Shown piece after piece: positions 1 to 64,000 of a stretch of DNA of 64,000 nt. The notes beneath the pieces were generated by a model. It did no database searches and was not told the origin of the DNA. It was given only the letters and a program-made list of their open reading frames with translations. The translations under genes were made by a program, and so were the position numbers. Origin of the DNA: Natronoarchaeum philippinense. Lineage in GTDB: Archaea; Halobacteriota; Halobacteria; Halobacteriales; Natronoarchaeaceae. Each line of letters begins with the position of its first letter. The stretch's first letter is position 1. The stretch lies in contig NZ_OBEJ01000002.1 of the NCBI RefSeq assembly GCF_900215575.1, positions 434,001 through 498,000 of the forward strand. Direction: 5' to 3'.

Positions 1-570
1 GTCGTCGTCGCCGTCGACACGCGCAACGCCGCGTACTTACGGAGCGAGCCGACCGCCCGCCACGCGGTCGACCGTAGCGTCGAAGCCGCCGACGCCGTCG
101 CGGGTGCGCTGGCTGATGGGGGCGACACGGTCGGTCTCTACGCGCTCGGTCCGCGTGAGTGCTGGCTTGCGCCCGGTGCGGGCGCGGCCCACCGCCTTCG
201 GCTCGCCGAGGCGCTGACGGCCGACCCGGCGTTCTCGCACGCGCCGCCGAAGGAAGCGGCGCTGTCGGACGCCGACGCCGAGCAGTTCCTACAGCGCCTG
301 CCGGCCGACTCGCAGGTGCTGCTCGTCTCGCCGCTGGCCGACGACTCGATCGTCCGCCACGCGCGTCTCTTGCACGCACGGGGACACGCCGTCACGGTGG
401 TCAGCCCCGATCCGACGGCGACCGACACGCCGGGCGGACGACTGGCGGCCGTCGAGCGCGATCGGCGCGTCGTGACACTCCGCCGGGCGGGACTCCGCGT
501 CGTCGACTGGGCGCGAGAGGACGCGCTCGCCGCGGCGGTCGCCCGGACGGCGAGGGGGTGGTCGAGATGA
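1..570 (+). CDS. DUF58-family protein, C-terminal part (cut by window edge)
   Basis: The first 189 codons in frame 1 are open to a TGA at 568-570, and the start lies outside the window. The visible part begins with a VVVAVDTRNA stretch and continues into an alternating alpha/beta region typical of the von Willebrand-like part of DUF58 proteins, which accompany MoxR ATPases in archaea and bacteria. The following membrane-protein gene overlaps its stop by four bases, so the two are probably translationally coupled. A MoxR gene lies just beyond, but in the opposite orientation. The family call rests on this context and overall character rather than on a diagnostic motif, because the N-terminal half is missing. 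Confidence 0.7.
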   Translation, partial: VVVAVDTRNAAYLRSEPTARHAVDRSVEAADAVAGALADGGDTVGLYALGPRECWLAPGAGAAHRLRLAEALTADPAFSHAPPKEAALSDADAEQFLQRLPADSQVLLVSPLADDSIVRHARLLHARGHAVTVVSPDPTATDTPGGRLAAVERDRRVVTLRRAGLRVVDWAREDALAAAVARTARGWSR

Positions 571-1085
571 CCACGGGCGCCCCGGAGCTCACCCGACGCC
601 CGGCGCGAACGTCGAGCGCAGTCGCTTGGATCGCGCTCGCGGCCGGCGTGTTTGCGAGCGGTCCGTTCTCGTCGCTGGCGCTCAAAGCCGGCGCCGTCGC
701 GCTCGTCGTGCTCGGAGGCGGGCTGTGGACCGGCTCGCGGCGTCTGGTGACGATCGGCTGCGCGACGGCGCTGCTCGGCGTGATCGGGGCCGGCGTTCGC
801 GGACTGCCGGCCGTTCCGACGCTGACGAGCGCCACGGCGATCGTGGTCGCTTGGGACGCCGGTCACCAGGCGATCGGGCTGGGGGAACAACTCGGGCGCG
901 AGGCCGCCACCGTCAGGGCCGAACTCCCCCACGTCGGCGCGACGGGCGCGGTCGGACTGACGGTCTCGATAGCGAGCTACGGCGTCTTCCTCGCTGCGCC
1001 GGGCGGCCTGCCCGTCGCGGCTGTGGTGCTCGGACTGCTGGGCGCGCTCGCGCTGCTCGCGGCGCTGCACGGACGGGCTGAGTAG
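567..1085 (+). CDS. Small haloarchaeal membrane protein of the MoxR/DUF58 neighbourhood
   Basis: This 172-residue protein starts at the ATG overlapping the stop of the DUF58 gene. It has about four hydrophobic segments (roughly residues 17-35, 37-65, 120-140 and 145-167) separated by short polar links, and an alanine/glycine-rich composition. There is no catalytic motif. Haloarchaeal MoxR-DUF58 clusters regularly end with a small uncharacterised membrane protein of this kind (possibly DUF7519). A role in assembling or anchoring the MoxR-dependent complex is inference from position only. Confidence 0.75.
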   Translation: MTTGAPELTRRPARTSSAVAWIALAAGVFASGPFSSLALKAGAVALVVLGGGLWTGSRRLVTIGCATALLGVIGAGVRGLPAVPTLTSATAIVVAWDAGHQAIGLGEQLGREAATVRAELPHVGATGAVGLTVSIASYGVFLAAPGGLPVAAVVLGLLGALALLAALHGRAE

Positions 1086-1118
1086 GTCCCGTACAGAAAA
1101 CAGCTCGGGCTTTGCTGT

Positions 1119-1134
1119 GGCGTCTCGAGACGCC
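1119..1134. repeat. GGCGTC/GACGCC palindrome between convergent genes
   Basis: GGCGTCTCGAGACGCC is a perfect 16-bp palindrome between the stop at 1085 and the moxR stop at 1137. It belongs to the family of 3'-end palindromes described in the findings, and it may act as a bidirectional terminator. Confidence 0.75.
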
Positions 1135-1136
1135 GG

Positions 1137-2087
1137 CTACTCGACGGTCGGCACGGCGACGGCGTCGAGCACGTCGTTGACCAGCGCGAACTTCGAGACG
1201 CCGTCGACCTTGGCGTCGGGCGTCAACACGAGTCGATGGGCGAGTACCGGCTGGGCGACGCGCTTGACATCGTCGGGCGTCACGTAGTCGCGGCCGACCA
1301 TCGTCGCTCGCGCGCGAGCGGCTTCGAGCAGCCGCTGGGTGCCCCGCGGCGAGACGCCGACATCGACGCGGCGCTTGGTCCGAGTTCGGCGCGCGATTTC
1401 GGCGACGTAGCCGACCAGATCGTCGTCGACGGTGACCGACTCGGGCGTCTCGCGTAGCTCGGCGACCGTGCCGTCGTCGAGGACGCTCGTGACGCTCGGG
1501 CTGCGCTCGACGCGGCCGAGACGGCGTCGCAGCAGCTCTTCCTCGCCGTCGCGCTCGGGGTAGCCGATCGAACTCTTGACGAGAAAGCGGTCGACCTGCG
1601 CTTCGGGCAGCGGAAAGGTGCCCTCCTGATCGACCGGGTTCTGCGTTGCGATCACGAAAAACGGGTCGGGTAGCTCGTGGGTGTCGCCGTCGACGGTGAC
1701 CTGCCCCTCGGCCATGGCTTCGAGCAGCGCGGCTTGGGTTTTCGGCGGCGCGCGGTTGATCTCGTCGGCCAGCACGACGTTGGCGAAGATCGGCCCCTCG
1801 TTGAACTCGAAGCTGCCGTCCTGCTCGTTGAACACGTGCGTGCCGGTCACGTCGGCGGGCAGCAGGTCGGGCGTGAACTGAATCCGGGAGAACGACAGCC
1901 CCAGTGCGGTCGCAAGGCTGTTCGCGGTCAGCGTCTTCCCGGTCCCGGGAACGTCTTCGAGCAGGACGTGGCCTCGCCCGACGACGCCCAGTAGCACGGT
2001 CTCTAGGAACTCTTCGTCCGCGATAACTGCCTGCGAGATCGCGTCGAGAATCGCGTCACACTCCTCGCTTGCCTCGCGTACGTCCAT
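1137..2087 (-). CDS. MoxR-family AAA+ ATPase
   Basis: This 316-residue AAA+ ATPase has a Walker A motif (GTGKT, about 48-52), a Walker B/sensor region (LADEINRAPPKTQ, about 106-118) and the C-terminal lid domain of MoxR proteins. MoxR ATPases act as chaperone-like activators of VWA/DUF58 partners, and the DUF58 gene here is next door but convergent. The upstream in-frame ATG at 2132 was rejected. A TATA-like box (TACAAATATG, near 2112-2121) sits about 30 bp before the ATG at 2087, which fits a leaderless transcript beginning there. Confidence 0.93.
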   Translation of the reverse strand: MDVREASEECDAILDAISQAVIADEEFLETVLLGVVGRGHVLLEDVPGTGKTLTANSLATALGLSFSRIQFTPDLLPADVTGTHVFNEQDGSFEFNEGPIFANVVLADEINRAPPKTQAALLEAMAEGQVTVDGDTHELPDPFFVIATQNPVDQEGTFPLPEAQVDRFLVKSSIGYPERDGEEELLRRRLGRVERSPSVTSVLDDGTVAELRETPESVTVDDDLVGYVAEIARRTRTKRRVDVGVSPRGTQRLLEAARARATMVGRDYVTPDDVKRVAQPVLAHRLVLTPDAKVDGVSKFALVNDVLDAVAVPTVE

Positions 2088-2110
2088 ATATACCGACGTG
2101 CTGTCCGTGA

Positions 2111-2121
2111 AACATATTTGT
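2111..2121 (-). promoter_or_regulatory. TATA-like box of moxR
   Basis: The minus strand reads ACAAATATG about 30 bp upstream of the ATG at 2087. The spacing fits a leaderless haloarchaeal promoter and decides the start codon. Confidence 0.5.
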
Positions 2122-2184
2122 ACCGATGCCATCAGCGATCGGAATCGAAACCTACAAAATCACGGGGCGGGTAGCGGTTAATGA

Positions 2185-2270
2185 GCCGAGGTAGCCTAGC
2201 CCGGCCAAGGCGGTTGCTTCGAGAGCAACTGTCCGTTCAGGACACAGGAGTTCAAATCTCCTCCTCGGCG
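2185..2270 (+). tRNA. tRNA-Ser (anticodon CGA)
   Basis: An 86-nt tRNA folds with acceptor strands GCCGAGG and CCTCGGC plus a G discriminator. It has a long variable arm as expected for serine, anticodon stem GTTGC/GCAAC with loop TTCGAGA (anticodon CGA), and T-arm AGGAG/CTCCT around TTCAAAT. No intron is seen, and CCA is not encoded. A T5 run follows directly at 2271-2275. The last 21 nt recur twice downstream. Confidence 0.97.
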
Positions 2271-2423
2271 TTTTTCACGCGAATAACACCGCGAGAGTCT
2301 TCCATGACTCTCGCACTCGTGAGCGTGTACACGCAAAACGTGGAGATTTGAAGTAGAGAAGTCGCAACCTGCGAGCGCAGCGAGCAGGTCCGTCTTCGCG
2401 TGGTTCAAATCTCCTCCTCGGCG
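2271..2423 (+). repeat. tRNA-Ser-linked structured element A (153 bp), ending in a tRNA 3'-end copy
   Basis: The unit begins directly after the tRNA and ends with an exact 21-nt copy (2403-2423) of the tRNA 3' end (2250-2270). Inside it are a perfect 9-bp-stem hairpin with a 6-nt loop (arms 2291-2299 and 2306-2314) and an 11-nt inverted copy of the T-arm region (GGAGATTTGAA, 2342-2352) that could pair with TTCAAATCTCC in the terminal copy. An ACCTGC/GCAGGT stem enclosing GAGCGCAGCGA lies between them. No open reading frame or integrase is present. Confidence 0.85.
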
Positions 2424-2586
2424 CTTCTCTCCGACGCAAACCCGCGAGAGCCTTCCATGACTCTCGCACAGCGCGTCGGAGTGGACGACTCACGTGGAGA
2501 TTTGAGCAGACGAGTCGCAGCCCGCGCAGGCGAGCGAAGCGAGCCGAGCAGGACCGTCTCGGCGCGTTCAAATCTCCTCCTCGGCG
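2424..2586 (+). repeat. tRNA-Ser-linked structured element B (163 bp), ending in a second tRNA 3'-end copy
   Basis: This is a diverged second unit of the same plan. It has the hairpin arms at 2444-2452 and 2459-2467 (one mismatch, same TTCCAT loop), the inverted T-arm copy GGAGATTTGA at 2496-2505, and a GCGAGCGAAGCGAGC motif. The identical 21-nt tRNA 3' end is at 2566-2586. A T5 run follows at 2587-2591, as it does after the real tRNA. Confidence 0.85.
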
Positions 2587-2634
2587 TTTTTGACGCGAAC
2601 CACACCGCGAGCGACCGCTGTGTCGCTCGCACGG
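2587..2634 (+). repeat. Truncated third element C
   Basis: The first about 48 bp of a third unit resemble element A (T5 run, ACGCGAA, ACACCGCGAG). They contain a perfect 9-bp-stem hairpin with different arm sequence (GCGAGCGAC at 2607-2615, GTCGCTCGC at 2622-2630). The rest of the unit is missing, and the next gene ends at 2637. Confidence 0.7.
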
Positions 2635-2636
2635 CG

Positions 2637-3602
2637 TCACCACGACGACGCCGCATCACGGCCGCCGACCGCGATCGGCTGTCGATCCGGCAGTTCGTCC
2701 ATCGTGCAGATATCGACACGTCCACGATCGCGGAGGCGCCCGAGCGTCTGCAGGTACTCGGTCAATGGCGCCATCTGGTCGTCGTTGCTGAGATCGTAGA
2801 GATGGCACCACAGATGCAGATGCGCGTCTGTCTCGGCCGCCTGCTCCGTCGCCCGTTCGAGGTAGCGGCGGTGGAGGCGCCGCGAGAGTGCATTCGGGAG
2901 CCAGCCCAGCGGCCGGCCGGCCGGACGCCGCCCCGACGGTAGCGTCGGCGCCGCGAGGTTCGGATGGGTCGCACAGTACGTCCAGAGCACGCCGTCGGAC
3001 CACTCCGGATCGACCATCGGCGGCGGGCCGAACAGGAGCTGGGCGGCGCGGCTGAGCGGCCCGTCGGCCTGATCTTTGATCGCCGTTCGGACAACGTCGA
3101 TGCCGTGCTCGCGGAGTACGTCCGTCGGCGGCGGACGGTGTCGCGGCGGGACGAACGAGTGCGAGCGCTCGCCGAGCAGTTCCGACTCGACGCGCTGGCC
3201 GCGTTCGAGATCGGCGCTGACCGTCGTCGCGTCGACGGTTTCGAGGGGAGCGTGCGAGAACGAGTGCGTGCAGAGCTCGTGGTCGGTCGGCCGCGAGCGG
3301 ATCGCTTCGGCGATGTCGGGCGCGTAGTACAGCGGGTCGACCGCGGCGTCAGTGCCCGGATCGGCGTCGAACCAGTCGTCGGGATACGGGCCGTCGTGAG
3401 TGCCCTCACAGGAGGTCAACAGCAGGTGATCGACGATGTCGAACGTGATCGGGACCGACGCCGCGTCGCAGGCGTCGAGCAGTTTCCGGAGGTATCGACG
3501 CTCGGTGCGACCGTCCTCGCTCAGGTGTTCGTCGTGCCCGTCGAAATCGTGGACGCCCCACGCCAGTTCCACCTCCACGCTCAGCGTGACGATCCCTGTC
3601 AT
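2637..3602 (-). CDS. Polysaccharide deacetylase-like protein (carbohydrate esterase 4 type)
   Basis: This 321-residue protein begins LSVEVELAWGVHD and carries THSFSHAPLE near the middle and HLWCHLYDLS near the C-terminus. That pattern of acidic and histidine residues is typical of NodB-type polysaccharide deacetylases, which remove N-acetyl groups from surface glycans. There is no signal peptide, so it would act in the cytoplasm on precursors. The ATG at 3602 was chosen because the upstream extension (cysteine- and arginine-rich) is unlike the family. The divergent neighbour is a GNAT gene. Substrate is unknown. Confidence 0.75.
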   Translation of the reverse strand: MTGIVTLSVEVELAWGVHDFDGHDEHLSEDGRTERRYLRKLLDACDAASVPITFDIVDHLLLTSCEGTHDGPYPDDWFDADPGTDAAVDPLYYAPDIAEAIRSRPTDHELCTHSFSHAPLETVDATTVSADLERGQRVESELLGERSHSFVPPRHRPPPTDVLREHGIDVVRTAIKDQADGPLSRAAQLLFGPPPMVDPEWSDGVLWTYCATHPNLAAPTLPSGRRPAGRPLGWLPNALSRRLHRRYLERATEQAAETDAHLHLWCHLYDLSNDDQMAPLTEYLQTLGRLRDRGRVDICTMDELPDRQPIAVGGRDAASSW

Positions 3603-3844
3603 GTGTCGACACTGCAACGACCCCTCGAAAGGCGGTTGGCACCACTCGTTCCCCCGTCGACAGCGTGGTACACGTCCGATCGCTCGGCGTAGCACCGGGT
3701 TGGCCGCTCGATTGCCGTCGGATCGTTACGCCGCGCCGAACTCGACGGTAGGGGTCCGGTAATCGCCGAACAACTATAGCCATCCGAACTCATCGATGCC
3801 ACACGAACGTATACCGTCGCGGTGGTGCTCAGTTCGGCATACCG

Positions 3845-4999
3845 ATGAGTCTCGCCAGTGAGACGTACGAAATCAGACGCTTCGAGCGCGGCGACGCCGC
3901 GGGCGTGCTGGAGCTGTACGAGACGGTATTCGGCGAAGAACGGACGAACGCGTGGTTCGACTGGAAGTACCGCGAGAATCCTGCCGTCGATCACGTTCCG
4001 ATCACCGTCGCGGTCGACCCCGACGACGGCGTCGTCGGTGCGCGCCCGCTGTTCGCGCTTCCCATGGCAGCCGGAGAGCACCGCTTCTTGGCAGTCCAGC
4101 CCGGCGACACGATGGTTCATCCCGATCACCGGCGACAAGGGCTGTTTACCCGGATGACCGAGCGGGCGATCGAGCGCTACGACGACCACGAGGTAGCGCT
4201 CTTTTTCAACTTCCCGAACGAGCAGTCCGGCGCAGGCTACCGAAAGCTCGGCTGGCGAGACGTTGGCGAAGTGACCACTTACTACCGGATTCAGTCGCCG
4301 AGCGCGTGGCTCGACGACGCCTCGGGCGCCGTCGCCGCCGGAGCGACTGTGGCCGACCTCGCCGCCGCTGGCTACCACCGAGCCCGGGACGCCGTAGCGC
4401 CGTCAGCTGACGGCATCTCGGTCGATCGATACCGCGAGGTTCCGGTCACCACGCTCGTCGCGCTGTACCGCGGCGGCGTCCCGGCGGGCTTTCACGCGGT
4501 GCGGAGCGAGCAGTACCTCCGCTGGCGGTTCCAGAACCCTCGCTGGACCTACCGAACGTACGTGGCTCGGGATCGAGCGGGCGAGCCACTGGCCGCAGCG
4601 GTCGTCGGGCGAAAGTCGGCCGGCGACGACGCCGTCGTTCGGCTCACCGACGCGCTCCCGCCGGTGCCCGAAGACGGCCCGCTGGTCGCACTGCTGGACG
4701 CCGTCCTGTCGGACGCCGACGACGCCGCTGCGGTGGCCGCACCGTCCTGCCTGCCCGAGACCGTGCTCTCGCGCTTTGGCTTCCATCCGGATACCGCCCC
4801 GCCGCTGTCGCTTGTGAGTTCCGCGACGACACACGTCGCTCGTCCGGCGACCGTCGACGTTCGAAAGAGCAACGCTCTTTCGAGCCAACCAGAATCCGGA
4901 CCGGATTCTGGTGACGCCGACGACTGGACGCTGTCCGGGCGGTCGGTGACCGATCCCGACAGCTGGACGCTGACGTTCGGAGAACAGGACACGAGCTAG
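3845..4999 (+). CDS. GNAT-family N-acetyltransferase, 384 aa
   Basis: The N-terminal half is a GNAT domain: YEIRRFERGDAAGVLELY opens it, and VHPDHRRQGLFTRMTERAI (about 96-114) is the acetyl-CoA-binding motif A with the R/Q-x-x-G signature. The C-terminal half resembles the second GNAT-like domain of long archaeal acetyltransferases (FRFQNPRWTYRTYV-like region near residue 225). Near the C-terminus, codons about 340-356 consist of two adjacent perfect palindromes and encode a low-complexity linker. The divergent deacetylase neighbour hints at surface-sugar metabolism, which is inference. Confidence 0.85.
   Translation: MSLASETYEIRRFERGDAAGVLELYETVFGEERTNAWFDWKYRENPAVDHVPITVAVDPDDGVVGARPLFALPMAAGEHRFLAVQPGDTMVHPDHRRQGLFTRMTERAIERYDDHEVALFFNFPNEQSGAGYRKLGWRDVGEVTTYYRIQSPSAWLDDASGAVAAGATVADLAAAGYHRARDAVAPSADGISVDRYREVPVTTLVALYRGGVPAGFHAVRSEQYLRWRFQNPRWTYRTYVARDRAGEPLAAAVVGRKSAGDDAVVRLTDALPPVPEDGPLVALLDAVLSDADDAAAVAAPSCLPETVLSRFGFHPDTAPPLSLVSSATTHVARPATVDVRKSNALSSQPESGPDSGDADDWTLSGRSVTDPDSWTLTFGEQDTS
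4861..4912. repeat. Two adjacent perfect palindromes inside the GNAT gene
   Basis: The first has 10-bp arms (4861-4870 and 4874-4883) around AAC. The second has 12-bp arms (4888-4899 and 4901-4912) around one A. They keep the reading frame open. A related hairpin core CGAAAGC/GCTTTCG occurs at 18127-18143 downstream of tRNA-Tyr. Confidence 0.85.
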
Positions 5000-5036
5000 T
5001 CGCCAACTGCGAAGCTAAAAACCGAAAAGCGGCGGC

Positions 5037-6584
5037 TTAGTCGTCGGCGAGCGGCACCGGCTCCTCGCCGGGCGCCGACAGCAGCCGGTCGATGGCGTCG
5101 ACCATCGCCTTGACCGAGGCGGTGGTGATGTCGGTGTCGCTGGTGGCGACGGTCACCGACGTGTCGCCGCGGCTCATCTCGACCTCGACGGTGACGACGG
5201 CGTCGGTGCCGCCGGTGATCGCGTCGACCTCGTAGGATTCGAGCGTGACGTTGGCGGCCTCGCCGAGCGCCTCGCGCACCGCGGAGACAGCGGCGTCGAC
5301 CGGGCCGCTGCCGGTGCCCGAGGCGGTCCGTTCGTCGTCGTCGACGCGGAGACGGACGCTCGCGGTCGGGATGCCGCCGCCGCTGGCCGCTGTGAGGTTC
5401 AGGAGTTCGACGCGGCGCTCGCGGTCGGTGCCCTTGACCTCCTCGGCGATCGCCAGCAGGTCGGCGTCGGTGACGCGCTTGCCCCGATCGCCGATCTCCT
5501 TGACGCGTTCGACGACGGTCGTGAGTTCCTCGTCGGAGACGTCGACGCCGTGCTCTTCGAGCGCAGCGCGGGCGCCGGCGCGGCCGGTGTGCTTGCCCAG
5601 CACGATCCGGCGCTCGCGGCCCACCTTCTCGGGCGGGTACGGCTCGTACATCTGGTCGTCTTTCAGGGTGCCGTCGGTGTGGATGCCGCTCTCGTGAGTG
5701 AAGGCGTTCTCCCCGGTGACGGCCTTGTTCGGCGGGAGCTGGACGCCCGTCGACCGGGCGACGGTCTGGCCCAGCTCGTACAGCTGGGTCGTGTCGACCG
5801 TCTCGAGGCCGTAGGAGTGATCCAGCGCGATGGCGACCTCTTCGAGGGCGACGTTGCCGGCGCGCTCGCCCAGCCCGTTGATCGTCCCGTGGACCAGATC
5901 GGCGCCCGCGGCGATGCTCGCCAGTGCGTTGGTGACGCCGAGCCCCAGATCGTCGTGGGTGTGGGTGCTCACGGGACCGTACTCCGACAGCGCCGAGACG
6001 ACCTCGTAGGCGCGCTCGGGACCGGCGTGGCCGACCGTGTCGGCGTAGCAGATCCGCGTCGCGCCAGCGTCGATGGCGGCCTCGGCGAGCTGTTCGAGGA
6101 ACTCCAGGTCGGCGCGCGAGCCGTCCTCGCCGATCACTTCGACCCACAGGCCGTGATCGCGCGCGTACTCGACGAGTTCTTGGGTGTCTGCGACGACCTC
6201 CTCGCGGGTCGTGTTCACCTTCGTCTCGATGTGGCGGTCGCTGCCGGGCACCACGATCGTGACGCCGTCGACGTCGCAGTCGAGCGCGAGGTCGATGTCG
6301 TTTTTCACGCCGCGGGCGAAGCTGGTGATCGTCGCGTCCAGTCCGAGATCGGTGACGCGACGGATCGTCTGTCGCTCGCCCTCGCCGGTGCAGGCGCTGC
6401 CGGCCTCGATCACGTCGATCTCGGCGCGGTCTAGGGCCTGTGCGATGTCGGCTTTCTCCTCGGGCGTGAGCGAGATTCCCGGTGCCTGTTCGCCGTCGCG
6501 CAGCGTGGTATCGAGAAGCTGTACGTCAGTCGCGTCGTCGTAGAGGGGATTTGTTTCGGGGGAGCCCCCGAATAAATCGGTCAC
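5037..6584 (-). CDS. leuA: 2-isopropylmalate / (R)-citramalate synthase family enzyme
   Basis: This 515-residue enzyme has the DRE-TIM metallolyase signature TTLRDGEQAPG (about 26-36), the metal-binding THTHDD segment, the NGLGERAGN motif and a C-terminal LeuA regulatory domain (about 385-505, ending in a TDITTASVKAMVDAIDRLL-like segment). Such enzymes condense acetyl-CoA with 2-oxoisovalerate (leucine) or pyruvate (isoleucine via citramalate), and the sequence alone does not settle which. It stands alone, away from other leu/ilv genes. Translation appears to start at GTG (6584). A TATA-like box lies near 6622-6630, and an out-of-frame ATG at 6591 precedes the start. Confidence 0.9.
   Translation of the reverse strand: MTDLFGGSPETNPLYDDATDVQLLDTTLRDGEQAPGISLTPEEKADIAQALDRAEIDVIEAGSACTGEGERQTIRRVTDLGLDATITSFARGVKNDIDLALDCDVDGVTIVVPGSDRHIETKVNTTREEVVADTQELVEYARDHGLWVEVIGEDGSRADLEFLEQLAEAAIDAGATRICYADTVGHAGPERAYEVVSALSEYGPVSTHTHDDLGLGVTNALASIAAGADLVHGTINGLGERAGNVALEEVAIALDHSYGLETVDTTQLYELGQTVARSTGVQLPPNKAVTGENAFTHESGIHTDGTLKDDQMYEPYPPEKVGRERRIVLGKHTGRAGARAALEEHGVDVSDEELTTVVERVKEIGDRGKRVTDADLLAIAEEVKGTDRERRVELLNLTAASGGGIPTASVRLRVDDDERTASGTGSGPVDAAVSAVREALGEAANVTLESYEVDAITGGTDAVVTVEVEMSRGDTSVTVATSDTDITTASVKAMVDAIDRLLSAPGEEPVPLADD
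6555..6572 (-). promoter_or_regulatory. Hairpin overlapping leuA codons 5-10
   Basis: TTCGGGGG/CCCCCGAA (8-bp arms, 2-nt loop) begins 12 nt after the GTG start. A stem this stable in the initiation region of a short-leader mRNA could affect translation. This is inference. Confidence 0.4.
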
Positions 6585-6733
6585 CGGTCATGATTGTCCA
6601 GTCTCTGGTAGGCAACCCGAGACATATAAGCTACCCGCTTCGACAGACGGTGACACGCCGAACGCTTCCCTCGCCGTCGGCGTCCCACAACTGCTCGCCG
6701 TCGGCGTCGTCACGAACGACGGACGCCACGGCG

Positions 6734-7084
6734 TCACTCCTCGACGAACTCGACGGTGTCGCCGACCGCGACGCCGTCGGCCGCGCCGGCGGGCAGTTCG
6801 ACGAAGGTGTCGGCGGATTCTTTGGCCGTTCCGGTCCACGCCGAGAGGGTCCGCACCCGCTGGACTTCGCCGTCGATCAGCCAGAGCACGTCGATCGGGA
6901 AGGGAACGAACAGCATGTGGACGCTTCGGGCCGTGACGCCGTCGAACTCGAAGACCAGCGCGTAGTCGTCGGGGATCGACCGGCGGAACATCAGCCCGCG
7001 ACCGCGAGAAATGAGTCCATCGGCGATATCGACGGTCGTCGCCAGCGTCGTGACGCCGCCGTCGCCGCGGTGACGTAGTTTCAC
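6734..7084 (-). CDS. DUF192 family protein
   Basis: This 116-residue protein has the DUF192 core pattern: ADGLISRGRGLMFRRSIPDDYALVF, then the hydrophobic VHMLFVPFPIDVLWLIDG segment and TFVELPAGAAD near the end. The family (COG1430) is small and beta-rich, and its function is unknown. There is no signal peptide. It is transcribed in the same direction as leuA, 150 bp away, probably separately. Confidence 0.9.
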   Translation of the reverse strand: MKLRHRGDGGVTTLATTVDIADGLISRGRGLMFRRSIPDDYALVFEFDGVTARSVHMLFVPFPIDVLWLIDGEVQRVRTLSAWTGTAKESADTFVELPAGAADGVAVGDTVEFVEE

Positions 7085-7141
7085 GGCGGGACATTCGCTC
7101 GATTCGGCAAAACGTTTGCCCTCGCGTCGGCGTCCGGCAGG

Positions 7142-7429
7142 TTAGTCTTCGAGTTGCCCGAGGAGAGCTTCGAGCGTTTCGATGTGTTCCTCGAACTTCG
7201 CCCGTCCCTCGTCGGTCAGCCTGTAGGTGGTCTGGGGCCGCCGGTCGACGAACTGCTTTTCGACCGCGACCGCACCGGCGTCTTCCATCGTCTGGATGTG
7301 GCTCGAGAGGTTCCCCTCGGTGACGCCAAGCTCGTCTTTGAGTTCCGAGAACGTCGACTCCTCGTGCCGGTAGAGGTAGGCGAACAACTGCAGTCGGGTC
7401 GGCTGGTGGACGAGCTTGTCGAACTCCAT
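7142..7429 (-). CDS. Winged-helix regulator of the ABC exporter operon
   Basis: This 95-residue protein is a compact winged helix of the HTH_34/MarR-like type. A helix-turn-helix (STFSELKDELGVTEGNLSSHIQ, about 25-46) is followed by the wing RRPQTTYRLTDEGRAKFEEH. It is the last gene of a four-gene minus-strand operon, 2 bp after the membrane-protein gene. Autoregulation is suggested by a palindromic site upstream of the first gene (9904-9937). The ligand is unknown. Confidence 0.9.
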   Translation of the reverse strand: MEFDKLVHQPTRLQLFAYLYRHEESTFSELKDELGVTEGNLSSHIQTMEDAGAVAVEKQFVDRRPQTTYRLTDEGRAKFEEHIETLEALLGQLED

Positions 7430-7431
7430 TG

Positions 7432-8103
7432 TCAGTTCCAGCGGTAGGTCAGCAGGTAGTAGGTTACGACGCCGTGGACCAGAAACAGCCCGCCGAAGAT
7501 GGCGTAGCCGAAGTACTGGAGGAACTCCACGAACGGCATGAAGAAGGCCAGCACGAGCATCCAGACGCCGGCGGCGTAGTAGGGATACCGGTCCCGCGCA
7601 CGGATGGAATGGGCACGGAGCAGCGTGCCGGCGAGCAGATACCCCATCCCGAGGACGGTGATCGAGAGGCTAAAGAAGTACGCCCCCTGCACGACGCCCG
7701 GCACGTCGCCGAAGATCGAGGAGGCGATCGCGGTCAGGACGACCCAGCCCGCGATCAGCGTTCCGAACACCACGCGCCAGCTCGGCGTCGGTTCGCGCTC
7801 GTCGGTGTCGTTCGCGGCCGCAGATCGCCACTGGAGAACTCCGGCCAGCACGACCAGCACGAACCAGATGGCGATGTAGAGCGCGTTCGAGAGCGACCGC
7901 GCGAAGATCACGTTCGCCAGAATGGCGGCTCCGCCGACGACGCCACCGTTGACGAGCCAGAGCCGGCGCTGTCCCGGGTATCGGTCCTCGATCCCCATCG
8001 CGGTCTTGATCTGATCGAGGTCGCGCCGGAGCGCGTCGAGATCCGGATCGTCGATCGGTCCCGCGTCCGCCCCGCTGTCCCCGCCGGTGGCGTCGTCCGA
8101 CAT
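7432..8103 (-). CDS. Six-segment membrane protein of the ABC exporter operon
   Basis: This 223-residue protein has an acidic N-terminus (about 1-45, containing DLDALRRDLDQIKTAMGIEDRYPG) and then about six hydrophobic segments from residue 50 to the C-terminus. It lies 1 bp after the ATPase gene and 2 bp before the regulator, so the four genes are surely co-transcribed. It is probably an accessory membrane subunit or a sensor of the transported compound. No enzymatic motif is visible. Confidence 0.85.
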   Translation of the reverse strand: MSDDATGGDSGADAGPIDDPDLDALRRDLDQIKTAMGIEDRYPGQRRLWLVNGGVVGGAAILANVIFARSLSNALYIAIWFVLVVLAGVLQWRSAAANDTDEREPTPSWRVVFGTLIAGWVVLTAIASSIFGDVPGVVQGAYFFSLSITVLGMGYLLAGTLLRAHSIRARDRYPYYAAGVWMLVLAFFMPFVEFLQYFGYAIFGGLFLVHGVVTYYLLTYRWN

Positions 8104-8104
8104 C

Positions 8105-9031
8105 TCAGTTCGTCACCGTCTTTCGCGCACGGCCACCTGTTCCTTTCCCTTCGTCGATCGCCGGACGGACGTAGGTGTGGTAGTTGAACAGGTCGGTGTA
8201 CGACGGCGGATCGAGTTCGACGCTGGCGTCGTCGGAAACCGACCGGGAAATCGCGTCGACGCCGTCGTCGCCCCGCAGGAACCCGCGGACCTCGTCGCCG
8301 CGGCGGAACGCGCGTTCCCCGAGCAGGCGCTCCTCTTCGGGGACGCCGCCGCGCACTCGCACGACTTCGGGCAGTTCGCCGAGCAGTTCCTCGGGCGGGC
8401 CGTCGGCGACGACAGTGCCGTTCTGGACGAACGCGATCCGGTCGGCGATGCGGGCGTCCAACGGCGTGTGGCTCGTTACGAGAAACGCCTTCCCTGCATC
8501 CCGACGGGCCAGCAACAGGTCGTGAAGCGTCTGGATCGTCGTCAGATCGAGTTCGGCCGTCGGCTCGTCGAGCAGGTACAGCGGCACGTCGGCGGCGAGC
8601 ACGCTTGCGAGTTCGAGCTTGCGCTCCATCCCGCCGGAGTACTCGCGGACCAGCCGATCGAGGTCGGCGTCGAGTTCGAGCCGCTCGGCGAGCGCCTGCC
8701 ACTCGTCGGTACCTCGCGGGTGCAGATCCTCGTAGAACCGGAGATTCTCCCGCCCGGTCAGATCGGGATCGGCCATCGTCCCCTGCAGCATCACGCTCGT
8801 CTCGGCTCGGGCGTCGATCGGCGACTGGCCGTCGAACAGTTCGATCTCGCCGGCGTCGGGAGCGGTGCTGCCCGCCAGACAGGACATGAACACCGACTTG
8901 CCGACGCCGTTGGGGCCCATCAACAGCACGATCTCTCCTGGTTCGACGGCGAGGTCTATGCCCTGTAGGACGGGCTGGTCGTCGAAGCGCTTCTCGATGT
9001 CGGTCGCTCGAAGGAGTTGCTCTGTCGTCAT
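8105..9031 (-). CDS. ABC transporter ATP-binding protein (ABC-2 exporter)
   Basis: This 308-residue ATPase has Walker A GPNGVGKS (about 39-46), the signature YSGGMERK (131-138) and Walker B LYLLDEPT (151-158), followed by an H-loop region (FLVTSHTPL). The C-terminal about 100 residues form the extension common in exporter ATPases. It starts 2 bp after the stop of the ABC-2 permease gene, its presumed membrane partner. The ATG at 9031 is the first residue before the family-conserved N-terminus. Confidence 0.95.
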   Translation of the reverse strand: MTTEQLLRATDIEKRFDDQPVLQGIDLAVEPGEIVLLMGPNGVGKSVFMSCLAGSTAPDAGEIELFDGQSPIDARAETSVMLQGTMADPDLTGRENLRFYEDLHPRGTDEWQALAERLELDADLDRLVREYSGGMERKLELASVLAADVPLYLLDEPTAELDLTTIQTLHDLLLARRDAGKAFLVTSHTPLDARIADRIAFVQNGTVVADGPPEELLGELPEVVRVRGGVPEEERLLGERAFRRGDEVRGFLRGDDGVDAISRSVSDDASVELDPPSYTDLFNYHTYVRPAIDEGKGTGGRARKTVTN

Positions 9032-9033
9032 GG

Positions 9034-9849
9034 TCACTCGGGGGCGTAGGCGAATCTGCGAAGGATCAGCACGGCCGTCGCCAGCAACACGGCGGCGTAG
9101 CCGGCCAGCAGGCCGACGAATTCGATCGAGTCGGGCGCTTCGGGTGGCGTCATGTAGCTCACGTCGCTGGAGAGGGCGGCGATCTGCATCCGCGTCGCCA
9201 GCGAGTTCGGCAGGTAGTTGATCATGTCGGCGCCGTCGGCGAGTAGCTGCGGGCTGACGCCGTTGAACCCCGTCGCGTAGAACGCGATCAGGACGCCGAT
9301 CACCGCGATGGTCGTCATGTGTTCGGGCTTGGTGACGACCAGCGCGAGCACCGTCGCAAACGACATCGCCACGAAGCAAAACAGCACGAGCGTTAGCGCG
9401 ATGACGCCGATCGCGCCGATCGAGGGGCGGCCGAACTCGGCGCCGTGGACGATCGACACGAGCAGCGTCGCCGCGTAGGAGCCGACGCCGAAGACCATCC
9501 CGGCCAGTAGCCTGCCGGCCAGATCCGCCGTGGGCGAGATCGGCATCGCGCGGAACTTCCGATAGCGCTCGCCGTCGAGATCGCGGGCGAAGTCGCCGGC
9601 GAACACCGCGACGGTGATCGTAAACGCGCCGAGCAGGCCGTAGGTGATCGCCATGCCGGCCTTGACGCCGCCGGCCTGCCCCGACGGTGCCTCGACGAAA
9701 AACGCGAGCGTCAGAAAGTACCAGAGCACCGGCCACGCGACGGCCAGTACCAGTATCATCCGGTTTCGGAGCACCTGCCGGACGTGCCGGCTGGCGAACG
9801 TGCGAGTCTGGGTCGTCCACGGGACGCGGGTGTCGGCTACGTCGTGCAT
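9034..9849 (-). CDS. ABC-2 type transporter permease
   Basis: This 271-residue membrane protein has about six hydrophobic segments and the ABC-2 layout: a short N-terminal cytoplasmic arm ending RHVRQVLRNRMILVLAVAWP, a first transmembrane helix, then a DLDGERYRKFRAMPISP coupling region typical of the family. It is the first gene of the operon with the ATPase, a second membrane protein and a winged-helix regulator. The set suggests regulated export of a lipid, drug or toxic small molecule. The substrate cannot be read from the sequence. Confidence 0.92.
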   Translation of the reverse strand: MHDVADTRVPWTTQTRTFASRHVRQVLRNRMILVLAVAWPVLWYFLTLAFFVEAPSGQAGGVKAGMAITYGLLGAFTITVAVFAGDFARDLDGERYRKFRAMPISPTADLAGRLLAGMVFGVGSYAATLLVSIVHGAEFGRPSIGAIGVIALTLVLFCFVAMSFATVLALVVTKPEHMTTIAVIGVLIAFYATGFNGVSPQLLADGADMINYLPNSLATRMQIAALSSDVSYMTPPEAPDSIEFVGLLAGYAAVLLATAVLILRRFAYAPE

Positions 9850-9903
9850 GATCGGTCAGTGACCGGACGGCCACACCTCGGCGTTCGGTATGCCCTGCAA
9901 AAA

Positions 9904-9937
9904 GGTTTGTGTTGAAATTAGCTTTGTGTTACAAACC
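9904..9937 (-). promoter_or_regulatory. Candidate operator of the ABC exporter operon
   Basis: TTTGTGTT occurs twice 17 bp apart (9906-9913 and 9923-9930). The second copy is part of the palindrome TTTGTGTTACAAA (9923-9935), and GGTTTGT (9904-9910) is inverted as ACAAACC (9931-9937). The cluster lies 55-90 bp upstream of the permease start in an AT-rich stretch. It is the likely binding site of the operon's own winged-helix protein. Confidence 0.5.
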
Positions 9938-10056
9938 AGAGTTTCAAAATAGTAACTAATGGGTTCGGCACAGCTGTCTGACAGACCGGTACAGGCATCA
10001 AATCGGGGAAGACGTGAGAAACGAGCGTCGGACGGTCGAGGTGACGGCCCGGACGA

Positions 10057-10251
10057 TCAGAGGCCCGACGCTTGGTGTTGCCCGTGCTTGATACCGAGGA
10101 ACAGACAGAGCAGTCCGAACACCGCCATCGAGGGCAGGACCATCATCAGCACCGTGCTGGTACTCATCATCGGCGCGACGATCAGACTCCCGACGCCGAC
10201 GGCGATCAGTGCGATAAACAGCGCCGCGGTCGTTTGCAGGTCGAACTCCAT
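10057..10251 (-). CDS. Small two-helix membrane protein
   Basis: This 64-residue protein has two hydrophobic helices (about 8-27 and 33-53) with the polar link APMMSTST and a histidine/glutamine-containing tail. Very small haloarchaeal membrane proteins of this shape are conserved but uncharacterised (possibly DUF7333). It stands alone on the minus strand, about 50 bp downstream of a GACGCC palindrome. Function is unknown. Confidence 0.75.
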   Translation of the reverse strand: MEFDLQTTAALFIALIAVGVGSLIVAPMMSTSTVLMMVLPSMAVFGLLCLFLGIKHGQHQASGL

Positions 10252-10302
10252 GCGCGTCGTGGTTAGGGCTCGACTGTGGTAATTCTACCGAGATTGCCGC
10301 CG

Positions 10303-10325
10303 GACGCCGCGGCGACCGCGGCGTC
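10303..10325. repeat. GACGCCGCGG/CCGCGGCGTC inverted repeat
   Basis: Perfect 10-bp arms around CGA lie 12 bp beyond the stop of the membrane-protein gene ending at 10337. This is a member of the 3'-end palindrome family. Confidence 0.75.
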
Positions 10326-10336
10326 ACGCCGCCGCG

Positions 10337-11077
10337 TCAGGACGGCCGCACCAGATCAGCGAGCGCGACCAGCACGCCCAGCAGCCAGCCCAGCGGGACG
10401 GCGATGCCGAACCACATGCCGAGGTAGGCCGCGCCCGCCAACTGGAACTCCGAGCGCAGGAACTCGTTCAGCCCACCGACGGTCAGTAGGTTGTCGAGCA
10501 CCCAGATAGCCACCGACTCGCTGCTCGGAAGTATCAGTTCTGCCAGTGCAGGCGAGTACAGCGCGGCGGCGACCGGCGGGAGGAAGATCGCCGTCATCGC
10601 GGCGGGATAGGCCAGCAGGATCGAGGTTCCGCGACCGCCGGCACGCGAGAAGACAGTAGCTGCACCCGCCGACAGCGTTGCGATCACGCCCGCGGCGAGC
10701 ACGGCCAAAAAGCCGGTTTGCGTGAAGCGCAGGTGCGCCAGCACGGTCAGCGCGCCCCAGAGGACGGCCGCGAGCACGACGACGCCGGCGACGCCCAGCC
10801 CCGCCGCGACGCGGTCGATCCGCCGGGAGTAAAACCGGGCCATGAAGCCAAACAGCGCCAGCGGGTAGAGCACGGCCACGATCGGCACGCCCAGCACCGA
10901 CCACAGCCGGTAGGCGATCCACCCGCTCGTGGTGTTTGGCGTCCACTTGCCGAGCACCGAGTGGCCGGTGCCGCGCTGGCGCGGAAAGACGAGCTCCATC
11001 CAGCTCTCGTGGAGTCGGCGCAGGTCGACCCCGATCGCCCCCGTGACGCCCCCTCGATTGCTCGACCCGACAGTCAT
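10337..11077 (-). CDS. Multi-pass membrane protein of unknown function
   Basis: This 246-residue protein has a polar N-terminus of about 50 residues (FPRQRGTGHSVLGKWTPNTTSG) and about five or six hydrophobic segments, ending in a helix and ADLVRPS. It resembles the Yip1-like five-helix membrane proteins often found in haloarchaea, but no signature confirms that. A TTTTAG element lies about 15 bp upstream of the ATG. Function is unknown. Confidence 0.75.
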   Translation of the reverse strand: MTVGSSNRGGVTGAIGVDLRRLHESWMELVFPRQRGTGHSVLGKWTPNTTSGWIAYRLWSVLGVPIVAVLYPLALFGFMARFYSRRIDRVAAGLGVAGVVVLAAVLWGALTVLAHLRFTQTGFLAVLAAGVIATLSAGAATVFSRAGGRGTSILLAYPAAMTAIFLPPVAAALYSPALAELILPSSESVAIWVLDNLLTVGGLNEFLRSEFQLAGAAYLGMWFGIAVPLGWLLGVLVALADLVRPS

Positions 11078-11160
11078 ACGAACACTAAAACCGGCGGTGG
11101 CTGTTCAAGCTTCCGGCTACGGAGTGGCCACTATCCCGAACAATCGCGCGGCGGACGCGT

Positions 11161-11176
11161 CGGCGTCGTGACGCCG
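11161..11176. repeat. CGGCGTC/GACGCCG inverted repeat
   Basis: 7-bp arms around GT lie 46 bp beyond the stop of the small membrane-protein gene at 11223. It is one of the weaker members of the 3'-end palindrome family. Confidence 0.6.
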
Positions 11177-11222
11177 CGATGAGGCCGGCCGCTGGTGTGC
11201 CGACGAGCGCTCGATGGCCGAC

Positions 11223-11465
11223 TCACTCGCGTACTTCTCGATACAGTCCGACCACGATGAGCCCCGGAAGGAGGTAAAACAGTGATGTCAGGAATACTGT
11301 CAGTCCCCAGTTGGCCGCGTACTCGTTACCGCGCCGTTTCGCGTCGGCGTACACCCAGTAGGCCAGTCCGCCGGGGCCGAGGAGAAGGAACAACAGGATC
11401 GAGAGCTCCGGACCGCCGGGGACGGCGAACGCGGGGAGGGCGAACGCGGGGAGGGCGTGTACCAT
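11223..11465 (-). CDS. Small membrane protein with two hydrophobic segments
   Basis: This 80-residue protein has an N-terminal PAFALPAFAVPGGPE stretch encoded by a tandem duplication of about 15 bp, then two hydrophobic segments (about 20-38 and 53-73) flanking the polar loop YADAKRRGNEYAANWG. That loop and topology resemble the phospholipase D-nuclease-like small membrane domain seen in many haloarchaeal proteins. Function is unknown. An AT-rich stretch with TATATTTTTC lies 20-35 bp upstream. Confidence 0.75.
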   Translation of the reverse strand: MVHALPAFALPAFAVPGGPELSILLFLLLGPGGLAYWVYADAKRRGNEYAANWGLTVFLTSLFYLLPGLIVVGLYREVRE

Positions 11466-11545
11466 ACACCAGTTCTGTCAGCAACCCGAATATATTTTTC
11501 CCGTTCAGCTGGGAAAGAATAGGCTGCCAGCGAGCGGGTGCCGGC

Positions 11546-12379
11546 TCAGTTCCAAGGTCCGAAACCGGGATCGACCATGCGCTTTTCTTGGTCGATGGCG
11601 TCGATGCGCTCGATTTCGGCGTCGTCGAGCGTCAGGTCGAGCGAGCGCCAGTTGTCCGCGACGTGCTCGCGGCCGGTGGCCTTCGGGATCGCGGTGACGC
11701 CCTTCTCGCGGAGCCACGCGAGGCTGACCTGTGCCGCGCTGACGCCGTGGTCCTCGGCGATGTCGACGAGCGTGTCGTTGTCGAACACGTCGCCGCGAGC
11801 AAGCGGGGAGTAGCCCACGACTTCGACGCCGAGTTCGTCGGCGGTCGCGCGAATCTCCTCTTGAGGGAGCATCGGGTGGCACTCGACTTGATTGGCAAAC
11901 AGCGGCGCGTCGAGCGTCTCGGCGGCGGTCTCCATCTGCTCGGGCTGGAAGTTGCTGACGGCGACGCGGTCGATCAGACCTCGGTCGTGGAGTTCGTCGA
12001 AGGCGTCGAGCGTCGCCTCGCCCTCGTAGGTTCGGGAGGGCCAGTGGACGTACAGCAAGTCGAGATAGTCGGTGCCGAGCCGTTCGAGGCTGGCCTCGGT
12101 CGTCTCGATCACGTCCTCGGGCGCGAGGTTGTCGAGCCACACCTTGGTCGCCAGAAACACGTCGTCTCGATCCACGTCGGCGCGGGCGATTCCCTCGCCG
12201 ACTTCGGCCTCGTTGCCGTAGGCTTGGGCCGTGTCGACGTGTCGATAGCCCATCTCCAAGGCGGTTTGTACGCTCTCGATGCAGGCGTCGGGGTCGGTAT
12301 TCTCCCACGTCCCGAGGCCGAGCATCGGCATCCCGTCGGCGCGCGGACACTGGTCGCTATCGGGCAGTTGCTGTGACAT
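11546..12379 (-). CDS. Aldo/keto reductase (AKR), 277 aa
   Basis: This is a typical AKR of the 2,5-diketogluconate reductase group. GYRHVDTAQAYGNEAEVG (about 44-61) carries the catalytic Asp and Tyr, FLATKVW (about 75) the catalytic Lys, and DLLYVHWP (about 107-114) the catalytic His. IPKATGREHVADN near the C-terminus is the NADP(H)-binding signature. It would reduce aldehydes or ketones with NADPH, and the natural substrate is unknown. A second AKR of similar length is at 62552-63391. The gene is monocistronic. Confidence 0.95.
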   Translation of the reverse strand: MSQQLPDSDQCPRADGMPMLGLGTWENTDPDACIESVQTALEMGYRHVDTAQAYGNEAEVGEGIARADVDRDDVFLATKVWLDNLAPEDVIETTEASLERLGTDYLDLLYVHWPSRTYEGEATLDAFDELHDRGLIDRVAVSNFQPEQMETAAETLDAPLFANQVECHPMLPQEEIRATADELGVEVVGYSPLARGDVFDNDTLVDIAEDHGVSAAQVSLAWLREKGVTAIPKATGREHVADNWRSLDLTLDDAEIERIDAIDQEKRMVDPGFGPWN

Positions 12380-12547
12380 ACGCGCTAGTGGGACGCTCGG
12401 GGGAATAGGGGTTTGGGAACTGGCCAGCAGTTCCCGATGTGAGCCGTTAGCACGGTCGGCGCGCCGAAGCCGCGGTTGGTTGTGCTACCCAGTTCTTTGA
12501 GGATGGGTGCCAGAAAGTCTTTATTCGCTGGCTGATTTGTTACCGAC

Positions 12548-13204
12548 ATGACTCAGCGACGGCAGATTCTGGCGGCGCTGGTGGTCGCCGTCCTGCTCTT
12601 GACGGCCGGTTGCACCAAACTGGTCCTCAACGAGCGCGCGGAGTACACCGCCAACGAGGCGTCGGTGAGCGACGCCGGCCTCGAGGCGACGGGCTACCAG
12701 CACGCAGACACCCAAGAACAGACGATCGAGGAGAGCTTCGAGGTCGGCGGCGTCAGCCGGACGGTGGTCGCCTCGAACTGGATCTCGACGTACAACAAGT
12801 CATTACAGATCCAAGGCCAACAGCAGGAGGCCGCCCGATTCGCGGTCGTCTCGACGCCGGCGATCAACGTGCTCGGGCAGACGTTCAACCCGGTCAACGA
12901 GATGTCGCACCAAGAACTGCTCAATCGCTTCAAGGGACAACTCAGCGGCGAGTACGAGGGCCTCGACCAGCTCGAGTACGTCGAGAGTCGTGACGAAGTG
13001 ATCCTCGACAAGGAGGTCGAGGTGTCGACGTTCCAGACCAACGCCACGCTGCAGGGCGAGACGGTCGAGTTGTACGTCCACGTCACCACGCTCGTCCACG
13101 AGGGCGACCTGATCGTCGCCGTCGGCGCCCACCCCGCGGCGTTCGCACAGGAGCGCTCGAACACCTACGAGCTGATGCAGTCGATCGAACACTCCGGTAA
13201 CTGA
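12548..13204 (+). CDS. Haloarchaeal lipoprotein (DUF6517-like)
   Basis: This 218-residue protein has an N-terminal signal (RRQILAALVVAVLLLTAGC) with a lipobox LTAGC, so the cysteine at about residue 22 is probably lipid-modified and the protein anchored outside the membrane. The mature part is acidic and beta-rich with no catalytic motif, and matches my recollection of haloarchaeal DUF6517 lipoproteins. A TATA-like TTTATTC lies about 25-30 bp upstream of the ATG at 12548. Confidence 0.85.
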   Translation: MTQRRQILAALVVAVLLLTAGCTKLVLNERAEYTANEASVSDAGLEATGYQHADTQEQTIEESFEVGGVSRTVVASNWISTYNKSLQIQGQQQEAARFAVVSTPAINVLGQTFNPVNEMSHQELLNRFKGQLSGEYEGLDQLEYVESRDEVILDKEVEVSTFQTNATLQGETVELYVHVTTLVHEGDLIVAVGAHPAAFAQERSNTYELMQSIEHSGN

Positions 13205-13242
13205 CCCGACACCTTTTCTCGACGCCGCCCGAAGCCGGCTTC

Positions 13243-13947
13243 ATGCGCCGTCAGACGCTCGGCAGCGGGCCGGACCTCGTCGCCGTGCTCGGCTGGGGGA
13301 ATCGACTGGATCACGAGAACGTCGGCTGGCTGCTCGATCACCTCGCCGAGCAGTACCGCGTTCACGCGTTCGCCATTCCCGACGCGATCACCGACTTCGA
13401 GCGCGAGTACGTCCGCCCGGTCGAACGCTACGTCGACGACCTCGAGGAGTATCGGCTGCTCGGACACAGCACCGGCGGGCTGATCGGCCCCTACGTCGCC
13501 GCGGCGTCGACCGAACCGGTCACGCAGACGTACCTGAGCCCGTGGTGGGCGAACCCGCCGGAACGTCGCGGACTGCTGTTCGACCTCCTCGAATCGCTCC
13601 CGATCGGCCGCCCAATCTTGCCCTCTGGTCTCGACGACCCAGCGATGCTCGGGGACCTCGCCACCGACCGCCAAGTGGCCGAGTTGCCCGACGCCTCCCC
13701 GACGTTCCTCCGCGAGACCAACCGTGCCCACGAGCAACTGCCGCCGATCGACGACGACGCCGTCGTGTTCTGCTCGCTGCGCGACCGGGTCGTGAGCACG
13801 CGCGAAATCGGCGAACGCGTCCCGACCGATCGGATTCGTTTGTACGACGGCGGTCACGAGCTGTTCGCTTCCTCGGCACGCGAGGACCGGATCGACGAGG
13901 TACTTGCCGCGGTCCGCGAAGGGCCTGCAGGACTCGCCCCGGACTGA
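13243..13947 (+). CDS. Alpha/beta-hydrolase fold protein
   Basis: This 234-residue protein has a nucleophile elbow GHSTGG (about residues 74-79), and a C-terminal DGGHELF carries the likely catalytic histidine (about 206). VVFCSLRDRVV supplies a candidate acidic residue. The compact size and weak cap suggest a serine esterase or lipase-like enzyme. The preceding lipoprotein gene is 38 bp away in the same direction, and co-transcription is possible. The substrate is unknown. Confidence 0.85.
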   Translation: MRRQTLGSGPDLVAVLGWGNRLDHENVGWLLDHLAEQYRVHAFAIPDAITDFEREYVRPVERYVDDLEEYRLLGHSTGGLIGPYVAAASTEPVTQTYLSPWWANPPERRGLLFDLLESLPIGRPILPSGLDDPAMLGDLATDRQVAELPDASPTFLRETNRAHEQLPPIDDDAVVFCSLRDRVVSTREIGERVPTDRIRLYDGGHELFASSAREDRIDEVLAAVREGPAGLAPD

Positions 13948-13963
13948 CGCCGACGCGGCCGCT

Positions 13964-13981
13964 GCGGCGTCGAGACGCCGC
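13964..13981. repeat. GCGGCGTC/GACGCCGC inverted repeat
   Basis: 8-bp arms around GA start 17 bp after the stop of the hydrolase gene. This is a member of the 3'-end palindrome family. Confidence 0.75.
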
Positions 13982-14080
13982 GGCGGGGGTGGCACCGGCA
14001 GTGAGGCTGGGCCGACGGCGTCGCCACGGAACGCCACCGAGACGAAACCGTGATGGACGTGCCGAGGCTACGTCCCGCCG

Positions 14081-15049
14081 ATGGAGTGTACCAAGTGCGG
14101 CCGCGACGCCGTCATGCACGCGGCCTACTCCGGCTCGCATCTCTGTGAGGAACACCTCCGCGAGTCGGTCGAGCGCCGCGTCCGCCGTCGCGTCCGCGAG
14201 GACGACCTCGTCCCGCGGTCGGCGACGCCCGAGGACCCCGAGACGTGGGTGATCGGGCTCTCGGGCGGCAAAGACAGCGTCGTGCTCACCCACATCCTCG
14301 ACGAGACGTTCGCCGAGGACCCGCGCATCGAGATGATCGCGCTGACGATTCACGAGGGCATAGAGGGGTACCGCGACGAGAGCGTGTCGGCCTGCGAGGA
14401 ACTCGCCACCGAGCTGGAGATGCAACACGAACTCGTCAGCTACGAGGAGGAGTTCGGCGTCCGGATGGACGACGTTGTCGAGGACGATCCCGAGAACATG
14501 GCCGCCTGTGCGTACTGCGGCGTGTTCCGCCGGGACCTGCTCTCGAAGTACGCCGAAGAACTCGGTGCGGACAAACTGCTGACCGGCCACAACTTAGACG
14601 ACGAGGCCCAGACCGCGCTAATGAACGTCTTAGAGGGCGACGTGTCACAGATCGCCAAGCACTTCGACGCCTCGCTGGGCGCGTTCGACGAGCGGTCCGA
14701 ACAGGAGGAGTTCGTCCCCCGCGCCAAGCCGCTACGGGACGTTCCCGAGAAGGAGGTCGCGCTGTACGCCCACCTCGCCGACCTGCCGGCCCACATTACG
14801 GAGTGTCCCCACTCCAGCGAGGCCTATCGCGGCGAGATTCAGGAGCTACTGTTGAAACTCGAAGAGAATCACCCCGGAACCCGCCACTCGATCATGGCGG
14901 GCTACGAGGAACTGGCCGGCATCGTCGCCGACGAGTACCAGGGGAGTGACGAGGAAGCCGATCTCAACGAGTGCGAGGAATGCGGCGCGACGACGACCCG
15001 CGAGAAGTGCCGGAAGTGCGCGCTACTCGACTCGCTGGCCGCTGTCTGA
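14081..15049 (+). CDS. ncsA: NcsA, tRNA 2-thiolation adenylase (TtuA/Ncs6 family)
   Basis: This 322-residue protein has an N-terminal zinc site (CTKC at 3-6, with C22/H25), the PP-loop SGGKDS (61-66), the CAYCGVFRR cysteine motif (about 143-151), TGHNLDDEAQT, and a C-terminal zinc knuckle (CEECG, CRKC). The family adenylates and thiolates U34 of tRNAs such as tRNA-Lys(UUU). In Haloferax the homologue is linked to the ubiquitin-like SAMP2. The ftsZ2 operon lies next to it in convergent orientation, the arrangement known in Haloferax volcanii, which supports the assignment. Confidence 0.95.
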   Translation: MECTKCGRDAVMHAAYSGSHLCEEHLRESVERRVRRRVREDDLVPRSATPEDPETWVIGLSGGKDSVVLTHILDETFAEDPRIEMIALTIHEGIEGYRDESVSACEELATELEMQHELVSYEEEFGVRMDDVVEDDPENMAACAYCGVFRRDLLSKYAEELGADKLLTGHNLDDEAQTALMNVLEGDVSQIAKHFDASLGAFDERSEQEEFVPRAKPLRDVPEKEVALYAHLADLPAHITECPHSSEAYRGEIQELLLKLEENHPGTRHSIMAGYEELAGIVADEYQGSDEEADLNECEECGATTTREKCRKCALLDSLAAV

Positions 15050-15057
15050 CGCGTGGC

Positions 15058-15071
15058 GACGCCGCGGCGTC
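15058..15071. repeat. GACGCCGCGGCGTC perfect palindrome
   Basis: This 14-bp perfect palindrome lies between the convergent stops of ncsA (15049) and the membrane-protein gene (15072). This is a member of the 3'-end palindrome family. Confidence 0.75.
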
Positions 15072-15383
15072 CTAGATGCCGTGGCCCCAGAAGAACGCGG
15101 TCGCACCGACGGCCGCGATGGCGATACCGATGAAGACGCCTGCGTCGGCGGTCCGCCGCGAGAGATCGCTCACCGAGTCCATGTAGATGCTCGTCCCGAT
15201 GAGGATCGCACCGATGACGATCGCCACAATCGGGAGCTGCGACGCCTGACCGCCAGTGTCCGCGGATTCGGCGGTGTGACTGGCGTGGGCGAGCGCCGGC
15301 GCCGAGTAGGTGAGCACCCCGACGACGCCGCTCACGAGGAGCCGACGACAGCGACGAGTTGCTGTAGCGAGCGTTCGATGCAC
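15072..15383 (-). CDS. Small secreted-type membrane protein
   Basis: This 103-residue protein has an arginine-rich N-terminus (MHRTLATATRRCRRLL) followed by a hydrophobic signal-like segment to about residue 33 (APALAHA), a polar external stretch, and two C-terminal hydrophobic helices (about 50-64 and 83-100). No motif is recognised. It lies between ncsA and ftsZ2 on the ftsZ2 strand, 120 bp beyond the ftsZ2 stop. A cell-division role is possible from position only. Confidence 0.7.
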   Translation of the reverse strand: MHRTLATATRRCRRLLVSGVVGVLTYSAPALAHASHTAESADTGGQASQLPIVAIVIGAILIGTSIYMDSVSDLSRRTADAGVFIGIAIAAVGATAFFWGHGI

Positions 15384-15505
15384 GTGTCGATCCGAAATAC
15401 GGCGTCGTCGGACAAAAGCACCTCGAATACGGCGTCGTCAACCGCGTCTCGATACGCGAGCCCACCGCTGGGAACCACACGAACCGCAGAAAACGAAGCG
15501 GCGTC

Positions 15506-16720
15506 TTACCGGATCACGTCGAGGCCGTTTTTCTGCTCGACCTCGCGCTTGCCGCCGTCGCTCTGGGCGCCGAAGGCGTTCTTGGACGAGCCGCCCTGAT
15601 TGCCCGAGAAGTTCTCGACGTTGTCGCTGGCATCGAACGACGCTTCGTCGACGCCCTGCATGCTCTTTCGAGACTTTTCGGCCTGCTTCTGGGTCGTCGG
15701 GCCGAGCACTTGGGCGCTCTGGACGCCGGTCATGATCGCCATGACCCGCACCTTACCCTTGTACTCCTCTTGGATGCGTGCGCCCCAGATGACGTTGGCG
15801 CTGGCTTCCAGTCGCTCGGTGATGTTGTCGGCAATGCCCTCTGCCTCCTTGAGCGTGAGGTCGGGGCCGCCAGTGATGTGGACCAGCCCGCCGGAAGCGC
15901 CGCGGTAGTCGACGTCCAGCAGCGGGTGGTTCATCGCGTCCTTGACCACTTCCTCGGTCTTGTTCTTGTCCTGTGTCTCGCCGACCAGCATCACCGCGAC
16001 TCCGCCCTGATTCATGATGGTGGTCATGTCGGCGTAGTCGAGGTTGATCAGGCTCGGCTGGGTGATCGTCTCGGAGATCCCCTTGACAGTCTCGGCGATG
16101 ATCTGGTCCATCACCGAGAACGCCTTGCCGATCGGCAGGTTCGGGACGTACTCCAGCAGTCGGTTGTTGTCGAGGACGATGATCGAGTCAGCCTCGTCGC
16201 GCAGTTTCTCCAGTCCTTCCTCGGCCTTGACCGTGCGTGCGCGCTCGACGTTGAACGGCGTCGAGACCATCCCGACGACGATTGCACCCTGCTCTTTGGC
16301 GATGCTCGAAACGACCGGCGCCGCGCCGGTGCCCGTCCCGCCGCCCATCCCGGCGGTGACGAACACCAGATCGGCGTTCCCGAGCACGTCCTTGATCGTC
16401 CCCTGTGCCATCTCGGTCGCGCGCTCGCCCATCGAGGGGTCGCCGCCCGCGCCCAGCCCGCTGGTCAGGGACTTGCCGACGAGGATCTTCGTGTCGGCTT
16501 CGATCATCTTGAGGTGCTGCTTGTCGGTGTTGATGGCGATCGTCTCGGCGCCGTCGACGCCGATGTTGTACAGGCGGTTTACCGTGTTGTTACCGGCACC
16601 ACCACAGCCGACGATCACGATTCGGGGGTCACCGAACTCGTCGTCGTCGTCCGCGATCGCTTCCATGTCACGTTGCTCCTCTTCGGCGTTTTCGAGCGCC
16701 TCCTGAACGATATCTTGCAT
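15506..16720 (-). CDS. ftsZ2: FtsZ2, tubulin-like cell division GTPase
   Basis: This 404-residue FtsZ has the GTP-binding GGGTGTG signature (126-132), the CGGAGNNTV loop near residue 38, and the synergy loop NLDYAD (226-231) with the catalytic aspartate. A charged tail ends in [14 protein letters not shown]. It is assigned to the FtsZ2 group because it sits directly after a short ribbon-helix-helix gene (cdrS) and beside ncsA, as in Haloferax and Halobacterium. In those species FtsZ2 drives constriction of the division ring. The start lies 3 bp after the cdrS stop. Confidence 0.95.
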
Positions 16721-16723
16721 TGG

Positions 16724-16900
16724 TTACACCTTCGCCAGGCCGCGCTTGCCGGAGCTCTCGCGACTGGGCTCTTGTTCGTCGATCATTTCGCGGACTGCCG
16801 CCCGAATCGCTTCGCTACGATTCGGGTACTGTCCGGTGTCGACCATCTCCTCGACGGCATCGATCTGCTGTTTCGGAATTCGCAGTGTCACACGCTCCAT
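16724..16900 (-). CDS. cdrS: CdrS, short ribbon-helix-helix cell-division regulator
   Basis: This 58-residue protein has the RHH fold: a beta strand [10 protein letters not shown] followed by [30 protein letters not shown], with the NRSEAIR turn typical of CopG/MetJ-like DNA-binding dimers. It is the first gene of the cdrS-ftsZ2 operon, 3 bp from ftsZ2. In Halobacterium and Haloferax, CdrS controls ftsZ2 expression and cell division. The ATG at 16900 was chosen because the RHH strand starts immediately after it. The leader of about 110 nt and the promoter are upstream. Confidence 0.95.
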
Positions 16901-17011
16901 GTTTCGTATTCCCCTTGAGTAAGACGGCCACAGTGTGAGGAGGCCGCACGCACAGCCTTGTTCTCCCCGAATGCCCCGTCGTACAGGGCATACGGTGTGA
17001 TCTCCTCGCAT

Positions 17012-17040
17012 GTAAGACGACCGTCTTACGCGAGTATATC
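17012..17040 (-). promoter_or_regulatory. cdrS-ftsZ2 promoter with palindromic operator
   Basis: GTAAGACG and CGTCTTAC form an 18-bp inverted repeat with a 2-bp centre (17012-17029). Directly upstream on the minus strand is a TATA-like GATATACTCG (17031-17040). The palindrome therefore falls between the TATA box and the expected start site near 17010, a classic repressor position. A lone half-site GTAAGACG recurs at 16919-16926. CdrL is known to bind this promoter in Halobacterium and is the likely ligand here. Confidence 0.65.
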
Positions 17041-17120
17041 GTCTGGGGCATACGTAATAAAGGTAACGCCGGACGTAAAACGTAGTCGTAAACGCCCGAC
17101 TCAATTCCTCTTACGGACGT

Positions 17121-17741
17121 TTACGGCGAATCGAGCACGTCGGCAGCAGCCGTCCGTCGGCCGCAACCGGGGCAAAACGCCCAGTCCGAGCGAAGCTCGT
17201 CGCCGCACTCGCAGAACACCCGCCGAGCTGCCTTCTCGCCGCAGTTCGGACAGTACACGTGCTCGCCGTCGACCGATTCACCGCACTGTCCGCACGTCCG
17301 ACGCCGCGTCTCCTCTTCGACCGCATCGTCGAGTTGCCCTTCGCCGTCAGGCATTCTTTCCTCGGCCGCGGGCGTCTTACACTGCTCGTCGGACGAGCCG
17401 TCGCCGGCTGTCGCCCGTGCGTCCTCGACGGTGACGTTGACGTTGACATCCTGTCGTCCGGCCGGCCGAGCGCCGGCATCCCGGTCGTTCGCTCCGAGCC
17501 GCGATTCGAGCGCGGCGTCGACGCGTTGCTCGACCAGCTCGTCGATCCGCGCTGCGACGAGCCCGTCGAGTCCATCTTCGGCGTCGCTGGACGACTCGCT
17601 TGGGTCCGCACCAGCCTCGCCTGCCTCCGAGCCCGCCAGATACTCTCGGAGGGCTTGGCGCATCACCTCGCTTTTCGAGGTCTCGAACGTTTCGAGTTCC
17701 TCGACGAGGTCGTCGTCCGCGCGGAACGTGATTTTACTCAT
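17121..17741 (-). CDS. cdrL: CdrL, long ribbon-helix-helix protein with zinc ribbons
   Basis: This 206-residue protein starts with an RHH domain (SKITFRADDDLVEELETFE, SKSEVMRQALREYL, about 2-36). An acidic, low-complexity middle with a possible coiled coil follows (about 60-85), and then a C-terminal pair of zinc ribbons (CGQC/CPNC and CECGDE/CPGC). This architecture and the position directly upstream of cdrS-ftsZ2 match CdrL, the regulator reported to bind the cdrS-ftsZ2 promoter in Halobacterium salinarum. A 220-bp intergenic stretch with the candidate operator separates the two units. Confidence 0.9.
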   Translation of the reverse strand: MSKITFRADDDLVEELETFETSKSEVMRQALREYLAGSEAGEAGADPSESSSDAEDGLDGLVAARIDELVEQRVDAALESRLGANDRDAGARPAGRQDVNVNVTVEDARATAGDGSSDEQCKTPAAEERMPDGEGQLDDAVEEETRRRTCGQCGESVDGEHVYCPNCGEKAARRVFCECGDELRSDWAFCPGCGRRTAAADVLDSP

Positions 17742-17890
17742 ATCCTATTCGTGGAATTGTGCGTCAGCCTGCTATTTCAATGTTCGCACGGTGTCTGACG
17801 CTCGTCTTCCGGTCGACTGAGGTTCCGTCACACGGTGCCACTGGATGATAACCCTTAAGTCCGGTAGCGGTTTTAGTTGGAGTCGAGTGC

Positions 17891-17964
17891 CCGCCCTTAG
17901 CTCAGACTGGTAGAGCAGTCGACTGTAGATCGACTTGTCCCCCGTTCAAATCGGGGAGGGCGGA
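17891..17964 (+). tRNA. tRNA-Tyr (anticodon GTA)
   Basis: A 74-nt tRNA has acceptor strands CCGCCCT/AGGGCGG with discriminator A, anticodon stem AGTCGA/TCGACT and loop CTGTAGA (anticodon GTA). The T-arm is CCCCG/CGGGG around TTCAAAT. There is no intron and no encoded CCA. The 3' 21 nt are repeated, with one extra A, at 18075-18096. Confidence 0.97.
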
Positions 17965-18096
17965 TACTTCTGATTCTGATCGATGAGCTCAGCGAATCGC
18001 TTCAGAATCAAATATCCTACCGACTCAATTTGAGCTTGTGAGTCGCGCACAGCGAAGCGAGCACGTCTCACAGTGTTCAAAATCGGGGAGGGCGGA
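17965..18096 (+). repeat. tRNA-Tyr-linked structured element (132 bp), ending in a tRNA 3'-end copy
   Basis: The unit starts directly after the tRNA and ends with a copy of its 3' end (18075-18096, one inserted A). It contains a 9-bp stem (TGATTCTGA at 17971-17979 with TCAGAATCA at 18002-18010) and an AATTTGA segment (18027-18033) complementary to the T-loop part of the terminal copy. An inner TGTGAG/CTCACA stem (18037-18042 and 18067-18072) encloses GCGAAGCGAGC. The plan is that of the tRNA-Ser elements, although the primary sequence differs. Confidence 0.75.
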
Positions 18097-18292
18097 CTTG
18101 GTTCCTCGTCGAAGTGCAGTTGAACCCGAAAGCTACGCTTTCGTGGGTTTCAGACGCTAACTCTCCAGTTTCGGGTTTGGGAAAATCGCCCGAAAATCTG
18201 GATGTGAACTGGTCCCCAGTCGCGGCCCCTCGCCGTCTGTCGATCTTCATAGTCGAAGGAAGCAACCGGTGGAAGTCTATCCCGGCCGACTA
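18097..18292. other. Intergenic stretch with a CGAAAGC hairpin
   Basis: Following the tRNA-Tyr element is about 200 bp without a gene. It contains a hairpin CGAAAGC/GCTTTCG (18127-18133 and 18137-18143, loop TAC) flanked by GAACCC and GGGTTTC. The core resembles the palindrome inside the GNAT gene at 4861-4883. Nothing else is recognised before the methyltransferase stop. Confidence 0.6.
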
Positions 18293-19054
18293 TCACTCCC
18301 GGACGGCCCGAAACCGCAACCGGCGGTAGTCAGCCGTCCAGACACCGTCCTCGTAATAGTCGGCGCGAAGCCGATCCTCGACAGCACGGACGACAGCCTC
18401 GCGCTCATCGTTAGAAAGCGGCGCAAACAGCCCGTCGCCGAACACGTCCAGCCAGTTTCGGAGGCCGTCCTCGCCGTCGAGTTCCGTGGGGCGATCGAAC
18501 AGCGTCGCGTAGCGCACCTCGAAGCCGTGGCGTTCCAGTCGGGACGCGTACTCGCCGACGGTGGGAAAGTACCATGGATTGTCGGCGTCATAGCCACGTT
18601 CGGCCAGTTCCGCCAGCGCGGCGTCGACGATGGCGGCGACGTTGCCGTCACCGCCCAACTCGGCGACGAAGCGCCCGCCCGGTCGAAGCGCGTCGGCAAC
18701 CGTCGAGAGCGCGGCGTCTTGCTCGTCGATCCAGTGGAGCGCGGCGTTCGAGAAGACGGCGTCGAACGAGTCGTCGAACGTTGCTGTCCGCGCGTCGGCG
18801 TGTCGGAACTCGATTGCCGGGTGGGCTTCGCGAGCGCGCTCGATCATGTCTTGAGAGCTGTCGATCCCGACGACATCCGCACCGGTATCGGCGATTTCGG
18901 CTGTCAGAGCGCCCGTCCCACAGCCGATATCGAGCACACGCTCGTCGGGGGCGGGATCGAGCAGGTCGAGCACGTCGGCGCCGTATTCGTAGACGAAGGC
19001 GTGATCGTCCTCGTAGGTCATCGGGTCCCAGTCGGGCTCTTGCGCGTTCGGCAT
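18293..19054 (-). CDS. Class I SAM-dependent methyltransferase (trans-aconitate methyltransferase-like)
   Basis: This 253-residue protein has the SAM-binding motif I VLDIGCGTGALTAEI (about 40-54), then an acidic motif II (VGIDSSQDMI, about 62-71), ADART (motif III) and FDAVFSNAALHWI (about 97-109), which is characteristic of the trans-aconitate methyltransferase group. The remaining C-terminal part is helical. The small-molecule substrate is not deducible. It is a monocistronic minus-strand gene between tRNA-Tyr and a divergent membrane-protein gene. Confidence 0.92.
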   Translation of the reverse strand: MPNAQEPDWDPMTYEDDHAFVYEYGADVLDLLDPAPDERVLDIGCGTGALTAEIADTGADVVGIDSSQDMIERAREAHPAIEFRHADARTATFDDSFDAVFSNAALHWIDEQDAALSTVADALRPGGRFVAELGGDGNVAAIVDAALAELAERGYDADNPWYFPTVGEYASRLERHGFEVRYATLFDRPTELDGEDGLRNWLDVFGDGLFAPLSNDEREAVVRAVEDRLRADYYEDGVWTADYRRLRFRAVRE

Positions 19055-19188
19055 CGAACCGCAGTTGCAGCCGGTCGGATATAAGAAGCGGGTGCTGACA
19101 GCGTGTCAGACGTGTGCTCGCCGACGCCGTTCGAGCTGCGGCTGTGTGGTCGGTGACATTTTACGTTCCCCGCTCCCTACCCTCAGGT

Positions 19189-19734
19189 ATGGGAGAATCA
19201 GACACGCTGTTGAACGCCGGAATCGGCGCTCTCGTGACGATCGTCACGTCGTTCCTGCCGTTCTCGCCGATCCTCGGCGGCGCAGTCGCGGGCTACCTCC
19301 AAGCCGGAGACAGGCGCGAGGGAGCAAAAGTCGGCGGGCTGTCGGGCGCGCTATCGCTGCTGCCGATGCTGTTTTTCGGCTTCATTGTGCTAGTGTTTCT
19401 GACGGGTGTCGGCCCCGCCGAGGGTGCGGTGGCGTTCACGTTCCTGTTGTTCGTCGTCGGGACGCTCGTCGTCGCCTACACGATCGGGTTGGGTGCGCTC
19501 GGTGGGTACATCGGTGTGTACGTGCTCGAAGAGACAGAGGTCGGACGCAGCGTCGATCGTCGCGGGGGCCACGACGAGGTCACCAGTGAGTTTAGCGAGG
19601 ATCGATCCGGAAGCGCCGATAGCGACGACGAGCCGACCACCCGAGACAGCACATCCGGGTGGGACGACCGCGAGGATCGGTGGGGCCACGCCGACGACGA
19701 CGACGGCGACGACCGTCAGGACTCCGGATACTGA
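19189..19734 (+). CDS. DUF5518-like membrane protein with an acidic tail
   Basis: This 181-residue protein has an N-terminal membrane region with about three hydrophobic stretches (8-45, 55-78 and 85-115) containing the glycine-rich GGAVAGYLQAGDRREGAKVGGLSGA, typical of the DUF5518 family common in haloarchaea. About 65 very acidic C-terminal residues follow (runs of D, S, E and R). The ATG at 19189 was chosen because the transmembrane domain starts there. Function is unknown. Confidence 0.8.
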   Translation: MGESDTLLNAGIGALVTIVTSFLPFSPILGGAVAGYLQAGDRREGAKVGGLSGALSLLPMLFFGFIVLVFLTGVGPAEGAVAFTFLLFVVGTLVVAYTIGLGALGGYIGVYVLEETEVGRSVDRRGGHDEVTSEFSEDRSGSADSDDEPTTRDSTSGWDDREDRWGHADDDDGDDRQDSGY

Positions 19735-19739
19735 CGCCT

Positions 19740-21053
19740 TCAGCGTACGCTGTCGAGTTGGTTCAGCGCGTGGGCCGTCCGGAGCATTTCGACGCTCCGG
19801 CCGCGATCGAACACGAGTTCGTCACGTTCGAGGACGTGTTCGAGCGTCTCCTGAGAGGCGTGATCGGGCGCCGCGGCGATGCCGGCGTCGTGCTCGTCGA
19901 CCCACTCCATGACGCGTCGGTCGCTCTTGCTGTCGCCCATCACGAGCGCGAACGGATCCTCGACGCCGAGCACGTCGAGGGCGGCCTCGACGCCGACGAC
20001 TTTGTTGAGTTCGAGGCTGCCGATCTCGGCGGCGTCGGCTTCGTAATACGCCACGTCGATTCGGTCGAACGTCTCGGCGACGGCGTCAGGCAGTTCGTCG
20101 GAGGCGGCATCGGGGAACTCGCCGGCGCGTTCTAACACGCCGCGAATCTCGGGATCGGCGTGTCCATAGAACGACCGCGCCCACGCACTCGCGGGTGTGA
20201 GGGAGTCCTGTTCGGACGCCGATCCGGCACCGTCCGCAACGTCCTCGGACGACGCTGCGTCGTCCGCGGCGCCGACGCCGAGTTCACTGGCGACGACATC
20301 GCCGAGCAGGTCGATCAGGTAGACGAGTGCGTCGTCGATCATCTCGCGTGCGCGAGTCGATCCGGTTTCGAAGTTGGGCTTGAGCGTCACGTTGAATTCG
20401 TTGCCCTGCAGGTGACAGCCCCGTCGGAGTTCGCCGGGCGCCTCTGGCAACACGCGCGAGCGAACGCCGTCGAAGACCGAGCGCATCCGATCGTCGAGAT
20501 CCTCGTAGAGCAGTTGCTTGGTGTCGGCGCCGTGACCCGGCGTAAACACGCCGGTGCCGGCCTCGTAGACGATCGAGAGATCCCCCGAGTGAACGATCTC
20601 ACTGCCCAGCCCCTGAATCATGAACCCCTTGACGTTCTCTAGGGTCTGGCCGGTACAGATGACGATCGGGACGCCGGCCTCGTGGAACTCCGTCAGCAGG
20701 TGCAGCGTGTCCCGTGGAATCTCGTTGTCGGTCTCGCCGGCCGAGCGCAGCGTCTCGTCAACGTCTAACACGAGGACGTTGACCGCGCGGTCGTACTTGG
20801 TGTGCAAGTCGAGCGCGGTAAAGGCCTCACCGCGGGTCGCCCGTGCCGCGATTTCGGCGAACGTCTCGCCGGTCGCGAAGGCGGTGCGAATCTCGTCTTT
20901 GCGCTCGTCGAGTTCCTCGGTGGCGTTCTGCCAGTGTTCGAGCGCGACCCGCGAGTCAACCGGCGGAAACACGTCGACGAACTGCTGGTACTCCCGGAGC
21001 TGCTCGGTGTCGAACTCGTCGTAGAGGCGATACAGCAGGTCGTGCCGTTCCAT
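19740..21053 (-). CDS. HAD-superfamily hydrolase
   Basis: This 437-residue protein has HAD motif I LVLDVDETLRS (nucleophile Asp near residue 98), motif II IVICTGQT, a distal lysine region, and motif IV VMGDSKSDRRVM (about 380-391). The long middle part would form a cap domain, and an alanine/aspartate-rich insertion (about 275-300) looks disordered. It is probably a phosphatase acting on a small phosphorylated substrate. The ATG at 21053 starts the first conserved helix (MERHDLLYRLYDEF). The convergent membrane gene ends 6 bp away. Confidence 0.85.
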   Translation of the reverse strand: MERHDLLYRLYDEFDTEQLREYQQFVDVFPPVDSRVALEHWQNATEELDERKDEIRTAFATGETFAEIAARATRGEAFTALDLHTKYDRAVNVLVLDVDETLRSAGETDNEIPRDTLHLLTEFHEAGVPIVICTGQTLENVKGFMIQGLGSEIVHSGDLSIVYEAGTGVFTPGHGADTKQLLYEDLDDRMRSVFDGVRSRVLPEAPGELRRGCHLQGNEFNVTLKPNFETGSTRAREMIDDALVYLIDLLGDVVASELGVGAADDAASSEDVADGAGSASEQDSLTPASAWARSFYGHADPEIRGVLERAGEFPDAASDELPDAVAETFDRIDVAYYEADAAEIGSLELNKVVGVEAALDVLGVEDPFALVMGDSKSDRRVMEWVDEHDAGIAAAPDHASQETLEHVLERDELVFDRGRSVEMLRTAHALNQLDSVR

Positions 21054-21303
21054 ACTGGAGGTCGCAGGCGTCCGCTTAAGAGTGTGCCGGCGGTGGTGGC
21101 GGCCACTGGCGTGCGAGGGGATCGAAAGGGGAAATGGCACGGGTACGATGGGTGCCGGGAGACGGGAGAGGGGGATGGTGGCTGGACGGGCACGCCGGCC
21201 GGAGGGGGGAATCGGCCGGCGTGCGAGTGCGGCCGCACGAGGCGACCGCCGCGACCAGAGGGGGGTTGGCACCCACCGACAGTTCGATCTTTACTCGACG
21301 AAG

Positions 21304-21311
21304 AATAAATC
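21304..21311 (+). promoter_or_regulatory. TATA-like box of gdh
   Basis: AATAAATC lies about 33 bp upstream of the gdh ATG at 21341, within an AT-rich island of otherwise GC-rich sequence. It supports the choice of that start over earlier in-frame codons. Confidence 0.45.
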
Positions 21312-21340
21312 TTTTGCTCTCTCGCACAGAGGAACGTAGT

Positions 21341-22408
21341 ATGAAAGCCATCGCAGTGCGCCGCGGCGAGGAACAGCCGACCGTCATCGAGAAACCAAGA
21401 CCCGAGCCCGAGGACGGCGAGGCGCTGGTCCGAACGCTTCGCGTCGGCGTCGACGGCACCGACCACGAGGTCATGAGCGGCGCCCACGGCGGCTTCCCCG
21501 ACGGCGAGGACCACCTCGTGCTCGGCCACGAGGCCGTCGGCGTCGTCGAGGACCCCAACGGCACCGCCTTCGAGGAAGGCGACGTTGTCGTCCCGACGGT
21601 CCGACGCGCACCCGATGGCACCAACGAGTACTTCGAGCGCAGCGAGCCCGACATGGCGCCCGATGGGCAGTACTACGAGCGCGGTATCGTCGGCGCCCAC
21701 GGGTACATGTCGGACTTTTTCACCAGTCCCGAGGAGTTCCTGATCGAGATTCCCCGCGACCTCGCCGAACTCGGCTTCCTCGTCGAGCCGATCAGCATTA
21801 CCGAGAAGGCAAACGAGCACGCGTACGCCTCTCGCTCTGCGTTCGAGTGGACGCCGGAGTCCGCGCTGGTGCTCGGCAACGGCAGTCTCGGTCTGCTGAC
21901 GCTGGCGATGTTCGAGCACACCGAGGACTTCGAGCGCATCTACTGTCTCGGCCGTCGAGACCGACCCGACCCGACGATCGACATCATCGAGAAACTCGGC
22001 GCGACCTACGTCGACTCCCGCGAAACGCCCGTCGACGAGGTGCCCGCAGCCCACGAAGGGATGGATTACGTCTACGAAGCGACGGGCTTCCCACCTCACG
22101 CGTTCCAGACCATCGAGGCGCTGGCGCCCAACGGCGTCGGCGCGCTGCTTGGCGTCCCCGACTCGTGGGAGTTCGAGGTCGACGGCGGCAAGCTCCACGA
22201 GGAGTTCGTCCTGCACAACAAGGCGCTGATCGGCAGCGTCAACTCCCACGTCGGCCACTTCGAGGCGGCCGTCGACACCATTCAGGAACTGCCCGACTGG
22301 CTGTTCGAGGACCTGATCACCGGCGTCTACGACGTGGACAACCTCGCGCCCGCCTTCGACGACGGCGATGACGTGATCAAGACCGCCGTCGAGTTCGACT
22401 CGCTGTAG
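21341..22408 (+). CDS. gdh: Glucose 1-dehydrogenase, NADP+-dependent, zinc-containing
   Basis: This 355-residue medium-chain dehydrogenase starts MKAIAVRRGEEQP and carries the catalytic zinc ligands of archaeal GDH: Asp38 in VDGTDHE, then His63-Glu64 in LGHEAVG. The nucleotide-binding segment is VLGNGSLGLLTL (about 167-178). It oxidises glucose to gluconolactone, the first step of the semi-phosphorylative Entner-Doudoroff pathway. The gfcR regulator and kdgA follow within 1.5 kb, as in other haloarchaea. Activation by GfcR is the expected regulation. Confidence 0.95.
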   Translation: MKAIAVRRGEEQPTVIEKPRPEPEDGEALVRTLRVGVDGTDHEVMSGAHGGFPDGEDHLVLGHEAVGVVEDPNGTAFEEGDVVVPTVRRAPDGTNEYFERSEPDMAPDGQYYERGIVGAHGYMSDFFTSPEEFLIEIPRDLAELGFLVEPISITEKANEHAYASRSAFEWTPESALVLGNGSLGLLTLAMFEHTEDFERIYCLGRRDRPDPTIDIIEKLGATYVDSRETPVDEVPAAHEGMDYVYEATGFPPHAFQTIEALAPNGVGALLGVPDSWEFEVDGGKLHEEFVLHNKALIGSVNSHVGHFEAAVDTIQELPDWLFEDLITGVYDVDNLAPAFDDGDDVIKTAVEFDSL

Positions 22409-22458
22409 GCGCCCCAACGCGCTCTACCGTCGAACACCCGCCTCGCCCGTCGCCGCTG

Positions 22459-22474
22459 CGGCGTCGAGACGCCG
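22459..22474. repeat. CGGCGTC/GACGCCG inverted repeat after gdh
   Basis: 7-bp arms around GA lie 51 bp past the gdh stop and upstream of the gfcR promoter. This is a member of the 3'-end palindrome family. Confidence 0.65.
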
Positions 22475-22516
22475 TACGACGGCCGTCGGTAGCTCCTGCG
22501 TTATCTCCTCGCTGGG

Positions 22517-22525
22517 TTTATAAAA
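22517..22525 (+). promoter_or_regulatory. TATA box of gfcR
   Basis: TTTATAAAA is centred 26 bp upstream of the gfcR ATG at 22547. It gives the gene its own promoter and a leaderless start. Confidence 0.7.
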
Positions 22526-22546
22526 GACGCCGCCGAACCATCCCAC

Positions 22547-23191
22547 ATGAAGAACGTCGACGATCTCATCGACAGCGCTGCGGAGCTCGCGGATCGCGGG
22601 CTCTCGAAGGGGGAGATCGCGGACGAGCTCAACGTCTCTCGCGAGACGGCGAGCTGGCTCGTGGAACGCAGCGGCGCGGGTGCCGCCGCCAAGACGGTCT
22701 CGTCGCCGAGCCCAACGACCAGCGGACCGGACGACATCCACGTCGACTGGAGCGCCGTCGGTCGGGACAGCAAGCGACTCTCCCACGTCGGGACGGCGAT
22801 GGCCGACATGCTCGCCAAGCACGGCGAGGATGTCGACCTCACCATCGGGATCGAAAAAGCCGGCGCGCCGCTGGCGACGGTGGTTGCCCGCGAACTCGAC
22901 ACCGACCTCGGGACCTACGCCCCGCGCAAGCACCAGTGGGAGGAAGGCGACATGGAAGATCTCGGCGGCACCTTCTCGCGGAACTTCGCGCAGATCCGCG
23001 ACCGGGAGTGCTACGTCGTCGACGACACGATCACCAGCGGGACGACGATGCGCGAGACCGTCGAAGCGATCCGAGACAACGGTGGCGAGCCCGTCGCGTG
23101 TATCGTGCTGGCCGACAAGCAGGGGATCGACGACATCGAGGGCGTGCCGGTCTACTCGCTTTTGAACGTCATCAGCGTCGCCGAGGACTGA
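22547..23191 (+). CDS. gfcR: GfcR, glucose/fructose catabolism regulator (HTH plus PRTase domain)
   Basis: This 214-residue protein couples an N-terminal helix-turn-helix (LADRGLSKGEIADELNVSRE, about 14-33) to an orotate-phosphoribosyltransferase-like domain with the PRPP loop VVDDTITSGTT (157-167). In Haloferax volcanii the orthologue GfcR activates the semi-phosphorylative Entner-Doudoroff genes, including gdh and KDPG aldolase, and both genes flank it here. It is often misannotated as an OPRT enzyme, but the fused DNA-binding domain argues for a regulator. Confidence 0.93.
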   Translation: MKNVDDLIDSAAELADRGLSKGEIADELNVSRETASWLVERSGAGAAAKTVSSPSPTTSGPDDIHVDWSAVGRDSKRLSHVGTAMADMLAKHGEDVDLTIGIEKAGAPLATVVARELDTDLGTYAPRKHQWEEGDMEDLGGTFSRNFAQIRDRECYVVDDTITSGTTMRETVEAIRDNGGEPVACIVLADKQGIDDIEGVPVYSLLNVISVAED

Positions 23192-23216
23192 TCGGCGCTC
23201 CGAGCGCGTCGGGTTC

Positions 23217-23235
23217 AAAAACCGGAGTCGTTTTT
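23217..23235. terminator. Bidirectional T-tract terminator between gfcR and kdgA
   Basis: A5 at 23217-23221 (T5 on the minus strand) and T5 at 23231-23235 flank a short GC-rich stretch between convergent stops. Archaeal termination relies on such T tracts. Confidence 0.5.
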
Positions 23236-23269
23236 CGTCAACCGCTACTTGCCACCAGCACTGACGAGT

Positions 23270-23917
23270 CTACTTGGCGTCTTCGACGGCCGCGACCAGT
23301 TCCTCGGCGTTCTCGGTCAGGACGCCGAAGTCGCCGGCTGCGATGGCTTCGTCGTCGATCAGCGAGCCGCCAGCGCCGACCGCGACGGCGCCGGCCTCGA
23401 TGAACTCGCCGGCGTTGTCCGGCCCGACGCCGCCGGTCGGGACGATCGGCACCTGACCGAGCGGGCCCTTCACGCTGGAGAGGAAGCTCGGGCCCAGATC
23501 GGAGGCGGGGAACAGCTTCAGCACGTCCGCGCCGGCCTGATACGCCTCGACGGCTTCGGTCGGCGTTGCGACGCCCGGCGCGACGACGGCGCCGTAGCGG
23601 TTGCACATCTCGATGACGTCCTCGTGGGTGCTCGGGCTGACGACGAACTCCGCACCGGCGAGCAGTGCGGCCCGCGCGGTCTCGGCGTCGAGCACCGTTC
23701 CGGCGCCGACCAGCACGTCGTCGCGGTCGGCGTAGCGGTCGGCCAGATCGCTGATCGAGTCCATCGCTCCCGGCGTGTCGGCGGTGACTTCCAGCGTGGT
23801 GACGCCGCCCTCGATCAGGGCGTCGGCCACGTCGACGACGTCGTCGCGCTCGACGCCGCGCAGTACCGCGATCACACCGCTGTCCACGAGCTGTTGCAGG
23901 TCCTCGTGCGTGCTCAT
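23270..23917 (-). CDS. kdgA: 2-keto-3-deoxy-6-phosphogluconate (KDPG) aldolase
   Basis: This 215-residue class I aldolase has the catalytic glutamate in TTLEVT (E43) and the Schiff-base lysine in VLKLFPAS (K134). Phosphate-binding residues are in VPTGGVG (about 159-165) and GAGTVL. It cleaves KDPG to pyruvate and glyceraldehyde 3-phosphate, the key step of the semi-phosphorylative Entner-Doudoroff pathway. It is convergent with gfcR. The ATG at 23917 was preferred to the GTG at 23926. Confidence 0.93.
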   Translation of the reverse strand: MSTHEDLQQLVDSGVIAVLRGVERDDVVDVADALIEGGVTTLEVTADTPGAMDSISDLADRYADRDDVLVGAGTVLDAETARAALLAGAEFVVSPSTHEDVIEMCNRYGAVVAPGVATPTEAVEAYQAGADVLKLFPASDLGPSFLSSVKGPLGQVPIVPTGGVGPDNAGEFIEAGAVAVGAGGSLIDDEAIAAGDFGVLTENAEELVAAVEDAK

Positions 23918-24114
23918 GAGCGTCACGTCGGCGGCCGCCGGGATAACTGCTTTTCTTTCCGCCGCGTTACGGTTCAGGGCGGCCCGAGCGTGCCCCGTCT
24001 TCCTGTGTGTTACTTTCTACCATAGATTGTAGGATCAAACGAAAGGTCATTTAACCGTCGGGCACCTAGTGTCGAGTGACCGCTTGGCCGTCGCACATCC
24101 CTCGACACCCCACC

Positions 24115-24699
24115 ATGTCAACAGATAATTCCAGCCACGTGTATCGACTTCACTCCACACTGGAACTGCCGCTCGAAGACGTTCACGAGTTCTTCGAAGA
24201 TGCAGCACTTCCGGACGGCGTCGAAGACGTCGACATCACCCGCCGTAACAACACGCTCATTCTCAAAGCAGTCGCCAAAGACAAATCCATCAGCAAGTAC
24301 ACGCCGACGGCACAGCTCAAAGCGAGCGTCACCGAGAACCGCGTCTACGAAGAGCCCGAGGAGGTACGCCGCCGTGCCAGCGGCCCCCAGTGGGGCGACG
24401 AAGAAGAAGAGGAGCCCGAATCCGAACTCGTCGAGTTCGCCGCGTTCAAGGGCGACCGCGAGACGGTGCTCCAGAACACGACGCTGCAGTACGAGATGTT
24501 CCTCGTACTCTGTGACATCGCCCGCGAGGCAGAGAAGGGCACGCTCACTGCGATCACCGAGAACGACGGCGATCTGGAGGCGACCCGCATCGTCGACGGC
24601 GAGGAGCGCCCCAGTTCGATCGAGGTCGTCGAGGGCGCCGGCGACTCCGACTCGCAGGGCGGCGGCGTCAACTGGCGCGACAACAAGTTCATCAGCTAG
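24115..24699 (+). CDS. Conserved haloarchaeal protein of unknown function (DUF7110-like)
   Basis: This 194-residue soluble acidic protein starts MSTDNSSHVYRLHSTLELP. It has a small alpha/beta N-terminal domain (about 8-75), an acidic linker (GDEEEEEPESE, about 98-108), a helical segment around FLVLCDIAREAE, and a glycine-rich tail ending NWRDNKFIS. No motif identifies a function. The upstream ATG at 24076 is less likely because the protein-like composition begins at 24115. Confidence 0.8.
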   Translation: MSTDNSSHVYRLHSTLELPLEDVHEFFEDAALPDGVEDVDITRRNNTLILKAVAKDKSISKYTPTAQLKASVTENRVYEEPEEVRRRASGPQWGDEEEEEPESELVEFAAFKGDRETVLQNTTLQYEMFLVLCDIAREAEKGTLTAITENDGDLEATRIVDGEERPSSIEVVEGAGDSDSQGGGVNWRDNKFIS

Positions 24700-24775
24700 C
24701 GGCGGTGCCTCGCGCAGGCCGGCCGTTCTCCGAGCGACTTCCTGAAAACGTGGACAGCGACGCACACACTCCGAT

Positions 24776-25180
24776 CTAGAGCGCTGCTTCGTCCACCGGC
24801 ACCTCGACTTCGATCTCGACGATCGGATCCTCGCTCGCCAGACTCTCGACGCCGAGCGCCGTGTGACAGGGAAACGGTCGCTCGGGGAACGTCTCCCGGT
24901 AGACCGCGTGGTAGTCGTCGTACCGCTCGCGGATGTCGACGACGTAACTCGTCACCTTGACGATGTCGTCGAGATCCCTGTCGACGGCTGCGAGCAGCGT
25001 CTCGACGTTGGCAAACGCCTGTCGCGCCTGTGATTCGATGTCGTCGCCGACGTAGCGGCCGTTCTCGTCGGTCCCGACCTGCCCCGAGACGTACAGCGTC
25101 CCGTCTGCGACGACGCCCGGGCTGAAGTGGTGTGGCTCCGAGTCGGCGAGTCCGTCCGGCGCAATGGTTCGTCGTGTCAT
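24776..25180 (-). CDS. RidA/YjgF-family protein (enamine/imine deaminase type)
   Basis: This 134-residue protein has the RidA fold pattern: an N-terminal HHFSPGVVADGTLYVSGQVGTDENG strand-turn region, QARQAFANVETLLAA (about 53-67), VKVTSYVVDIRERYD and a C-terminal VEIEVEVPV strand. A VSGQVG turn and a central R/Y pair resemble the family, but the C-terminal catalytic-type arginine is not obvious. RidA proteins hydrolyse reactive enamines and imines from PLP enzymes. It is a monocistronic minus-strand gene. The ATG at 25180 starts the conserved N-terminus. Confidence 0.88.
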   Translation of the reverse strand: MTRRTIAPDGLADSEPHHFSPGVVADGTLYVSGQVGTDENGRYVGDDIESQARQAFANVETLLAAVDRDLDDIVKVTSYVVDIRERYDDYHAVYRETFPERPFPCHTALGVESLASEDPIVEIEVEVPVDEAAL

Positions 25181-25313
25181 GCCGGAGGATGCCCGCCGGG
25201 CGAAAAAAGCGTTCGGGCGACGCGATGGAACAAACTGTGTCACGTGATACCAACATTCGATACCGTTCGCACCCAAAAAGAACTTCAACCCGGCTAATGA
25301 CATCTAATTACAG

Positions 25314-26291
25314 ATGGCGCAGACAGACAGCTTCCCCGAGTACGTCGACGTCGACTACAGCGCCGGAGAGGGCGAGGATCCCGAGGATTACCCCTCCGTG
25401 CAGGACAAGATCGAGAAGGCGATCGAGGTCACCCGCGAGGGGCTCGAAGCCTACGAGAACCCCGCGGTCATGTGGACCGGCGGGAAGGACTCGACGCTGA
25501 CGCTGTACTTCATCAAGGAGGTCGCCGAGAAGTACGACCTCGAAGTGCCGCCCGCGGTCTTCATCGACCACTACCAGCACTTCGACGAGATCCACGACTT
25601 CGTCGACCGCTGGGCCGACGAGTGGGACCTCGATGTCGTCTACGCCCGCAACGAGGACGTTGGCGAGTACGTCGAGGCGAACGACCTCGAACCCGGCGAC
25701 GACATCCCCGTCGACGCCCTCTCGGAGCACAACCAGCACCACATCCGAGAGATTCTCGAGTACGAGGAAGAGGACTTCCCGTTCCTGCTCGACACCTACG
25801 TCGGCAACCACCTGCTCAAGACGGTGGCGCTCAACGACGCCCTCGAAGAGTACGACATCGACGGCGTCATCTCCGGCGTCCGCTGGGACGAGCAGGAGGC
25901 CCGCGCCGACGAGACGTTCTTCAGCCCGCGCCACGACCCCGACATCTACCCGCCCCACGACCGCATCCAGCCCATCCTGCAGTTCGACGAGGCCGCGGTC
26001 TGGGACGCCTTCTGGCACTTCGCCGTGCCGGACACGGTCGACGAGTACCCCGACGACGGCTACGTCCCCGAAGCCGACGACGACCTGCCAAACGGCCTCG
26101 GTCAGGACGACATCCCCGTCTCGCCGAAGTACTTCGCCGGCTTCCGCTCGCTGGGGAGCGAGGTCAGCACCGAGAAGACGACCGCCGAACCTGCGTGGCT
26201 GCAGGATCTCGACGACACGACCGAACGCGCCGGCCGCGCCCAGGACAAAGAGGACCTGATGGAGCGCCTGCGCGACCTCGGCTACATGTGA
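25314..26291 (+). CDS. PAPS-reductase-like PP-loop protein
   Basis: This 325-residue protein has an ATP-pyrophosphatase loop MWTGGKDSTLTLYF (about 52-65), followed by VFIDHYQHFDEIHDFVDRWADE and SGVRWDEQEARADETFFSPR, the phosphoadenosine-phosphosulfate reductase (CysH) fold. The C-terminal catalytic ECG-type cysteine motif of true CysH is absent, so assimilatory sulfate reduction is not certain. An ATP-dependent sulfur-transfer or modification role is as likely. It is divergent from the RidA gene. Confidence 0.85.
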   Translation: MAQTDSFPEYVDVDYSAGEGEDPEDYPSVQDKIEKAIEVTREGLEAYENPAVMWTGGKDSTLTLYFIKEVAEKYDLEVPPAVFIDHYQHFDEIHDFVDRWADEWDLDVVYARNEDVGEYVEANDLEPGDDIPVDALSEHNQHHIREILEYEEEDFPFLLDTYVGNHLLKTVALNDALEEYDIDGVISGVRWDEQEARADETFFSPRHDPDIYPPHDRIQPILQFDEAAVWDAFWHFAVPDTVDEYPDDGYVPEADDDLPNGLGQDDIPVSPKYFAGFRSLGSEVSTEKTTAEPAWLQDLDDTTERAGRAQDKEDLMERLRDLGYM

Positions 26292-26339
26292 AGTCGGCCG
26301 GACCGTAACCGATCGAGCACCGAGACGCACGACGAGCGA

Positions 26340-26345
26340 TTTTTT
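26340..26345 (+). terminator. T6 terminator
   Basis: A T6 run lies 49 bp after the stop of the PAPS-reductase-like gene, at the border of the lower-GC patch. It fits an archaeal oligo-T terminator. Confidence 0.5.
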
Positions 26346-26692
26346 CGACGCATAGTATGGATTCAGGAGCGCCGTAACTTGCTTGAACGCAGCGCAGATC
26401 AAGTGGAGTGGTGGATACAGGTGAGCTACCTAACGGATGTTTCACTACTAGTAGTCTCTAATCCAGAGGGTTTCACTAGAGACAGGTGCGTAGTCTCATG
26501 CGCAGATTTTGTCGGTATGAATTCTCCGAGAGTAGTATGCGTCCCAGTTGGTCGTGAGTTCGAGTTCCCGATAGAGAAGGATGTACTGGACCATTTCGAC
26601 CGAGACCCAGTCACCGATCCCGTGCACAATTTCTGCCGTTCGCAACTACTGGCCCACATGGAGAAGATAGCTTGCCGGCAGAGAAACCCCAC
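26346..26692. other. Lower-GC intergenic region with a possible gene remnant
   Basis: No intact gene is supported here. On the minus strand, 26496-26645 reads as 49 codons without a start (LRTAEIVHGIGDWVSVEMV, then a WDAYYSRRIHTDKICA end). The usage is codon-like but the source is unrecognised, so it may be the tail of a lost gene. The base composition is clearly more AT-rich than the flanks. Confidence 0.4.
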
Positions 26693-27955
26693 TTATGCCA
26701 GCGCGTATAATTTCCCATTTCTATCGGTGACGTAGATACCATCACCCGCGACAGTCGGTGTATTCAGGATTCCACCGATTTCAACTGAGAACCGTTCCAC
26801 CCCATCGGTACTGAAGGCGTACAGGGTGTCGTCCATTGCAGCGTAAACGATGTCACCGACAACGACGGGCACTGTGTTCGGACTGCGTCCTCTTCCGTGT
26901 TCTTTGGTCCACTGGAGACTCCCATCTCCGGCATTAGTCGCTGCGATCATTGCCTGTTGTCTGCAGTAATAGAAGAGCTGATCATCAGCAACGGTAATCT
27001 GGTTCGTAATGTACCCGGGTGGTTCTACGACCCACTCTTCGGTTCCATCACTCGTTGAGATGCTGTACAGTTTTGGGTCGCTACCAGTGTAGGTGCTGCC
27101 GGTGCCGACGTAGATACTCCCATTGTTGACTGCGACACCGGTGACGCTCTGGGTATCCTCAAGTTCGTACGTCCAGTTTACGGATCCATCTGACGGGTTG
27201 AGGGCTTGAATACCTTCCTGAGACGACGCGTAAATTTGGTCATTGACCGCTGCGTAGGATGCGATTCCCTCTGATCGGCCGAGGGACTCATACCAATTCT
27301 CGTCGCCGCTCTGGGCATCGACAGAATATATCCCGCCGGTCAGTACGGCATTATCAAGCAACAGTGGTGTCGTACTGGCTGTGTGAGTGTTGAACTCCCA
27401 TAGTTTACTTCCATCTGCTATGTTTACTGCCGTGAGAATAGGATCTTGGAAGTAAACGACATCCTCGCCAACGGTTGGCGGTGTCCAGACGGGTCCGCCT
27501 TTGACTGTCCACTCGTTGGATCCGTTTCGTGCATCGAACGCATAGCGATGGCCTGAATCGGAACCAGTTCCTTGGTTTGTTCCAACAAACACTGTCCCCT
27601 CCTTTACGGTTGGCGCGCTGGCTGCATTCCCATTAAGGTCCGCGCTCCAGTAGATTTCAACCCCGCTTGTTGGCCCAGATTGATCTGGCCGCGCTCCTGT
27701 TCGGGCCTGTGTGTATCCGAAGAGTGGGACATCATTGATCGGCCCCTCAATAGTTCGAGCAGTGGGGTCCGTTGTTTCATCACCACCAGCGTCTGGCGTC
27801 TCCGTTGGTTCCTCCGAGGTTGGCGTAGGAGTTCCAGATGTTGGGGAGTCTTCACTACTTGTACATCCCGCGAGTAGTGCAAGAGCTGTAACAGCAGATC
27901 CAGAGAGAATCCTCCGCCTCGAAAGTTCGTTTTCGTCTTTTGAAAGACGTGACAT
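26693..27955 (-). CDS. PQQ-repeat beta-propeller lipoprotein
   Basis: This 420-residue protein has a twin-arginine-like N-terminus (SRRRILSGSAVTALALLAGC) with lipobox LLAGC, a serine/threonine/proline-rich linker (about 32-75) and then PQQ-like beta-propeller blades. Repeated units such as GTVFVGTNQG, GSKLWEF, GSVNWTY and GTEEWVV recur about every 40 residues. It is exported and lipid-anchored, and probably a binding or scaffold protein. No PQQ cofactor is implied. Its codon usage and GC are lower than core genes, and an IS relic lies next to it, which suggests horizontal acquisition. Confidence 0.9.
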   Translation of the reverse strand: MSRLSKDENELSRRRILSGSAVTALALLAGCTSSEDSPTSGTPTPTSEEPTETPDAGGDETTDPTARTIEGPINDVPLFGYTQARTGARPDQSGPTSGVEIYWSADLNGNAASAPTVKEGTVFVGTNQGTGSDSGHRYAFDARNGSNEWTVKGGPVWTPPTVGEDVVYFQDPILTAVNIADGSKLWEFNTHTASTTPLLLDNAVLTGGIYSVDAQSGDENWYESLGRSEGIASYAAVNDQIYASSQEGIQALNPSDGSVNWTYELEDTQSVTGVAVNNGSIYVGTGSTYTGSDPKLYSISTSDGTEEWVVEPPGYITNQITVADDQLFYYCRQQAMIAATNAGDGSLQWTKEHGRGRSPNTVPVVVGDIVYAAMDDTLYAFSTDGVERFSVEIGGILNTPTVAGDGIYVTDRNGKLYALA

Positions 27956-28116
27956 ATAGGACACTCCACCTCGGCCATATCAAAAAAAGCACCGCCTTCC
28001 AGACAAGAATTCCCCTCCCCTGTTGGGAAGCCGTACTCCGTAACGAGGGAGATGTGGCTGTGATTGCTTTGTTAAAATACTCAGATGGTTATACATTCGC
28101 CCGGTAGTCTGACTTA

Positions 28117-28928
28117 ATGGAAGCCCACCCGAAGTCGCGGTTACTCCAGTTCGCCAAGCAAGCGATGCACTTGGCTCGGCGAGCTGTCGCTCGTTACGCT
28201 TCAAAATTCTCGAAACAGCGATACACACTTCACCCGAATATCGTCTTGCTCTGTCTCAGTGCGAAAGAATACGACGTACCGGCCGTTGCCCGACGAACTA
28301 ATCGAGATGCCTCGAATTTGGAGAACAATCGAGATTGAGGAACTTCCATCGCCTTCGACGCGGTGTAAGGCATTCAATCGGCTCAATATGGCGGTTTGGC
28401 GCGTCCTGCTCAACCTCTCAGTCATAGTCCTCCCGACCAACGGTGTCGTCGTGATCGACGCCTCCGTGTTCGACCGTAGTCACGCCTCGAAACACCATAT
28501 GAATCGAACGAAGTTGACTATTCAGCAGTTGAAAGACACGCTTCTCGTAGACACGAGATTGAACGCGATTATCGACGAACACGTAACAACGACACGAAAA
28601 CACGACTCACAGATTGCGCCGTCGCTCATCAAGCGAAATGCTGGAGAAGTGGCGTTTCTCCCTGGCGACAAGGAACATGACGACCAGTAGGTTCGTGCTC
28701 TCGCCCGAAAAGGTAGTATTCGTCCACTTATCAAGCACCCCGAGTTCTCGTCGCTCCACAAGGCGTGGAACGCTCGGCGGGATGCTGATCTCTACAGTCA
28801 GAACGAGACAGTAAACCCCCAGCCTCAAACACAAATACGGCACACTCGTCCGCTCACATCACTGATGGAAGCAGTTCCGTGAACTCACTGTTGGCTGTCT
28901 CACTCACAACATCGGCAAAACACTCTGA
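28117..28928 (+). pseudogene. Decayed IS5-type transposase (haloarchaeal ISH family)
   Basis: A transposase is recognisable in pieces. MEAHPKSRLLQFAKQAMHLA opens frame 1. A frameshift near 28250 moves to the next frame (LIEMPRI, ELPSPSTRCKAFNRLNMAVW, DASVFDRSHASKH, LTIQQLKDTLLVDTR), which meets a TAG after DDQ at 28688-28690. Coding continues as VRALARK and LIKHPEFSSLHKAWNARRDA, then shifts frame near 28813 and crosses a TGA before WKQFRELTVGCLTHNIGKTL. At least two frameshifts and two stops make it inactive. The DDE remnants are partly visible. No terminal inverted repeats were identified. Confidence 0.88.
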
Positions 28929-29024
28929 ACGTTAGATACGCAGATCAACTTCGCAGCCAATTCCTTCAGATAGCGGCGGAAAGAACACGTCGGTCGTTTC
29001 AGAGAACACTTCCAGATTTAGAAT

Positions 29025-29918
29025 TCATTCCCGCAGGGCGTCCCGATTCGCCACACGCGCCGTCTCGACGACCCGCGCCGTCTCGCCGACCGTCACCCGC
29101 AACACCTCGCTGCCCCGCTCGATCGGCACGACCACGCGGAACGGCTCCTCCGAAACCACCTCGGCGTCGGCGTCGTCGATGCAAAACTCGAACTCCCAGA
29201 ACGGTCGCCCGTCGACGGCGTCGCCGTGGTCCCACAGGAAGGCGACGACGGCAGGGTCGGCCAGCAAACGAAGACCGATCGTCGTCCCGATCGAGACACC
29301 GCAGTCGGCACACTCGCTGACGGCCGGTAGATCGAGATACCAGTCCGGGTCGGTCTCGACGCGGGTCGTCGTTCGGCCGCTACAGCGCGGACAGACGCCC
29401 TCGTAGGCCAGCGTGAAGTCCCGCCAGAGTCGCTTTGCGTAGGCGTCGAGAAACGCCGCGGGGTCGCGGTCGGCGCGTCCCCGGGGCGGGAAATAGCCCA
29501 AGTGGACGATACAGTCGCAGTCGGGGCATTCGACGGTGATATCGTCGTTCTCGTAGCGGGCGTGCAGCGTCGCCGTGCAGTTCGGGCAGTCGGCGTCGAT
29601 CGCCACGTCGACCGGGTCTGATGTGCTGGCAAAGCGCTCGTCGACGACAACGTCGATCGCCTTCGCGCCGGCGGCCCGGAGTCGGTAGCGATCGCCCTCC
29701 TTCTCGATGAATCGGCCGAGGAGTTTGCGGAGGTGGTAGTTGAAGCGACTGGAGTCCTCGAACCCGGCGGCCGACTGGAGATCGGCGAAGGCCAGCTCGT
29801 CGTCGGCCCACAGCGCCAGCAGAATTGCGATCCGGTTCTCGTCGGCAAGCGAGCCGAAGGCCGCGGCGGCCTGCTCGGCGTCGATGTCGGCGTTCGGGTT
29901 CGATGCCAGATCAGCCAT
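29025..29918 (-). CDS. ArsR-like winged-helix protein with zinc-binding C-terminal domain (DUF7351-like)
   Basis: This 297-residue protein has an N-terminal winged helix (AAAAFGSLADENRIAILLAL and FADLQSAAGFEDSSRFNYHLRKL, about 15-75). A C-terminal part contains three zinc-knuckle pairs (CPNC, CPDC, CPRC and CADC). The architecture matches haloarchaeal helix-turn-helix proteins with a DUF7351-type domain, which are presumed transcription regulators. The ATG at 29918 is chosen because the upstream codons are not conserved-looking. Effector and targets are unknown. Confidence 0.85.
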   Translation of the reverse strand: MADLASNPNADIDAEQAAAAFGSLADENRIAILLALWADDELAFADLQSAAGFEDSSRFNYHLRKLLGRFIEKEGDRYRLRAAGAKAIDVVVDERFASTSDPVDVAIDADCPNCTATLHARYENDDITVECPDCDCIVHLGYFPPRGRADRDPAAFLDAYAKRLWRDFTLAYEGVCPRCSGRTTTRVETDPDWYLDLPAVSECADCGVSIGTTIGLRLLADPAVVAFLWDHGDAVDGRPFWEFEFCIDDADAEVVSEEPFRVVVPIERGSEVLRVTVGETARVVETARVANRDALRE

Positions 29919-29966
29919 GCTCGTCCCGTCGCGCCCCAGCACCGAAGGCGTTTCTTCCGATGACCG

Positions 29967-31232
29967 TCAGGACTGCCGGCGATGGACCGCACGGTCGTCG
30001 TCGGTCGAACGGGGTGGCGCGTCGAGACGGTCAGCCACGCGTTCGGCGTCCGGCAGGAACGCCAGTCGCTCGGAATCGCCGTCACGCCGCTGGACGTGAA
30101 CCGCTCCCGTGTCGAGTGAGGTCTTTCGGTCGATAAGCCCCGACGCAGTACGGAGGTTCGAGATGTTGTCGAGCGATACCCGCCACTGGGGCGTCTCAAG
30201 CAGTCGATCGTACGCTACGAGGTCCGTCTCGTAGACGCGATATTCCAGATGGCCGAACTGCACGTCTTGGGCCAGTGCGTGGGCGAGTACCGACGGGAGC
30301 AGGCAGACGGCCGCAGCGAGGAGTGCCGCGTTGGGACCCAACCACAGCCACGTGGCGGCCGTCGCCACCGCGAGTGCGATGCCGCTCAGCGGCATGACGC
30401 CGTAGACCGCGCCGAGCGCGGCACCCCGGAGCCGCACCGCGCGAGCGTCCGTCCGGAGCCGTTCGACCGGTTCGCCGTCTGGCGTCTCGACCGATCGCGT
30501 CTCCCCGATACTGTCGGCGCGCACGCGGGACACCAATTGTGCGATCCGCGAGCGGTGGCCGTCGGAACCGCTGGCCGACCACTCGTAGAGATCGAACGCG
30601 AGCTTCACACAGACGATTACAGTCAGCCCGATCCACACCCCGAGGCGCCCGGAGCCGTCCGCGGCGTCGACCCACAGCGCACCGGGCAGCAGCGACGCCA
30701 GCAGGCCGACGACGTGACGCTGGGAGAGCACCGAGTGGGCGGACTCGCGTTCGTATCGGCCCGCACGGAGCGACTCGACCGCGGTGGCACCGTGCCCGAG
30801 AACGATCCCACCGGCTGCCAGCGCGACGCTCCAAGGACTGCCCGGGGAGAGTGGCCCGTCGACGACGACCGCGTACACTCCGATCCCGGCGAGCGGCCAG
30901 ACCAGTGCCAGCACGATGAGCGTGTTGAGCACCACTGGCACGTTTCTGGGATACACCGGCGGCAGCCAGCCGACGAGCCGACGTGAGCCGCGCTTGGACT
31001 GTAGCTCGTCGAAGGGGAAGACGTGTCCCCGGCCCGCCGGACCCGAGGGCAGCGCAGCGAACAGCCCCTCGAACGCGCCCCGGAAAAGCACGACGCCGGC
31101 CTCGAACCAGTAGAGAACGAGCAGCGTCGAGGCGTGCCAGCCCAGCCAGACCAATCCGGCGACCGGCACGGCGTTGATCCCGAGCACGCTCGCCAGTGCG
31201 AGGCGGCTGCGCTCGTCCGAGCTGTCAATCAC
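29967..31232 (-). CDS. Multi-pass membrane protein with a PH-like tail (DUF6498-like)
   Basis: This 421-residue protein has about nine hydrophobic segments. The first pair and LLVLYWFEAGVVLFRGAFEGLFA match the DUF6498 pattern of six or so helices. The C-terminal cytoplasmic part (YETDLVAYDRLLETPQWRVSL, SGLIDRKTSLDTGAVHVQRRDG) resembles a bacterial PH-like membrane domain (bPH2). No ATG fits, and a GTG at 31232 just before the first transmembrane segment is the best start. The true start could be further upstream. Function is unknown. Confidence 0.75.
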   Translation of the reverse strand: MIDSSDERSRLALASVLGINAVPVAGLVWLGWHASTLLVLYWFEAGVVLFRGAFEGLFAALPSGPAGRGHVFPFDELQSKRGSRRLVGWLPPVYPRNVPVVLNTLIVLALVWPLAGIGVYAVVVDGPLSPGSPWSVALAAGGIVLGHGATAVESLRAGRYERESAHSVLSQRHVVGLLASLLPGALWVDAADGSGRLGVWIGLTVIVCVKLAFDLYEWSASGSDGHRSRIAQLVSRVRADSIGETRSVETPDGEPVERLRTDARAVRLRGAALGAVYGVMPLSGIALAVATAATWLWLGPNAALLAAAVCLLPSVLAHALAQDVQFGHLEYRVYETDLVAYDRLLETPQWRVSLDNISNLRTASGLIDRKTSLDTGAVHVQRRDGDSERLAFLPDAERVADRLDAPPRSTDDDRAVHRRQS

Positions 31233-31527
31233 CGTACTGGATCCGTGAGCGCGACCGTAGAGAATCCATCGATCCGCGACGTTGCGGCGCCACGACCCGA
31301 AGGCCGCCAACCGCCGCGAGGGACTGAAGATTTCTTGACCCAGCGGCGGCGTCGGCGCGTACCGACAGCCCGGGACCGCGTCACGCGACCAGCCGCCGGG
31401 TGACGTATTCGCTATTCGTGGGCGCTCAAACCGGTGCTTCAACAGTTGGGACCGCAAGCCCCGATCGACCGGAGAACGTTAATTTTCTACAGATTGGACT
31501 TATCTTCCCGGAGCGTCTTCAGCGAGT
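31233..31527. other. Divergent promoter region upstream of the amylase gene
   Basis: This 295-bp gap between divergent genes has no supported coding content. Near its right end, AT-rich GTTAATTTTC (about 31478-31487) and GACTTATCTT (31497-31506) are candidate promoter elements for the amylase gene. The second lies about 26 bp before its ATG. Nothing else is recognised. Confidence 0.5.
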
Positions 31528-33585
31528 ATGCACCATCCCGGACCGCCGCGGTTCGCCGCCGTCGGCGACGACGTAGAGCTTGCACCCCGATCGCCCGATA
31601 CCGACGCTTCCGAGGACTACTCGTGGTCGGTCGTCGAGGCGCCAGAGGGCAGCGAGGCCGCGCTCGGCGACGCCGCCGTCGAACACCTCGTTCCGGACGA
31701 GCCGGGCGTCTACGGCGTCGAACTGGACGCGCCCGACGGCCAGCACCGGCTCACGGTGCGGGCGTTCGCCGGCGAGCGCCACCCCGTCCGGTTCGAGGTC
31801 GACGCCGACGAGGTCGCTCACGAAGATGCCGACGACGTGTGGGTCTCTTCGTCGTTCAACGAGCACGTCCTCGGGACCATTCGTGCGAGCCGCGACGGGG
31901 ACGCGTTCGTCTACGAGACTGAACTGCCGCCGGGGGAGTACAAGGCGATCTTCGTCCCCGACGACAACTACGAGGACGCCGCCTTCGAGCGCCGCCGCGT
32001 CGACGGCTCCGACCGCCCCCGGATCTCGCTCGACGCCGCGGTCGAGGACGGCGAGGTTCGCTTCGAGGCGACGCCGTTGCCCGGCCCGACGAACGACGAG
32101 ACGGCCGCCGATCTCGACGTGGAGTTCTACGTCGACGACCGCGATCGGGCGTCCTTCGAGGGCGACCTCGCTGTCGACGGCACCGTCGCAACCTGCGACC
32201 TCGACGCCGTCGGCGACCAGTTGCGCGTCCACGCCGTCGCGGTCGGAAAACGCCACTCGGTGGCCGATACCGCCGCGGTCGACGCCGACGGCGCGGTCGA
32301 CCTGCCCAACGACGCCCCCGAGTGGATCCGGGATGCGACGCTGTACTCGATCTTCACGCGCTCGTTCACCGGCGAGGTCGACGCCTCCTTCGAGGCGATC
32401 GAGCAGCGCGTCCCCTATCTGGAGTGGCTCGGCGTCGACGCGCTCTGGATGACGCCGATCGTCGAGGCGTACAGTCCGACGGTCTACACCGACGGCTGGG
32501 AGTGGGGCGGCCCCCACGGCTACGACACGCTCGATTACTTCGACACGGCCTCGGACCTCGGAACGGTCGAAGAGTTCGAGTCGCTGGTCGAGACCTGCCA
32601 CGACCACGGCGTGAAGGTGATCTTCGATCTGGTGATCAACCACACCTCCCGACACCACCCCGCGAGCCAGTTCGCCGACGCCGGCATGGCGGAGTACCGC
32701 GAGTGGTACGGCTTCGAGGACGGCGAACCGGCCCACTACTTCAACTGGCGGTCGATCCCGAATCTCAACTACGACTCGCTGGCGGTCCGAGAGCACCTGC
32801 TCGACGTGGTCGACTTCTGGGCCGAGAAGGTCGACGGCTTCCGCTGTGACGTGGCCTGGGGCGTTCCCCACGGGTTCTGGAAGGAGGTCCGGAGCCGGAC
32901 GAAAGCCGGTGACGAGGACTTCTTCCTGCTCGACGAGTCGATCCCCCGCGACCCCGATGCACACGAACTGGAGTTCGACGTGCACTACGACACGCCGCTG
33001 TACCACGCCTTCCGCGACATCGGCAACGGTGACGAGCCAGCGAGTCACCTGCTCGACGCCATGCGCGAGGACGCCCGACAGGGGTTCCCGCCCCACGCCG
33101 TCCAGATGCGCTACGTCGAGAATCACGACGAGGACCGCTACGTCGACGAGTGCGGCCGGGCTGCCCACGAGGCCGCCGTCGCCGCGACGTTCGCGCTGCC
33201 GGGCATGCCGATGGTCTACTACGGCCAAGAGACGGGCATGACCCACTTCCGCGAGGACATGGATTGGGGCGGCGACGAGGAGCTGACGGCGCTGCACCGC
33301 GACCTGATCGCAACGCGCGACGACAGCGAACTGCTCCGACGCGGCGACCTCGTCGATGTCGAGTGGTCGGCGCCCGGTGACCGCGCCGTCGCGTTCGCCC
33401 GCGAACACGAGGGCGAGCGCGTCGTCGTCGCGCTCAACTTCGGCGACGAGCCGGTCGACGTGACCCTCGGCGAGCACGTCGACGACACCGATCTGGTGAC
33501 CGGCGACGCCGTCCCGACCGACCAAGAGAACGGCGAGACGACCGTCACGGTCGAGAGCTTCGCGCTGCTCGAAAGCGAGCAGTAG
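31528..33585 (+). CDS. Cytoplasmic GH13 alpha-amylase family enzyme
   Basis: This 685-residue GH13 enzyme has two N-terminal beta-sandwich regions (about 1-265) and then the TIM barrel from RDATLYSIFTRSFT. The catalytic residues are in place: nucleophile D441 in FRCDVAWG, acid/base E470 in LLDES, and D534 in VENHDEDR, with substrate-binding DLVINHTS upstream. A C-terminal beta domain ends the protein. The absence of a signal peptide suggests an intracellular maltodextrin or glycogen-degrading role, close to the cyclomaltodextrinase/neopullulanase group. This is consistent with the sugar-catabolism genes at 21-24 kb. Confidence 0.93.
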   Translation: MHHPGPPRFAAVGDDVELAPRSPDTDASEDYSWSVVEAPEGSEAALGDAAVEHLVPDEPGVYGVELDAPDGQHRLTVRAFAGERHPVRFEVDADEVAHEDADDVWVSSSFNEHVLGTIRASRDGDAFVYETELPPGEYKAIFVPDDNYEDAAFERRRVDGSDRPRISLDAAVEDGEVRFEATPLPGPTNDETAADLDVEFYVDDRDRASFEGDLAVDGTVATCDLDAVGDQLRVHAVAVGKRHSVADTAAVDADGAVDLPNDAPEWIRDATLYSIFTRSFTGEVDASFEAIEQRVPYLEWLGVDALWMTPIVEAYSPTVYTDGWEWGGPHGYDTLDYFDTASDLGTVEEFESLVETCHDHGVKVIFDLVINHTSRHHPASQFADAGMAEYREWYGFEDGEPAHYFNWRSIPNLNYDSLAVREHLLDVVDFWAEKVDGFRCDVAWGVPHGFWKEVRSRTKAGDEDFFLLDESIPRDPDAHELEFDVHYDTPLYHAFRDIGNGDEPASHLLDAMREDARQGFPPHAVQMRYVENHDEDRYVDECGRAAHEAAVAATFALPGMPMVYYGQETGMTHFREDMDWGGDEELTALHRDLIATRDDSELLRRGDLVDVEWSAPGDRAVAFAREHEGERVVVALNFGDEPVDVTLGEHVDDTDLVTGDAVPTDQENGETTVTVESFALLESEQ

Positions 33586-33674
33586 GCGCGCGCTGACACC
33601 GTACCCGCGCTATTTTCCGATCTCTCGCGCCACCAGCCGGAGGATTCAATGGCCGGCGCGCCCACCGATCGTGC

Positions 33675-34199
33675 ATGGAGAAGACGCCGGAGGGCACGTC
33701 GGTCGGCGTCGACGACCCCTACGAGCACGCGGGAGTCTGCGACCACGTCACCGACGACGGCCGGTGTCGGTACGCCTTCGAGTTCCCCGAACACGATCCG
33801 GAGTTCGCCCGCGAGCGCCGGGCCGACGACTTCGCGTGTCCGGTGGCGGCCGACGACGAGGACTGGAACTGGGCCGACTGCCCGCACTTCCGGTCGCGCA
33901 ACCCCGACCGCGAATGCGTCCGCTGCGGGCTGGCGGAACGCCGACTCGCCCACGACGACGAGCGGCCGTTGCTAGAAGAACACCACCTGTCCTACGCGTC
34001 GGCCGGCGAGACGCTCTCCCACGAGATCACGGTCTACCTCTGTCGGTGGTGTCACGCCAAGGTCCACGAGTCGTGGGCACGGATCACCGACGATGTCAGT
34101 CCGGACGCCGAAGCGCTCGCCGAGGCCGAGCAGCGCCGGAGCAAAGAACAGGACGAGTTCGGGTTCGAGTCGGCGGCCGACCGCTACGGCGACGAGTGA
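33675..34199 (+). CDS. Zinc-binding protein with HNH-like motif (DUF7097-like)
   Basis: This 174-residue protein is rich in paired cysteines: CDHVTDDGRC, then CPVAADDEDWNWADCPHF, CVRCGLAERR, and LEEHHLSY followed about 22 residues later by LCRWCHAKVHESW. The spacing of HH, then CxxCHxxxH, resembles a beta-beta-alpha metal (HNH) finger, while the N-terminal cysteines look like structural zinc sites. The protein is small, acidic and soluble. HNH nuclease activity is not established for this haloarchaeal family. It begins 89 bp after the amylase. Confidence 0.75.
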   Translation: MEKTPEGTSVGVDDPYEHAGVCDHVTDDGRCRYAFEFPEHDPEFARERRADDFACPVAADDEDWNWADCPHFRSRNPDRECVRCGLAERRLAHDDERPLLEEHHLSYASAGETLSHEITVYLCRWCHAKVHESWARITDDVSPDAEALAEAEQRRSKEQDEFGFESAADRYGDE

Positions 34200-34237
34200 G
34201 GGTGCCGTGTTGCGGCTCTCCGACAGCACCGGGCGAG

Positions 34238-34265
34238 ACGCCGCCGCTCAGCGGGCGGGCGGCGT
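34238..34265. repeat. ACGCCGCC/GGCGGCGT inverted repeat
   Basis: 8-bp arms span the end of the HalOD1 gene (stop at 34248), 39 bp after the convergent zinc-protein stop. This is a member of the 3'-end palindrome family. Confidence 0.55.
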
Positions 34266-34697
34266 GACGCCGATGTGGCCGTGGCGAAACACCGTGATCT
34301 CGTAGTCGTGGTAGGTGAAGGTCATTTCGCCGGTGGCGAGTCGACCGTCCTCTTGGGGACTAAACAGGCGGTCGAGCAGTTCCGGATCGAGATAGTCGTA
34401 CAGCGGATCGAGGTCGGTCGCCGCGACGCCTTCGAGGTCGGCGACGATCATCACGACGATCATCGACAGCGGCATCGCGTCGCGCCAGTCGTACTCGACG
34501 TGATAGGTCCCCGTCTCGGCGTCGTAGCGGGTGCCGGCCGGCCCGTCGGTTTCGGCGCCCAGCGAGACCATCGTGTCTGACTCGATCCAAGCGTCCTCGT
34601 TGTCGTCGTCGTAGACGAGCGCGGCGCTGTCGCCGGACTCGCCGCTGTGTTCGACGTAGCTGTACCCCTCGTCGCATCCCCCATCTGGTGGGCTCAT
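34248..34697 (-). CDS. HalOD1 output-domain protein 1
   Basis: This 149-residue acidic protein has an N-terminal part of about 70 residues (GYSYVEHSGES and WIESDTMVSLGAE) and a C-terminal HalOD1-type domain. The pattern is YHVEYDWRDAMPLSMIVVMIVADLEGVAATDLDPLYDYLDPELLDRLF, then a beta hairpin ending FTYHDYEITVFRHGHIGV. HalOD1 is a haloarchaeal signal-transduction output domain of unknown biochemical role. It is one of three copies on this strand within 1.6 kb, together with two small zinc proteins. Confidence 0.88.
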   Translation of the reverse strand: MSPPDGGCDEGYSYVEHSGESGDSAALVYDDDNEDAWIESDTMVSLGAETDGPAGTRYDAETGTYHVEYDWRDAMPLSMIVVMIVADLEGVAATDLDPLYDYLDPELLDRLFSPQEDGRLATGEMTFTYHDYEITVFRHGHIGVTPPAR

Positions 34698-34769
34698 ATC
34701 GGTGAGAACGTCGTCAGGTGTTTGTCCATGATCCGTGCCTAAAGCTTCCTCGGTCGCGTTTTCGTGCGG

Positions 34770-34955
34770 TTAGGGTTCAGATTCTTCCCAGTCGTCTCGG
34801 CAGTCCTCGTCGCAGAACGGGTAGAGTTCGAACTCGCCGTTCTCCGTCCGGGCGACGACTGGGTGCCACTCGCTCGTGTCGATGCTCTCCGCGCAGTACG
34901 CACAGAGTTCCCCCGTGCGTGCGTCGTCTGTCGCTCGTTCGTCCACGTCGGTCAC
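34770..34955 (-). CDS. Small zinc protein of the HalOD1 cluster, copy 1 (DUF7576-like)
   Basis: This 61-residue protein has a TRASH-like zinc module: CAYCAESIDTSEWHPVV, then FELYPFCDEDCRDDW. The C-x2-C and C-x3-C pairs are spaced about 27 residues apart. It starts at GTG (34955), 16 bp after the stop of the second HalOD1 gene. Copy 2 at 35357-35542 shares the EWHP and YxFC-x3-C core. A role as a metal-dependent adaptor or regulator is inferred from repeated pairing with HalOD1 genes. Confidence 0.85.
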   Translation of the reverse strand: MTDVDERATDDARTGELCAYCAESIDTSEWHPVVARTENGEFELYPFCDEDCRDDWEESEP

Positions 34956-34971
34956 GGTCGGTTGCTCCGGA

Positions 34972-35259
34972 TCATTCTGTGTCCTTCTGTTCGCGCTCGT
35001 CGAGGACGGTTGCGCTCACCTGCCCGTCGGCCTGCAGCCGAACGCGGCAACCGGCGACATCGACGAGCAGTCTGCCGTCCGAACTGGCCGACGCGAACAG
35101 GCGATCGACTGCGTCGAGGTCGATGTGGTCGTGAATCGGCTCTAGCTCCAGTGGGTCGATTCCCCGTGCCTCCGCGATGGCACGGATCACGGCGTCGCTC
35201 GCGCTGCCGTCCTCCTGCGACCACTCGGCAGCGCCGGTGTCCGTGGTGCGGGCGGTCAT
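34972..35259 (-). CDS. HalOD1 output-domain protein 2
   Basis: This 95-residue protein is essentially a single HalOD1 domain: SDAVIRAIAEARGIDPLELEPIHDHIDLDAVDRLF, then the short hairpin GRLLVDVAGCRVRLQADGQVSAT. It lies between the two zinc-protein genes and is probably co-transcribed with them. The domain is usually fused to receiver or sensor modules in haloarchaeal two-component proteins. Here it is freestanding, so its partner is presumably supplied in trans. Confidence 0.88.
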   Translation of the reverse strand: MTARTTDTGAAEWSQEDGSASDAVIRAIAEARGIDPLELEPIHDHIDLDAVDRLFASASSDGRLLVDVAGCRVRLQADGQVSATVLDEREQKDTE

Positions 35260-35356
35260 GATTCGTACATACCGAACCTACCAGCAAAGTCGTGTTACCT
35301 AGTATGCAAACGTCGCGCGAAGCCGTATGCCTACACACGTTGGGTCGGTGTCGTAC

Positions 35357-35542
35357 TCACTGCTCCGGTCGATTCCACGCTCGCCGGCACGCCTCGCTGC
35401 AGAAGGCGTATATCCGGAGGTCGCCGCCGATGGTATCGGTACGAATCGGATGCCACTCGCGGCGTTCGATCGTGGCGCCACAGCGGTCACAGTCAACCTG
35501 AGCGGGCGATCGGCCCTTGTCGTTCGCATTTGCCACGGTCAC
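35357..35542 (-). CDS. Small zinc protein of the HalOD1 cluster, copy 2 (DUF7576-like)
   Basis: This 61-residue protein has CDRCGATIERREWHPIR, then LRIYAFCSEACRRAW. The cysteine layout and core are those of copy 1 (EWHP, YxFC-x3-C), but the termini are unrelated. It starts at GTG (35542), 9 bp after the third HalOD1 gene. The pairing HalOD1-then-zinc protein is thus repeated. The protein could bind Zn or Cu, and no DNA-binding motif is obvious. Confidence 0.85.
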   Translation of the reverse strand: MTVANANDKGRSPAQVDCDRCGATIERREWHPIRTDTIGGDLRIYAFCSEACRRAWNRPEQ

Positions 35543-35551
35543 GGGTCTACC

Positions 35552-35845
35552 TCAATCTTGAAACGTCGGCTGGACAGCACTCTCACCGTCGGAATCCGCT
35601 CCGGCGGTGGCTGTGGCTCGATCGCCAGCGGGCGTGACGGTCACATCGTTCGGTCCGCGAACCGTCACGTCGCAGTCGACTGCCGAAAACTGCACCTCGG
35701 CGCCGTCACAGCCCTCGACCAGCGTCTTCAGGGCGTCGAGGTCGACGGCGTCGTACAATGGCGGAAGATCGAGCGGGTCGGTGCCGGTGACGGCGGAGAG
35801 TTCCAGAACGATCGTCTGCGTGAGTGCGTCTGTAGTGTCAGTCAT
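35552..35845 (-). CDS. HalOD1 output-domain protein 3
   Basis: This 97-residue protein is a single HalOD1 domain: LTQTIVLELSAVTGTDPLDLPPLYDAVDLDALKTLVE, then VQFSAVDCDVTVRGPNDVTV, with a short acidic tail. It is the first gene of the HalOD1/zinc-protein cluster on the minus strand. The Bat-like regulator gene ends about 100 bp upstream of its start, so both may belong to one signalling locus. The start ATG (35845) was chosen over an upstream in-frame codon. Confidence 0.88.
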   Translation of the reverse strand: MTDTTDALTQTIVLELSAVTGTDPLDLPPLYDAVDLDALKTLVEGCDGAEVQFSAVDCDVTVRGPNDVTVTPAGDRATATAGADSDGESAVQPTFQD

Positions 35846-35948
35846 GGGTTCCAACTCTCAGTACACGACTGGGGGGCATACGAGTTCTACCTATGATACC
35901 ATCCGGGGCGACTGAGACCGGGCTATCTACCTAGACGCCCCGTCGGAG

Positions 35949-38900
35949 TCACTCGGTTTCCCGGTCAGCCGATCCGTAGAGCAACTCGAACAGCTTGCGC
36001 TGTGCGGCCCGGAGATGCGTGTTGAACGTCGGCTGCGAGATGTCCAACGAGGCGCCGATCTCCTCGCCGGTGCGGCGGCGGGGCGTCTCGAAGAACCCGC
36101 CAAAGTACGCCGTCCGGAGCACCTCGCGTTGGCGGTCGGTCAGTTCGGCGTCGAGTTCGGCCTGAAACTCGCGGCGCGAGCGGGTTTGGAGCGTGCGCTC
36201 GCGGCGCGCGCGCAACTCGACGACGTCGAACATCGCACGGAGCATCTCGACGAACCCCCGGACATCGACTGTCGCCGGTAGTTCGACGACGAGGCGCGCG
36301 CGCTCGCCGGTCGCCGTGATCTCCTGTGGTCGGGCGCCGTGGTCGAGCAGTCTCGGGATCAGCCCGCCCTCGGTGAGCGTACACTCGTACAACGGCGGCT
36401 CGTCGTCGGTGATCTGTCGGAGGTCTTCGACAAACGGTGACCGTGCCGCGTACTCTCGAACGGCGTCCGGAGTAGCATCGCTCACCGAGAACAGCGTGCG
36501 CAACCCGCCGCCCTCTTGCAGAAATACGTTTTCGAAGTCGAACTGACCGCCGCTGTCGGCCAGAAACTGGAACACGAACGAATCGGGATCGTACAGCTCC
36601 AGTTCCAACTCGACCACCTCGTCGCCGACGAGCGCGCGCTTGCTCTCGACGGCGTTGATCGCGTACGCGATCGTGTCACACAAGTCCGCTAGCGTTTCGC
36701 GTTCTCGACCGTCGAACAGGTCCGCCCGGTCGCCGTACACCGTGAGGACGCCGTACCGATAGCGCCCGTACTCGATCGGCACGCTGACCGCGGAGCTGAT
36801 CCCGTTGCGCAGGGCGGACTGGCGCCATCGGGACAGCGGCGGTTCGGCGTGGACGCCGTCGATCACCTGCACGTCTCCGGACTCGGCGGCCGCGAGACTC
36901 GGCTCGCGGTCCTCGGTGTCACGCGCGGACAGATCGATGTCGGCGAGATAGCTCACCTCGCCGGTTGCAGCGACTCGCGAGAGGCCGCCGTCGCCGTCGT
37001 GACGGCCGATCCACGCGAGTTCGTAGGGGCTGACCGTGGCGAGTTGGTCGCAGACGGCGGTCTCGATTTCGGAGCGGCTGGACGCCCCGACGAGCACTTG
37101 CTCGATCCCTCGGACGACTTCGTTGACCCGCGCGAGCCGTTCGAGATCCTCGTTTTTGCGCTGCAGCGCCGCCTCTCGGTCCCGGAGCGTCTCCTCGCGC
37201 TCGGCGCGGTCGAGCGCGGCCCGGATCGTCGCGGCGACCGTCTGGACGAAGCCCAGCTGCGGATCCGGCATCGTCCCTTCGCCGGCGACGCCGACGAGCA
37301 AGACGCCGTGTCTGCCAAGCGGCAGCGCGAGCCGCTCCCGAAGGACGACCGGTTCTGCGGGCAGTTCGATCCGCCGGTCAGGGGCGTCCGAACGCTGCTC
37401 GTCGTTGACGAACGCCTCCCACGCCGGTCCCGATTCGACATCGAACAGATCGGTCCGTTCGAGAAGCTGCTCGCCAAGTGGCGTCGCAGCGGCGGGTCGT
37501 AGCTTGCCGGCCTGCTCGTCGTAGCGGGCGACGACAGCGATCGGCAGTCCGAGGTCGCCGGGGGCGGATTCGGCGACGACATCACAGACTGCCTCGATCG
37601 ATTCGAGCTCCATGAGCAGCCGGGTGACATCGCTGAGCGCCCCGATCTGCTCTTCGCGGCGCTCGCGCTCGATCGCCGTCGCCAGCAGGTCGGTGACGTG
37701 ACGGACGAACTCGACCTCGTGATCGTCGTACGTCCGGCGGTCGGTAGTGTGGGTGCCGAACACGCCCCACGGGTTGTCGCGTGGTCCGACGACGACGCTG
37801 ATCCCGCTCGAAACGTCGTGGTCGGTCAGCAGTTCGGGACCGGCAAAGCGCGCCTCGGTGTCGAGGTCCTCGACGACGACCGGCTCGCCCATCAGGACGG
37901 TGTGGCCGGCCTGTGAGTTGTCGCGAGCGTCGACGGTCGCCGAGCCGACGGCGCCGTCGCGCCAGCCGACGCCGGCGCGCAACAGGAGTTCGTCGCCGCC
38001 TTCGTCGAATTCGAGCACCTTCGCGTACTCGTGGTCGAGCACGTCGGCGACCAGTTCAGTCGCTTCCGCGAACAGGTCGTCGAGGGCAGTCTCCGCGAGT
38101 GCCAGCCGCCGGAGGTCGGCGAGCGCACGCTGTTGTTGGACGTGCGCTTCGAGCGCCGACTCCCGGATCTTGCGGTCGGTGACGTTCTGTGACAGCCCCA
38201 TCGCCGCGAACACCTCGCCGTCGTCGTCGCGCACCGGGACGAAGTGAAATTGGTAGCTCTCGCCGTCGATTGTCGCCTCGACGCTGGAGCGCTCGCCGCC
38301 GAGCGCGGCCTCGTAGCGCGGGACGACGACCTCGGCGATCTCCTCGGGAAGCGCCTCCCGGAGCGGTTCGCCTTCGAGATCCGTCCGGGTCAGCTCAGTT
38401 TGGCCCTCCGGCGTCCCGCCGAACGTGACGTACCGGAGTTGGGGATCGACGAGCGCGACGGCGCCGTTCGGGAAGTTCTCGATCAGCGTTCGGTAGCGCC
38501 GGCGAGACTCCTCCAGTTCGCGCTCGCGGCTGGACGCCGCGGATCGGCTCAGTGTGGATCCAGCGCCGTCCGTGACGAGCGCGGCGACCTTTCGGGCGAG
38601 CGCCGGGGGCGAGTGCTCGCCGGCACGCTGGAGATAGTCCGTCGCACCGGCGTCGAACGCTGCGGTGATCTCGGCCGAGCTATCTGGAGTGCCGTACAGC
38701 ACGACCGGAACGTCGGGGCGCCGCTCGCGGATCGCTCTGACGACGTTGACACCTGCGACATCGTCAAGCTGGTCGGCACAGATCAGACAATCGGCGCCGT
38801 CAAGCGGACCGTTGAGAGCGTGGTCCGGCTCCTCGACCCGGCGCACCGACGCCGACGGAAGTTCCGTCGTCAAGGCGTCGACGACAGCAGCGTCGTCGCC

Positions 38901-38963
38901 GATAAAGATGACAGAGTGTTGGTCGGGCTCCGCGGTGACGCGCCCGGTGCCGTCGCCAGTCAC
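35949..38963 (-). CDS. Bat-like multi-domain regulator: receiver-like, PAS, GAF repeats, HTH_10
   Basis: This 1004-residue protein has a receiver-like N-terminus (about 15-130; VIFIGDDAAVVDALTT, ending GATDYLQRA). The acidic residue appears one place off the usual phospho-acceptor position, so it may be degenerate. A PAS domain (about 155-270), two or three GAF-type domains (about 285-430, 440-590 and 615-765), a bacterio-opsin-activator linker, and a C-terminal HTH_10 (LTDRQREVLRTAYFGGFFETPRRRTGEEIGASLDISQ, about 935-970) follow. Such regulators sense light, redox or small ligands and bind promoters directly. Targets are unknown. The HalOD1 genes next to it are obvious candidates. Confidence 0.9.
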   Translation of the reverse strand: MTGDGTGRVTAEPDQHSVIFIGDDAAVVDALTTELPSASVRRVEEPDHALNGPLDGADCLICADQLDDVAGVNVVRAIRERRPDVPVVLYGTPDSSAEITAAFDAGATDYLQRAGEHSPPALARKVAALVTDGAGSTLSRSAASSRERELEESRRRYRTLIENFPNGAVALVDPQLRYVTFGGTPEGQTELTRTDLEGEPLREALPEEIAEVVVPRYEAALGGERSSVEATIDGESYQFHFVPVRDDDGEVFAAMGLSQNVTDRKIRESALEAHVQQQRALADLRRLALAETALDDLFAEATELVADVLDHEYAKVLEFDEGGDELLLRAGVGWRDGAVGSATVDARDNSQAGHTVLMGEPVVVEDLDTEARFAGPELLTDHDVSSGISVVVGPRDNPWGVFGTHTTDRRTYDDHEVEFVRHVTDLLATAIERERREEQIGALSDVTRLLMELESIEAVCDVVAESAPGDLGLPIAVVARYDEQAGKLRPAAATPLGEQLLERTDLFDVESGPAWEAFVNDEQRSDAPDRRIELPAEPVVLRERLALPLGRHGVLLVGVAGEGTMPDPQLGFVQTVAATIRAALDRAEREETLRDREAALQRKNEDLERLARVNEVVRGIEQVLVGASSRSEIETAVCDQLATVSPYELAWIGRHDGDGGLSRVAATGEVSYLADIDLSARDTEDREPSLAAAESGDVQVIDGVHAEPPLSRWRQSALRNGISSAVSVPIEYGRYRYGVLTVYGDRADLFDGRERETLADLCDTIAYAINAVESKRALVGDEVVELELELYDPDSFVFQFLADSGGQFDFENVFLQEGGGLRTLFSVSDATPDAVREYAARSPFVEDLRQITDDEPPLYECTLTEGGLIPRLLDHGARPQEITATGERARLVVELPATVDVRGFVEMLRAMFDVVELRARRERTLQTRSRREFQAELDAELTDRQREVLRTAYFGGFFETPRRRTGEEIGASLDISQPTFNTHLRAAQRKLFELLYGSADRETE

Positions 38964-39187
38964 GTCGGGATCACGGATCGAGCGGTCCTGACGGGAGACC
39001 TATCGGGCCGTTCGCATAGCGACCCGCCGAACGGTGACGGACGCCCCGAACGGGACGGCCTCGCGTTCGGACTCCGCCCCAGTGAGTCAGCCATTGCTAC
39101 GGTGGACGGGACCTGCAGATAAAAGCCGGGTGCCAAAGTCTGTAGGTCTGTTCGACAAAGCCGGCGGCGGCGTCGTGGCGTGCTACG

Positions 39188-39388
39188 CTACCGCTCGACG
39201 ATGTCGCCGATTCGCCGAGGCTCACCGCCGAGTTCGGGGTTCTCAGCGACGATCTGGAGCACCTCGTGGTCGGTCACGTCGAAGTAGTCCTTCTGGATGG
39301 CGTCCTCGATGAGCGCCCGCTCCAGTCGGAACTCGGTGCCTTCGTACACGACATCGACCCCCTGCTCGTCGAACGCGAGCGTCGTCAT
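39188..39388 (-). CDS. Small conserved haloarchaeal protein (DUF5800-like)
   Basis: This 66-residue acidic protein starts MTTLAFDEQGVDVVYEGTEFRLERALIEDA and continues DYFDVTDHEVLQIVAENPELGGEPRRIGDIVER. It is compact with no metal or membrane motif, and matches the single-domain DUF5800 proteins found throughout haloarchaea. It stands alone between the Bat-like regulator and the bactofilin-like gene. Function is unknown. Confidence 0.8.
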   Translation of the reverse strand: MTTLAFDEQGVDVVYEGTEFRLERALIEDAIQKDYFDVTDHEVLQIVAENPELGGEPRRIGDIVER

Positions 39389-39432
39389 GCGAGTTGCTCG
39401 GCGCCCCGGCGCTAAAAGTCTTGCAGGACGGC

Positions 39433-39446
39433 GGCGTCCCGACGCC
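39433..39446. repeat. GGCGTC/GACGCC inverted repeat
   Basis: 6-bp arms around CC lie in the divergent region upstream of the bactofilin-like gene. This is the only family member not clearly 3' of a gene and may be chance. Confidence 0.4.
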
Positions 39447-39509
39447 CTAGCGCCCGCTGTGTCTGACGCCCGTCGGACGCCGCAACGGGTTTATTATCGG
39501 GCGCTGGGA

Positions 39510-40376
39510 ATGGAGGGTGTGTCGCTGCGATCGAACCCTCTCGACGAACTGTCGATCCCCGACGGCACCACCGTCGAGGAGCACGACCTCGTGACCGACG
39601 GCGACGTGTTGCTTGGCGGCCGCGCCACCGTCGAGTTCGGCGTCCGCGGGCGGAACGTGCTCGCCGGCGAGGGCGTGCGCTTCGGCGGGGACATCGAGGC
39701 CGAAGCCGACTGCCGGCTCGACATGTGGTGTGACGTCGAGGGGAACGTGCTGGTCGGCCGGGACGCCTACCTCGGCGAGCGCGTCCACGTCGGCGGCCAG
39801 CTGATGGTCAGCGGCGATCTGGACATCGGCGACGACGTGGACATCGAGGAGGGCTTCGAGGCAAACGGCTGGATCGTCATCCGCAACCCGATGCCGACGA
39901 TCGTCTTCCTGTACGTCTATCTCACCCAACTGCTCCGCATCGGCGAGGAAGACGCCGCCGAGCGTATTCTCGACGAGTTCGTCGACGAGGACGACCCCGA
40001 GCGCGATCCGCTGGTCGTACCTCGCAACGGAACCGTCAGTGACGACGCGTGGCGCGTCTCGACGCCGGCCCGCATCGGCGACGACTGCCGACTCCACGGC
40101 AACGTCCGCGCCGAGGAGATCTCTGTCGGAGAAGACAACAACATCTTCGGCAGCCTCCGGGCGCGCGAGGATGTCTCGATCGGCTCGGGAACGCGCATCC
40201 ACGGCGACGTGACGACCCGGAGCGGGACGGTCGCGATCGCCGACGGCGCGCGCGTGCTCGGCGACGTGTCCTGCGAGAACCTGGAACTCGAAGACGGCGC
40301 GACCGTCGACGGGACGATGCGCGCCAGCGGTGAGGTGAAGATGCAACGCGACCGGCAGCCGCGGGATCCGGAGTGA
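39510..40376 (+). CDS. Bactofilin-like polymer-forming beta-helix protein
   Basis: This 288-residue protein is built of repeated short strands such as VEGNVLVGRDAYLGERVHVGG, GDLDIGDDVDIEEG, RIHGDVTTRSGTVAIADGARV and VSCENLELEDGATVDGT. That is the right-handed beta-helix pattern of bactofilins/polymer-forming cytoskeletal proteins. A helical insert (TIVFLYVYLTQLLRIGEEDAAERIL, about 130-155) interrupts it. The start is uncertain: the ATG at 39510 is only about 17 bp from the TATA-like TTTATTA (39490-39496), while a GTG at 39519 would fit a leaderless transcript better. Confidence 0.85.
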   Translation: MEGVSLRSNPLDELSIPDGTTVEEHDLVTDGDVLLGGRATVEFGVRGRNVLAGEGVRFGGDIEAEADCRLDMWCDVEGNVLVGRDAYLGERVHVGGQLMVSGDLDIGDDVDIEEGFEANGWIVIRNPMPTIVFLYVYLTQLLRIGEEDAAERILDEFVDEDDPERDPLVVPRNGTVSDDAWRVSTPARIGDDCRLHGNVRAEEISVGEDNNIFGSLRAREDVSIGSGTRIHGDVTTRSGTVAIADGARVLGDVSCENLELEDGATVDGTMRASGEVKMQRDRQPRDPE

Positions 40377-40403
40377 CGCCGCTGGGCGAGGCGTTCAGAA
40401 GGA

Positions 40404-40420
40404 CGACAGCCTCGCTGTCG
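40404..40420. repeat. CGACAGC/GCTGTCG hairpin
   Basis: 7-bp arms around CTC lie 28 bp after the bactofilin-like stop. It has a 3'-end position like the GACGCC palindromes, but a different sequence. Confidence 0.5.
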
Positions 40421-40518
40421 CTATGTGATTCTCAACAATATTGGGCTGTGTGTCTGATCGGTAGATACAGGCGGAGAAGATATCGGGGCGTCTATCGAGC
40501 TCTGTAGCTACGCTAAAT

Positions 40519-40908
40519 TCATTCCTGATAGATTGCTTTGGGGTCAAGGGCGACGCTGTGAACCGTCCAGCAGTCACCCCGCTCGATGCCGATCTTGTGA
40601 CCGTTGCGACAGTCCGTATTTGGCCCCTGTCCCCCGTCAGGGCCACAACAGCCACAGTAGACTTCCATATCTAATGTGGTTTCGACCATGTCCTCCGGAT
40701 TTAGCAGGGGCCAGCCGTCTGCCCTCGGAATAGGACTATCGTCAGGACTCTCCAGATAGTATCCCTCGGGTACGTAATCCGGCTCACCAGCACCCATTTC
40801 TGCTAGCTGCATCACGCTTTCCCCCTCCTGGAGTAACGTCTCGTCAGTAAGTTTGGTTACCGGCCGAGTCACGGCTGCATCACATTCCCAACACCGATAG
40901 ACGACCAT
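40519..40908 (-). CDS. Cysteine-rich protein of unknown function
   Basis: This 129-residue protein has CWECD near the N-terminus and VYCGCCGPDGGQGPNTDCRNGH near the middle of the C-terminal part, probably zinc ligands. It starts MVVYRCWECDAAV and ends VALDPKAIYQE. Base composition is lower in GC than the flanks, which hints at recent acquisition. It stands alone between AT-rich gaps. I do not recognise the family. Confidence 0.65.
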   Translation of the reverse strand: MVVYRCWECDAAVTRPVTKLTDETLLQEGESVMQLAEMGAGEPDYVPEGYYLESPDDSPIPRADGWPLLNPEDMVETTLDMEVYCGCCGPDGGQGPNTDCRNGHKIGIERGDCWTVHSVALDPKAIYQE

Positions 40909-41111
40909 TGCTCTGGTTTTGAATTCCGATGGAGATAGTTAATGATTCTCTCCGTTTCACGCTCTGTCTCCCGCACGGTGTGAGGTATCTGTCCTATCCG
41001 GTAGACCAGTGGTACATCCGCACATCTACTGAACGGGTATTCCAGTCCCAGAAGCCTCGAACAAATCCGAGTTGGCTATAATATTCCTAAGTCAGCCGCC
41101 GACCGCAACCG

Positions 41112-41504
41112 TCAGTTCTCACTCGCCCGCCGGAAGAACGCGATCGCGGCGCCGAGCAGCGTCAGGTTCTGGAGGAACGAGGTGAGCTCCTCGCTGCGCG
41201 AGTCCTCGTCGACGGCCCAGAAGTCGTGCATGAGCGGCGTGACGCCGACGAAGAACGCGGCGATGCTGCCTGCGGCGAGCTTGGGGAGTTTCCAGAGCCC
41301 GATGCCGATGCTCCCGCCAAGGAGGAGGCCGCTCGACGCGGGAACCAGTTTGTCGGGGAGCGGGACGCCCTTGGCGTCCGCGTAGGCGATGCGCCCGTCG
41401 AGGTTCGTCAGATTGCGAAGCGCGAGCGCCGCGAGACCGCTCGCAAAGAGAAGCCGTCCGAGTCGTGACGGCGGCGTATCGGTGGTCGAATCGGTGTCTG
41501 ACAT
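41112..41504 (-). CDS. DoxX-like small membrane protein
   Basis: This 130-residue protein has three or four hydrophobic segments: about 14-30, then VPASSGLLLGGSIGIGLW, AAGSIAAFFVGVTPLMHDFW and LQNLTLLGAAIAFF. This pattern, with a DFW-like motif between the last two, is typical of DoxX proteins. DoxX-like proteins are often linked to redox or respiratory functions but have no defined enzyme activity here. The gene stands alone. Confidence 0.8.
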   Translation of the reverse strand: MSDTDSTTDTPPSRLGRLLFASGLAALALRNLTNLDGRIAYADAKGVPLPDKLVPASSGLLLGGSIGIGLWKLPKLAAGSIAAFFVGVTPLMHDFWAVDEDSRSEELTSFLQNLTLLGAAIAFFRRASEN

Positions 41505-41631
41505 CGTTCGATTCGAACAGCGCCGATCCAGTTAACCGACACTCTATCACGTCTGCCTGCCGCTACTCCTCGCCGATACCACGGCTGCTGATACCTCACA
41601 CGTCGGGTGCCATCTATCGGCGTGAACTCGG

Positions 41632-41711
41632 TCACGGCCACTCGGCGTCGGCGTCCTCGATGGGTTCCGCGACGACGCCGTCGTGTCGGGGGAACGTTCG
41701 CACGTAGATGG
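41632..41711 (-). pseudogene. Truncated copy of the small zinc-finger gene at 42525
   Basis: On the minus strand this reads IYVRTFPRHDGVVAEPIEDADAEWP and stop, matching the last about 25 codons of the gene at 42525-42698 (IYVPWAEDREVCVAHARVLARRDGVVTEPIEDADAEWP). The N-terminal cysteines and the start are missing. Similarity continues past the stop in ACACGTCGGGT. The AbrB/PIN pair lies between the two copies. Confidence 0.75.
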
Positions 41712-41823
41712 GGTGTCGGAGAGGCAGGTAGAGCGGTCACCGAGTACATAACTCAGAGAGACGGGAAAAACAGCCGAACAACGGGAACACCTTTATTTTT
41801 CCCACACAACAAGTACCCACACC
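41712..41823 (+). promoter_or_regulatory. Promoter region of the toxin-antitoxin pair
   Basis: CTTTATTTTT (41791-41800) is centred 28 bp upstream of the antitoxin ATG (41824), so it is the likely TATA box of a short-leader transcript. The rest of the about 110-bp stretch has no gene. Confidence 0.55.
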
Positions 41824-42090
41824 ATGTCCAAGTCGACAGACGAACGGGGACGAATCTACCTCCCGAAGGATGTCCGCGAGCGGTTCGGGGACCAGTATCG
41901 CATCGTCGAACTCCCGAGCCACGTCGCACTCTTCCCTGTCGATGAGGACCCGCTGGAGGGCCTCCGGGCGGCTGTTGGCGATGCCTTCGCCGAGACGGAG
42001 GCCGAGGACTTGAAAGGAACCGCCCGCGAGGCGGTTTCCCGAGAGGTTCGAGCGGAAGCGGACGACCGGTCGCAGGACGACGAGGAGTGA
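41824..42090 (+). CDS. AbrB/SpoVT-type antitoxin
   Basis: This 88-residue protein starts MSKSTDERGRIYLPKDVRERFGDQYRIVELPSHVALFPV, a swapped-hairpin AbrB DNA-binding domain with the RIYLPKDVRERF core. A C-terminal acidic helix (about 45-88) would wrap the toxin. The stop overlaps the toxin start. Such antitoxins neutralise the PIN toxin and repress their own promoter. Confidence 0.9.
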   Translation: MSKSTDERGRIYLPKDVRERFGDQYRIVELPSHVALFPVDEDPLEGLRAAVGDAFAETEAEDLKGTAREAVSREVRAEADDRSQDDEE

Positions 42091-42494
42091 GCGTGTACGT
42101 CGAAACCGACTTCCTCACCGCGCTGGTGAAAGACGACGACTGGCTGCAAGACGCCGCAATCGAGGCTCTCGAAGAACGCGATGACCTCCACACCTCGATA
42201 CTCGCGTACGCCGAGGTGATGGTGTTGTTCTACGACCGCGAGGACGCCGAGTACGAGATCGACGCGCCGCGGGCGATTGCCAACCTGCTCGAACTGGTTC
42301 CGATCCGACCGGAAGCACACGAGGACGCAGTGCTGGCCGCTGCGGCGTTCCTCGACGAGTACGATCTCACCCCGTTCGATGCACTGCACGCCGGGCTCGT
42401 CACGACCGGCGAAGAGGGCGTCCTTTCGACCGAGCAGGACTACGATACGATCGGCCTCGACCGGACACCATTGGAGCCTGACTCCTCCGAATGA
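42087..42494 (+). CDS. PIN-domain toxin (VapC-like ribonuclease)
   Basis: This 135-residue PIN protein has the four expected acidic residues: D8 in VETDFLTAL, E43 in AYAEVMVL, D98 in FDALHAG and D118 near the C-terminus. The GTG start (42087) overlaps the antitoxin stop, so translation is coupled. VapC proteins cleave tRNA or other structured RNA when the antitoxin is lost. The pair lies in the gap between a full and a truncated copy of a small zinc-finger gene. Confidence 0.9.
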   Translation: MSVYVETDFLTALVKDDDWLQDAAIEALEERDDLHTSILAYAEVMVLFYDREDAEYEIDAPRAIANLLELVPIRPEAHEDAVLAAAAFLDEYDLTPFDALHAGLVTTGEEGVLSTEQDYDTIGLDRTPLEPDSSE

Positions 42495-42524
42495 GACGAT
42501 ACACGTCGGGTCGTCAACACGCAG

Positions 42525-42698
42525 CTACGGCCACTCGGCGTCGGCGTCCTCGATCGGTTCCGTGACGACGCCGTCGCGCCGGGCGAGCACCCGCGCGTGG
42601 GCAACACACACCTCGCGGTCTTCGGCCCACGGCACGTAGATCCGGACCGCGACGGCGGCGTCACAGCCGTCTTCTGCACACCGAGCACTCTCGGACAT
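42525..42698 (-). CDS. Small zinc-finger protein, 57 aa
   Basis: This 57-residue protein reads MSESARCAEDGCDAAVAVRI and ends VTEPIEDADAEWP. C7, C12, C33 and H36 (CAEDGC and VCVAH) form a likely zinc site, as in many haloarchaeal micro-proteins. It ends 30 bp from the convergent toxin gene. A truncated second copy is at 41632-41711. The ATG is preceded by a GC-poor stretch but no clear TATA box. Confidence 0.75.
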   Translation of the reverse strand: MSESARCAEDGCDAAVAVRIYVPWAEDREVCVAHARVLARRDGVVTEPIEDADAEWP

Positions 42699-42811
42699 AG
42701 TTGTGCTACGACGCCGACGGCCAACAAACCCCCGGCGGCGGTTGCCGTCGGGCTCACGTCAGGTTTCGGGATGGTTGCCGTCGGGTAGCAGTTACGCCCC
42801 GGCTATTCCAA

Positions 42812-42820
42812 CATTTAAGT
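42812..42820 (+). promoter_or_regulatory. TATA-like box of the ferredoxin-etf operon
   Basis: CATTTAAGT is centred about 32 bp upstream of the ferredoxin ATG (42848), giving a short leader. It fits the main promoter of the operon. Confidence 0.5.
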
Positions 42821-42841
42821 AGGCTCCCGAGTTGGTACTAG

Positions 42842-43177
<336 letters not shown>

Positions 43178-43278
43178 GACAGCACGACGACACGTTGTCG
43201 GAGGCGATGGGGGTCGCCGGGGGAACGGACAACGAACGCACGCGGACGCGACTACAACAAGGGAGAGAGGACGCACGT

Positions 43279-44145
43279 ATGTACTCACTGGTTCTGACCA
43301 AGGGGGTCCCGGACTTCCGGGAGGGACAGGTATCGTTCGACGACGACGGACACTTAGAACGGGGGAAGACGCCGACGGTGATGAACCCCAACGACGAGTT
43401 CGCACTGGAGGCGGCGCTCCAGACGAAAGTTCGGGCGGGCGGCACCATGGGGGTGATGAGCATGGGCCCGCCGGGCTACGAGGACGTGCTCCGCGAGGCG
43501 ATGGAGACGGTGTACGCCGACGAGCTGTTCTTGCTGTCGGACCGAGCGATGGCGGCCGCCGACACGTGGGCGACGGCGATCACGCTGGCGACCGGCGTCG
43601 AGAAGCTCGCCGAGACCGACCGCGGGCGCCCGGATCTGGTGTTTGCTGGGTTCAAGACCGCCGACGGCGAGACCGGCCACACCGGCCTCCAGACCGCTTG
43701 GGGGCTGGAGTGGCCGATGATCACGCACGTGATCTCGATGGAGATCGACGACGCGGAGGAGACGGTCCGGGCAAAGCGCCTCGTCGAGGGCGACATCGAG
43801 GAGATCGAGACCGTCGAGGCGCCGCTGCCGGCGGTGATCGTCGCCGATCCGGAGTTCGAGCCCAGCTACCGCCGGGCCGAGCATCGGCTTCGCCTGAAGG
43901 ACCTGCGCGCCGAGACCCAAGCGCGCGCCGAGAACTACGAGGACCACCTCACGGTCTGGGATCACGAGGCCCTCAACCTCGATCCCGATTACATCGGGCT
44001 GGACGGCTCGCCGACGATCGTCGAGTCGGTCGATCCGATCCCGAAGGCGCCGGCCGAGCGCGAGGCGACGCCGATCGACCCGAGCGAGCCCGACCAGCTC
44101 GGGGAGGTGCTCGAAACGATGCGGCCCTACGCAGGGGGTGACTAA
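43279..44145 (+). CDS. etfB: Electron transfer flavoprotein beta subunit
   Basis: This 288-residue EtfB starts MYSLVLTKGVPDF. It carries the AMP/FAD-binding fold with GYEDVLREAMETVYADELFLLSDRAMAAADTWATA, FAGFKTADGETGHTG and the family segment LPAVIVADPEFEPSYR. A purine-rich GGGAGAGAGG lies a few bases upstream. It pairs with etfA, which starts 3 bp after its stop. The complex passes electrons from acyl-CoA or other dehydrogenases to FixC. Confidence 0.93.
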   Translation: MYSLVLTKGVPDFREGQVSFDDDGHLERGKTPTVMNPNDEFALEAALQTKVRAGGTMGVMSMGPPGYEDVLREAMETVYADELFLLSDRAMAAADTWATAITLATGVEKLAETDRGRPDLVFAGFKTADGETGHTGLQTAWGLEWPMITHVISMEIDDAEETVRAKRLVEGDIEEIETVEAPLPAVIVADPEFEPSYRRAEHRLRLKDLRAETQARAENYEDHLTVWDHEALNLDPDYIGLDGSPTIVESVDPIPKAPAEREATPIDPSEPDQLGEVLETMRPYAGGD

Positions 44146-44147
44146 TC

Positions 44148-45827
44148 GTGCCCGAAATCGACCCGGGCGAGTACGACATCGGCGAACTCGGACCGAAGCT
44201 CAAGGAGATCGAGGAGATCGACCAGTTAGAGGCGATCCGCGACGCCGAGCGCGAGGGCGAGGACCGCTCGAACGTCCACACGCTGATCGAGAGCCGGATC
44301 GAGAAACTGCGCGGCGACGCCGACGAGGAGGCGGGCGATCTCGACCCGACCGAACTGACCGTCGCTGAACTCGGCAACGCGATCCGGAACGTCGAGGACG
44401 CCGAGGAGCTCGAAGCCGTGCTCGAAGCCGAGACCGCGGGCGACGACCGATCGAGCGCCAAGAGCCTGATCGAGGATCGGATCGACGCCGTCCGGGGCAG
44501 CGACGAGGAGGAAGCCGCCGAGGAGGCGATGGCGCCCGAGGAGAAGTACCCCGAACTCGACCATCCCACCGCCGACAAAAAACACGTTCGGGCGCTCGAC
44601 GACGGCGTCTACGAGGACATGTGGGTGTACTGCGAGACCCAGCAGGGCGAACTCATCGACGTATCGAAGGAGCTGCTCGGGAAGGCCCGGGAGCTGATCG
44701 ACGGGTACAACGACGAGTACCCGACGGACGGCGACGAGGAGAAGGTCGTCGCCGTCATCATCGGTGCCGAGATGGAAGCACAGGCCGAGCGAGCGATCGA
44801 GTACGGCGCCGACGTGGCCGTCTACGTCGAGGACGACCGGCTCGAACGGTTCCGCCACCAGCCCTACACCGAGCTGTTCTGCGAGCTGGCCCGCGCCGAG
44901 TACGACTGGAAGGGCTACGACGAGCCGCGGTACGTCCTCTTCCCGGCGACGAACAACGGTCGGGACCTCTCGGCGCTCGTGCAGGCCGAACTCGACTCCG
45001 GGCTCGCCAGCGACTGCTCGGGGCTGTACATCGACGACACCGTGATCTCGAATCCGGCGAAAGTCGGACGCGGTGGCGACAAAAAGGAGTTCCAGCGCGT
45101 GTTGCACATGAAGCGCCCGGACTTCTCGGGGTTCGAGTACTCGACGATTCTGTGTCTGGACAACCCCAGTCGGGAGTTCCACCCGCAGGGCGCGTCGGTC
45201 ATTCCGGGGAGTTTCGAGGTGCCCGACCCCGACCCCGACCGCGAGGGGCTGGTCGTTCACCACGAGAGCGATCTCGACGACGCGTGGCTCGGCGTCGACG
45301 TGACCGACCACGACCAGTTGGAGGGCGGCGTCGACCTCACGGGCAACGAGGTGATCGTCGCGCTCGGTCGGGGCATCGGCGACGATCCGACCCGCGGGAT
45401 GGAACTCGGACTGGAACTGGCCGACGCGTTCGAGGACGCCGACTTGGGGATCACCCGAGGGATCGTCACCTCTTCCTATCAGTTCGAGGGCCACGTCGAG
45501 CAGTACGCCGGCGAGGAACGCCAGATCGGCGAGACCGGGCAGGTCGTCGAGCCGGAGCTGTACGTCGCGGCGGGCATCTCCGGGGCGATCCAGCACAAGG
45601 TGGGGATGGACGAGTCCGACACGATCGTCGCCATCAACACCGAGCCCGACGCCGACATCCGGGACTTCTCGGACTACTACATCGAGGGCGATCTGTTCGA
45701 CGTGCTCCCGACCCTGATCGAGGCCGTCGAATCGGGCGAACTGGACGCCGCCGCGCTCGCTGGCGGCGAATCGACCGCGGAGGCGGACGAAGCCGCCTCG
45801 CCAGCCGGAGGTGACGACGATGACTGA
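44148..45827 (+). CDS. etfA: Electron transfer flavoprotein alpha subunit with a duplicated N-terminal extension
   Basis: This 559-residue EtfA is much longer than the usual about 320. The N-terminal about 120 residues are two copies of a 46-residue helical unit (11-56 and 72-117) that share EL-G-x-IR and DRS-x4-LIE-x-RI-x3-RG. The ETF domains follow from about residue 150, and the C-terminal FAD domain carries GNEVIVALGRGIGDDP and YVAAGISGAIQHKVGMDESDTIVAINTEPDA. It starts at GTG 3 bp after etfB and overlaps fixC. The N-terminal unit probably mediates a protein-protein contact. Confidence 0.92.
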   Translation: MPEIDPGEYDIGELGPKLKEIEEIDQLEAIRDAEREGEDRSNVHTLIESRIEKLRGDADEEAGDLDPTELTVAELGNAIRNVEDAEELEAVLEAETAGDDRSSAKSLIEDRIDAVRGSDEEEAAEEAMAPEEKYPELDHPTADKKHVRALDDGVYEDMWVYCETQQGELIDVSKELLGKARELIDGYNDEYPTDGDEEKVVAVIIGAEMEAQAERAIEYGADVAVYVEDDRLERFRHQPYTELFCELARAEYDWKGYDEPRYVLFPATNNGRDLSALVQAELDSGLASDCSGLYIDDTVISNPAKVGRGGDKKEFQRVLHMKRPDFSGFEYSTILCLDNPSREFHPQGASVIPGSFEVPDPDPDREGLVVHHESDLDDAWLGVDVTDHDQLEGGVDLTGNEVIVALGRGIGDDPTRGMELGLELADAFEDADLGITRGIVTSSYQFEGHVEQYAGEERQIGETGQVVEPELYVAAGISGAIQHKVGMDESDTIVAINTEPDADIRDFSDYYIEGDLFDVLPTLIEAVESGELDAAALAGGESTAEADEAASPAGGDDDD

Positions 45828-47523
45828 GAACGACAGCACGGCCGATCGGGAGCAGTACGGAACAGGCGGCGAACATTACGAGGCGGTCGTCGTCGGCGCC
45901 GGGCCGGGCGGCGCCGCGGCGGCGGCGACGCTTGCTCGCAACGGCGTCGAGACGCTCGTGTTAGAACGCGGCACCGAGGCGGGCTCGAAGAACGTCTCCG
46001 GCGGGCTGCTCTACGCGGAGGAATCGGCCCCCTACACCATCGACGAGCTGTTCCCCGACTTCCGCGAGCAGGCGGCCGAGCGGCCGGTCACGGAGTATTA
46101 CATCCACAACGTCGCCGGCGATACGGTCGAGACGTTCGACATCACCGACCTCCACGAGCACGACACCGAGTGGTGCGACGCCGTGCTCCGGCGCCGGATG
46201 GACTCGTGGCTCGAAGCCCGGGTCCACGAGATGACTCGCCAGACTGGCGGCGGCGTCCTGACGGACGTGCGCGTCAACGGCCTGCTGTGGGAACACGGCC
46301 GCGTCGTCGGCGTCACCTGCGACGAACTCGGTCCGATCACCGCGGACCTGATCGTCGCCGCCGACGGCGTCAACTCCGAACTCGCGCGGGAGGCCGGCCT
46401 GATGGACTGGGACGAGCCCGACGAGTGGTTCCAGGGCGTCAAGGCCGTCGTCGACATGGAGCCCGACGCCATCGACGAGCGCTTCGATGTCGGCCCGGAG
46501 ACGGGCGCGGCCCACCTGTTCTCGGGCGACCTGTTCGAGGGCGTTCGGGGCGGCGGATTCCTCTACACCAACGAGGATTCGCTGTCGATCGGGACGGTGT
46601 TCCACCTCGACAGCCTCGCCGCCGAGGAGGCCGAACCCCACGAACTGCTGGACGCCCTGCTGACCCACCCGCTGCTCGGTCAGTGGCTCGGCGACGAGTA
46701 CCACGAGCGCGAGTACGCCGCGAAGCTCGTGCCCGACTCGAAGAAGGTCGCCAGCACCTCGCCCCACCGCGACCGGCTCGTGTTGGTGGGCGACGCTGGC
46801 GGTCAGATGCAGGCCCAAGGGCCGATCATCAAGGGGATGAACCACGCCGTCACCGCGGGCGCGCTGGCCGCCGAGGCGTTCGTCGAAGCCCGCTCGCGGG
46901 GCGACCCCCACAGCGCCGGCGAGCGCTACGAGCAGCGCCTGCGCGACGAGGGCGTCATGAAGAAGCTCCGGCCGCCGGGCTACCAAGCAGTCAGCGCGAT
47001 CGGCGAGCACGACGCCGTCGCCGACCTCACCGACCGCATTCTGGAGTCGCCGATCGGCCGCGCCGGCGTCCGTGCGCTCGGCGGCCAGTTGGAACGGCTC
47101 TACAGTTCGCCGACCCTCTCGATGCTGGTGCCCGACACGAAGACGCCCTACGTCACCCTGCCGACGGTCATCGCCGAGGAGTTGGGCGACCCCGTCAGGA
47201 CGCGCAACGGCATCGAGCCGCCGGACCTAGCTACGCGGATCGGCGATCTAACCTACGACACCGACGTGGGCAACCCCCACATCGAACTGCTGGACAACTC
47301 GTATGCGGCAAGCGGGACGGCCGTCACGGCCTGTCCGGTCAGCGCCGAGGACTTCGGCGGCGGCTGTTACCGCACCGAGGAGGTCAAGACCAACGGGTCG
47401 ACCGAGCGCGTCGTCAGCCTCGACACCCAGCCCTGCGTGGAGTGTGGGACCTGTGCGATCGTCGCCGACACCGACTGGGAGCACCCGCGCGGCGGCAAGG
47501 GCGTCGAGTTCCGCGAGGGGTGA
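45820..47523 (+). CDS. fixC: FixC/ETF-quinone oxidoreductase-like flavoprotein
   Basis: This 567-residue protein has an N-terminal FAD-binding motif VVVGAGPGGAAAAATLARNG (about 25-44), the FAD-GD motif LVLVGDAGGQMQAQGPIIKGM (about 323-342) and the geranylgeranyl-reductase/FixC family fold. It has a C-terminal ferredoxin-like cysteine set (CPVSAED, then CVECGTCAIV) for a 4Fe-4S cluster. It accepts electrons from EtfAB and delivers them to quinone or menaquinone. The ATG at 45820 overlaps the etfA stop. Confidence 0.92.
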   Translation: MTENDSTADREQYGTGGEHYEAVVVGAGPGGAAAAATLARNGVETLVLERGTEAGSKNVSGGLLYAEESAPYTIDELFPDFREQAAERPVTEYYIHNVAGDTVETFDITDLHEHDTEWCDAVLRRRMDSWLEARVHEMTRQTGGGVLTDVRVNGLLWEHGRVVGVTCDELGPITADLIVAADGVNSELAREAGLMDWDEPDEWFQGVKAVVDMEPDAIDERFDVGPETGAAHLFSGDLFEGVRGGGFLYTNEDSLSIGTVFHLDSLAAEEAEPHELLDALLTHPLLGQWLGDEYHEREYAAKLVPDSKKVASTSPHRDRLVLVGDAGGQMQAQGPIIKGMNHAVTAGALAAEAFVEARSRGDPHSAGERYEQRLRDEGVMKKLRPPGYQAVSAIGEHDAVADLTDRILESPIGRAGVRALGGQLERLYSSPTLSMLVPDTKTPYVTLPTVIAEELGDPVRTRNGIEPPDLATRIGDLTYDTDVGNPHIELLDNSYAASGTAVTACPVSAEDFGGGCYRTEEVKTNGSTERVVSLDTQPCVECGTCAIVADTDWEHPRGGKGVEFREG

Positions 47524-47981
47524 TCGGCGTGGCCGAGGCGGGGCGCGATGGATCGACGGTCGATGAGGACGCCGAAGCCGGGCCGGTAGACCGCGACGCC
47601 GAACCTGCCGACCGGATCGATCGCCTGCTCGCTCGCGCCCGCGAGGAGCGCCGGTCGTTCGAGCCGCCGGACGACCCCGACGAACGCGCCCTGACCTATC
47701 TCCGCGAGGGACTGTGGCCGACCATCGAGACGTACGTCGAGGGGAGAACGGGCGAGTTCAGGCGCTTCGAGCGCGCCGAGTGGGATCGGCTGGAGACGTC
47801 GCTACACGCGTGGCTTTCGCTGTACGCCCGGTGCTACGGCGAGCGGGTCGACCCAGACGTACCGGTCCGGATCGCCGCAGAGACGTTTCTCGACACCTAC
47901 GACCTCCGGGCGACCGCCGAGCTGTTGACCGGCGTCGCGGCGGGCGACGAGGGACACGAACCGACGCCGGAACGGCAGTGA
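47520..47981 (+). CDS. Operon-end small protein, unknown function (DUF8069-like)
   Basis: This 153-residue protein starts at GTG (47520) overlapping the fixC stop, so it is probably translated from the same mRNA. The N-terminus is acidic and low-complexity. A helical domain follows from about residue 60 (ERALTYLREGLWPTIETYVE, LETSLHAWLSLYARCYG). No cofactor motif is present. It may be an accessory factor of the ETF system by position only. Confidence 0.75.
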   Translation: MIGVAEAGRDGSTVDEDAEAGPVDRDAEPADRIDRLLARAREERRSFEPPDDPDERALTYLREGLWPTIETYVEGRTGEFRRFERAEWDRLETSLHAWLSLYARCYGERVDPDVPVRIAAETFLDTYDLRATAELLTGVAAGDEGHEPTPERQ

Positions 47982-48035
47982 CGACGGCGGGCGCGAATCG
48001 ACGCCGAAGCGTGGCGGTGACAGTGACTGGAGCAA

Positions 48036-48063
48036 CGTCGGCGTCCTCGCGCTGACGCCGACG
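48036..48063. repeat. CGTCGGCGTC/GACGCCGACG inverted repeat after the etf operon
   Basis: 10-bp arms around an 8-nt loop lie 55 bp after the operon's last stop. This is a member of the 3'-end palindrome family. Confidence 0.7.
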
Positions 48064-48111
48064 GCGAGGGGTTGAAGCCGCAGGGGACACGGTCCCGTCC
48101 GCCCTGTGCCC

Positions 48112-48135
48112 TTATTATCTAGATAAACGTTATCA
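48112..48135 (+). promoter_or_regulatory. Palindromic promoter element of HTH-GNAT gene 1
   Basis: TTATCTAGATAA (48115-48126) is a perfect 12-bp palindrome ending 15 bp before the ATG. GTTATC follows at 48129-48134 as a further half-site. The AT-rich stretch probably also contains the TATA box, so a repressor could bind there. Confidence 0.45.
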
Positions 48136-48141
48136 TTAACC

Positions 48142-48879
48142 ATGAAGCTCTCGCAGCCGATCGAGTTCGACCACGAGGACCGCCAGCAGATCTACGAGTA
48201 CGTCGAGCGCAACGGGAGGGCCGGCCACGACGAAACCCAGCGCGCGGTGTTGCCCAACGATCGGGGAGGATTCCGGCATCACGTAGCCATCCTCAAGCGC
48301 AACGGCTATCTGGAGACGACGGCCGACGGCGACCTGCAGGTCGCCATCGAGGACGCCGGCGAGGAGGAGTTCACCGGTGAGGAGTTCACGTTCACGATCC
48401 GCCCCGCCCGCCAGAAAGACCTGACAGGGATCGTGGGTGCGATCCGGCAGGTCGCCGAGCAAGGAACCTACATCGTCGCCGAGACGGTCGCGCAGGAACT
48501 CGACCATCAGGAGGCGCTGTTGCGCCACAACGAGCTCGAATCGCGAATGTTCTTCGTCGCCACGGTCAACGACGAGGTCGTCGGATGGGTCCACCTGCAC
48601 GCGCCGGAGCTCGAAAAGCTCCACCACACCGCCGAGTTGACCGTCGGCGTCGTCGACGAGTACCGCGGTCGCGGACTGGGGAGCCACCTCCTCTCACGCG
48701 GGCTTGAGTGGGCCGGCAAGAACGGGTACGAGAAGCTCTACCAGAGCGTCCCGGCGACCAACGACGCCGCCATCGACTTTCTCGAAACCCACGGCTGGGA
48801 GACCGAAGCCGTCCGCGAGGACCACTACAAGATCGACGACGAGTACGTCGACGAAGTGATGATGGCGGTCGAGTTGTAG
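48142..48879 (+). CDS. HTH-GNAT fusion protein, copy 1
   Basis: This 245-residue protein has an N-terminal winged-helix-like domain (YEYVERNGRAGHDETQRAVL, FRHHVAILKRNGYLE, about 17-58). A C-terminal GNAT acetyltransferase follows, with the acetyl-CoA motif GVVDEYRGRGLGSHLLSRGLEWA (about 173-195) and the end HGWETEAVREDHYKID. Copy 2 at 49528-50265 has the same length and layout. A regulator that acetylates, or one regulated by acetyl-CoA, is inferred. The RDD-protein gene lies between the copies. Confidence 0.88.
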   Translation: MKLSQPIEFDHEDRQQIYEYVERNGRAGHDETQRAVLPNDRGGFRHHVAILKRNGYLETTADGDLQVAIEDAGEEEFTGEEFTFTIRPARQKDLTGIVGAIRQVAEQGTYIVAETVAQELDHQEALLRHNELESRMFFVATVNDEVVGWVHLHAPELEKLHHTAELTVGVVDEYRGRGLGSHLLSRGLEWAGKNGYEKLYQSVPATNDAAIDFLETHGWETEAVREDHYKIDDEYVDEVMMAVEL

Positions 48880-48972
48880 CGCGGTCCGCTTCGGGACCGT
48901 CCACCGCCTGTCCGCGAGTTTGAAAAAATTCGTTGACATTATTACCCGGGACGTCCTACCGAACAGTCACGC

Positions 48973-49428
48973 ATGGACGACCCCGAAACCGCGACTCGGT
49001 GCGGCGTGGGCATTCGCGGCGTCGCAATGACCATCGACTCGTTCGTCTGGCTCTTCCTGTTCGTCGTGGCCGTCTCGGTCGTCGGCGTCGTGACGGGGCA
49101 GACCGAAATCACCGCGGCCGGGGTCGACACGTCGCTCGAAGGGACGCCCGCGGCGGTCGGGCTAGTGCTGTGGCTCGGGCTGGCAATCGGCTACCACGCG
49201 TTCTTTGAATCCCAGTCCGGCAAGACGCTCGGGAAGTATCTCGTCGACATTCGCGTCGTCGACGACGACGGCACGCCGCCCTCGTTGCGCACTGCTGCCG
49301 TCCGAAACGTTCTCAGACTTGTCGACTGGCTCCCGGCGTTCTACGTCGTCGGCATCGTCGCGCTCGCAGTGTCAGACCGGCGGGCTCGACTCGGGGACCG
49401 GTTAGCGGGGACGACGGTCGTCAGGTGA
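48973..49428 (+). CDS. RDD-family membrane protein
   Basis: This 151-residue protein has three hydrophobic segments (about 22-42, 61-75 and 115-135). The RDD pattern includes GIRGVAMTIDSFVWLFLF and GKTLGKYLVDIRVVDDDG between helices 2 and 3, then RNVLRLVDWLPAFY. RDD proteins are small membrane proteins, some of them Na+/H+ antiporters, others unknown. It is flanked by the two HTH-GNAT paralogues in the same direction. Confidence 0.85.
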   Translation: MDDPETATRCGVGIRGVAMTIDSFVWLFLFVVAVSVVGVVTGQTEITAAGVDTSLEGTPAAVGLVLWLGLAIGYHAFFESQSGKTLGKYLVDIRVVDDDGTPPSLRTAAVRNVLRLVDWLPAFYVVGIVALAVSDRRARLGDRLAGTTVVR

Positions 49429-49527
49429 GCGTCACGACTTTACTCGGCTTTGAGTCAAACTATCCCGTCGCAGTCTTGCGATTTCGGGCAAACGATAAAG
49501 GTGACAGCCCACGACAACGATCAACGT

Positions 49528-50265
49528 ATGGGGACCGCCAAGTCGCCACAGTTCGATCACAGAGACCGCCAACGCATCTACGAGTACGTCGAACGGCGCG
49601 GAACCGTCGATCCCGAAGTCGCCCGTTCGGAGCTGTTACCTGCCGACGGCCGTGGCTTTCGTCATCACGTCTCGATGCTCCGCCGTGACGGCTATCTCAC
49701 GCTCACCGACGGCGGCGACCTATCGGTTGCCCGTAAAGACGCCGGCCGCGAGGTGTTCACCGAGAACGGGCTGGCGTTCGCGGTGCGCCCCGCCCGACAG
49801 GAGGACTTGACGGGGCTCGTCGGCGCGATTCGGCGGATCGCCGAACGGAGCGATCACGTCGTCGCCGAGGCTGTCGCCCGGGAACTCGAACGCGAGGACG
49901 CGCTGGTGGGCCACAGCGCCATCGAGTCGCGCCGGTTCTTCGTGGCGACGGTCAACGAGGAGATCGTCGGCTGGGTCCACGTCCGGGCGTCCGAACTCGC
50001 CAAACTGCGCCACACCGCCGAGCTGACCGTCGGCGTCCTGCCCGAATACCGCGGGCACGGCGTCGGCAGTCGCCTGCTCGATCGCGGCGTGTCGTGGGCC
50101 GCCGACGCCGGTCACGAGAAAGTGTACCAGAGCGTCCCGGCGACCAACGAGACCGCCATCGACTTCCTCGACGCGCGAGGCTGGGAGACGGAAGCGATCC
50201 GCGAAGATCACTACCGAATCGACGGCGAGTACGTCGACGAGGTGATGCTGGCGGTCGAACTCTAG
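49528..50265 (+). CDS. HTH-GNAT fusion protein, copy 2
   Basis: This 245-residue paralogue of the protein at 48142 has the same winged-helix N-terminus (FDHRDRQRIYEYVERRGTVD, FRHHVSMLRRDGYLT). Its GNAT domain has GVLPEYRGHGVGSRLLDRGVSWA and ends VDEVMLAVEL in place of VDEVMMAVEL. Similarity runs the full length. The ATG at 49528 was chosen because the paralogue starts at the same residue. A GATAAA element lies about 30 bp upstream. Confidence 0.88.
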   Translation: MGTAKSPQFDHRDRQRIYEYVERRGTVDPEVARSELLPADGRGFRHHVSMLRRDGYLTLTDGGDLSVARKDAGREVFTENGLAFAVRPARQEDLTGLVGAIRRIAERSDHVVAEAVARELEREDALVGHSAIESRRFFVATVNEEIVGWVHVRASELAKLRHTAELTVGVLPEYRGHGVGSRLLDRGVSWAADAGHEKVYQSVPATNETAIDFLDARGWETEAIREDHYRIDGEYVDEVMLAVEL

Positions 50266-50340
50266 CGTGGCGACGCCGGCGCGGCGCGAGCGGGCGTCGA
50301 ACCGAAAGGCAATTTTCGGCGACGCGAGTAGGCCTCGCCA

Positions 50341-51519
50341 ATGATCTCCATCGCGCTTGCCGGGAAGCCAAACGCCGGCAAGTCCACGTTCTACACCGCG
50401 GCGACGCGGGCCGACGTCGACGTTGCGAACTACCCGTTCACGACGATCGACGCCAACCGCGGCGTGACCCACGTCCGGACCGACTGCCCCTGCCTCGACC
50501 GCGAGGAGCGCTGTGGCGACGACAACTGCCGAGAGGGGAAGCGCTACGTCCCGGTCGAACTGCTCGACGTGGCCGGGCTGGTTCCCGGCGCCCACGAGGG
50601 CAAGGGGCTTGGCAACCAGTTCCTCGACGAGTTGACCAACGCAGACGCCATCGTCAACGTGATCGACGCCTCGGGAGGGACCAACGAGGAGGGCGAGCCC
50701 GTCGAGATCGGCGAGCACGACCCGATCGAGGACATCGATTTCATCGAGGAGGAGATGGACATGTGGCTGACGGGGATCGTCGACAGCAACTGGGAGTCCG
50801 TCGAGCGCAAGTCCCGTTCGCCCGAGTTCGACATCGACGAGGCGCTCGCGGACATGCTGACCGGCTTCGGCGCCACGGAGGCCGACGTGGCCGCGAGCCT
50901 GCGCAGTCTCGATTACCCAGACGACCCGATCCAGTGGACCGACGAGCACCGCGAGGAACTGGCCCGCGACATCCGCGCGCGGACGAAGCCGATCATCGTC
51001 GCCGCCAACAAGATCGACGTGGCGCCCGCCGAGAACGTCGAGCGCCTGCTCGATCTGGACAAGCCGGTGATCCCCACGACCGCGGAGGGCGAACTCGCGC
51101 TGCGCAACGCCGCCGACGCCGGACTCGTCGAGTACGACCCTGGCGACGCCGACTTCGAGATCGTCGGCGAGGTCAACGACTCCCAGCGCGACGCCCTGAC
51201 CGACTTGCGCGAAGCGACCGCCAACTGGGACGGCACCGGCGTGCAGGCCGCGCTGAACTACGCGGTGTACGACCTGCTCGACCGGCTCACCGCCTACCCC
51301 GTGCAAGACCAGAGCAAGTGGACCGACGCGAAGGGCAACGTCCTCCCCGACGCGTTCTTGCTCCCGAACGGCTCGACGCCGGTCGATCTAGCCTACGCCG
51401 TCCACTCCGACATCGGCGACGGCTACCTCCACGCGGTCGACGCCACGTCTAATCGAGAGATCGGCGAGGACTATGAATTGGAGGAAGGCGACGTGATCAA
51501 GATCGTGAGTACGAACTGA
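50341..51519 (+). CDS. ychF: YchF/OLA1-type GTPase (Obg family)
   Basis: This 392-residue protein has G1 AGKPNAGKST (about 7-16), a cysteine-containing insertion (CPCLDREERCGDDNC), G3 DVAGLVPGAHEGKGLGNQFL (about 79-98), G4 NKID and a C-terminal TGS domain (about 315-392). These are the features of archaeal OLA1/YchF-like ribosome-associated NTPases. The cysteine cluster is an archaeal feature and may bind metal. The gene is monocistronic. Confidence 0.93.
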   Translation: MISIALAGKPNAGKSTFYTAATRADVDVANYPFTTIDANRGVTHVRTDCPCLDREERCGDDNCREGKRYVPVELLDVAGLVPGAHEGKGLGNQFLDELTNADAIVNVIDASGGTNEEGEPVEIGEHDPIEDIDFIEEEMDMWLTGIVDSNWESVERKSRSPEFDIDEALADMLTGFGATEADVAASLRSLDYPDDPIQWTDEHREELARDIRARTKPIIVAANKIDVAPAENVERLLDLDKPVIPTTAEGELALRNAADAGLVEYDPGDADFEIVGEVNDSQRDALTDLREATANWDGTGVQAALNYAVYDLLDRLTAYPVQDQSKWTDAKGNVLPDAFLLPNGSTPVDLAYAVHSDIGDGYLHAVDATSNREIGEDYELEEGDVIKIVSTN

Positions 51520-51617
51520 CCCGGGAGGTACGGATCGACCGTTTCGTCTTCCCCCGTAGGGATCGACGCGAACCGTCCTACCCAGATCTTATTATCGTCC
51601 GGTTTGGTGCGAATTGT

Positions 51618-52400
51618 ATGGCAGGCATAGACGGTGAGAACCGAGAGCTGTGGGACGCTTGGTCCGACGAGCACCAAGCGATGTGGAATGCGGAGACGAA
51701 CGATGGCGGCCTCCCGCCGGTGTACTCTCCGTTGCCCGACTCCGAGTCGCTGGACGACTGGCAGGCCGAGCGACTTCCTGCGTTCGAGGAGCTTGATTTC
51801 GTCGAACTGGGCTGTGGGGGCGGTCAGGGAACGGTCGGCGCCGCCGACGAAGGGGTCGGCACCGCCGTTGGCGTCGACTTCTCGACCCAGCAACTCCGCC
51901 ACGCGACTCGGTTGCGGGATCTGTACGGTGTCGACGCCGAGTTCGTCGCTGGCGATGTCTCGGATCTCCCCCTAGCCGATGACGCCTTCGATCTTGCGTA
52001 CTCCGGCTTCGTGTACTTCATGGTCGAAGATCTCGACGCCGCACTCGGGGAAGCACAGCGCGTGCTTCGGGAGAACGGCGTGCTCTCGTTTGAGGTTCCG
52101 CACCCGTTCCACGAACTGTTCGATCCGGACACGCTGGAGTTCGAGCGGAGCTATCATTCTACTGGTCCCCGCCGCGACAAGAACGACGAGGTACTCCACG
52201 AGGATATCGTCGTCTTCGACCGAACGATCGGCGAACTCCATACGGCGCTCGTCGACGCCGGTTTCACGGTCAAGCAACTTTGGGAGTGGCCACAAAGCGA
52301 CGATCCGGGCGATTACGACGACGAGGGGGCCAAAAGCACGTCACCAGAACTGAAGGCGAATGTGCCGCGAACGCTCGGATTTCGCGCAGTTGTCGACTGA
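51618..52400 (+). CDS. Class I SAM-dependent methyltransferase
   Basis: This 260-residue protein has motif I VELGCGGGQGTVGAA (about 58-72), VGVDFSTQQLRHA (motif II), FVAGDVSDLPLADDAFDLAYS (about 111-131) and the Methyltransf_11 post-I pattern. The small-molecule substrate is unknown. A second methyltransferase of this type is at 18293-19054. The gene is monocistronic and convergent with the Tat-type gene downstream. Confidence 0.92.
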   Translation: MAGIDGENRELWDAWSDEHQAMWNAETNDGGLPPVYSPLPDSESLDDWQAERLPAFEELDFVELGCGGGQGTVGAADEGVGTAVGVDFSTQQLRHATRLRDLYGVDAEFVAGDVSDLPLADDAFDLAYSGFVYFMVEDLDAALGEAQRVLRENGVLSFEVPHPFHELFDPDTLEFERSYHSTGPRRDKNDEVLHEDIVVFDRTIGELHTALVDAGFTVKQLWEWPQSDDPGDYDDEGAKSTSPELKANVPRTLGFRAVVD

Positions 52401-52440
52401 CTTCCCGACTGTCGGGCCTCGCTGGGATCCGGAATGACGG

Positions 52441-52455
52441 GGCGTCCCCGACGCC
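52441..52455. repeat. GGCGTC/GACGCC inverted repeat between convergent genes
   Basis: 6-bp arms around CCC lie between convergent stops (52400 and 52462). This is a member of the 3'-end palindrome family. Confidence 0.65.
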
Positions 52456-52461
52456 ACGCCG

Positions 52462-53448
52462 CTACCGATGCCAGTAGATGTCGGTCGCCCGGTGTCGGGA
52501 GTTGTAGGCGTCGAGCCCGTCGCCGAGAACACCGGTCAGATAGAGGTCGTCGTACAGCGTCGAGTGCATGTAATCGAGGAACGTGATCGCCATTACGAGG
52601 TCGCCGTCCTCGCGGAGCAGACTCGCAACGCCGGTGTAGGCGTGCTTGTGGCGCGTGTCGCTGACGAACATCGTGACGACCGGGACGGTCGCTTCGTGGG
52701 CCGGGACGGCGTGGAGCGACTCGGCCGCCCGGCGCGTCAGTTCCGTGCAGAACAGCCCCGTCGCCTCGCCGCTCTGTAAGGCCTCGAAGTCCACCGGCGA
52801 CTCGAAGTGCTTCCGCAGGTCGACGGCGCCAAAGAGCACGTTGTCCTCGATCGATCCGGCGACGTACCGAGGCTTGTCGTAGCTGCTGTGCTCGCGGAAC
52901 GCGGTCCGCAGCGCCGTGACGACGCGCTCTGGATCGGCGGGGTCGGCGCCGGTGAATCCGGCGACGGTATCCGGGTCGGCGTAGTCGTACCCGTCGCGGG
53001 TGGCTCCGACGGCAAACTGGCTGGTGTCGGCGTCGTTGATGCGCTCGAAGAACTCGTCGAACGTCGCGCCTTCGACGACGAACTCGCCGCTCCGGAGCGC
53101 CGGAACGTCACGAATCAGCTCCTCGACCGGACCGCCAGCGAGCCCGTATTCGGCGTCGATCGCTGCGCCCTCCTCGGGCGTGGCGCCGGTCACCGAGCGT
53201 TCGGCAACGGCGTCGTCGCCGTCGACCACTCTGACGGTATCGCCCGACAGTTCGATGGCGTACTCGTCTAACTCGGCGCGGTAGTCGCCGACGCGCATCC
53301 ACTCGGTGAGCAGCGGTTTGAGGTCCTGCTCCCGGACGTTCGTGCCCGTGATGACGCCGTAGCCGATCTGAGTGTTGTACAGCGCCTTCCCGCTGCCGCC
53401 GACGGCGACGCCGCCGCCGAGGAGCTTCAGCATCTTGCGACGGTTCAT
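52462..53448 (-). CDS. Exported protein of unknown function
   Basis: This 328-residue protein has an N-terminal RRKMLKLLGGGVAVGGSG stretch resembling a twin-arginine-type signal, although the hydrophobic core is short. The mature part is acidic and mixed alpha/beta, and contains FCTELTRRAAESLHAVPAHEATVPVVTMFV. No family is recognised. The ATG overlaps the TGA of a short upstream frame (ATGA), which suggests translational coupling. It borders the restriction-modification island. Confidence 0.75.
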   Translation of the reverse strand: MNRRKMLKLLGGGVAVGGSGKALYNTQIGYGVITGTNVREQDLKPLLTEWMRVGDYRAELDEYAIELSGDTVRVVDGDDAVAERSVTGATPEEGAAIDAEYGLAGGPVEELIRDVPALRSGEFVVEGATFDEFFERINDADTSQFAVGATRDGYDYADPDTVAGFTGADPADPERVVTALRTAFREHSSYDKPRYVAGSIEDNVLFGAVDLRKHFESPVDFEALQSGEATGLFCTELTRRAAESLHAVPAHEATVPVVTMFVSDTRHKHAYTGVASLLREDGDLVMAITFLDYMHSTLYDDLYLTGVLGDGLDAYNSRHRATDIYWHR

Positions 53449-53519
53449 CGCACCCTCTCCGCGGCGACGCCGCTATCCGGAGCAATCATGCTCTGCAGTC
53501 GGTCAGCTCGTTCACTCAT
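53445..53519 (-). CDS. Possible short upstream frame overlapping the exported-protein gene
   Basis: MSERADRLQSMIAPDSGVAA ends with a TGA that overlaps the ATG of the next gene. The same frame is open up to 53627 (MFIRAAYRAATVPEQKAF start, 60 aa). It could be a real small protein or a leader whose translation controls the downstream gene. No homology is recognised, and the evidence is the overlap alone. Confidence 0.3.
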   Translation of the reverse strand: MSERADRLQSMIAPDSGVAAERVR

Positions 53520-53796
53520 TTCGCGCCACCAGTCCGACTCCCACGGTCGTACGTCTCTGCACGCGTTCGAGATAAATGCTTTCTGCTCGGGGACGGTAGC
53601 GGCCCGATAAGCTGCTCGTATGAACACGAATCAACTGTTCGTTGTGTTGCCTTCCAAGCGGTGCGTTAGTGATTGACCACTTCTGACTGCAGAAAACATA
53701 CTTTATCATTCATATTGGTGGCGTCTCTGATGTATGTATACTGTATCTAATATGTAATATAGTATGATATGGGCATATTGAGTGGGCGTCAGATGA
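53520..53796. other. AT-rich left border of the restriction-modification island
   Basis: Base composition drops sharply here, with runs such as TATTGGTGGC and the AT-rich GTATACTGTATCTAATATG. No gene is supported beyond the possible short frame ending at 53445. Promoter elements for the endonuclease gene are expected near 53760-53770. No attachment site was found. Confidence 0.5.
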
Positions 53797-54870
53797 ATGT
53801 CGGAGTACTCTGGCGATCCCTCTGAATTCAAAGTGTACTGGTTCGCTCGCGATCTTGTAGCATCCAGCTATGGCAGTTATGCCACCAAGGAAACAGAAAC
53901 GCTGAAACAGCTTTCTTCTCAGCTCGAACGTTCAGTATCGGACGATCATACGGGTAACGATCGATCTCTTGAAGAGCAAAAGCAGCTCATCAGAGAGTCA
54001 ATCACAGGCTCTGTCAACAGGATATACCGAGATGATATCTCAAAGCGCTACCGGCAGACCGAAGATCTTGTCGAGAGAATCCTTCGGCGGGTTGCAGAGC
54101 AAGACGATATCAGGGAATTCCGGATTGCGATCGACGCAGTAGTTCGTACCAGTGAAATTTTGGATACGACCCCGAGCTTTGGAGAGAGCGAAATTGTCGA
54201 AATAGTCGACCAGACACTACAGACAGAGAACGGATCTTTGGACCCCTCAAAAGCCTATGATGCCCTGTTCAATGTCGACTTCGAGGGGGAAGCCTATCAG
54301 TTAGGGGCGCAGCGTGAGCCACTCATTGAGTACGTTCACGAGCGAATGAATGAGCTTGAACGAGAATCTCATATTGGTGCGCAGGAAGTAGCTCGGATTC
54401 TATCCGGGATCGTCCAAGAGTACGAGCGACGTGCCGGACAGAGCAGAGCCTCGACCGCCGGGAACGTACTCGAAACAGGGCTACAGCACATATTCAACCA
54501 GTTCGATATCCCTGCCACCAACGACCAAGCACACTTTGGTGATCTCGAGGTTGACAACAAAGTAGCGGGGCCAGAGGGTGCGATCGGGTTCTCGTGCAAG
54601 CGAACGCTCCGAGAGCGGTTTCGGCAGAGTCTGTCCCGTGAAGCCGAAATCGGGGTCGATGAAATCTGGTTTGTTTCGCTTCTGATGGCAGACGTGTCCC
54701 GAGAGAAGGTGGAGGATATCAGCAACGACGGTGGACGAATCTATGTTCCGCGCGATTCGTTTGTTTGGAACCGATACAGCGACATTGACGATCTCTCCTA
54801 CACGCTCCGGCCAGCGGATCAGTTCCTCGAGGATATTGTCGAGTTCACAGCGGTAACGGCTGATCTATAA
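53797..54870 (+). CDS. Putative type II restriction endonuclease
   Basis: This 357-residue protein is mostly helical in the first 220 residues. It then shows a nuclease-like core: NVLETGLQHIFNQFDIP, HFGDLEVDNKVAG (D249, E251, D253) and IGFSCKRTLRERFRQ (K268), which fits a PD-(D/E)xK layout. It is convergent with a C5-methyltransferase gene, separated by 75 bp. The pair is therefore read as a type II system. The recognition sequence is unknown. GC and codon usage are clearly lower than in core genes. Confidence 0.75.
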   Translation: MSEYSGDPSEFKVYWFARDLVASSYGSYATKETETLKQLSSQLERSVSDDHTGNDRSLEEQKQLIRESITGSVNRIYRDDISKRYRQTEDLVERILRRVAEQDDIREFRIAIDAVVRTSEILDTTPSFGESEIVEIVDQTLQTENGSLDPSKAYDALFNVDFEGEAYQLGAQREPLIEYVHERMNELERESHIGAQEVARILSGIVQEYERRAGQSRASTAGNVLETGLQHIFNQFDIPATNDQAHFGDLEVDNKVAGPEGAIGFSCKRTLRERFRQSLSREAEIGVDEIWFVSLLMADVSREKVEDISNDGGRIYVPRDSFVWNRYSDIDDLSYTLRPADQFLEDIVEFTAVTADL

Positions 54871-54945
54871 ATCGGCGATTCAGGGGTCAGAACGTCCGCA
54901 TAAGATGGAAAGACCACACAGAAAAGAACGGCATGCTCTCGGTGA

Positions 54946-56304
54946 TCAGTCCGCCTTTTGGGGTTCCTGCTGTGAGATCGGGCGATCGAAGATTTCCGTT
55001 CGGATAGCAGTCCCAAGTGCTTGGGCCAGCAACGGAGGAACAGCATTACCGACCTGTTTGAATGCATGAGTTCGGGCCACCGGGAACTCGAAGGTGTCTT
55101 TGAAAGACTGGAAACGAGCAGCCTCCCGAACGGTGATCGAACGAGCCTCGTTTGGATGGATGAACATGTGGCCGTCTTTGTAGAGATGCGCGACGACGGT
55201 TGTTGCTGGCTCTCGCGGGTTCTGCTTTTTGAGCTTGTCCGGGAAGATATCCGTTCGATACGGCTGATGTTCCTCCGGAATATCTCCGATTATGTAGGAG
55301 GTGCCTTCCCCGAGGAGCTTGTATAGGGTGAGATCTCGCATATTATGCCCCCGACACTCGTGGTTCAACAGCGGCTGCTCGTCCCAGTCCTCTTGTTCGC
55401 TATTGTCTCGTGCCCAGTACTGATACTCTGACACTGGCCCCAGCTCGTACTCTTCTGCCTTGGTGGGCGGCGTATCTCCGCTCGGTGAAACTGGCGGGAG
55501 ATCGAGAATAGCGTCAGCAACGGTGTTCCACGGCTTCCGGCTCCGTCTATTCTTTCTGAATGTCGGGAACTCCTCTTCTTCTCGGTCATCAACAAACCCA
55601 TCGAGCGTGTGCTGACTCTCTTCAGAACGCTTCGACGGATCCGTTTTGTATTTGATGTCCTTTTCGTCCTCGTTGCTGGGAGAGCGATGGGTCTTCCACT
55701 CTTCCATATCAGGATTCTCAGCACCGATCCGGTTCCCGATGAAGAAGAGCCGCTTGCGATGCTGAGGAACACCGAAGTCGGCTGAGTCCAGAAGCTGCAC
55801 ACGTACGTTGTAGTCGAGGTCAAGATCCAAATCGGCAACCTCTCTCTCGCCCCGCATCTGCTCCTTGATCGTCTCCACTACTGGCCGGCCTTCTTCGTTT
55901 TCGGCTGAAAGCATTCCCTCCACGTTCTCCATCAGGAACGCTTTCGGCTGATAATGATCGACAAAGCGGAGGAAGTCCTCATAGAGAAGATGACGATCGT
56001 CACTCTGGTTATCTCGCCCATCGATCGAATTGATCTTGCTTCGCCCGACAAGGGAGAAGGTTGGACAGGGAGGCCCACCAGCAACAAGATCAAGTTCGCC
56101 CTCATCGAGTCCGAGATCCGGAGGGTCTTCCTCCCGGATGTCTCCCACCGTCATCTCACAGCCATGATTCGCTTCATAGGTGGGCTTGGTGTTCTCTTCG
56201 TGGTCAATTCCCCAAAGAGTTTCAAACCCAGCATCAGAGAGGCCCTGAGACAGACCTCCAGCACCACAGAAGAGGTCAATCGCAGTGAGGTGTTCCTCGG
56301 TCAT
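54946..56304 (-). CDS. DNA (cytosine-5) methyltransferase
   Basis: This 452-residue m5C methyltransferase has motif I DLFCGAGGLSQG (about 10-21), the catalytic GGPPCPTFS with C80 (76-84), motif VI ENVEG (126-130), motif VIII QHRKRLFFIG and motif X QVGNAVPP near the C-terminus. A target-recognition region of about 150 residues (about 210-360) lies between VIII and IX. It would protect the host site from the neighbouring endonuclease. A TATA-like AATTTAAACG (56330-56339) lies about 28 bp upstream and fits a leaderless start at 56304. Confidence 0.93.
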   Translation of the reverse strand: MTEEHLTAIDLFCGAGGLSQGLSDAGFETLWGIDHEENTKPTYEANHGCEMTVGDIREEDPPDLGLDEGELDLVAGGPPCPTFSLVGRSKINSIDGRDNQSDDRHLLYEDFLRFVDHYQPKAFLMENVEGMLSAENEEGRPVVETIKEQMRGEREVADLDLDLDYNVRVQLLDSADFGVPQHRKRLFFIGNRIGAENPDMEEWKTHRSPSNEDEKDIKYKTDPSKRSEESQHTLDGFVDDREEEEFPTFRKNRRSRKPWNTVADAILDLPPVSPSGDTPPTKAEEYELGPVSEYQYWARDNSEQEDWDEQPLLNHECRGHNMRDLTLYKLLGEGTSYIIGDIPEEHQPYRTDIFPDKLKKQNPREPATTVVAHLYKDGHMFIHPNEARSITVREAARFQSFKDTFEFPVARTHAFKQVGNAVPPLLAQALGTAIRTEIFDRPISQQEPQKAD

Positions 56305-56360
56305 CTGTTCACACCAATGTAGTGGTCATCGTTTAAATTGTCTGTTCTGCCCATGTAGCG

Positions 56361-56380
56361 ATATTGTACATATATTGTAA
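56361..56380. promoter_or_regulatory. Phased direct repeats between the methyltransferase and winged-helix genes
   Basis: ATATTGTA occurs at 56361-56368 and again at 56372-56379, 11 bp apart (one helical turn). They lie just outside the TATA elements of both divergent genes (56330-56339 and the GATACATAC stretch near 56385-56393). They are candidate binding sites for the winged-helix protein. Confidence 0.5.
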
Positions 56381-56420
56381 CCAAGATACATACACCGCTA
56401 CTGTTAATCGCCTCCACCGA

Positions 56421-56675
56421 ATGGACGTTGACGAATATGCTTGGATCAAGGCCAGTAACTATCGGGAGAATATTCTGGTCGCTATCGGCGAAAAGCCCCG
56501 GACGCCAAAGGAACTGGCTGAGATGAACGAGTACTATCTCAGCCACGTAAGTAATGTCCTCTCTGATCTCAATGACCACGGGCTTGCAGAATGCATCACA
56601 CCCGATCGCAACAAAGGGCGACTCTGGCAGGTAACGCAGAAAGGAGAAGAGATGGTCGAAGATATACACCGGTGA
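56421..56675 (+). CDS. Winged-helix protein next to the restriction-modification genes
   Basis: This 84-residue protein has a winged helix: YRENILVAIGEKPRTPKELAEMNEYYLSHVSNVLSDLNDHGLAECI and the wing NKGRLWQVTQKGEEM. It is divergent from the methyltransferase gene with 116 bp between the starts. It is a plausible controller of restriction-modification expression, although it is not of the classical HTH C-protein family. The ATG at 56421 was chosen on the HTH start. Confidence 0.8.
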   Translation: MDVDEYAWIKASNYRENILVAIGEKPRTPKELAEMNEYYLSHVSNVLSDLNDHGLAECITPDRNKGRLWQVTQKGEEMVEDIHR

Positions 56676-56791
56676 CTAGTCGCAATTCGTGTCGTTTGGA
56701 TGCCGGAGATCACCGGCCTACAAAACTGCACACCCAATCGGAGCAACTGACCATCGAACCCTAGACGGTCTCTCGACGGAGACAGAGGGCG

Positions 56792-57643
56792 TCAGTCGTC
56801 GGTCCCGGCTGCGGCGCCGTCGACCCCGCCGCGGGAACTGGAGCGTCGGCGCTCACCCCAGTCGACGATTCTGACCGCGCCCCAGACGCTGACGACCGCA
56901 AGCACGAGGCCGGCGATCACGTCGATCAGCCAGTGGATGCCCAATATCATCGTCGAAAGCACGACGCAGGTCGCCACGAACGTCGCAATCTTGAACCAGC
57001 GCGGATACTCTTCGCGGGATCGCCAAGCCAGCAGCGCCGCCGCGACCGCCAGCGAGGTGTGCAGTGACGGAAACACGTTGGTGTTCGCCGACACGGCGGC
57101 GGTCAGATCCTGCGTCGAGGGATAAATCTCGTACATCGGCTCGGCGACGGCGTCGGAGACCCAGACGCGGGGGCCGTAGGCGATAAACAGCGTGTAACAC
57201 AGCGTGCCTATGAAGTAGTTGAGCAGGTACGCCATCAGCAACTCCTTGAGGTACCGGCCGGAGGGAAGCAGGAAGTAGGCCAGCAACGGGAAGACCAGCA
57301 GGAACGGGAACCCGAACATGTACATGGTCGAGAAGAAGTCGTAGGTCGCGTTCGGGGTGAAATCCTGCAGGTGCGCGACGAACAGCCCTTCGATCGCGTA
57401 GATTTCGTCGGTGATATTCCAGTCCAGTGACTTCGAGATTTGCAGGGTTTTGCCGTGTGTGGCACGTTTGCCAAGGAAGAACACGGCCGTCACGGCCAGA
57501 TACGGCGCGACATCGAACAGTCGGTTGCGGATGTCGTTGGCAGTCCGGCGGAGTTGTTCAACTTCGATACAGAGCGTGGCTGTCACCGCAAGCCCGGCCG
57601 CAACGGCCAGCACGGTGACGATCAGGGCGTCAAGCAGTGCCAT
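56792..57643 (-). CDS. PAP2-family membrane phosphatase-like protein
   Basis: This 283-residue membrane protein has six or so hydrophobic helices. The PAP2 motifs are NVFPSLHTSLAVAAALLAW (about 192-210) and STMILGIHWLIDVIAG (about 234-249), with the two histidines and the aspartate in place. The third motif (KxxxxxxRP) is not obvious. The family includes lipid phosphate phosphatases and inositolphosphoceramide synthase-like enzymes. A polar, arginine/serine-rich tail follows. It is probably involved in archaeal lipid or dolichol-phosphate recycling. Confidence 0.85.
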   Translation of the reverse strand: MALLDALIVTVLAVAAGLAVTATLCIEVEQLRRTANDIRNRLFDVAPYLAVTAVFFLGKRATHGKTLQISKSLDWNITDEIYAIEGLFVAHLQDFTPNATYDFFSTMYMFGFPFLLVFPLLAYFLLPSGRYLKELLMAYLLNYFIGTLCYTLFIAYGPRVWVSDAVAEPMYEIYPSTQDLTAAVSANTNVFPSLHTSLAVAAALLAWRSREEYPRWFKIATFVATCVVLSTMILGIHWLIDVIAGLVLAVVSVWGAVRIVDWGERRRSSSRGGVDGAAAGTDD

Positions 57644-57838
57644 CTGTAGTGTCCTCGAATCGTGATTTGTCGTGCCCGGACGGAGGTCGCGCCGCGGACC
57701 AGCAACGACGCGTGCGTGTGGGGCGGGACCGGGCGTACCCGCCGTTCACGTCTTCTGGTGTTCACTGGCTGACGTATAATATCATCGGACTCGTCCGGTG
57801 GGAATTGTCGTGTCGGATGTGTGTGTTCAGCATGTGGA

Positions 57839-58690
57839 TCACCCCAGCGGTCGCCACCACACCGCGGCGACCAGCACCGCGAGGAAGACGTAGCTCCCGC
57901 GGATCAGCAGCATCGTCGCGATCTCCGTGTCCGCCCGCCGGGCGATGGCCGCGACGACGCCGAAGGCCGCTGCGGCGACGGCGCCGCCGAGCGGGAACGG
58001 TCCCGTAACCGCTAGTACGACGACAAGCGCCAGCGCGGACAGCATCAGCCCGTAGGCGACGGTCCAAGCGCGCTCTGGCCCCACCGCGACGGCCACGGTA
58101 CGCTTGCGGATCGAGCGGTCGTAGTCGTAGTCCTGTGCGTCGTCGATCACCTTCACGCCCGAGAGCAAGCCGAGGAACACGACGGCGAAGGCGACCGGTT
58201 CGACGGCGAGCGCGCCCGTCTGGACGTAGTAGCCGCCGAGGATCGACAGGGCGACGCCGGCAGGGTAGCCAGTCGTCGTCGTGATCGGATTGGTGTCGAG
58301 TTGGGGGGCGTGGTGGTAGGCGATCAGCCAGCACGGCAGGGTCAGCAGGGCGGCGCCGGGGCCGACGAGGACTCCGAGTGCGGCGATACACGCGAAACAG
58401 ACGACCGAAGCGCCCGCCAGCGCGTACCGACAGCCCGATTCGGTCAGGGGGTGGTCCTCGTCCTCACCGCGGCCGTAGAAGTCGACGTAGCCATCCTTGA
58501 CGTGGGCGGTGTAGACGGCCGCGAAAATGGCGACGGCGTGGAGGCTGCCGACGACCGGGTCGAACTGGCCGGCGACGACGGCGCCGAACAGCGACGCGGC
58601 GACCGGCGGTAACATGAACACGGGATGGACTTGCGAGCCAAGCGCCGCGAGCTCGGCCTGCGGTCCGGTACCGTGCCGGGCGATTGCCAT
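57839..58690 (-). CDS. UbiA-family prenyltransferase
   Basis: This 283-residue membrane protein has about eight hydrophobic segments. The aspartate-rich loop YVDFYGRGEDEDHPLTESG (about 68-86) and the second motif VIDDAQDYDYDRSIRKRT (about 181-198) match UbiA enzymes, though the first is not the classic NDxxDxxxD. UbiA enzymes join prenyl chains to aromatic or lipid acceptors. In haloarchaea this could concern menaquinone, heme or lipid cores. A TATA box CCATAATTATG lies 28 bp upstream of the ATG (58713-58724). Confidence 0.85.
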   Translation of the reverse strand: MAIARHGTGPQAELAALGSQVHPVFMLPPVAASLFGAVVAGQFDPVVGSLHAVAIFAAVYTAHVKDGYVDFYGRGEDEDHPLTESGCRYALAGASVVCFACIAALGVLVGPGAALLTLPCWLIAYHHAPQLDTNPITTTTGYPAGVALSILGGYYVQTGALAVEPVAFAVVFLGLLSGVKVIDDAQDYDYDRSIRKRTVAVAVGPERAWTVAYGLMLSALALVVVLAVTGPFPLGGAVAAAAFGVVAAIARRADTEIATMLLIRGSYVFLAVLVAAVWWRPLG

Positions 58691-58712
58691 ACTGATTCGT
58701 CGGACTGTCGGC

Positions 58713-58724
58713 GCATAATTATGG
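58713..58724 (-). promoter_or_regulatory. TATA box of the UbiA-family gene
   Basis: The minus strand reads CCATAATTATG, centred 28 bp upstream of the ATG at 58690. It supports a leaderless transcript. Confidence 0.6.
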
Positions 58725-58777
58725 GGGTCAAAAAGTCGACGCCGCCAGTCAGGCGACGAGGCAGCTGCTTTCGTCGG

Positions 58778-59899
58778 TCAGGCCACGCGCCGGGTCGCGT
58801 CCTGCATGATCTCGATCGCCTCTTTGAGCTCCTCCATCCCGGTCGCGTAGGAGATGCGGGCGTACCCCTCGCCGTGGGCGCCGAAGGCGTCGCCGGGCAC
58901 CACGACGACGCCGCTGTCGATCACTTCGTCGACCCAGCCCTCGGGGACCTCCGGCATCGCGTAGAACGCGCCCGTCGGCGTCGGCACGTCCAATCCGGCG
59001 TCGTCGAGTCCATCGAGCAACACGTCGCGGCGCTCTTGGAAGGCGTCGACCATCTCGTCGACGCGGTCTTGGGGACCGGTCAGGGCGGCCTCGGCGGCGA
59101 ACTGGGCCGGCGCGCTCGCGCAGGCCTGCATGTACTGGTGGACCCGGAGCATGCGCTCGATCCGGCGCGTCGACGCCTGCACCCAGCCGAGTCGCCAGCC
59201 GGTCATCGAGTAGGTCTTCGAGCAGGCGCCGATCGTGACGACCGAGTCCGTCTCGGCGTACTCCATCGGCGAGTGGTGTGCGCCGTCGAAGACGATGCGC
59301 TCGTAGACCTCGTCGGAGATACAGACCACGTCGTGCTCGTCGGCGATGCGGGCGAACTCGCGGATGTCGTCCTCGCTTGCGACCGCGCCGGTCGGGTTCG
59401 ACGGGCTGTTGACGACGAAGGCCGCGGTGTCGTCGGTGATTGCCTCCTCGACGGCGGCGGGATCGAGCGTCAGGTCTTCGCGTAGGCCGACCGGCTTCGG
59501 GACGCCGTCGGCGAGCTTCGTCAGCGCATCGTAGGAGACGAAGCCGGGGTCGGGGAAGATCACTTCCTCGCCGGGGTCGACGTGGGCCTCGATGGCCAGA
59601 TGCAGCGCCTCGCTGCCGCCGGTGGTGGCGATCACGTCGCCCGGATCGACCGCGACGCCCTGATCGCGCTCGTACTTCGCGGCGACGGCCTCGCGCAGGC
59701 TCTCGATACCCTTGTTGGATGTGTAGCCGTCCGCGAGCCCCTCGCTGATCGCCTCGCGAGCGGCCTCGCGGGCGTGGGACGGCGTCGGGAAGTCCGGCTG
59801 TCCCAGCCCCAGATTGATCGCGTCCTCGCCCGCGGCCTCGAACACCTCTCGGATGCCGCTGATCGACACGCTCTCGACGCGCGCTGCGAACTCCGTCAT
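58778..59899 (-). CDS. Class I/II PLP-dependent aminotransferase
   Basis: This 373-residue aminotransferase has ATTGGSEALHLAIEAH (about 91-106) and the substrate-binding NSPSNPTGAVAS (about 164-175). The lysine that binds PLP is K228 in IGACSKTYSMTGWRLGW, and the C-terminal arginine region is YARISYATG. It is probably an aspartate or aromatic/branched-chain aminotransferase, and the exact substrate is not deducible. It is monocistronic. Confidence 0.93.
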   Translation of the reverse strand: MTEFAARVESVSISGIREVFEAAGEDAINLGLGQPDFPTPSHAREAAREAISEGLADGYTSNKGIESLREAVAAKYERDQGVAVDPGDVIATTGGSEALHLAIEAHVDPGEEVIFPDPGFVSYDALTKLADGVPKPVGLREDLTLDPAAVEEAITDDTAAFVVNSPSNPTGAVASEDDIREFARIADEHDVVCISDEVYERIVFDGAHHSPMEYAETDSVVTIGACSKTYSMTGWRLGWVQASTRRIERMLRVHQYMQACASAPAQFAAEAALTGPQDRVDEMVDAFQERRDVLLDGLDDAGLDVPTPTGAFYAMPEVPEGWVDEVIDSGVVVVPGDAFGAHGEGYARISYATGMEELKEAIEIMQDATRRVA

Positions 59900-59965
59900 A
59901 CCCCTACGAGCGCGTCGGGTGCGGATAGTTTTGGTGGTTGGCGCCGACCAGTTTTTGGCGTCGCG

Positions 59966-60709
59966 CTACTGGAACATCCGGAGCGGCTGGGCTTGGGAAC
60001 TCTCGTCGGTGGCGGCCTGTTGCATCCGGCGGGCGAGCTGTTCTTTCTGCGCGCGGATCTCCTCGGCTCGGTCGCGCAGTTCCGACACGTCGGCGTCGAC
60101 GCCGGCGAGCGGACCGATCCCCTGTTCGATCAGCGCCGCGGCCGCCTCCGGGTCGGGAAACTGCGGGTCGCTCTCGACGATTAGCCCGATGCCGTCGACG
60201 CCCGTTTCGGCAGCGCGTTCGAGCAACGCGCCGGTTGGCCCGGCGACGGCGCCGTTCTCGCTGGGCGCCGCCACGTCGAGCTCCGCCAGCCGATCGGCGG
60301 CGTCGTCGGTCGTTGCGACGCCGAACACCGGTCTGGGCTCTGCCTCGCTCTGTCCGGGGTAGCCGCTGCAGTACACCGGCAGGGCGTCTTGGGCGTCGAT
60401 CCAGCCGGTGATACACTCGGCAAACCCCGGTGCGGCCGACGCCGAGACCGGAACGTCGCTCTGGAGCGCGAGGAGGTTCCGTTCGGCGTCGGCGTACAGC
60501 CGCACCGCCGGCCGGACGATCCGGTCGCCCTCCCGGTAGACGCCGACGCCGGGCAGGCCCTCGCAGTGGACGCTCGCGTAGTAGGTCATCTCGAACTGAT
60601 CGACGAGGTGGTCGGTCGCAAGCTTGCCGACCAATCCCAGTCCCGGCAGCCCCTCGATCAGCGTCGGCGCGTCCAGCTCGACCTCGGCCCGGCGCTCGAT
60701 ACGTGCCAT
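59966..60709 (-). CDS. Proteasome-assembly-chaperone-like protein (PAC2 family)
   Basis: This 247-residue protein has the PAC2 pattern: LIEGLPGLGLVGKLATDHLVDQ (about 17-38), CEGLPGVGVYREGDRIVRP, ITGWIDAQDALPVYCSGYPG and ALLERAAETGVDGIGLIVESDPQFPDPEAAAAL. The C-terminal 35 residues are a charged coiled-coil-like helix ending QPLRMFQ. Archaeal members may help assemble the proteasome or act as ATP-grasp-related factors. A TATA-like ACTTAATAC at 60730-60738 is 26 bp from the ATG at 60709, which favours this start over the ATG at 60724. Confidence 0.9.
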   Translation of the reverse strand: MARIERRAEVELDAPTLIEGLPGLGLVGKLATDHLVDQFEMTYYASVHCEGLPGVGVYREGDRIVRPAVRLYADAERNLLALQSDVPVSASAAPGFAECITGWIDAQDALPVYCSGYPGQSEAEPRPVFGVATTDDAADRLAELDVAAPSENGAVAGPTGALLERAAETGVDGIGLIVESDPQFPDPEAAAALIEQGIGPLAGVDADVSELRDRAEEIRAQKEQLARRMQQAATDESSQAQPLRMFQ

Positions 60710-60729
60710 GTCATGTGGTTGCATCCCTC

Positions 60730-60740
60730 ACGTATTAAGT
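60730..60740 (-). promoter_or_regulatory. TATA-like box of the PAC2 gene
   Basis: The minus strand reads ACTTAATAC, centred about 26 bp before the ATG at 60709. The more distal ATG at 60724 would be only about 11 bp away, so the TATA box decides the start. Confidence 0.55.
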
Positions 60741-60816
60741 ACCCCGGCGCCGTGCGCGGACGGAGTCCCATCGCGCTCCGAAACCCCCAAGCGCCCGCCC
60801 CGCAAAGCCGCCGGCA

Positions 60817-61749
60817 ATGGAACCACTGGAGCGGTATCGACCGCTGATCGACGACTTCGAGGCGTTTCGAGCGGCCTGCGAGCGGCCGCTGTCCTCGGCG
60901 GTGCGAGTCAACACGATCAAAGCCGATATCGACCGCGTTCGGACGGCGTTCGAGGATGCCGGCATCGGCTACGAGCAGGCCGACTGGAACGAGCGCGTGT
61001 TCACGCTCGACACCGACAGCCCGGGCACGACGTGGCCGTCGATGCACGGCTGGATTCACGGCCAAGAGGAAGTCTCGTCGCTCCCGCCGGTCGTGCTCGA
61101 TCCGCAACCGGGCGAGCGCGTCTGGGACGCCGCGGCGGCGCCGGGCAGCAAGACGACCCAACTCGCCGCGCTGATGGACGACCGCGGACTGCTCGTCGCC
61201 AACGACAACAACCTCGGGCGGCTCTCGGCGCTCCGATTTAACGCCGAACGGCTGGGCGTCACGAACGTCGCCGTCACCAACCAAGACGCCCGGAACTTCT
61301 CGCTGAAACCCTTCGGCTCGGAGAGCGACGAGGCCGAGCGCGTCGAAGCGTTCGATCGCGCGCTGGTCGACGTTCCCTGCACCTGCGAGGGCACGATCCG
61401 GAAGAACCCCGACGTGCTCGACGAGTGGTCGCTCGACCACGTCACGAGCGTCGCGGGCATCCAGAAGGGCATCCTGACGCGCGCGATTCAGGCCACGAAG
61501 CCGGGCGGCCGCGTCGTCTACTCGACGTGTACGTTCGCGCCCGAGGAGAACGAGGCCGTGCTCGATCACGTCCTCGACGTCGAGGACTGCCGGATCGTCG
61601 AGCAGGACGTGCCGATGGACCACGTCTCCGGCGTCACCGAGTTCGAAGGCGAGACCTACGACCCGAGCGTCGAGAAGGCCGCACGGATCTACCCCCATCA
61701 CAACGACACGGGCGGGTTCTTCTGTGCGACGCTGGAGGTGGGCACATGA
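60817..61749 (+). CDS. RsmB/NOP-family RNA cytosine-5 methyltransferase
   Basis: This 310-residue enzyme has the SAM motif WDAAAAPGSKTTQLAAL (about 103-119), motif IV DVPCTCEGT (C188/C190) and motif VI STCTFAPEENE (C238). Both catalytic cysteines of the m5C-RNA methyltransferase family are present. Archaeal members modify tRNA or rRNA, and the target is not deducible. The following gene, a PUA-like domain protein, overlaps its stop by four bases and probably supplies RNA binding. Confidence 0.92.
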   Translation: MEPLERYRPLIDDFEAFRAACERPLSSAVRVNTIKADIDRVRTAFEDAGIGYEQADWNERVFTLDTDSPGTTWPSMHGWIHGQEEVSSLPPVVLDPQPGERVWDAAAAPGSKTTQLAALMDDRGLLVANDNNLGRLSALRFNAERLGVTNVAVTNQDARNFSLKPFGSESDEAERVEAFDRALVDVPCTCEGTIRKNPDVLDEWSLDHVTSVAGIQKGILTRAIQATKPGGRVVYSTCTFAPEENEAVLDHVLDVEDCRIVEQDVPMDHVSGVTEFEGETYDPSVEKAARIYPHHNDTGGFFCATLEVGT

Positions 61750-62270
61750 GCGACGACGGCGAGACGCTGCGGGAAAACGTCGGCCAACGCTTCGCGCGCC
61801 TTCCGGCGACCGCCGACGAGCGCGATGTCGAGGGGCGAGTCTCCCGCGAAGAAGTGCTCGACTGGTGGGAGACTCGCTTCGGCGTCCCGCCGGAGACGTT
61901 CGATGACTACACGTTCTGGGAGAAAGGCGCCGGCAAGATCTGGGCGCTGGCGGGCGATGTCGTCTCGCCGATCGAGGTCGAGGCGATCGGGATGAAAGTG
62001 CTGCGAACGCGTCAGGAACACTGGAAGCCGACGACCGACGCCGTCCAGCGCTTCGGCCCCGAGGCGTCGAAGAATGTGATCGAACTCGACGCCGCCGACG
62101 CGCGGGCCTTCGCCGCCGGCGAGGACTTAGAGCCGGACTGGGACGGCGACTGGGGCTACCTGATCGGCGCCCACGAGATCGCCGGCGGCATCGAGCCGAT
62201 CGGCGTCGGCCTGTTCACCCACGGCACGCTGCGCTCGATGGTGCCGAAGGGACGCCAGCGCGACGTGTAG
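61746..62270 (+). CDS. PUA-like partner of the RNA methyltransferase (DUF7122-like)
   Basis: This 174-residue protein overlaps the methyltransferase stop (ATGA). It contains FGVPPETFDDYTFWEKGAGKIWALAGD (about 45-71), an ALEHWKPTTD-like stretch, IELDAADARAFAAGEDLEPDW and a C-terminal GYLIGAHEIAGGIEPIGVGLFTHGTLRSMVPKGRQRDV. This is the pattern of the PUA-like C-terminal domain that is fused to NOP2/RsmF in other species. A split of methyltransferase and RNA-binding domain is therefore likely. Confidence 0.85.
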   Translation: MSDDGETLRENVGQRFARLPATADERDVEGRVSREEVLDWWETRFGVPPETFDDYTFWEKGAGKIWALAGDVVSPIEVEAIGMKVLRTRQEHWKPTTDAVQRFGPEASKNVIELDAADARAFAAGEDLEPDWDGDWGYLIGAHEIAGGIEPIGVGLFTHGTLRSMVPKGRQRDV

Positions 62271-62374
62271 AGACTGCGAAAGCGGTTTTGAGACTGACGT
62301 GTCCCCTCGAAAACCAGTGGCCACGAAGCTTATACCGGCTCCGTAGATGATTCTCGCGTATCGCCATCGGAACC

Positions 62375-62524
62375 ATGCTCAATCTGCAACGATACGTCGA
62401 GCGATTCCTCGTCAGAGAGGGAGACACGCCGATCTTTCGGTGTACCGGCTGTGGCTGTACGTACGGCTCGAACAACGACTCCTGTACCGAGTGCTGGAGC
62501 GGTCGGCTCGTGCGGGTCGAGTGA
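62375..62524 (+). CDS. 49-residue zinc-finger micro-protein
   Basis: This protein reads MLNLQRYVERFLVREGDTPI, then FRCTGCGCTYGSNNDSCTEC, then WSGRLVRVE. The CTGC and CTEC pairs form a zinc ribbon like those of haloarchaeal small CPxCG-related proteins. GCTTATACC lies about 40 bp upstream of the ATG. It is short but the composition and cysteine spacing make it credible. It ends 28 bp before the convergent AKR stop. Confidence 0.75.
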   Translation: MLNLQRYVERFLVREGDTPIFRCTGCGCTYGSNNDSCTECWSGRLVRVE

Positions 62525-62533
62525 GGTCGGGCC

Positions 62534-62547
62534 GGCGTCCGGACGCC
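62534..62547. repeat. GGCGTCCGGACGCC perfect palindrome
   Basis: This 14-bp palindrome lies between convergent stops of the micro-protein gene (62524) and the aldo/keto reductase gene (62552). This is a member of the 3'-end palindrome family. Confidence 0.75.
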
Positions 62548-62551
62548 CCGC

Positions 62552-63391
62552 TTACTGCGAGATACCGTACACGTCTCGACTCCAGTCTTTCTCCCGGGTG
62601 TCGTAGACTGCGTGGTCCCGGTCGAGAGCGTCGAGCCGCTCGCGGTCGGCGTCGTCGAGCGACCAGTCGAACAACTCGAAGTTGTCGCGGATGTGCTCGG
62701 GCGACCCCGACTTGGGGATGGCGACCACGTCGTTCTCGATGGCCCACCGGAGCACGATCTGGGCGGGCGTCTTCTCGTAGGCCTCGGCCAGTTCCTGCAC
62801 GGTGTCGTCGTCGAGCACCTCGGTCCGGGCCAGCGGCGCCGCGGCCTCGATCACGGTGTCGGACTCCCGGATCGCTTCGACCCAGTCGGGCCGTTGGAGC
62901 CACGGGTGGTGCTCGATCTGGTTGACGGCGATCGGCACGTCCGAGATGTGATTCGCCGCTCCGAGCTGGTAGGGGCTGAAGTTCGAGACGCCGATGTTCC
63001 GGACTTTCCCCTCCGCGTGGAGCTGTTCCATCGCGTTCAGCGTCTCCCGGAGCGACACCGCCGGGTTGGGCCAGTGGATCAGGTATAGATCGAGGTAGTC
63101 GGTGCCGAGCTTTTCGAGGGACTCCTCGCACGACCTGCGGACCGACTCGTACTCCAGATTCTTCGGGAGCACCTTCGAGGTGAGAAACAGGTCGTCGCGG
63201 TCGTAGTCGGCGAGCACCTCGCCGATCTCGGCCTCGTTCATGTAGCCCTCGGCCGTGTCGACGTGCGTGTAGCCCGCATCGAGCGCGGCGCGAACCCCCT
63301 TCTGGACGGTCTCGCCGCCGATGTCCCACGTTCCGTAGCCGATCATCGGCATCTCGTCGCCGCCGGGCAGCGTCACTGTCGGTGTACTCAT
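62552..63391 (-). CDS. Aldo/keto reductase, 279 aa
   Basis: This AKR has MIGYGTWDIGG (about 16-26), GYTHVDTAEGYMNEAEIG (catalytic D and Y), FLTSKVLP (catalytic K), DLYLIHWPNP (catalytic H) and the cofactor region IPKSGSPEHIRDN. It is related to, but clearly diverged from, the AKR at 11546-12379. The family reduces a broad range of aldehydes and ketones with NADPH. The ATG at 63391 was preferred because the AKR core starts right after it. The gene is monocistronic. Confidence 0.95.
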   Translation of the reverse strand: MSTPTVTLPGGDEMPMIGYGTWDIGGETVQKGVRAALDAGYTHVDTAEGYMNEAEIGEVLADYDRDDLFLTSKVLPKNLEYESVRRSCEESLEKLGTDYLDLYLIHWPNPAVSLRETLNAMEQLHAEGKVRNIGVSNFSPYQLGAANHISDVPIAVNQIEHHPWLQRPDWVEAIRESDTVIEAAAPLARTEVLDDDTVQELAEAYEKTPAQIVLRWAIENDVVAIPKSGSPEHIRDNFELFDWSLDDADRERLDALDRDHAVYDTREKDWSRDVYGISQ

Positions 63392-63479
63392 ACGGACGCC
63401 ACTATGCGAGAGCCGCCCTAACCGTTGGGGGTTCCGGCACGCGCGTCGGAGTCGAGCAGGACGCCGCGGTCGCCGCGGC

Positions 63480-63926
63480 TCAATCGGCGTGCCGAACAAT
63501 GTGCACGTCGTAGCGCGGGTCCTCCGAGATCGGGTTGCCGACGCTGGTCAGCGGCGTCGAGACGCGGCCGGCGTTCTCGCTGCCGACGAAGATGATCGAC
63601 GCCTCCAGATCGGCCGCGACCTGTCGGATCGCGCGCGTCACGTCGGTCGTCAGCGTCGCCCGGTAGTCGGTCTCTGCGGTCTCCTCGCAGCGAAGCCGCG
63701 CCGCCGGCGCGACATCCTCGACCTGCTGGCGAAGCCGCGTGCAGATTCGGTCGGTGTCGAACTGCTCGCCGGGGTCGATCCAGCCGCGGTCGCGGGCGAA
63801 CTCGGCGTCCGGCGGGATCACCGCCAGCGCGACGACCTCCTCGCCGGTAAGTTCGCCGAACTCGGTCGCGCGGTCGAGCGCGGCCGTCGAGAGCGCCGAG
63901 CCGTCGAACGGCACCAGAAGTGTCAT
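63480..63926 (-). CDS. UspA-family universal stress protein
   Basis: This 148-residue protein has the Usp N-terminal strand MTLLVPFDGSALSTAALDRA and EEVVALAVIPP. ATP-binding usually relies on G-2x-G-9x-G(S/T). Here the C-terminal IIFVGSENAGRVSTPLTSVG carries VGSENAG-like residues, a diverged version. It is a single-domain protein. AGTTAACATC lies about 27 bp upstream of the ATG at 63926 and supports that start over earlier in-frame codons. Confidence 0.9.
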   Translation of the reverse strand: MTLLVPFDGSALSTAALDRATEFGELTGEEVVALAVIPPDAEFARDRGWIDPGEQFDTDRICTRLRQQVEDVAPAARLRCEETAETDYRATLTTDVTRAIRQVAADLEASIIFVGSENAGRVSTPLTSVGNPISEDPRYDVHIVRHAD

Positions 63927-63976
63927 AGTTCGATCGTCATCGGGACGGATGTTAACTGTTTGGCGGCGGTCGCCGT

Positions 63977-64000
63977 TCACTCCTCGCGCTCGCGGACGGT
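63977..64000 (-). CDS. C-terminal end of a minus-strand gene (cut by window edge)
   Basis: The minus strand reads TVREREE and stop at the window edge, a charged C-terminus typical of haloarchaeal proteins. Only seven codons are visible, so no product is proposed. Confidence 0.35.
   Translation of the reverse strand, partial: TVREREE

Follow-up and report, generated by a model that had tools for sequence, protein, structure and literature searches.

Many tRNA genes in almost all the salt-loving archaea searched are followed by gene-free cassettes, which look like a class-wide form of mobile or recombining DNA bound to tRNA genes. The cassettes, hereafter units, adjoin tRNA genes of most isoacceptor types and form tandem arrays. 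Both the direct copy of the tRNA 3' end and the inverted arm found in them fit the tRNA that they follow. The units are plausibly a family of non-coding DNA hairpin cassettes of the Halobacteria, entering and leaving at the tRNA 3' end, which would serve as direct repeat and att-like core; a probability of about 0.6 is given to this reading. The feature is real and general, and is probably unreported; no description of the family was found in the open-access literature searched, where absence is weak evidence.

The window, a stretch of 64,000 nucleotides from the genome of Natronoarchaeum philippinense, hosts one array and one single unit, all on the forward strand. The array is anchored to the tRNA-Ser(CGA) gene (2185-2270), recognised by ARAGORN and Rfam RF00005. 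The last 21 nt of this gene, from the T-loop to the discriminator base (2250-2270), have two further exact copies in the 64 kb, at 2403-2423 and 2566-2586, and no others, the chance expectation for an exact 21-mer match being about 1e-9 in 3 kb. The two copies close units of 153 and 163 bp, which share the plan H1, linker, H2. In unit 1, H1 (2271-2333) has a T-rich start, an outer stem CACGC/GCGTG and an inner stem-loop at 2291-2314, as indicated by folds and an inverted repeat. H2 (2342-2414) consists of the arm GGAGATTTGAA (2342-2352), a body (2353-2403) and the right arm TTCAAATCTCC (2404-2414). In unit 2, the H1 fold (2424-2480) is a stem TCCGACGC/GCGTCGGA enclosing an inner stem-loop, and H2 (2496-2577) is made of the arm GGAGATTTGA (2496-2505), a body and the right arm TCAAATCTCC. 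An H1-like remnant of a partial third unit (2587-2641) lies past the last copy, and a terminal H1 of this sort also closes arrays at other loci. A T5 run is found 3' of both tRNA-Ser and the second copy. The repeats, the common plan, the partial third copy and the T5 runs had all been reported by the first-pass annotation, and stand as described. It had overlooked the inverted T-arm copies, the unit behind tRNA-Tyr and the presence of units at about half of the host tRNA genes. An inverted copy of the T-arm, GGAGATTTGA(A), is found in each Ser unit, at 2342 and 2496. The 5' foot of H2 is thus an inverted copy of the tRNA T-loop/T-stem, the 3' foot continues into tRNA positions 54-73, exactly copied, and the tRNA 3' end copy becomes the right arm of a long hairpin. 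A coding reading was discarded, the ORFs listed over 2275-2643 being mechanical and overlapping on the two strands. A search of the 2000-2800 interval with Rfam cmscan returned only the tRNA above the cut-off, and no similarity to rtT.

The other tRNA gene of the window, tRNA-Tyr(GTA) (17891-17964), is followed by a single unit (17965-18096), composed of H1 and H2 (arm near 18026) and ended by a copy of the Tyr 3' end, TTCAAAATCGGGGAGGGCGGA, which carries a 1-nt insertion (18076-18096). A census of the host genome (last 19 nt from the T-loop, up to 4 mismatches, within 350 bp) found a copy of the own 3' end downstream of 23 out of 46 tRNA genes, and upstream of none of the 46 (Fisher p=6e-9); RF00005 identifies 45 tRNA genes in this genome, while the census used 46. 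Units are also borne by the Gly-CCC, two Asp and Gln tRNAs, but fall under the census threshold because the copy is interrupted or trimmed. Spacers range in the host genome from 44 to 208 nt, mostly about 80-130, and are thus too short for an integrase gene; that the units hold no gene, as first annotated, is confirmed.

A covariance model, R1, was built from 16 H2 sequences and includes 27 pairs, 12 of which have changed on both sides, a figure as high being reached in 0 out of 500 shuffles. E-values given by R1 are rough, because calibration was short. The H2 of Ser unit 1 is the top match in the host genome (E=4e-25), and the H2 of unit 2 is matched with E=1e-12. With two exceptions, all host-genome matches with E<=1e-3 are preceded by a tRNA or by the displaced 3' half of one; among them are L308, located behind Gln-CTG, L309, behind a tRNA-Val 3' half, and L311, behind a tRNA 3' end of Trp-type sequence. 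The exceptions, L307 (G000:C2:731304-731382) and L310 (G000:C7:67819-67897), are H2-like bodies with no neighbouring tRNA, each placed in a gap between protein genes. The two gaps have in common a sequence of about 30 bp ending with CCACCTCCGGTGNCGAGTGTGA, which adjoins the hairpin. In the L309 locus (G000:C1:911500-913200), the tRNA-Val 3' half and two units are located about 2.4 kb 3' of tRNA-Val(CAC), a gene that is itself devoid of a unit; an integrated element probably separates this gene from its array.

Against the possibility, raised by the first-pass annotation, that no other haloarchaeal tRNA gene carries such units, these were found at many. A DNA search of 59 related genomes detected the unit body at many places, and in 25 out of 25 retrieved loci a same-strand tRNA, of many isoacceptor types, is found directly upstream, its own 3' end closing the unit. 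In a scan of the class in which up to 15 matches per genome were scored, R1 (E<=0.01), a model of the kind the annotation had proposed, has hits in 288 of 292 Halobacteria genomes, across 75 of the 77 genera. A tRNA precedes each of the 30 top loci and each of the 125 distinct H2s. The tRNA lies inside the locus for 124 of the H2s; the remaining one (L083:2902) belongs to a neighbouring Asp gene, just past the locus edge. In a sample of the phylum, the 31 matching genomes are all Halobacteria, and none of the listed non-Halobacteria was matched by R1, 146 unmatched genomes being left unlisted. The four R1-negative Halobacteria were checked directly, and units were found at 0 out of 31 tRNAs. 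These genomes (G060, G088, G017 and G293) have no detectable units, and some of their relatives are unit-rich.

The copies track the local tRNA. Where tRNA-Ser has CTCACC in place of CTCCTC, the copies have it likewise (L012, L254, L302, L303). When placed by the loop part alone, the inverted arm matches the T-stem of its own tRNA at 3.38 out of 5 positions, and that of other tRNAs at 2.38 out of 5; the own-tRNA score lies beyond all of 10,000 permutations, the maximum of which was 2.74. The sequence AGTCGCAG..GGACCGTCT is common to H2 bodies from different tRNAs, genera and families.

Comparison of related genomes indicates gain or loss of entire units, for which the segment from T-loop to 3' end is the direct repeat, gain and loss not being distinguishable by direction. 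The host genome has an empty site at Val-GAC; the site is filled in the congener G001, where about 141 bp are inserted and the flank picks up right after the tRNA copy. At Ser-CGA, Haloarcula argentinensis and H. amylolytica differ by exactly one unit, and the flanks are collinear. In the filled Val-GAC and Ser-CGA sites the tRNA is intact and the direct repeat of its 3' end is found on both sides. Three units are present at Ser-GGA in G064 vs one in G065, one to four at Ser-CGA in Halorientalis species, and two identical 127-bp units are found in tandem at L143. Inversion and exchange of bodies between the arms also occur. The bodies at Ile-GAT of G001 and Ser-TGA of G287 (L049, L137) have the inverted orientation with respect to their tRNA, and the Ile-GAT body has the normal orientation in the host genome. 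The two tandem units of Halorientalis salina (L259) have H1, linker and arms in common, but different bodies. At Lys-TTT (L167) the body is a perfect palindrome, and the orthologous H1 stems of L145 and L146 differ by a compensatory change.

A second type of insert, about 50-70 bp long, formed by two hairpins and often ending with CTCACT, CTCAGT or CTCGGT, is found within copies of the tRNA 3' end, where it separates T-loop from T-stem, or within H1. It was observed at L096 (G000:C4, near 61.1 and 61.4 kb), L045, L067, L061, L057, L107, L108, L150 and L153, and resembles a small mobile repeat of a separate kind, with a preference for these sites. Units are also associated with odd tRNA-like genes of the type GGAAGGGTAGCTCAGTGG...GGTTCAAATCCCGCCCCTTCCG (L096:1501-1581, L044:559-644, L103:1997-2095), which ARAGORN either cannot assign or reads as intron-bearing Arg tRNAs.

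RNA helices tolerate G-U and not A-C pairs, an asymmetry that DNA hairpins do not have. Inner H2 stems contain 15 G-T and 9 A-C mismatches, whereas the acceptor and T stems of 110 tRNAs from the same loci contain 34 and 0, respectively (Fisher p=1.2e-4, an optimistic value because counts were made over related sequences). H2 stems hence do not conform to the pairing expected of RNA. Apical triloops are predicted by folding in 102 of the 125 H2s, and are mostly GNA closed by C-G, rather than the GNRA or UNCG loops of RNA. GNA triloops form a class of extraordinarily stable DNA mini-hairpins (PMC4686876). The mismatch pattern and the triloops together favour a DNA over an RNA hairpin, and suggest that H2 is of the former type. 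The first-pass annotation had also considered a functional tRNA-linked RNA. Read-through from the tRNA gene would yield a structured transcript, as proposed for the E. coli rtT RNA, whose mimic of the tRNA 3' end would act on tRNA processing or translation. The strong predicted structure with its covariation, the class-wide conservation and the annotation as ncRNA of rttR in the analogous E. coli array fit this idea. Besides the H2 stems and loops, inverted bodies weigh against it, as does the lack of units at about half of the tRNAs and in four whole genomes. A T5 run directly behind a gene would moreover stop archaeal transcription, and one is present right after tRNA-Ser. RNA function is accordingly possible beside the favoured reading of a DNA element, but quite unlikely.

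Passive repeat dynamics, possible too and rather unlikely, would dispense with a dedicated element: template switching at the T-arm and slippage at short repeats would make both inverted and direct tRNA copies, and correction of quasi-palindromes would keep stems perfect. The palindrome at Lys-TTT, the compensatory change in H1, the varying number of units between direct repeats and the lack of an identified recombinase all agree with a by-product of replication or repair. Body sequences common to different tRNAs, genera and families, however, would not be expected from independent slippage, and the units are strictly confined to one archaeal class among the genomes listed in the phylum sample. 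Haloarchaeal integrases use tRNA 3' ends (PMC8371274, PMC3119063), and the repeat from T-loop to 3' end resembles an att site; units might then be scars of decayed integrative elements, either SNJ2-type or other tyrosine-integrase proviruses or plasmids, and the Val-CAC array behind a displaced tRNA 3' half would suit such an origin. It is nonetheless improbable for units that are uniformly short, lack genes, have conserved folded bodies and occur as identical tandem copies, with no related sequence in viral and phage collections. Least credible is mobilisation by an IS200/IS605 (Y1) transposase, as for a PATE- or REPIN-like element, although each unit has two hairpins and PATEs are many in haloarchaea (PMC3119063). 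PATEs and elements of the IS605 type do not duplicate their target (PMC3119063), but every unit comes with a 20-bp target copy. Nor is the Y1 transposase supported as a necessary partner of the units: Y1_Tnp was not detected in the unit-rich genomes G003, G032 and G041, and is present in the unit-free G060, G088 and G017.

According to the preferred reading, that of tRNA-bound DNA hairpin cassettes, a unit comprises H1, linker, inverted T-arm of the host tRNA, hairpin body and direct copy of positions 54-73, and would be delimited by the tRNA 3' end (T54 to N73) as att-like direct repeat. The form recognised would be the H2 hairpin, either extruded or in single-stranded DNA. Entry and exit at the T-loop may be carried out by a putative trans-acting site-specific recombinase, with GTTCAAATC as core. 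Losses may alternatively occur by recombination between tRNA 3' end copies, for which direct repeats suffice, and arrays may grow and shrink by unequal exchange. Gain at a new tRNA would need a copying or recombining activity. A recombinase shifting a unit between different tRNAs would produce a chimeric acceptor stem, and thus would not explain the new tRNA specificity. Of the minimal mobile or amplified element with the tRNA 3' end as att core that had been proposed from the window, much has held, as empty and filled sites have exact boundaries, units recur at many tRNAs throughout the class and contain no gene, and bodies are found inverted or exchanged; transposition itself would follow from the comparison of genomes, and the recombinase is putative. 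Viral, phage and plasmid collections are nearly empty of units and give no indication of transfer between cells. Pattern scans of IMG/VR gave 15 matches, all due to chance and lacking tRNA or arms; phage records contained no units, and plasmid records only one, in a Natrinema megaplasmid, plus a marginal Streptomyces match (E=0.01). The element seems therefore to reside in chromosomes. The Natrinema thermotolerans plasmid locus (L239, CP031304.1:233884-236958) features a disrupted, tRNA-Glu-like (pseudo-) gene with its unit.

It may tentatively be imagined, though the odds are against it, that the units form an integron-like system addressed by tRNAs. A trans-acting enzyme working on folded, single-stranded H2 would insert, excise, invert and swap bodies at the T-loop, rewriting both arms for each tRNA, and a large proportion of tRNA 3' ends in the class would thereby be dynamic cassette arrays. 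Integron attC hairpins are folded sites of conserved structure and lax sequence, have the core inside the stem, and are ordered in arrays behind a fixed site. The units may be likened to them for the folded sites in array and the core in the stem. They differ because no integron integrase or cassette gene is found in them, each copy tracks the adjacent tRNA, and the core GTTCAAATC does not fit the integron GTTRRRY. PATEs, REPINs and IS200-IS605 ends are similarly small and non-coding, with subterminal hairpins, but the units have a tRNA-specific 20-bp copy and an inverted arm, and do not correlate with Y1 transposase genes. SNJ2 and other tyrosine-integrase elements share the attachment site at the tRNA 3' end, the direct repeats and the intact tRNA; the units lack an integrase gene, are only about 100-160 bp long and in tandem, and have an inverted arm matched to the tRNA. 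Casposons, or Cas1-type insertion at repeats, may be compared by analogy, for a target duplication at a tRNA 3' end. No known system comes closer than the E. coli tyrT repeat array, in which the same plan is seen at one locus. In the tyrT/tyrV array (rtT RNA, tpr), a tRNA gene is followed by tandem units, and a copy of its 3' end closes each of them. Re-reading tyrT revealed three direct copies of this end, spaced by 178 bp, and in each unit an inverted T-stem/acceptor segment, GGGGAAGGAT, able to form a long hairpin; the haloarchaeal family is thus alike in plan, not in sequence. The E. coli array is peculiar in being restricted to one tRNA locus, in its 178-bp units, in encoding tpr and in a repeat that begins in the T-stem. 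The haloarchaeal units are found class-wide at most tRNA types, their repeat begins at the T-loop, and the body sequence is unrelated.

What was a puzzle of a single locus, E. coli tyrT, becomes a general phenomenon that can be compared over hundreds of loci. The units provide cases in which recombination based on hairpins and addressed by tRNA sequence can be tested, and bear on how the 3' ends of tRNAs, where viruses and plasmids preferentially dock, get duplicated, displaced and kept intact.
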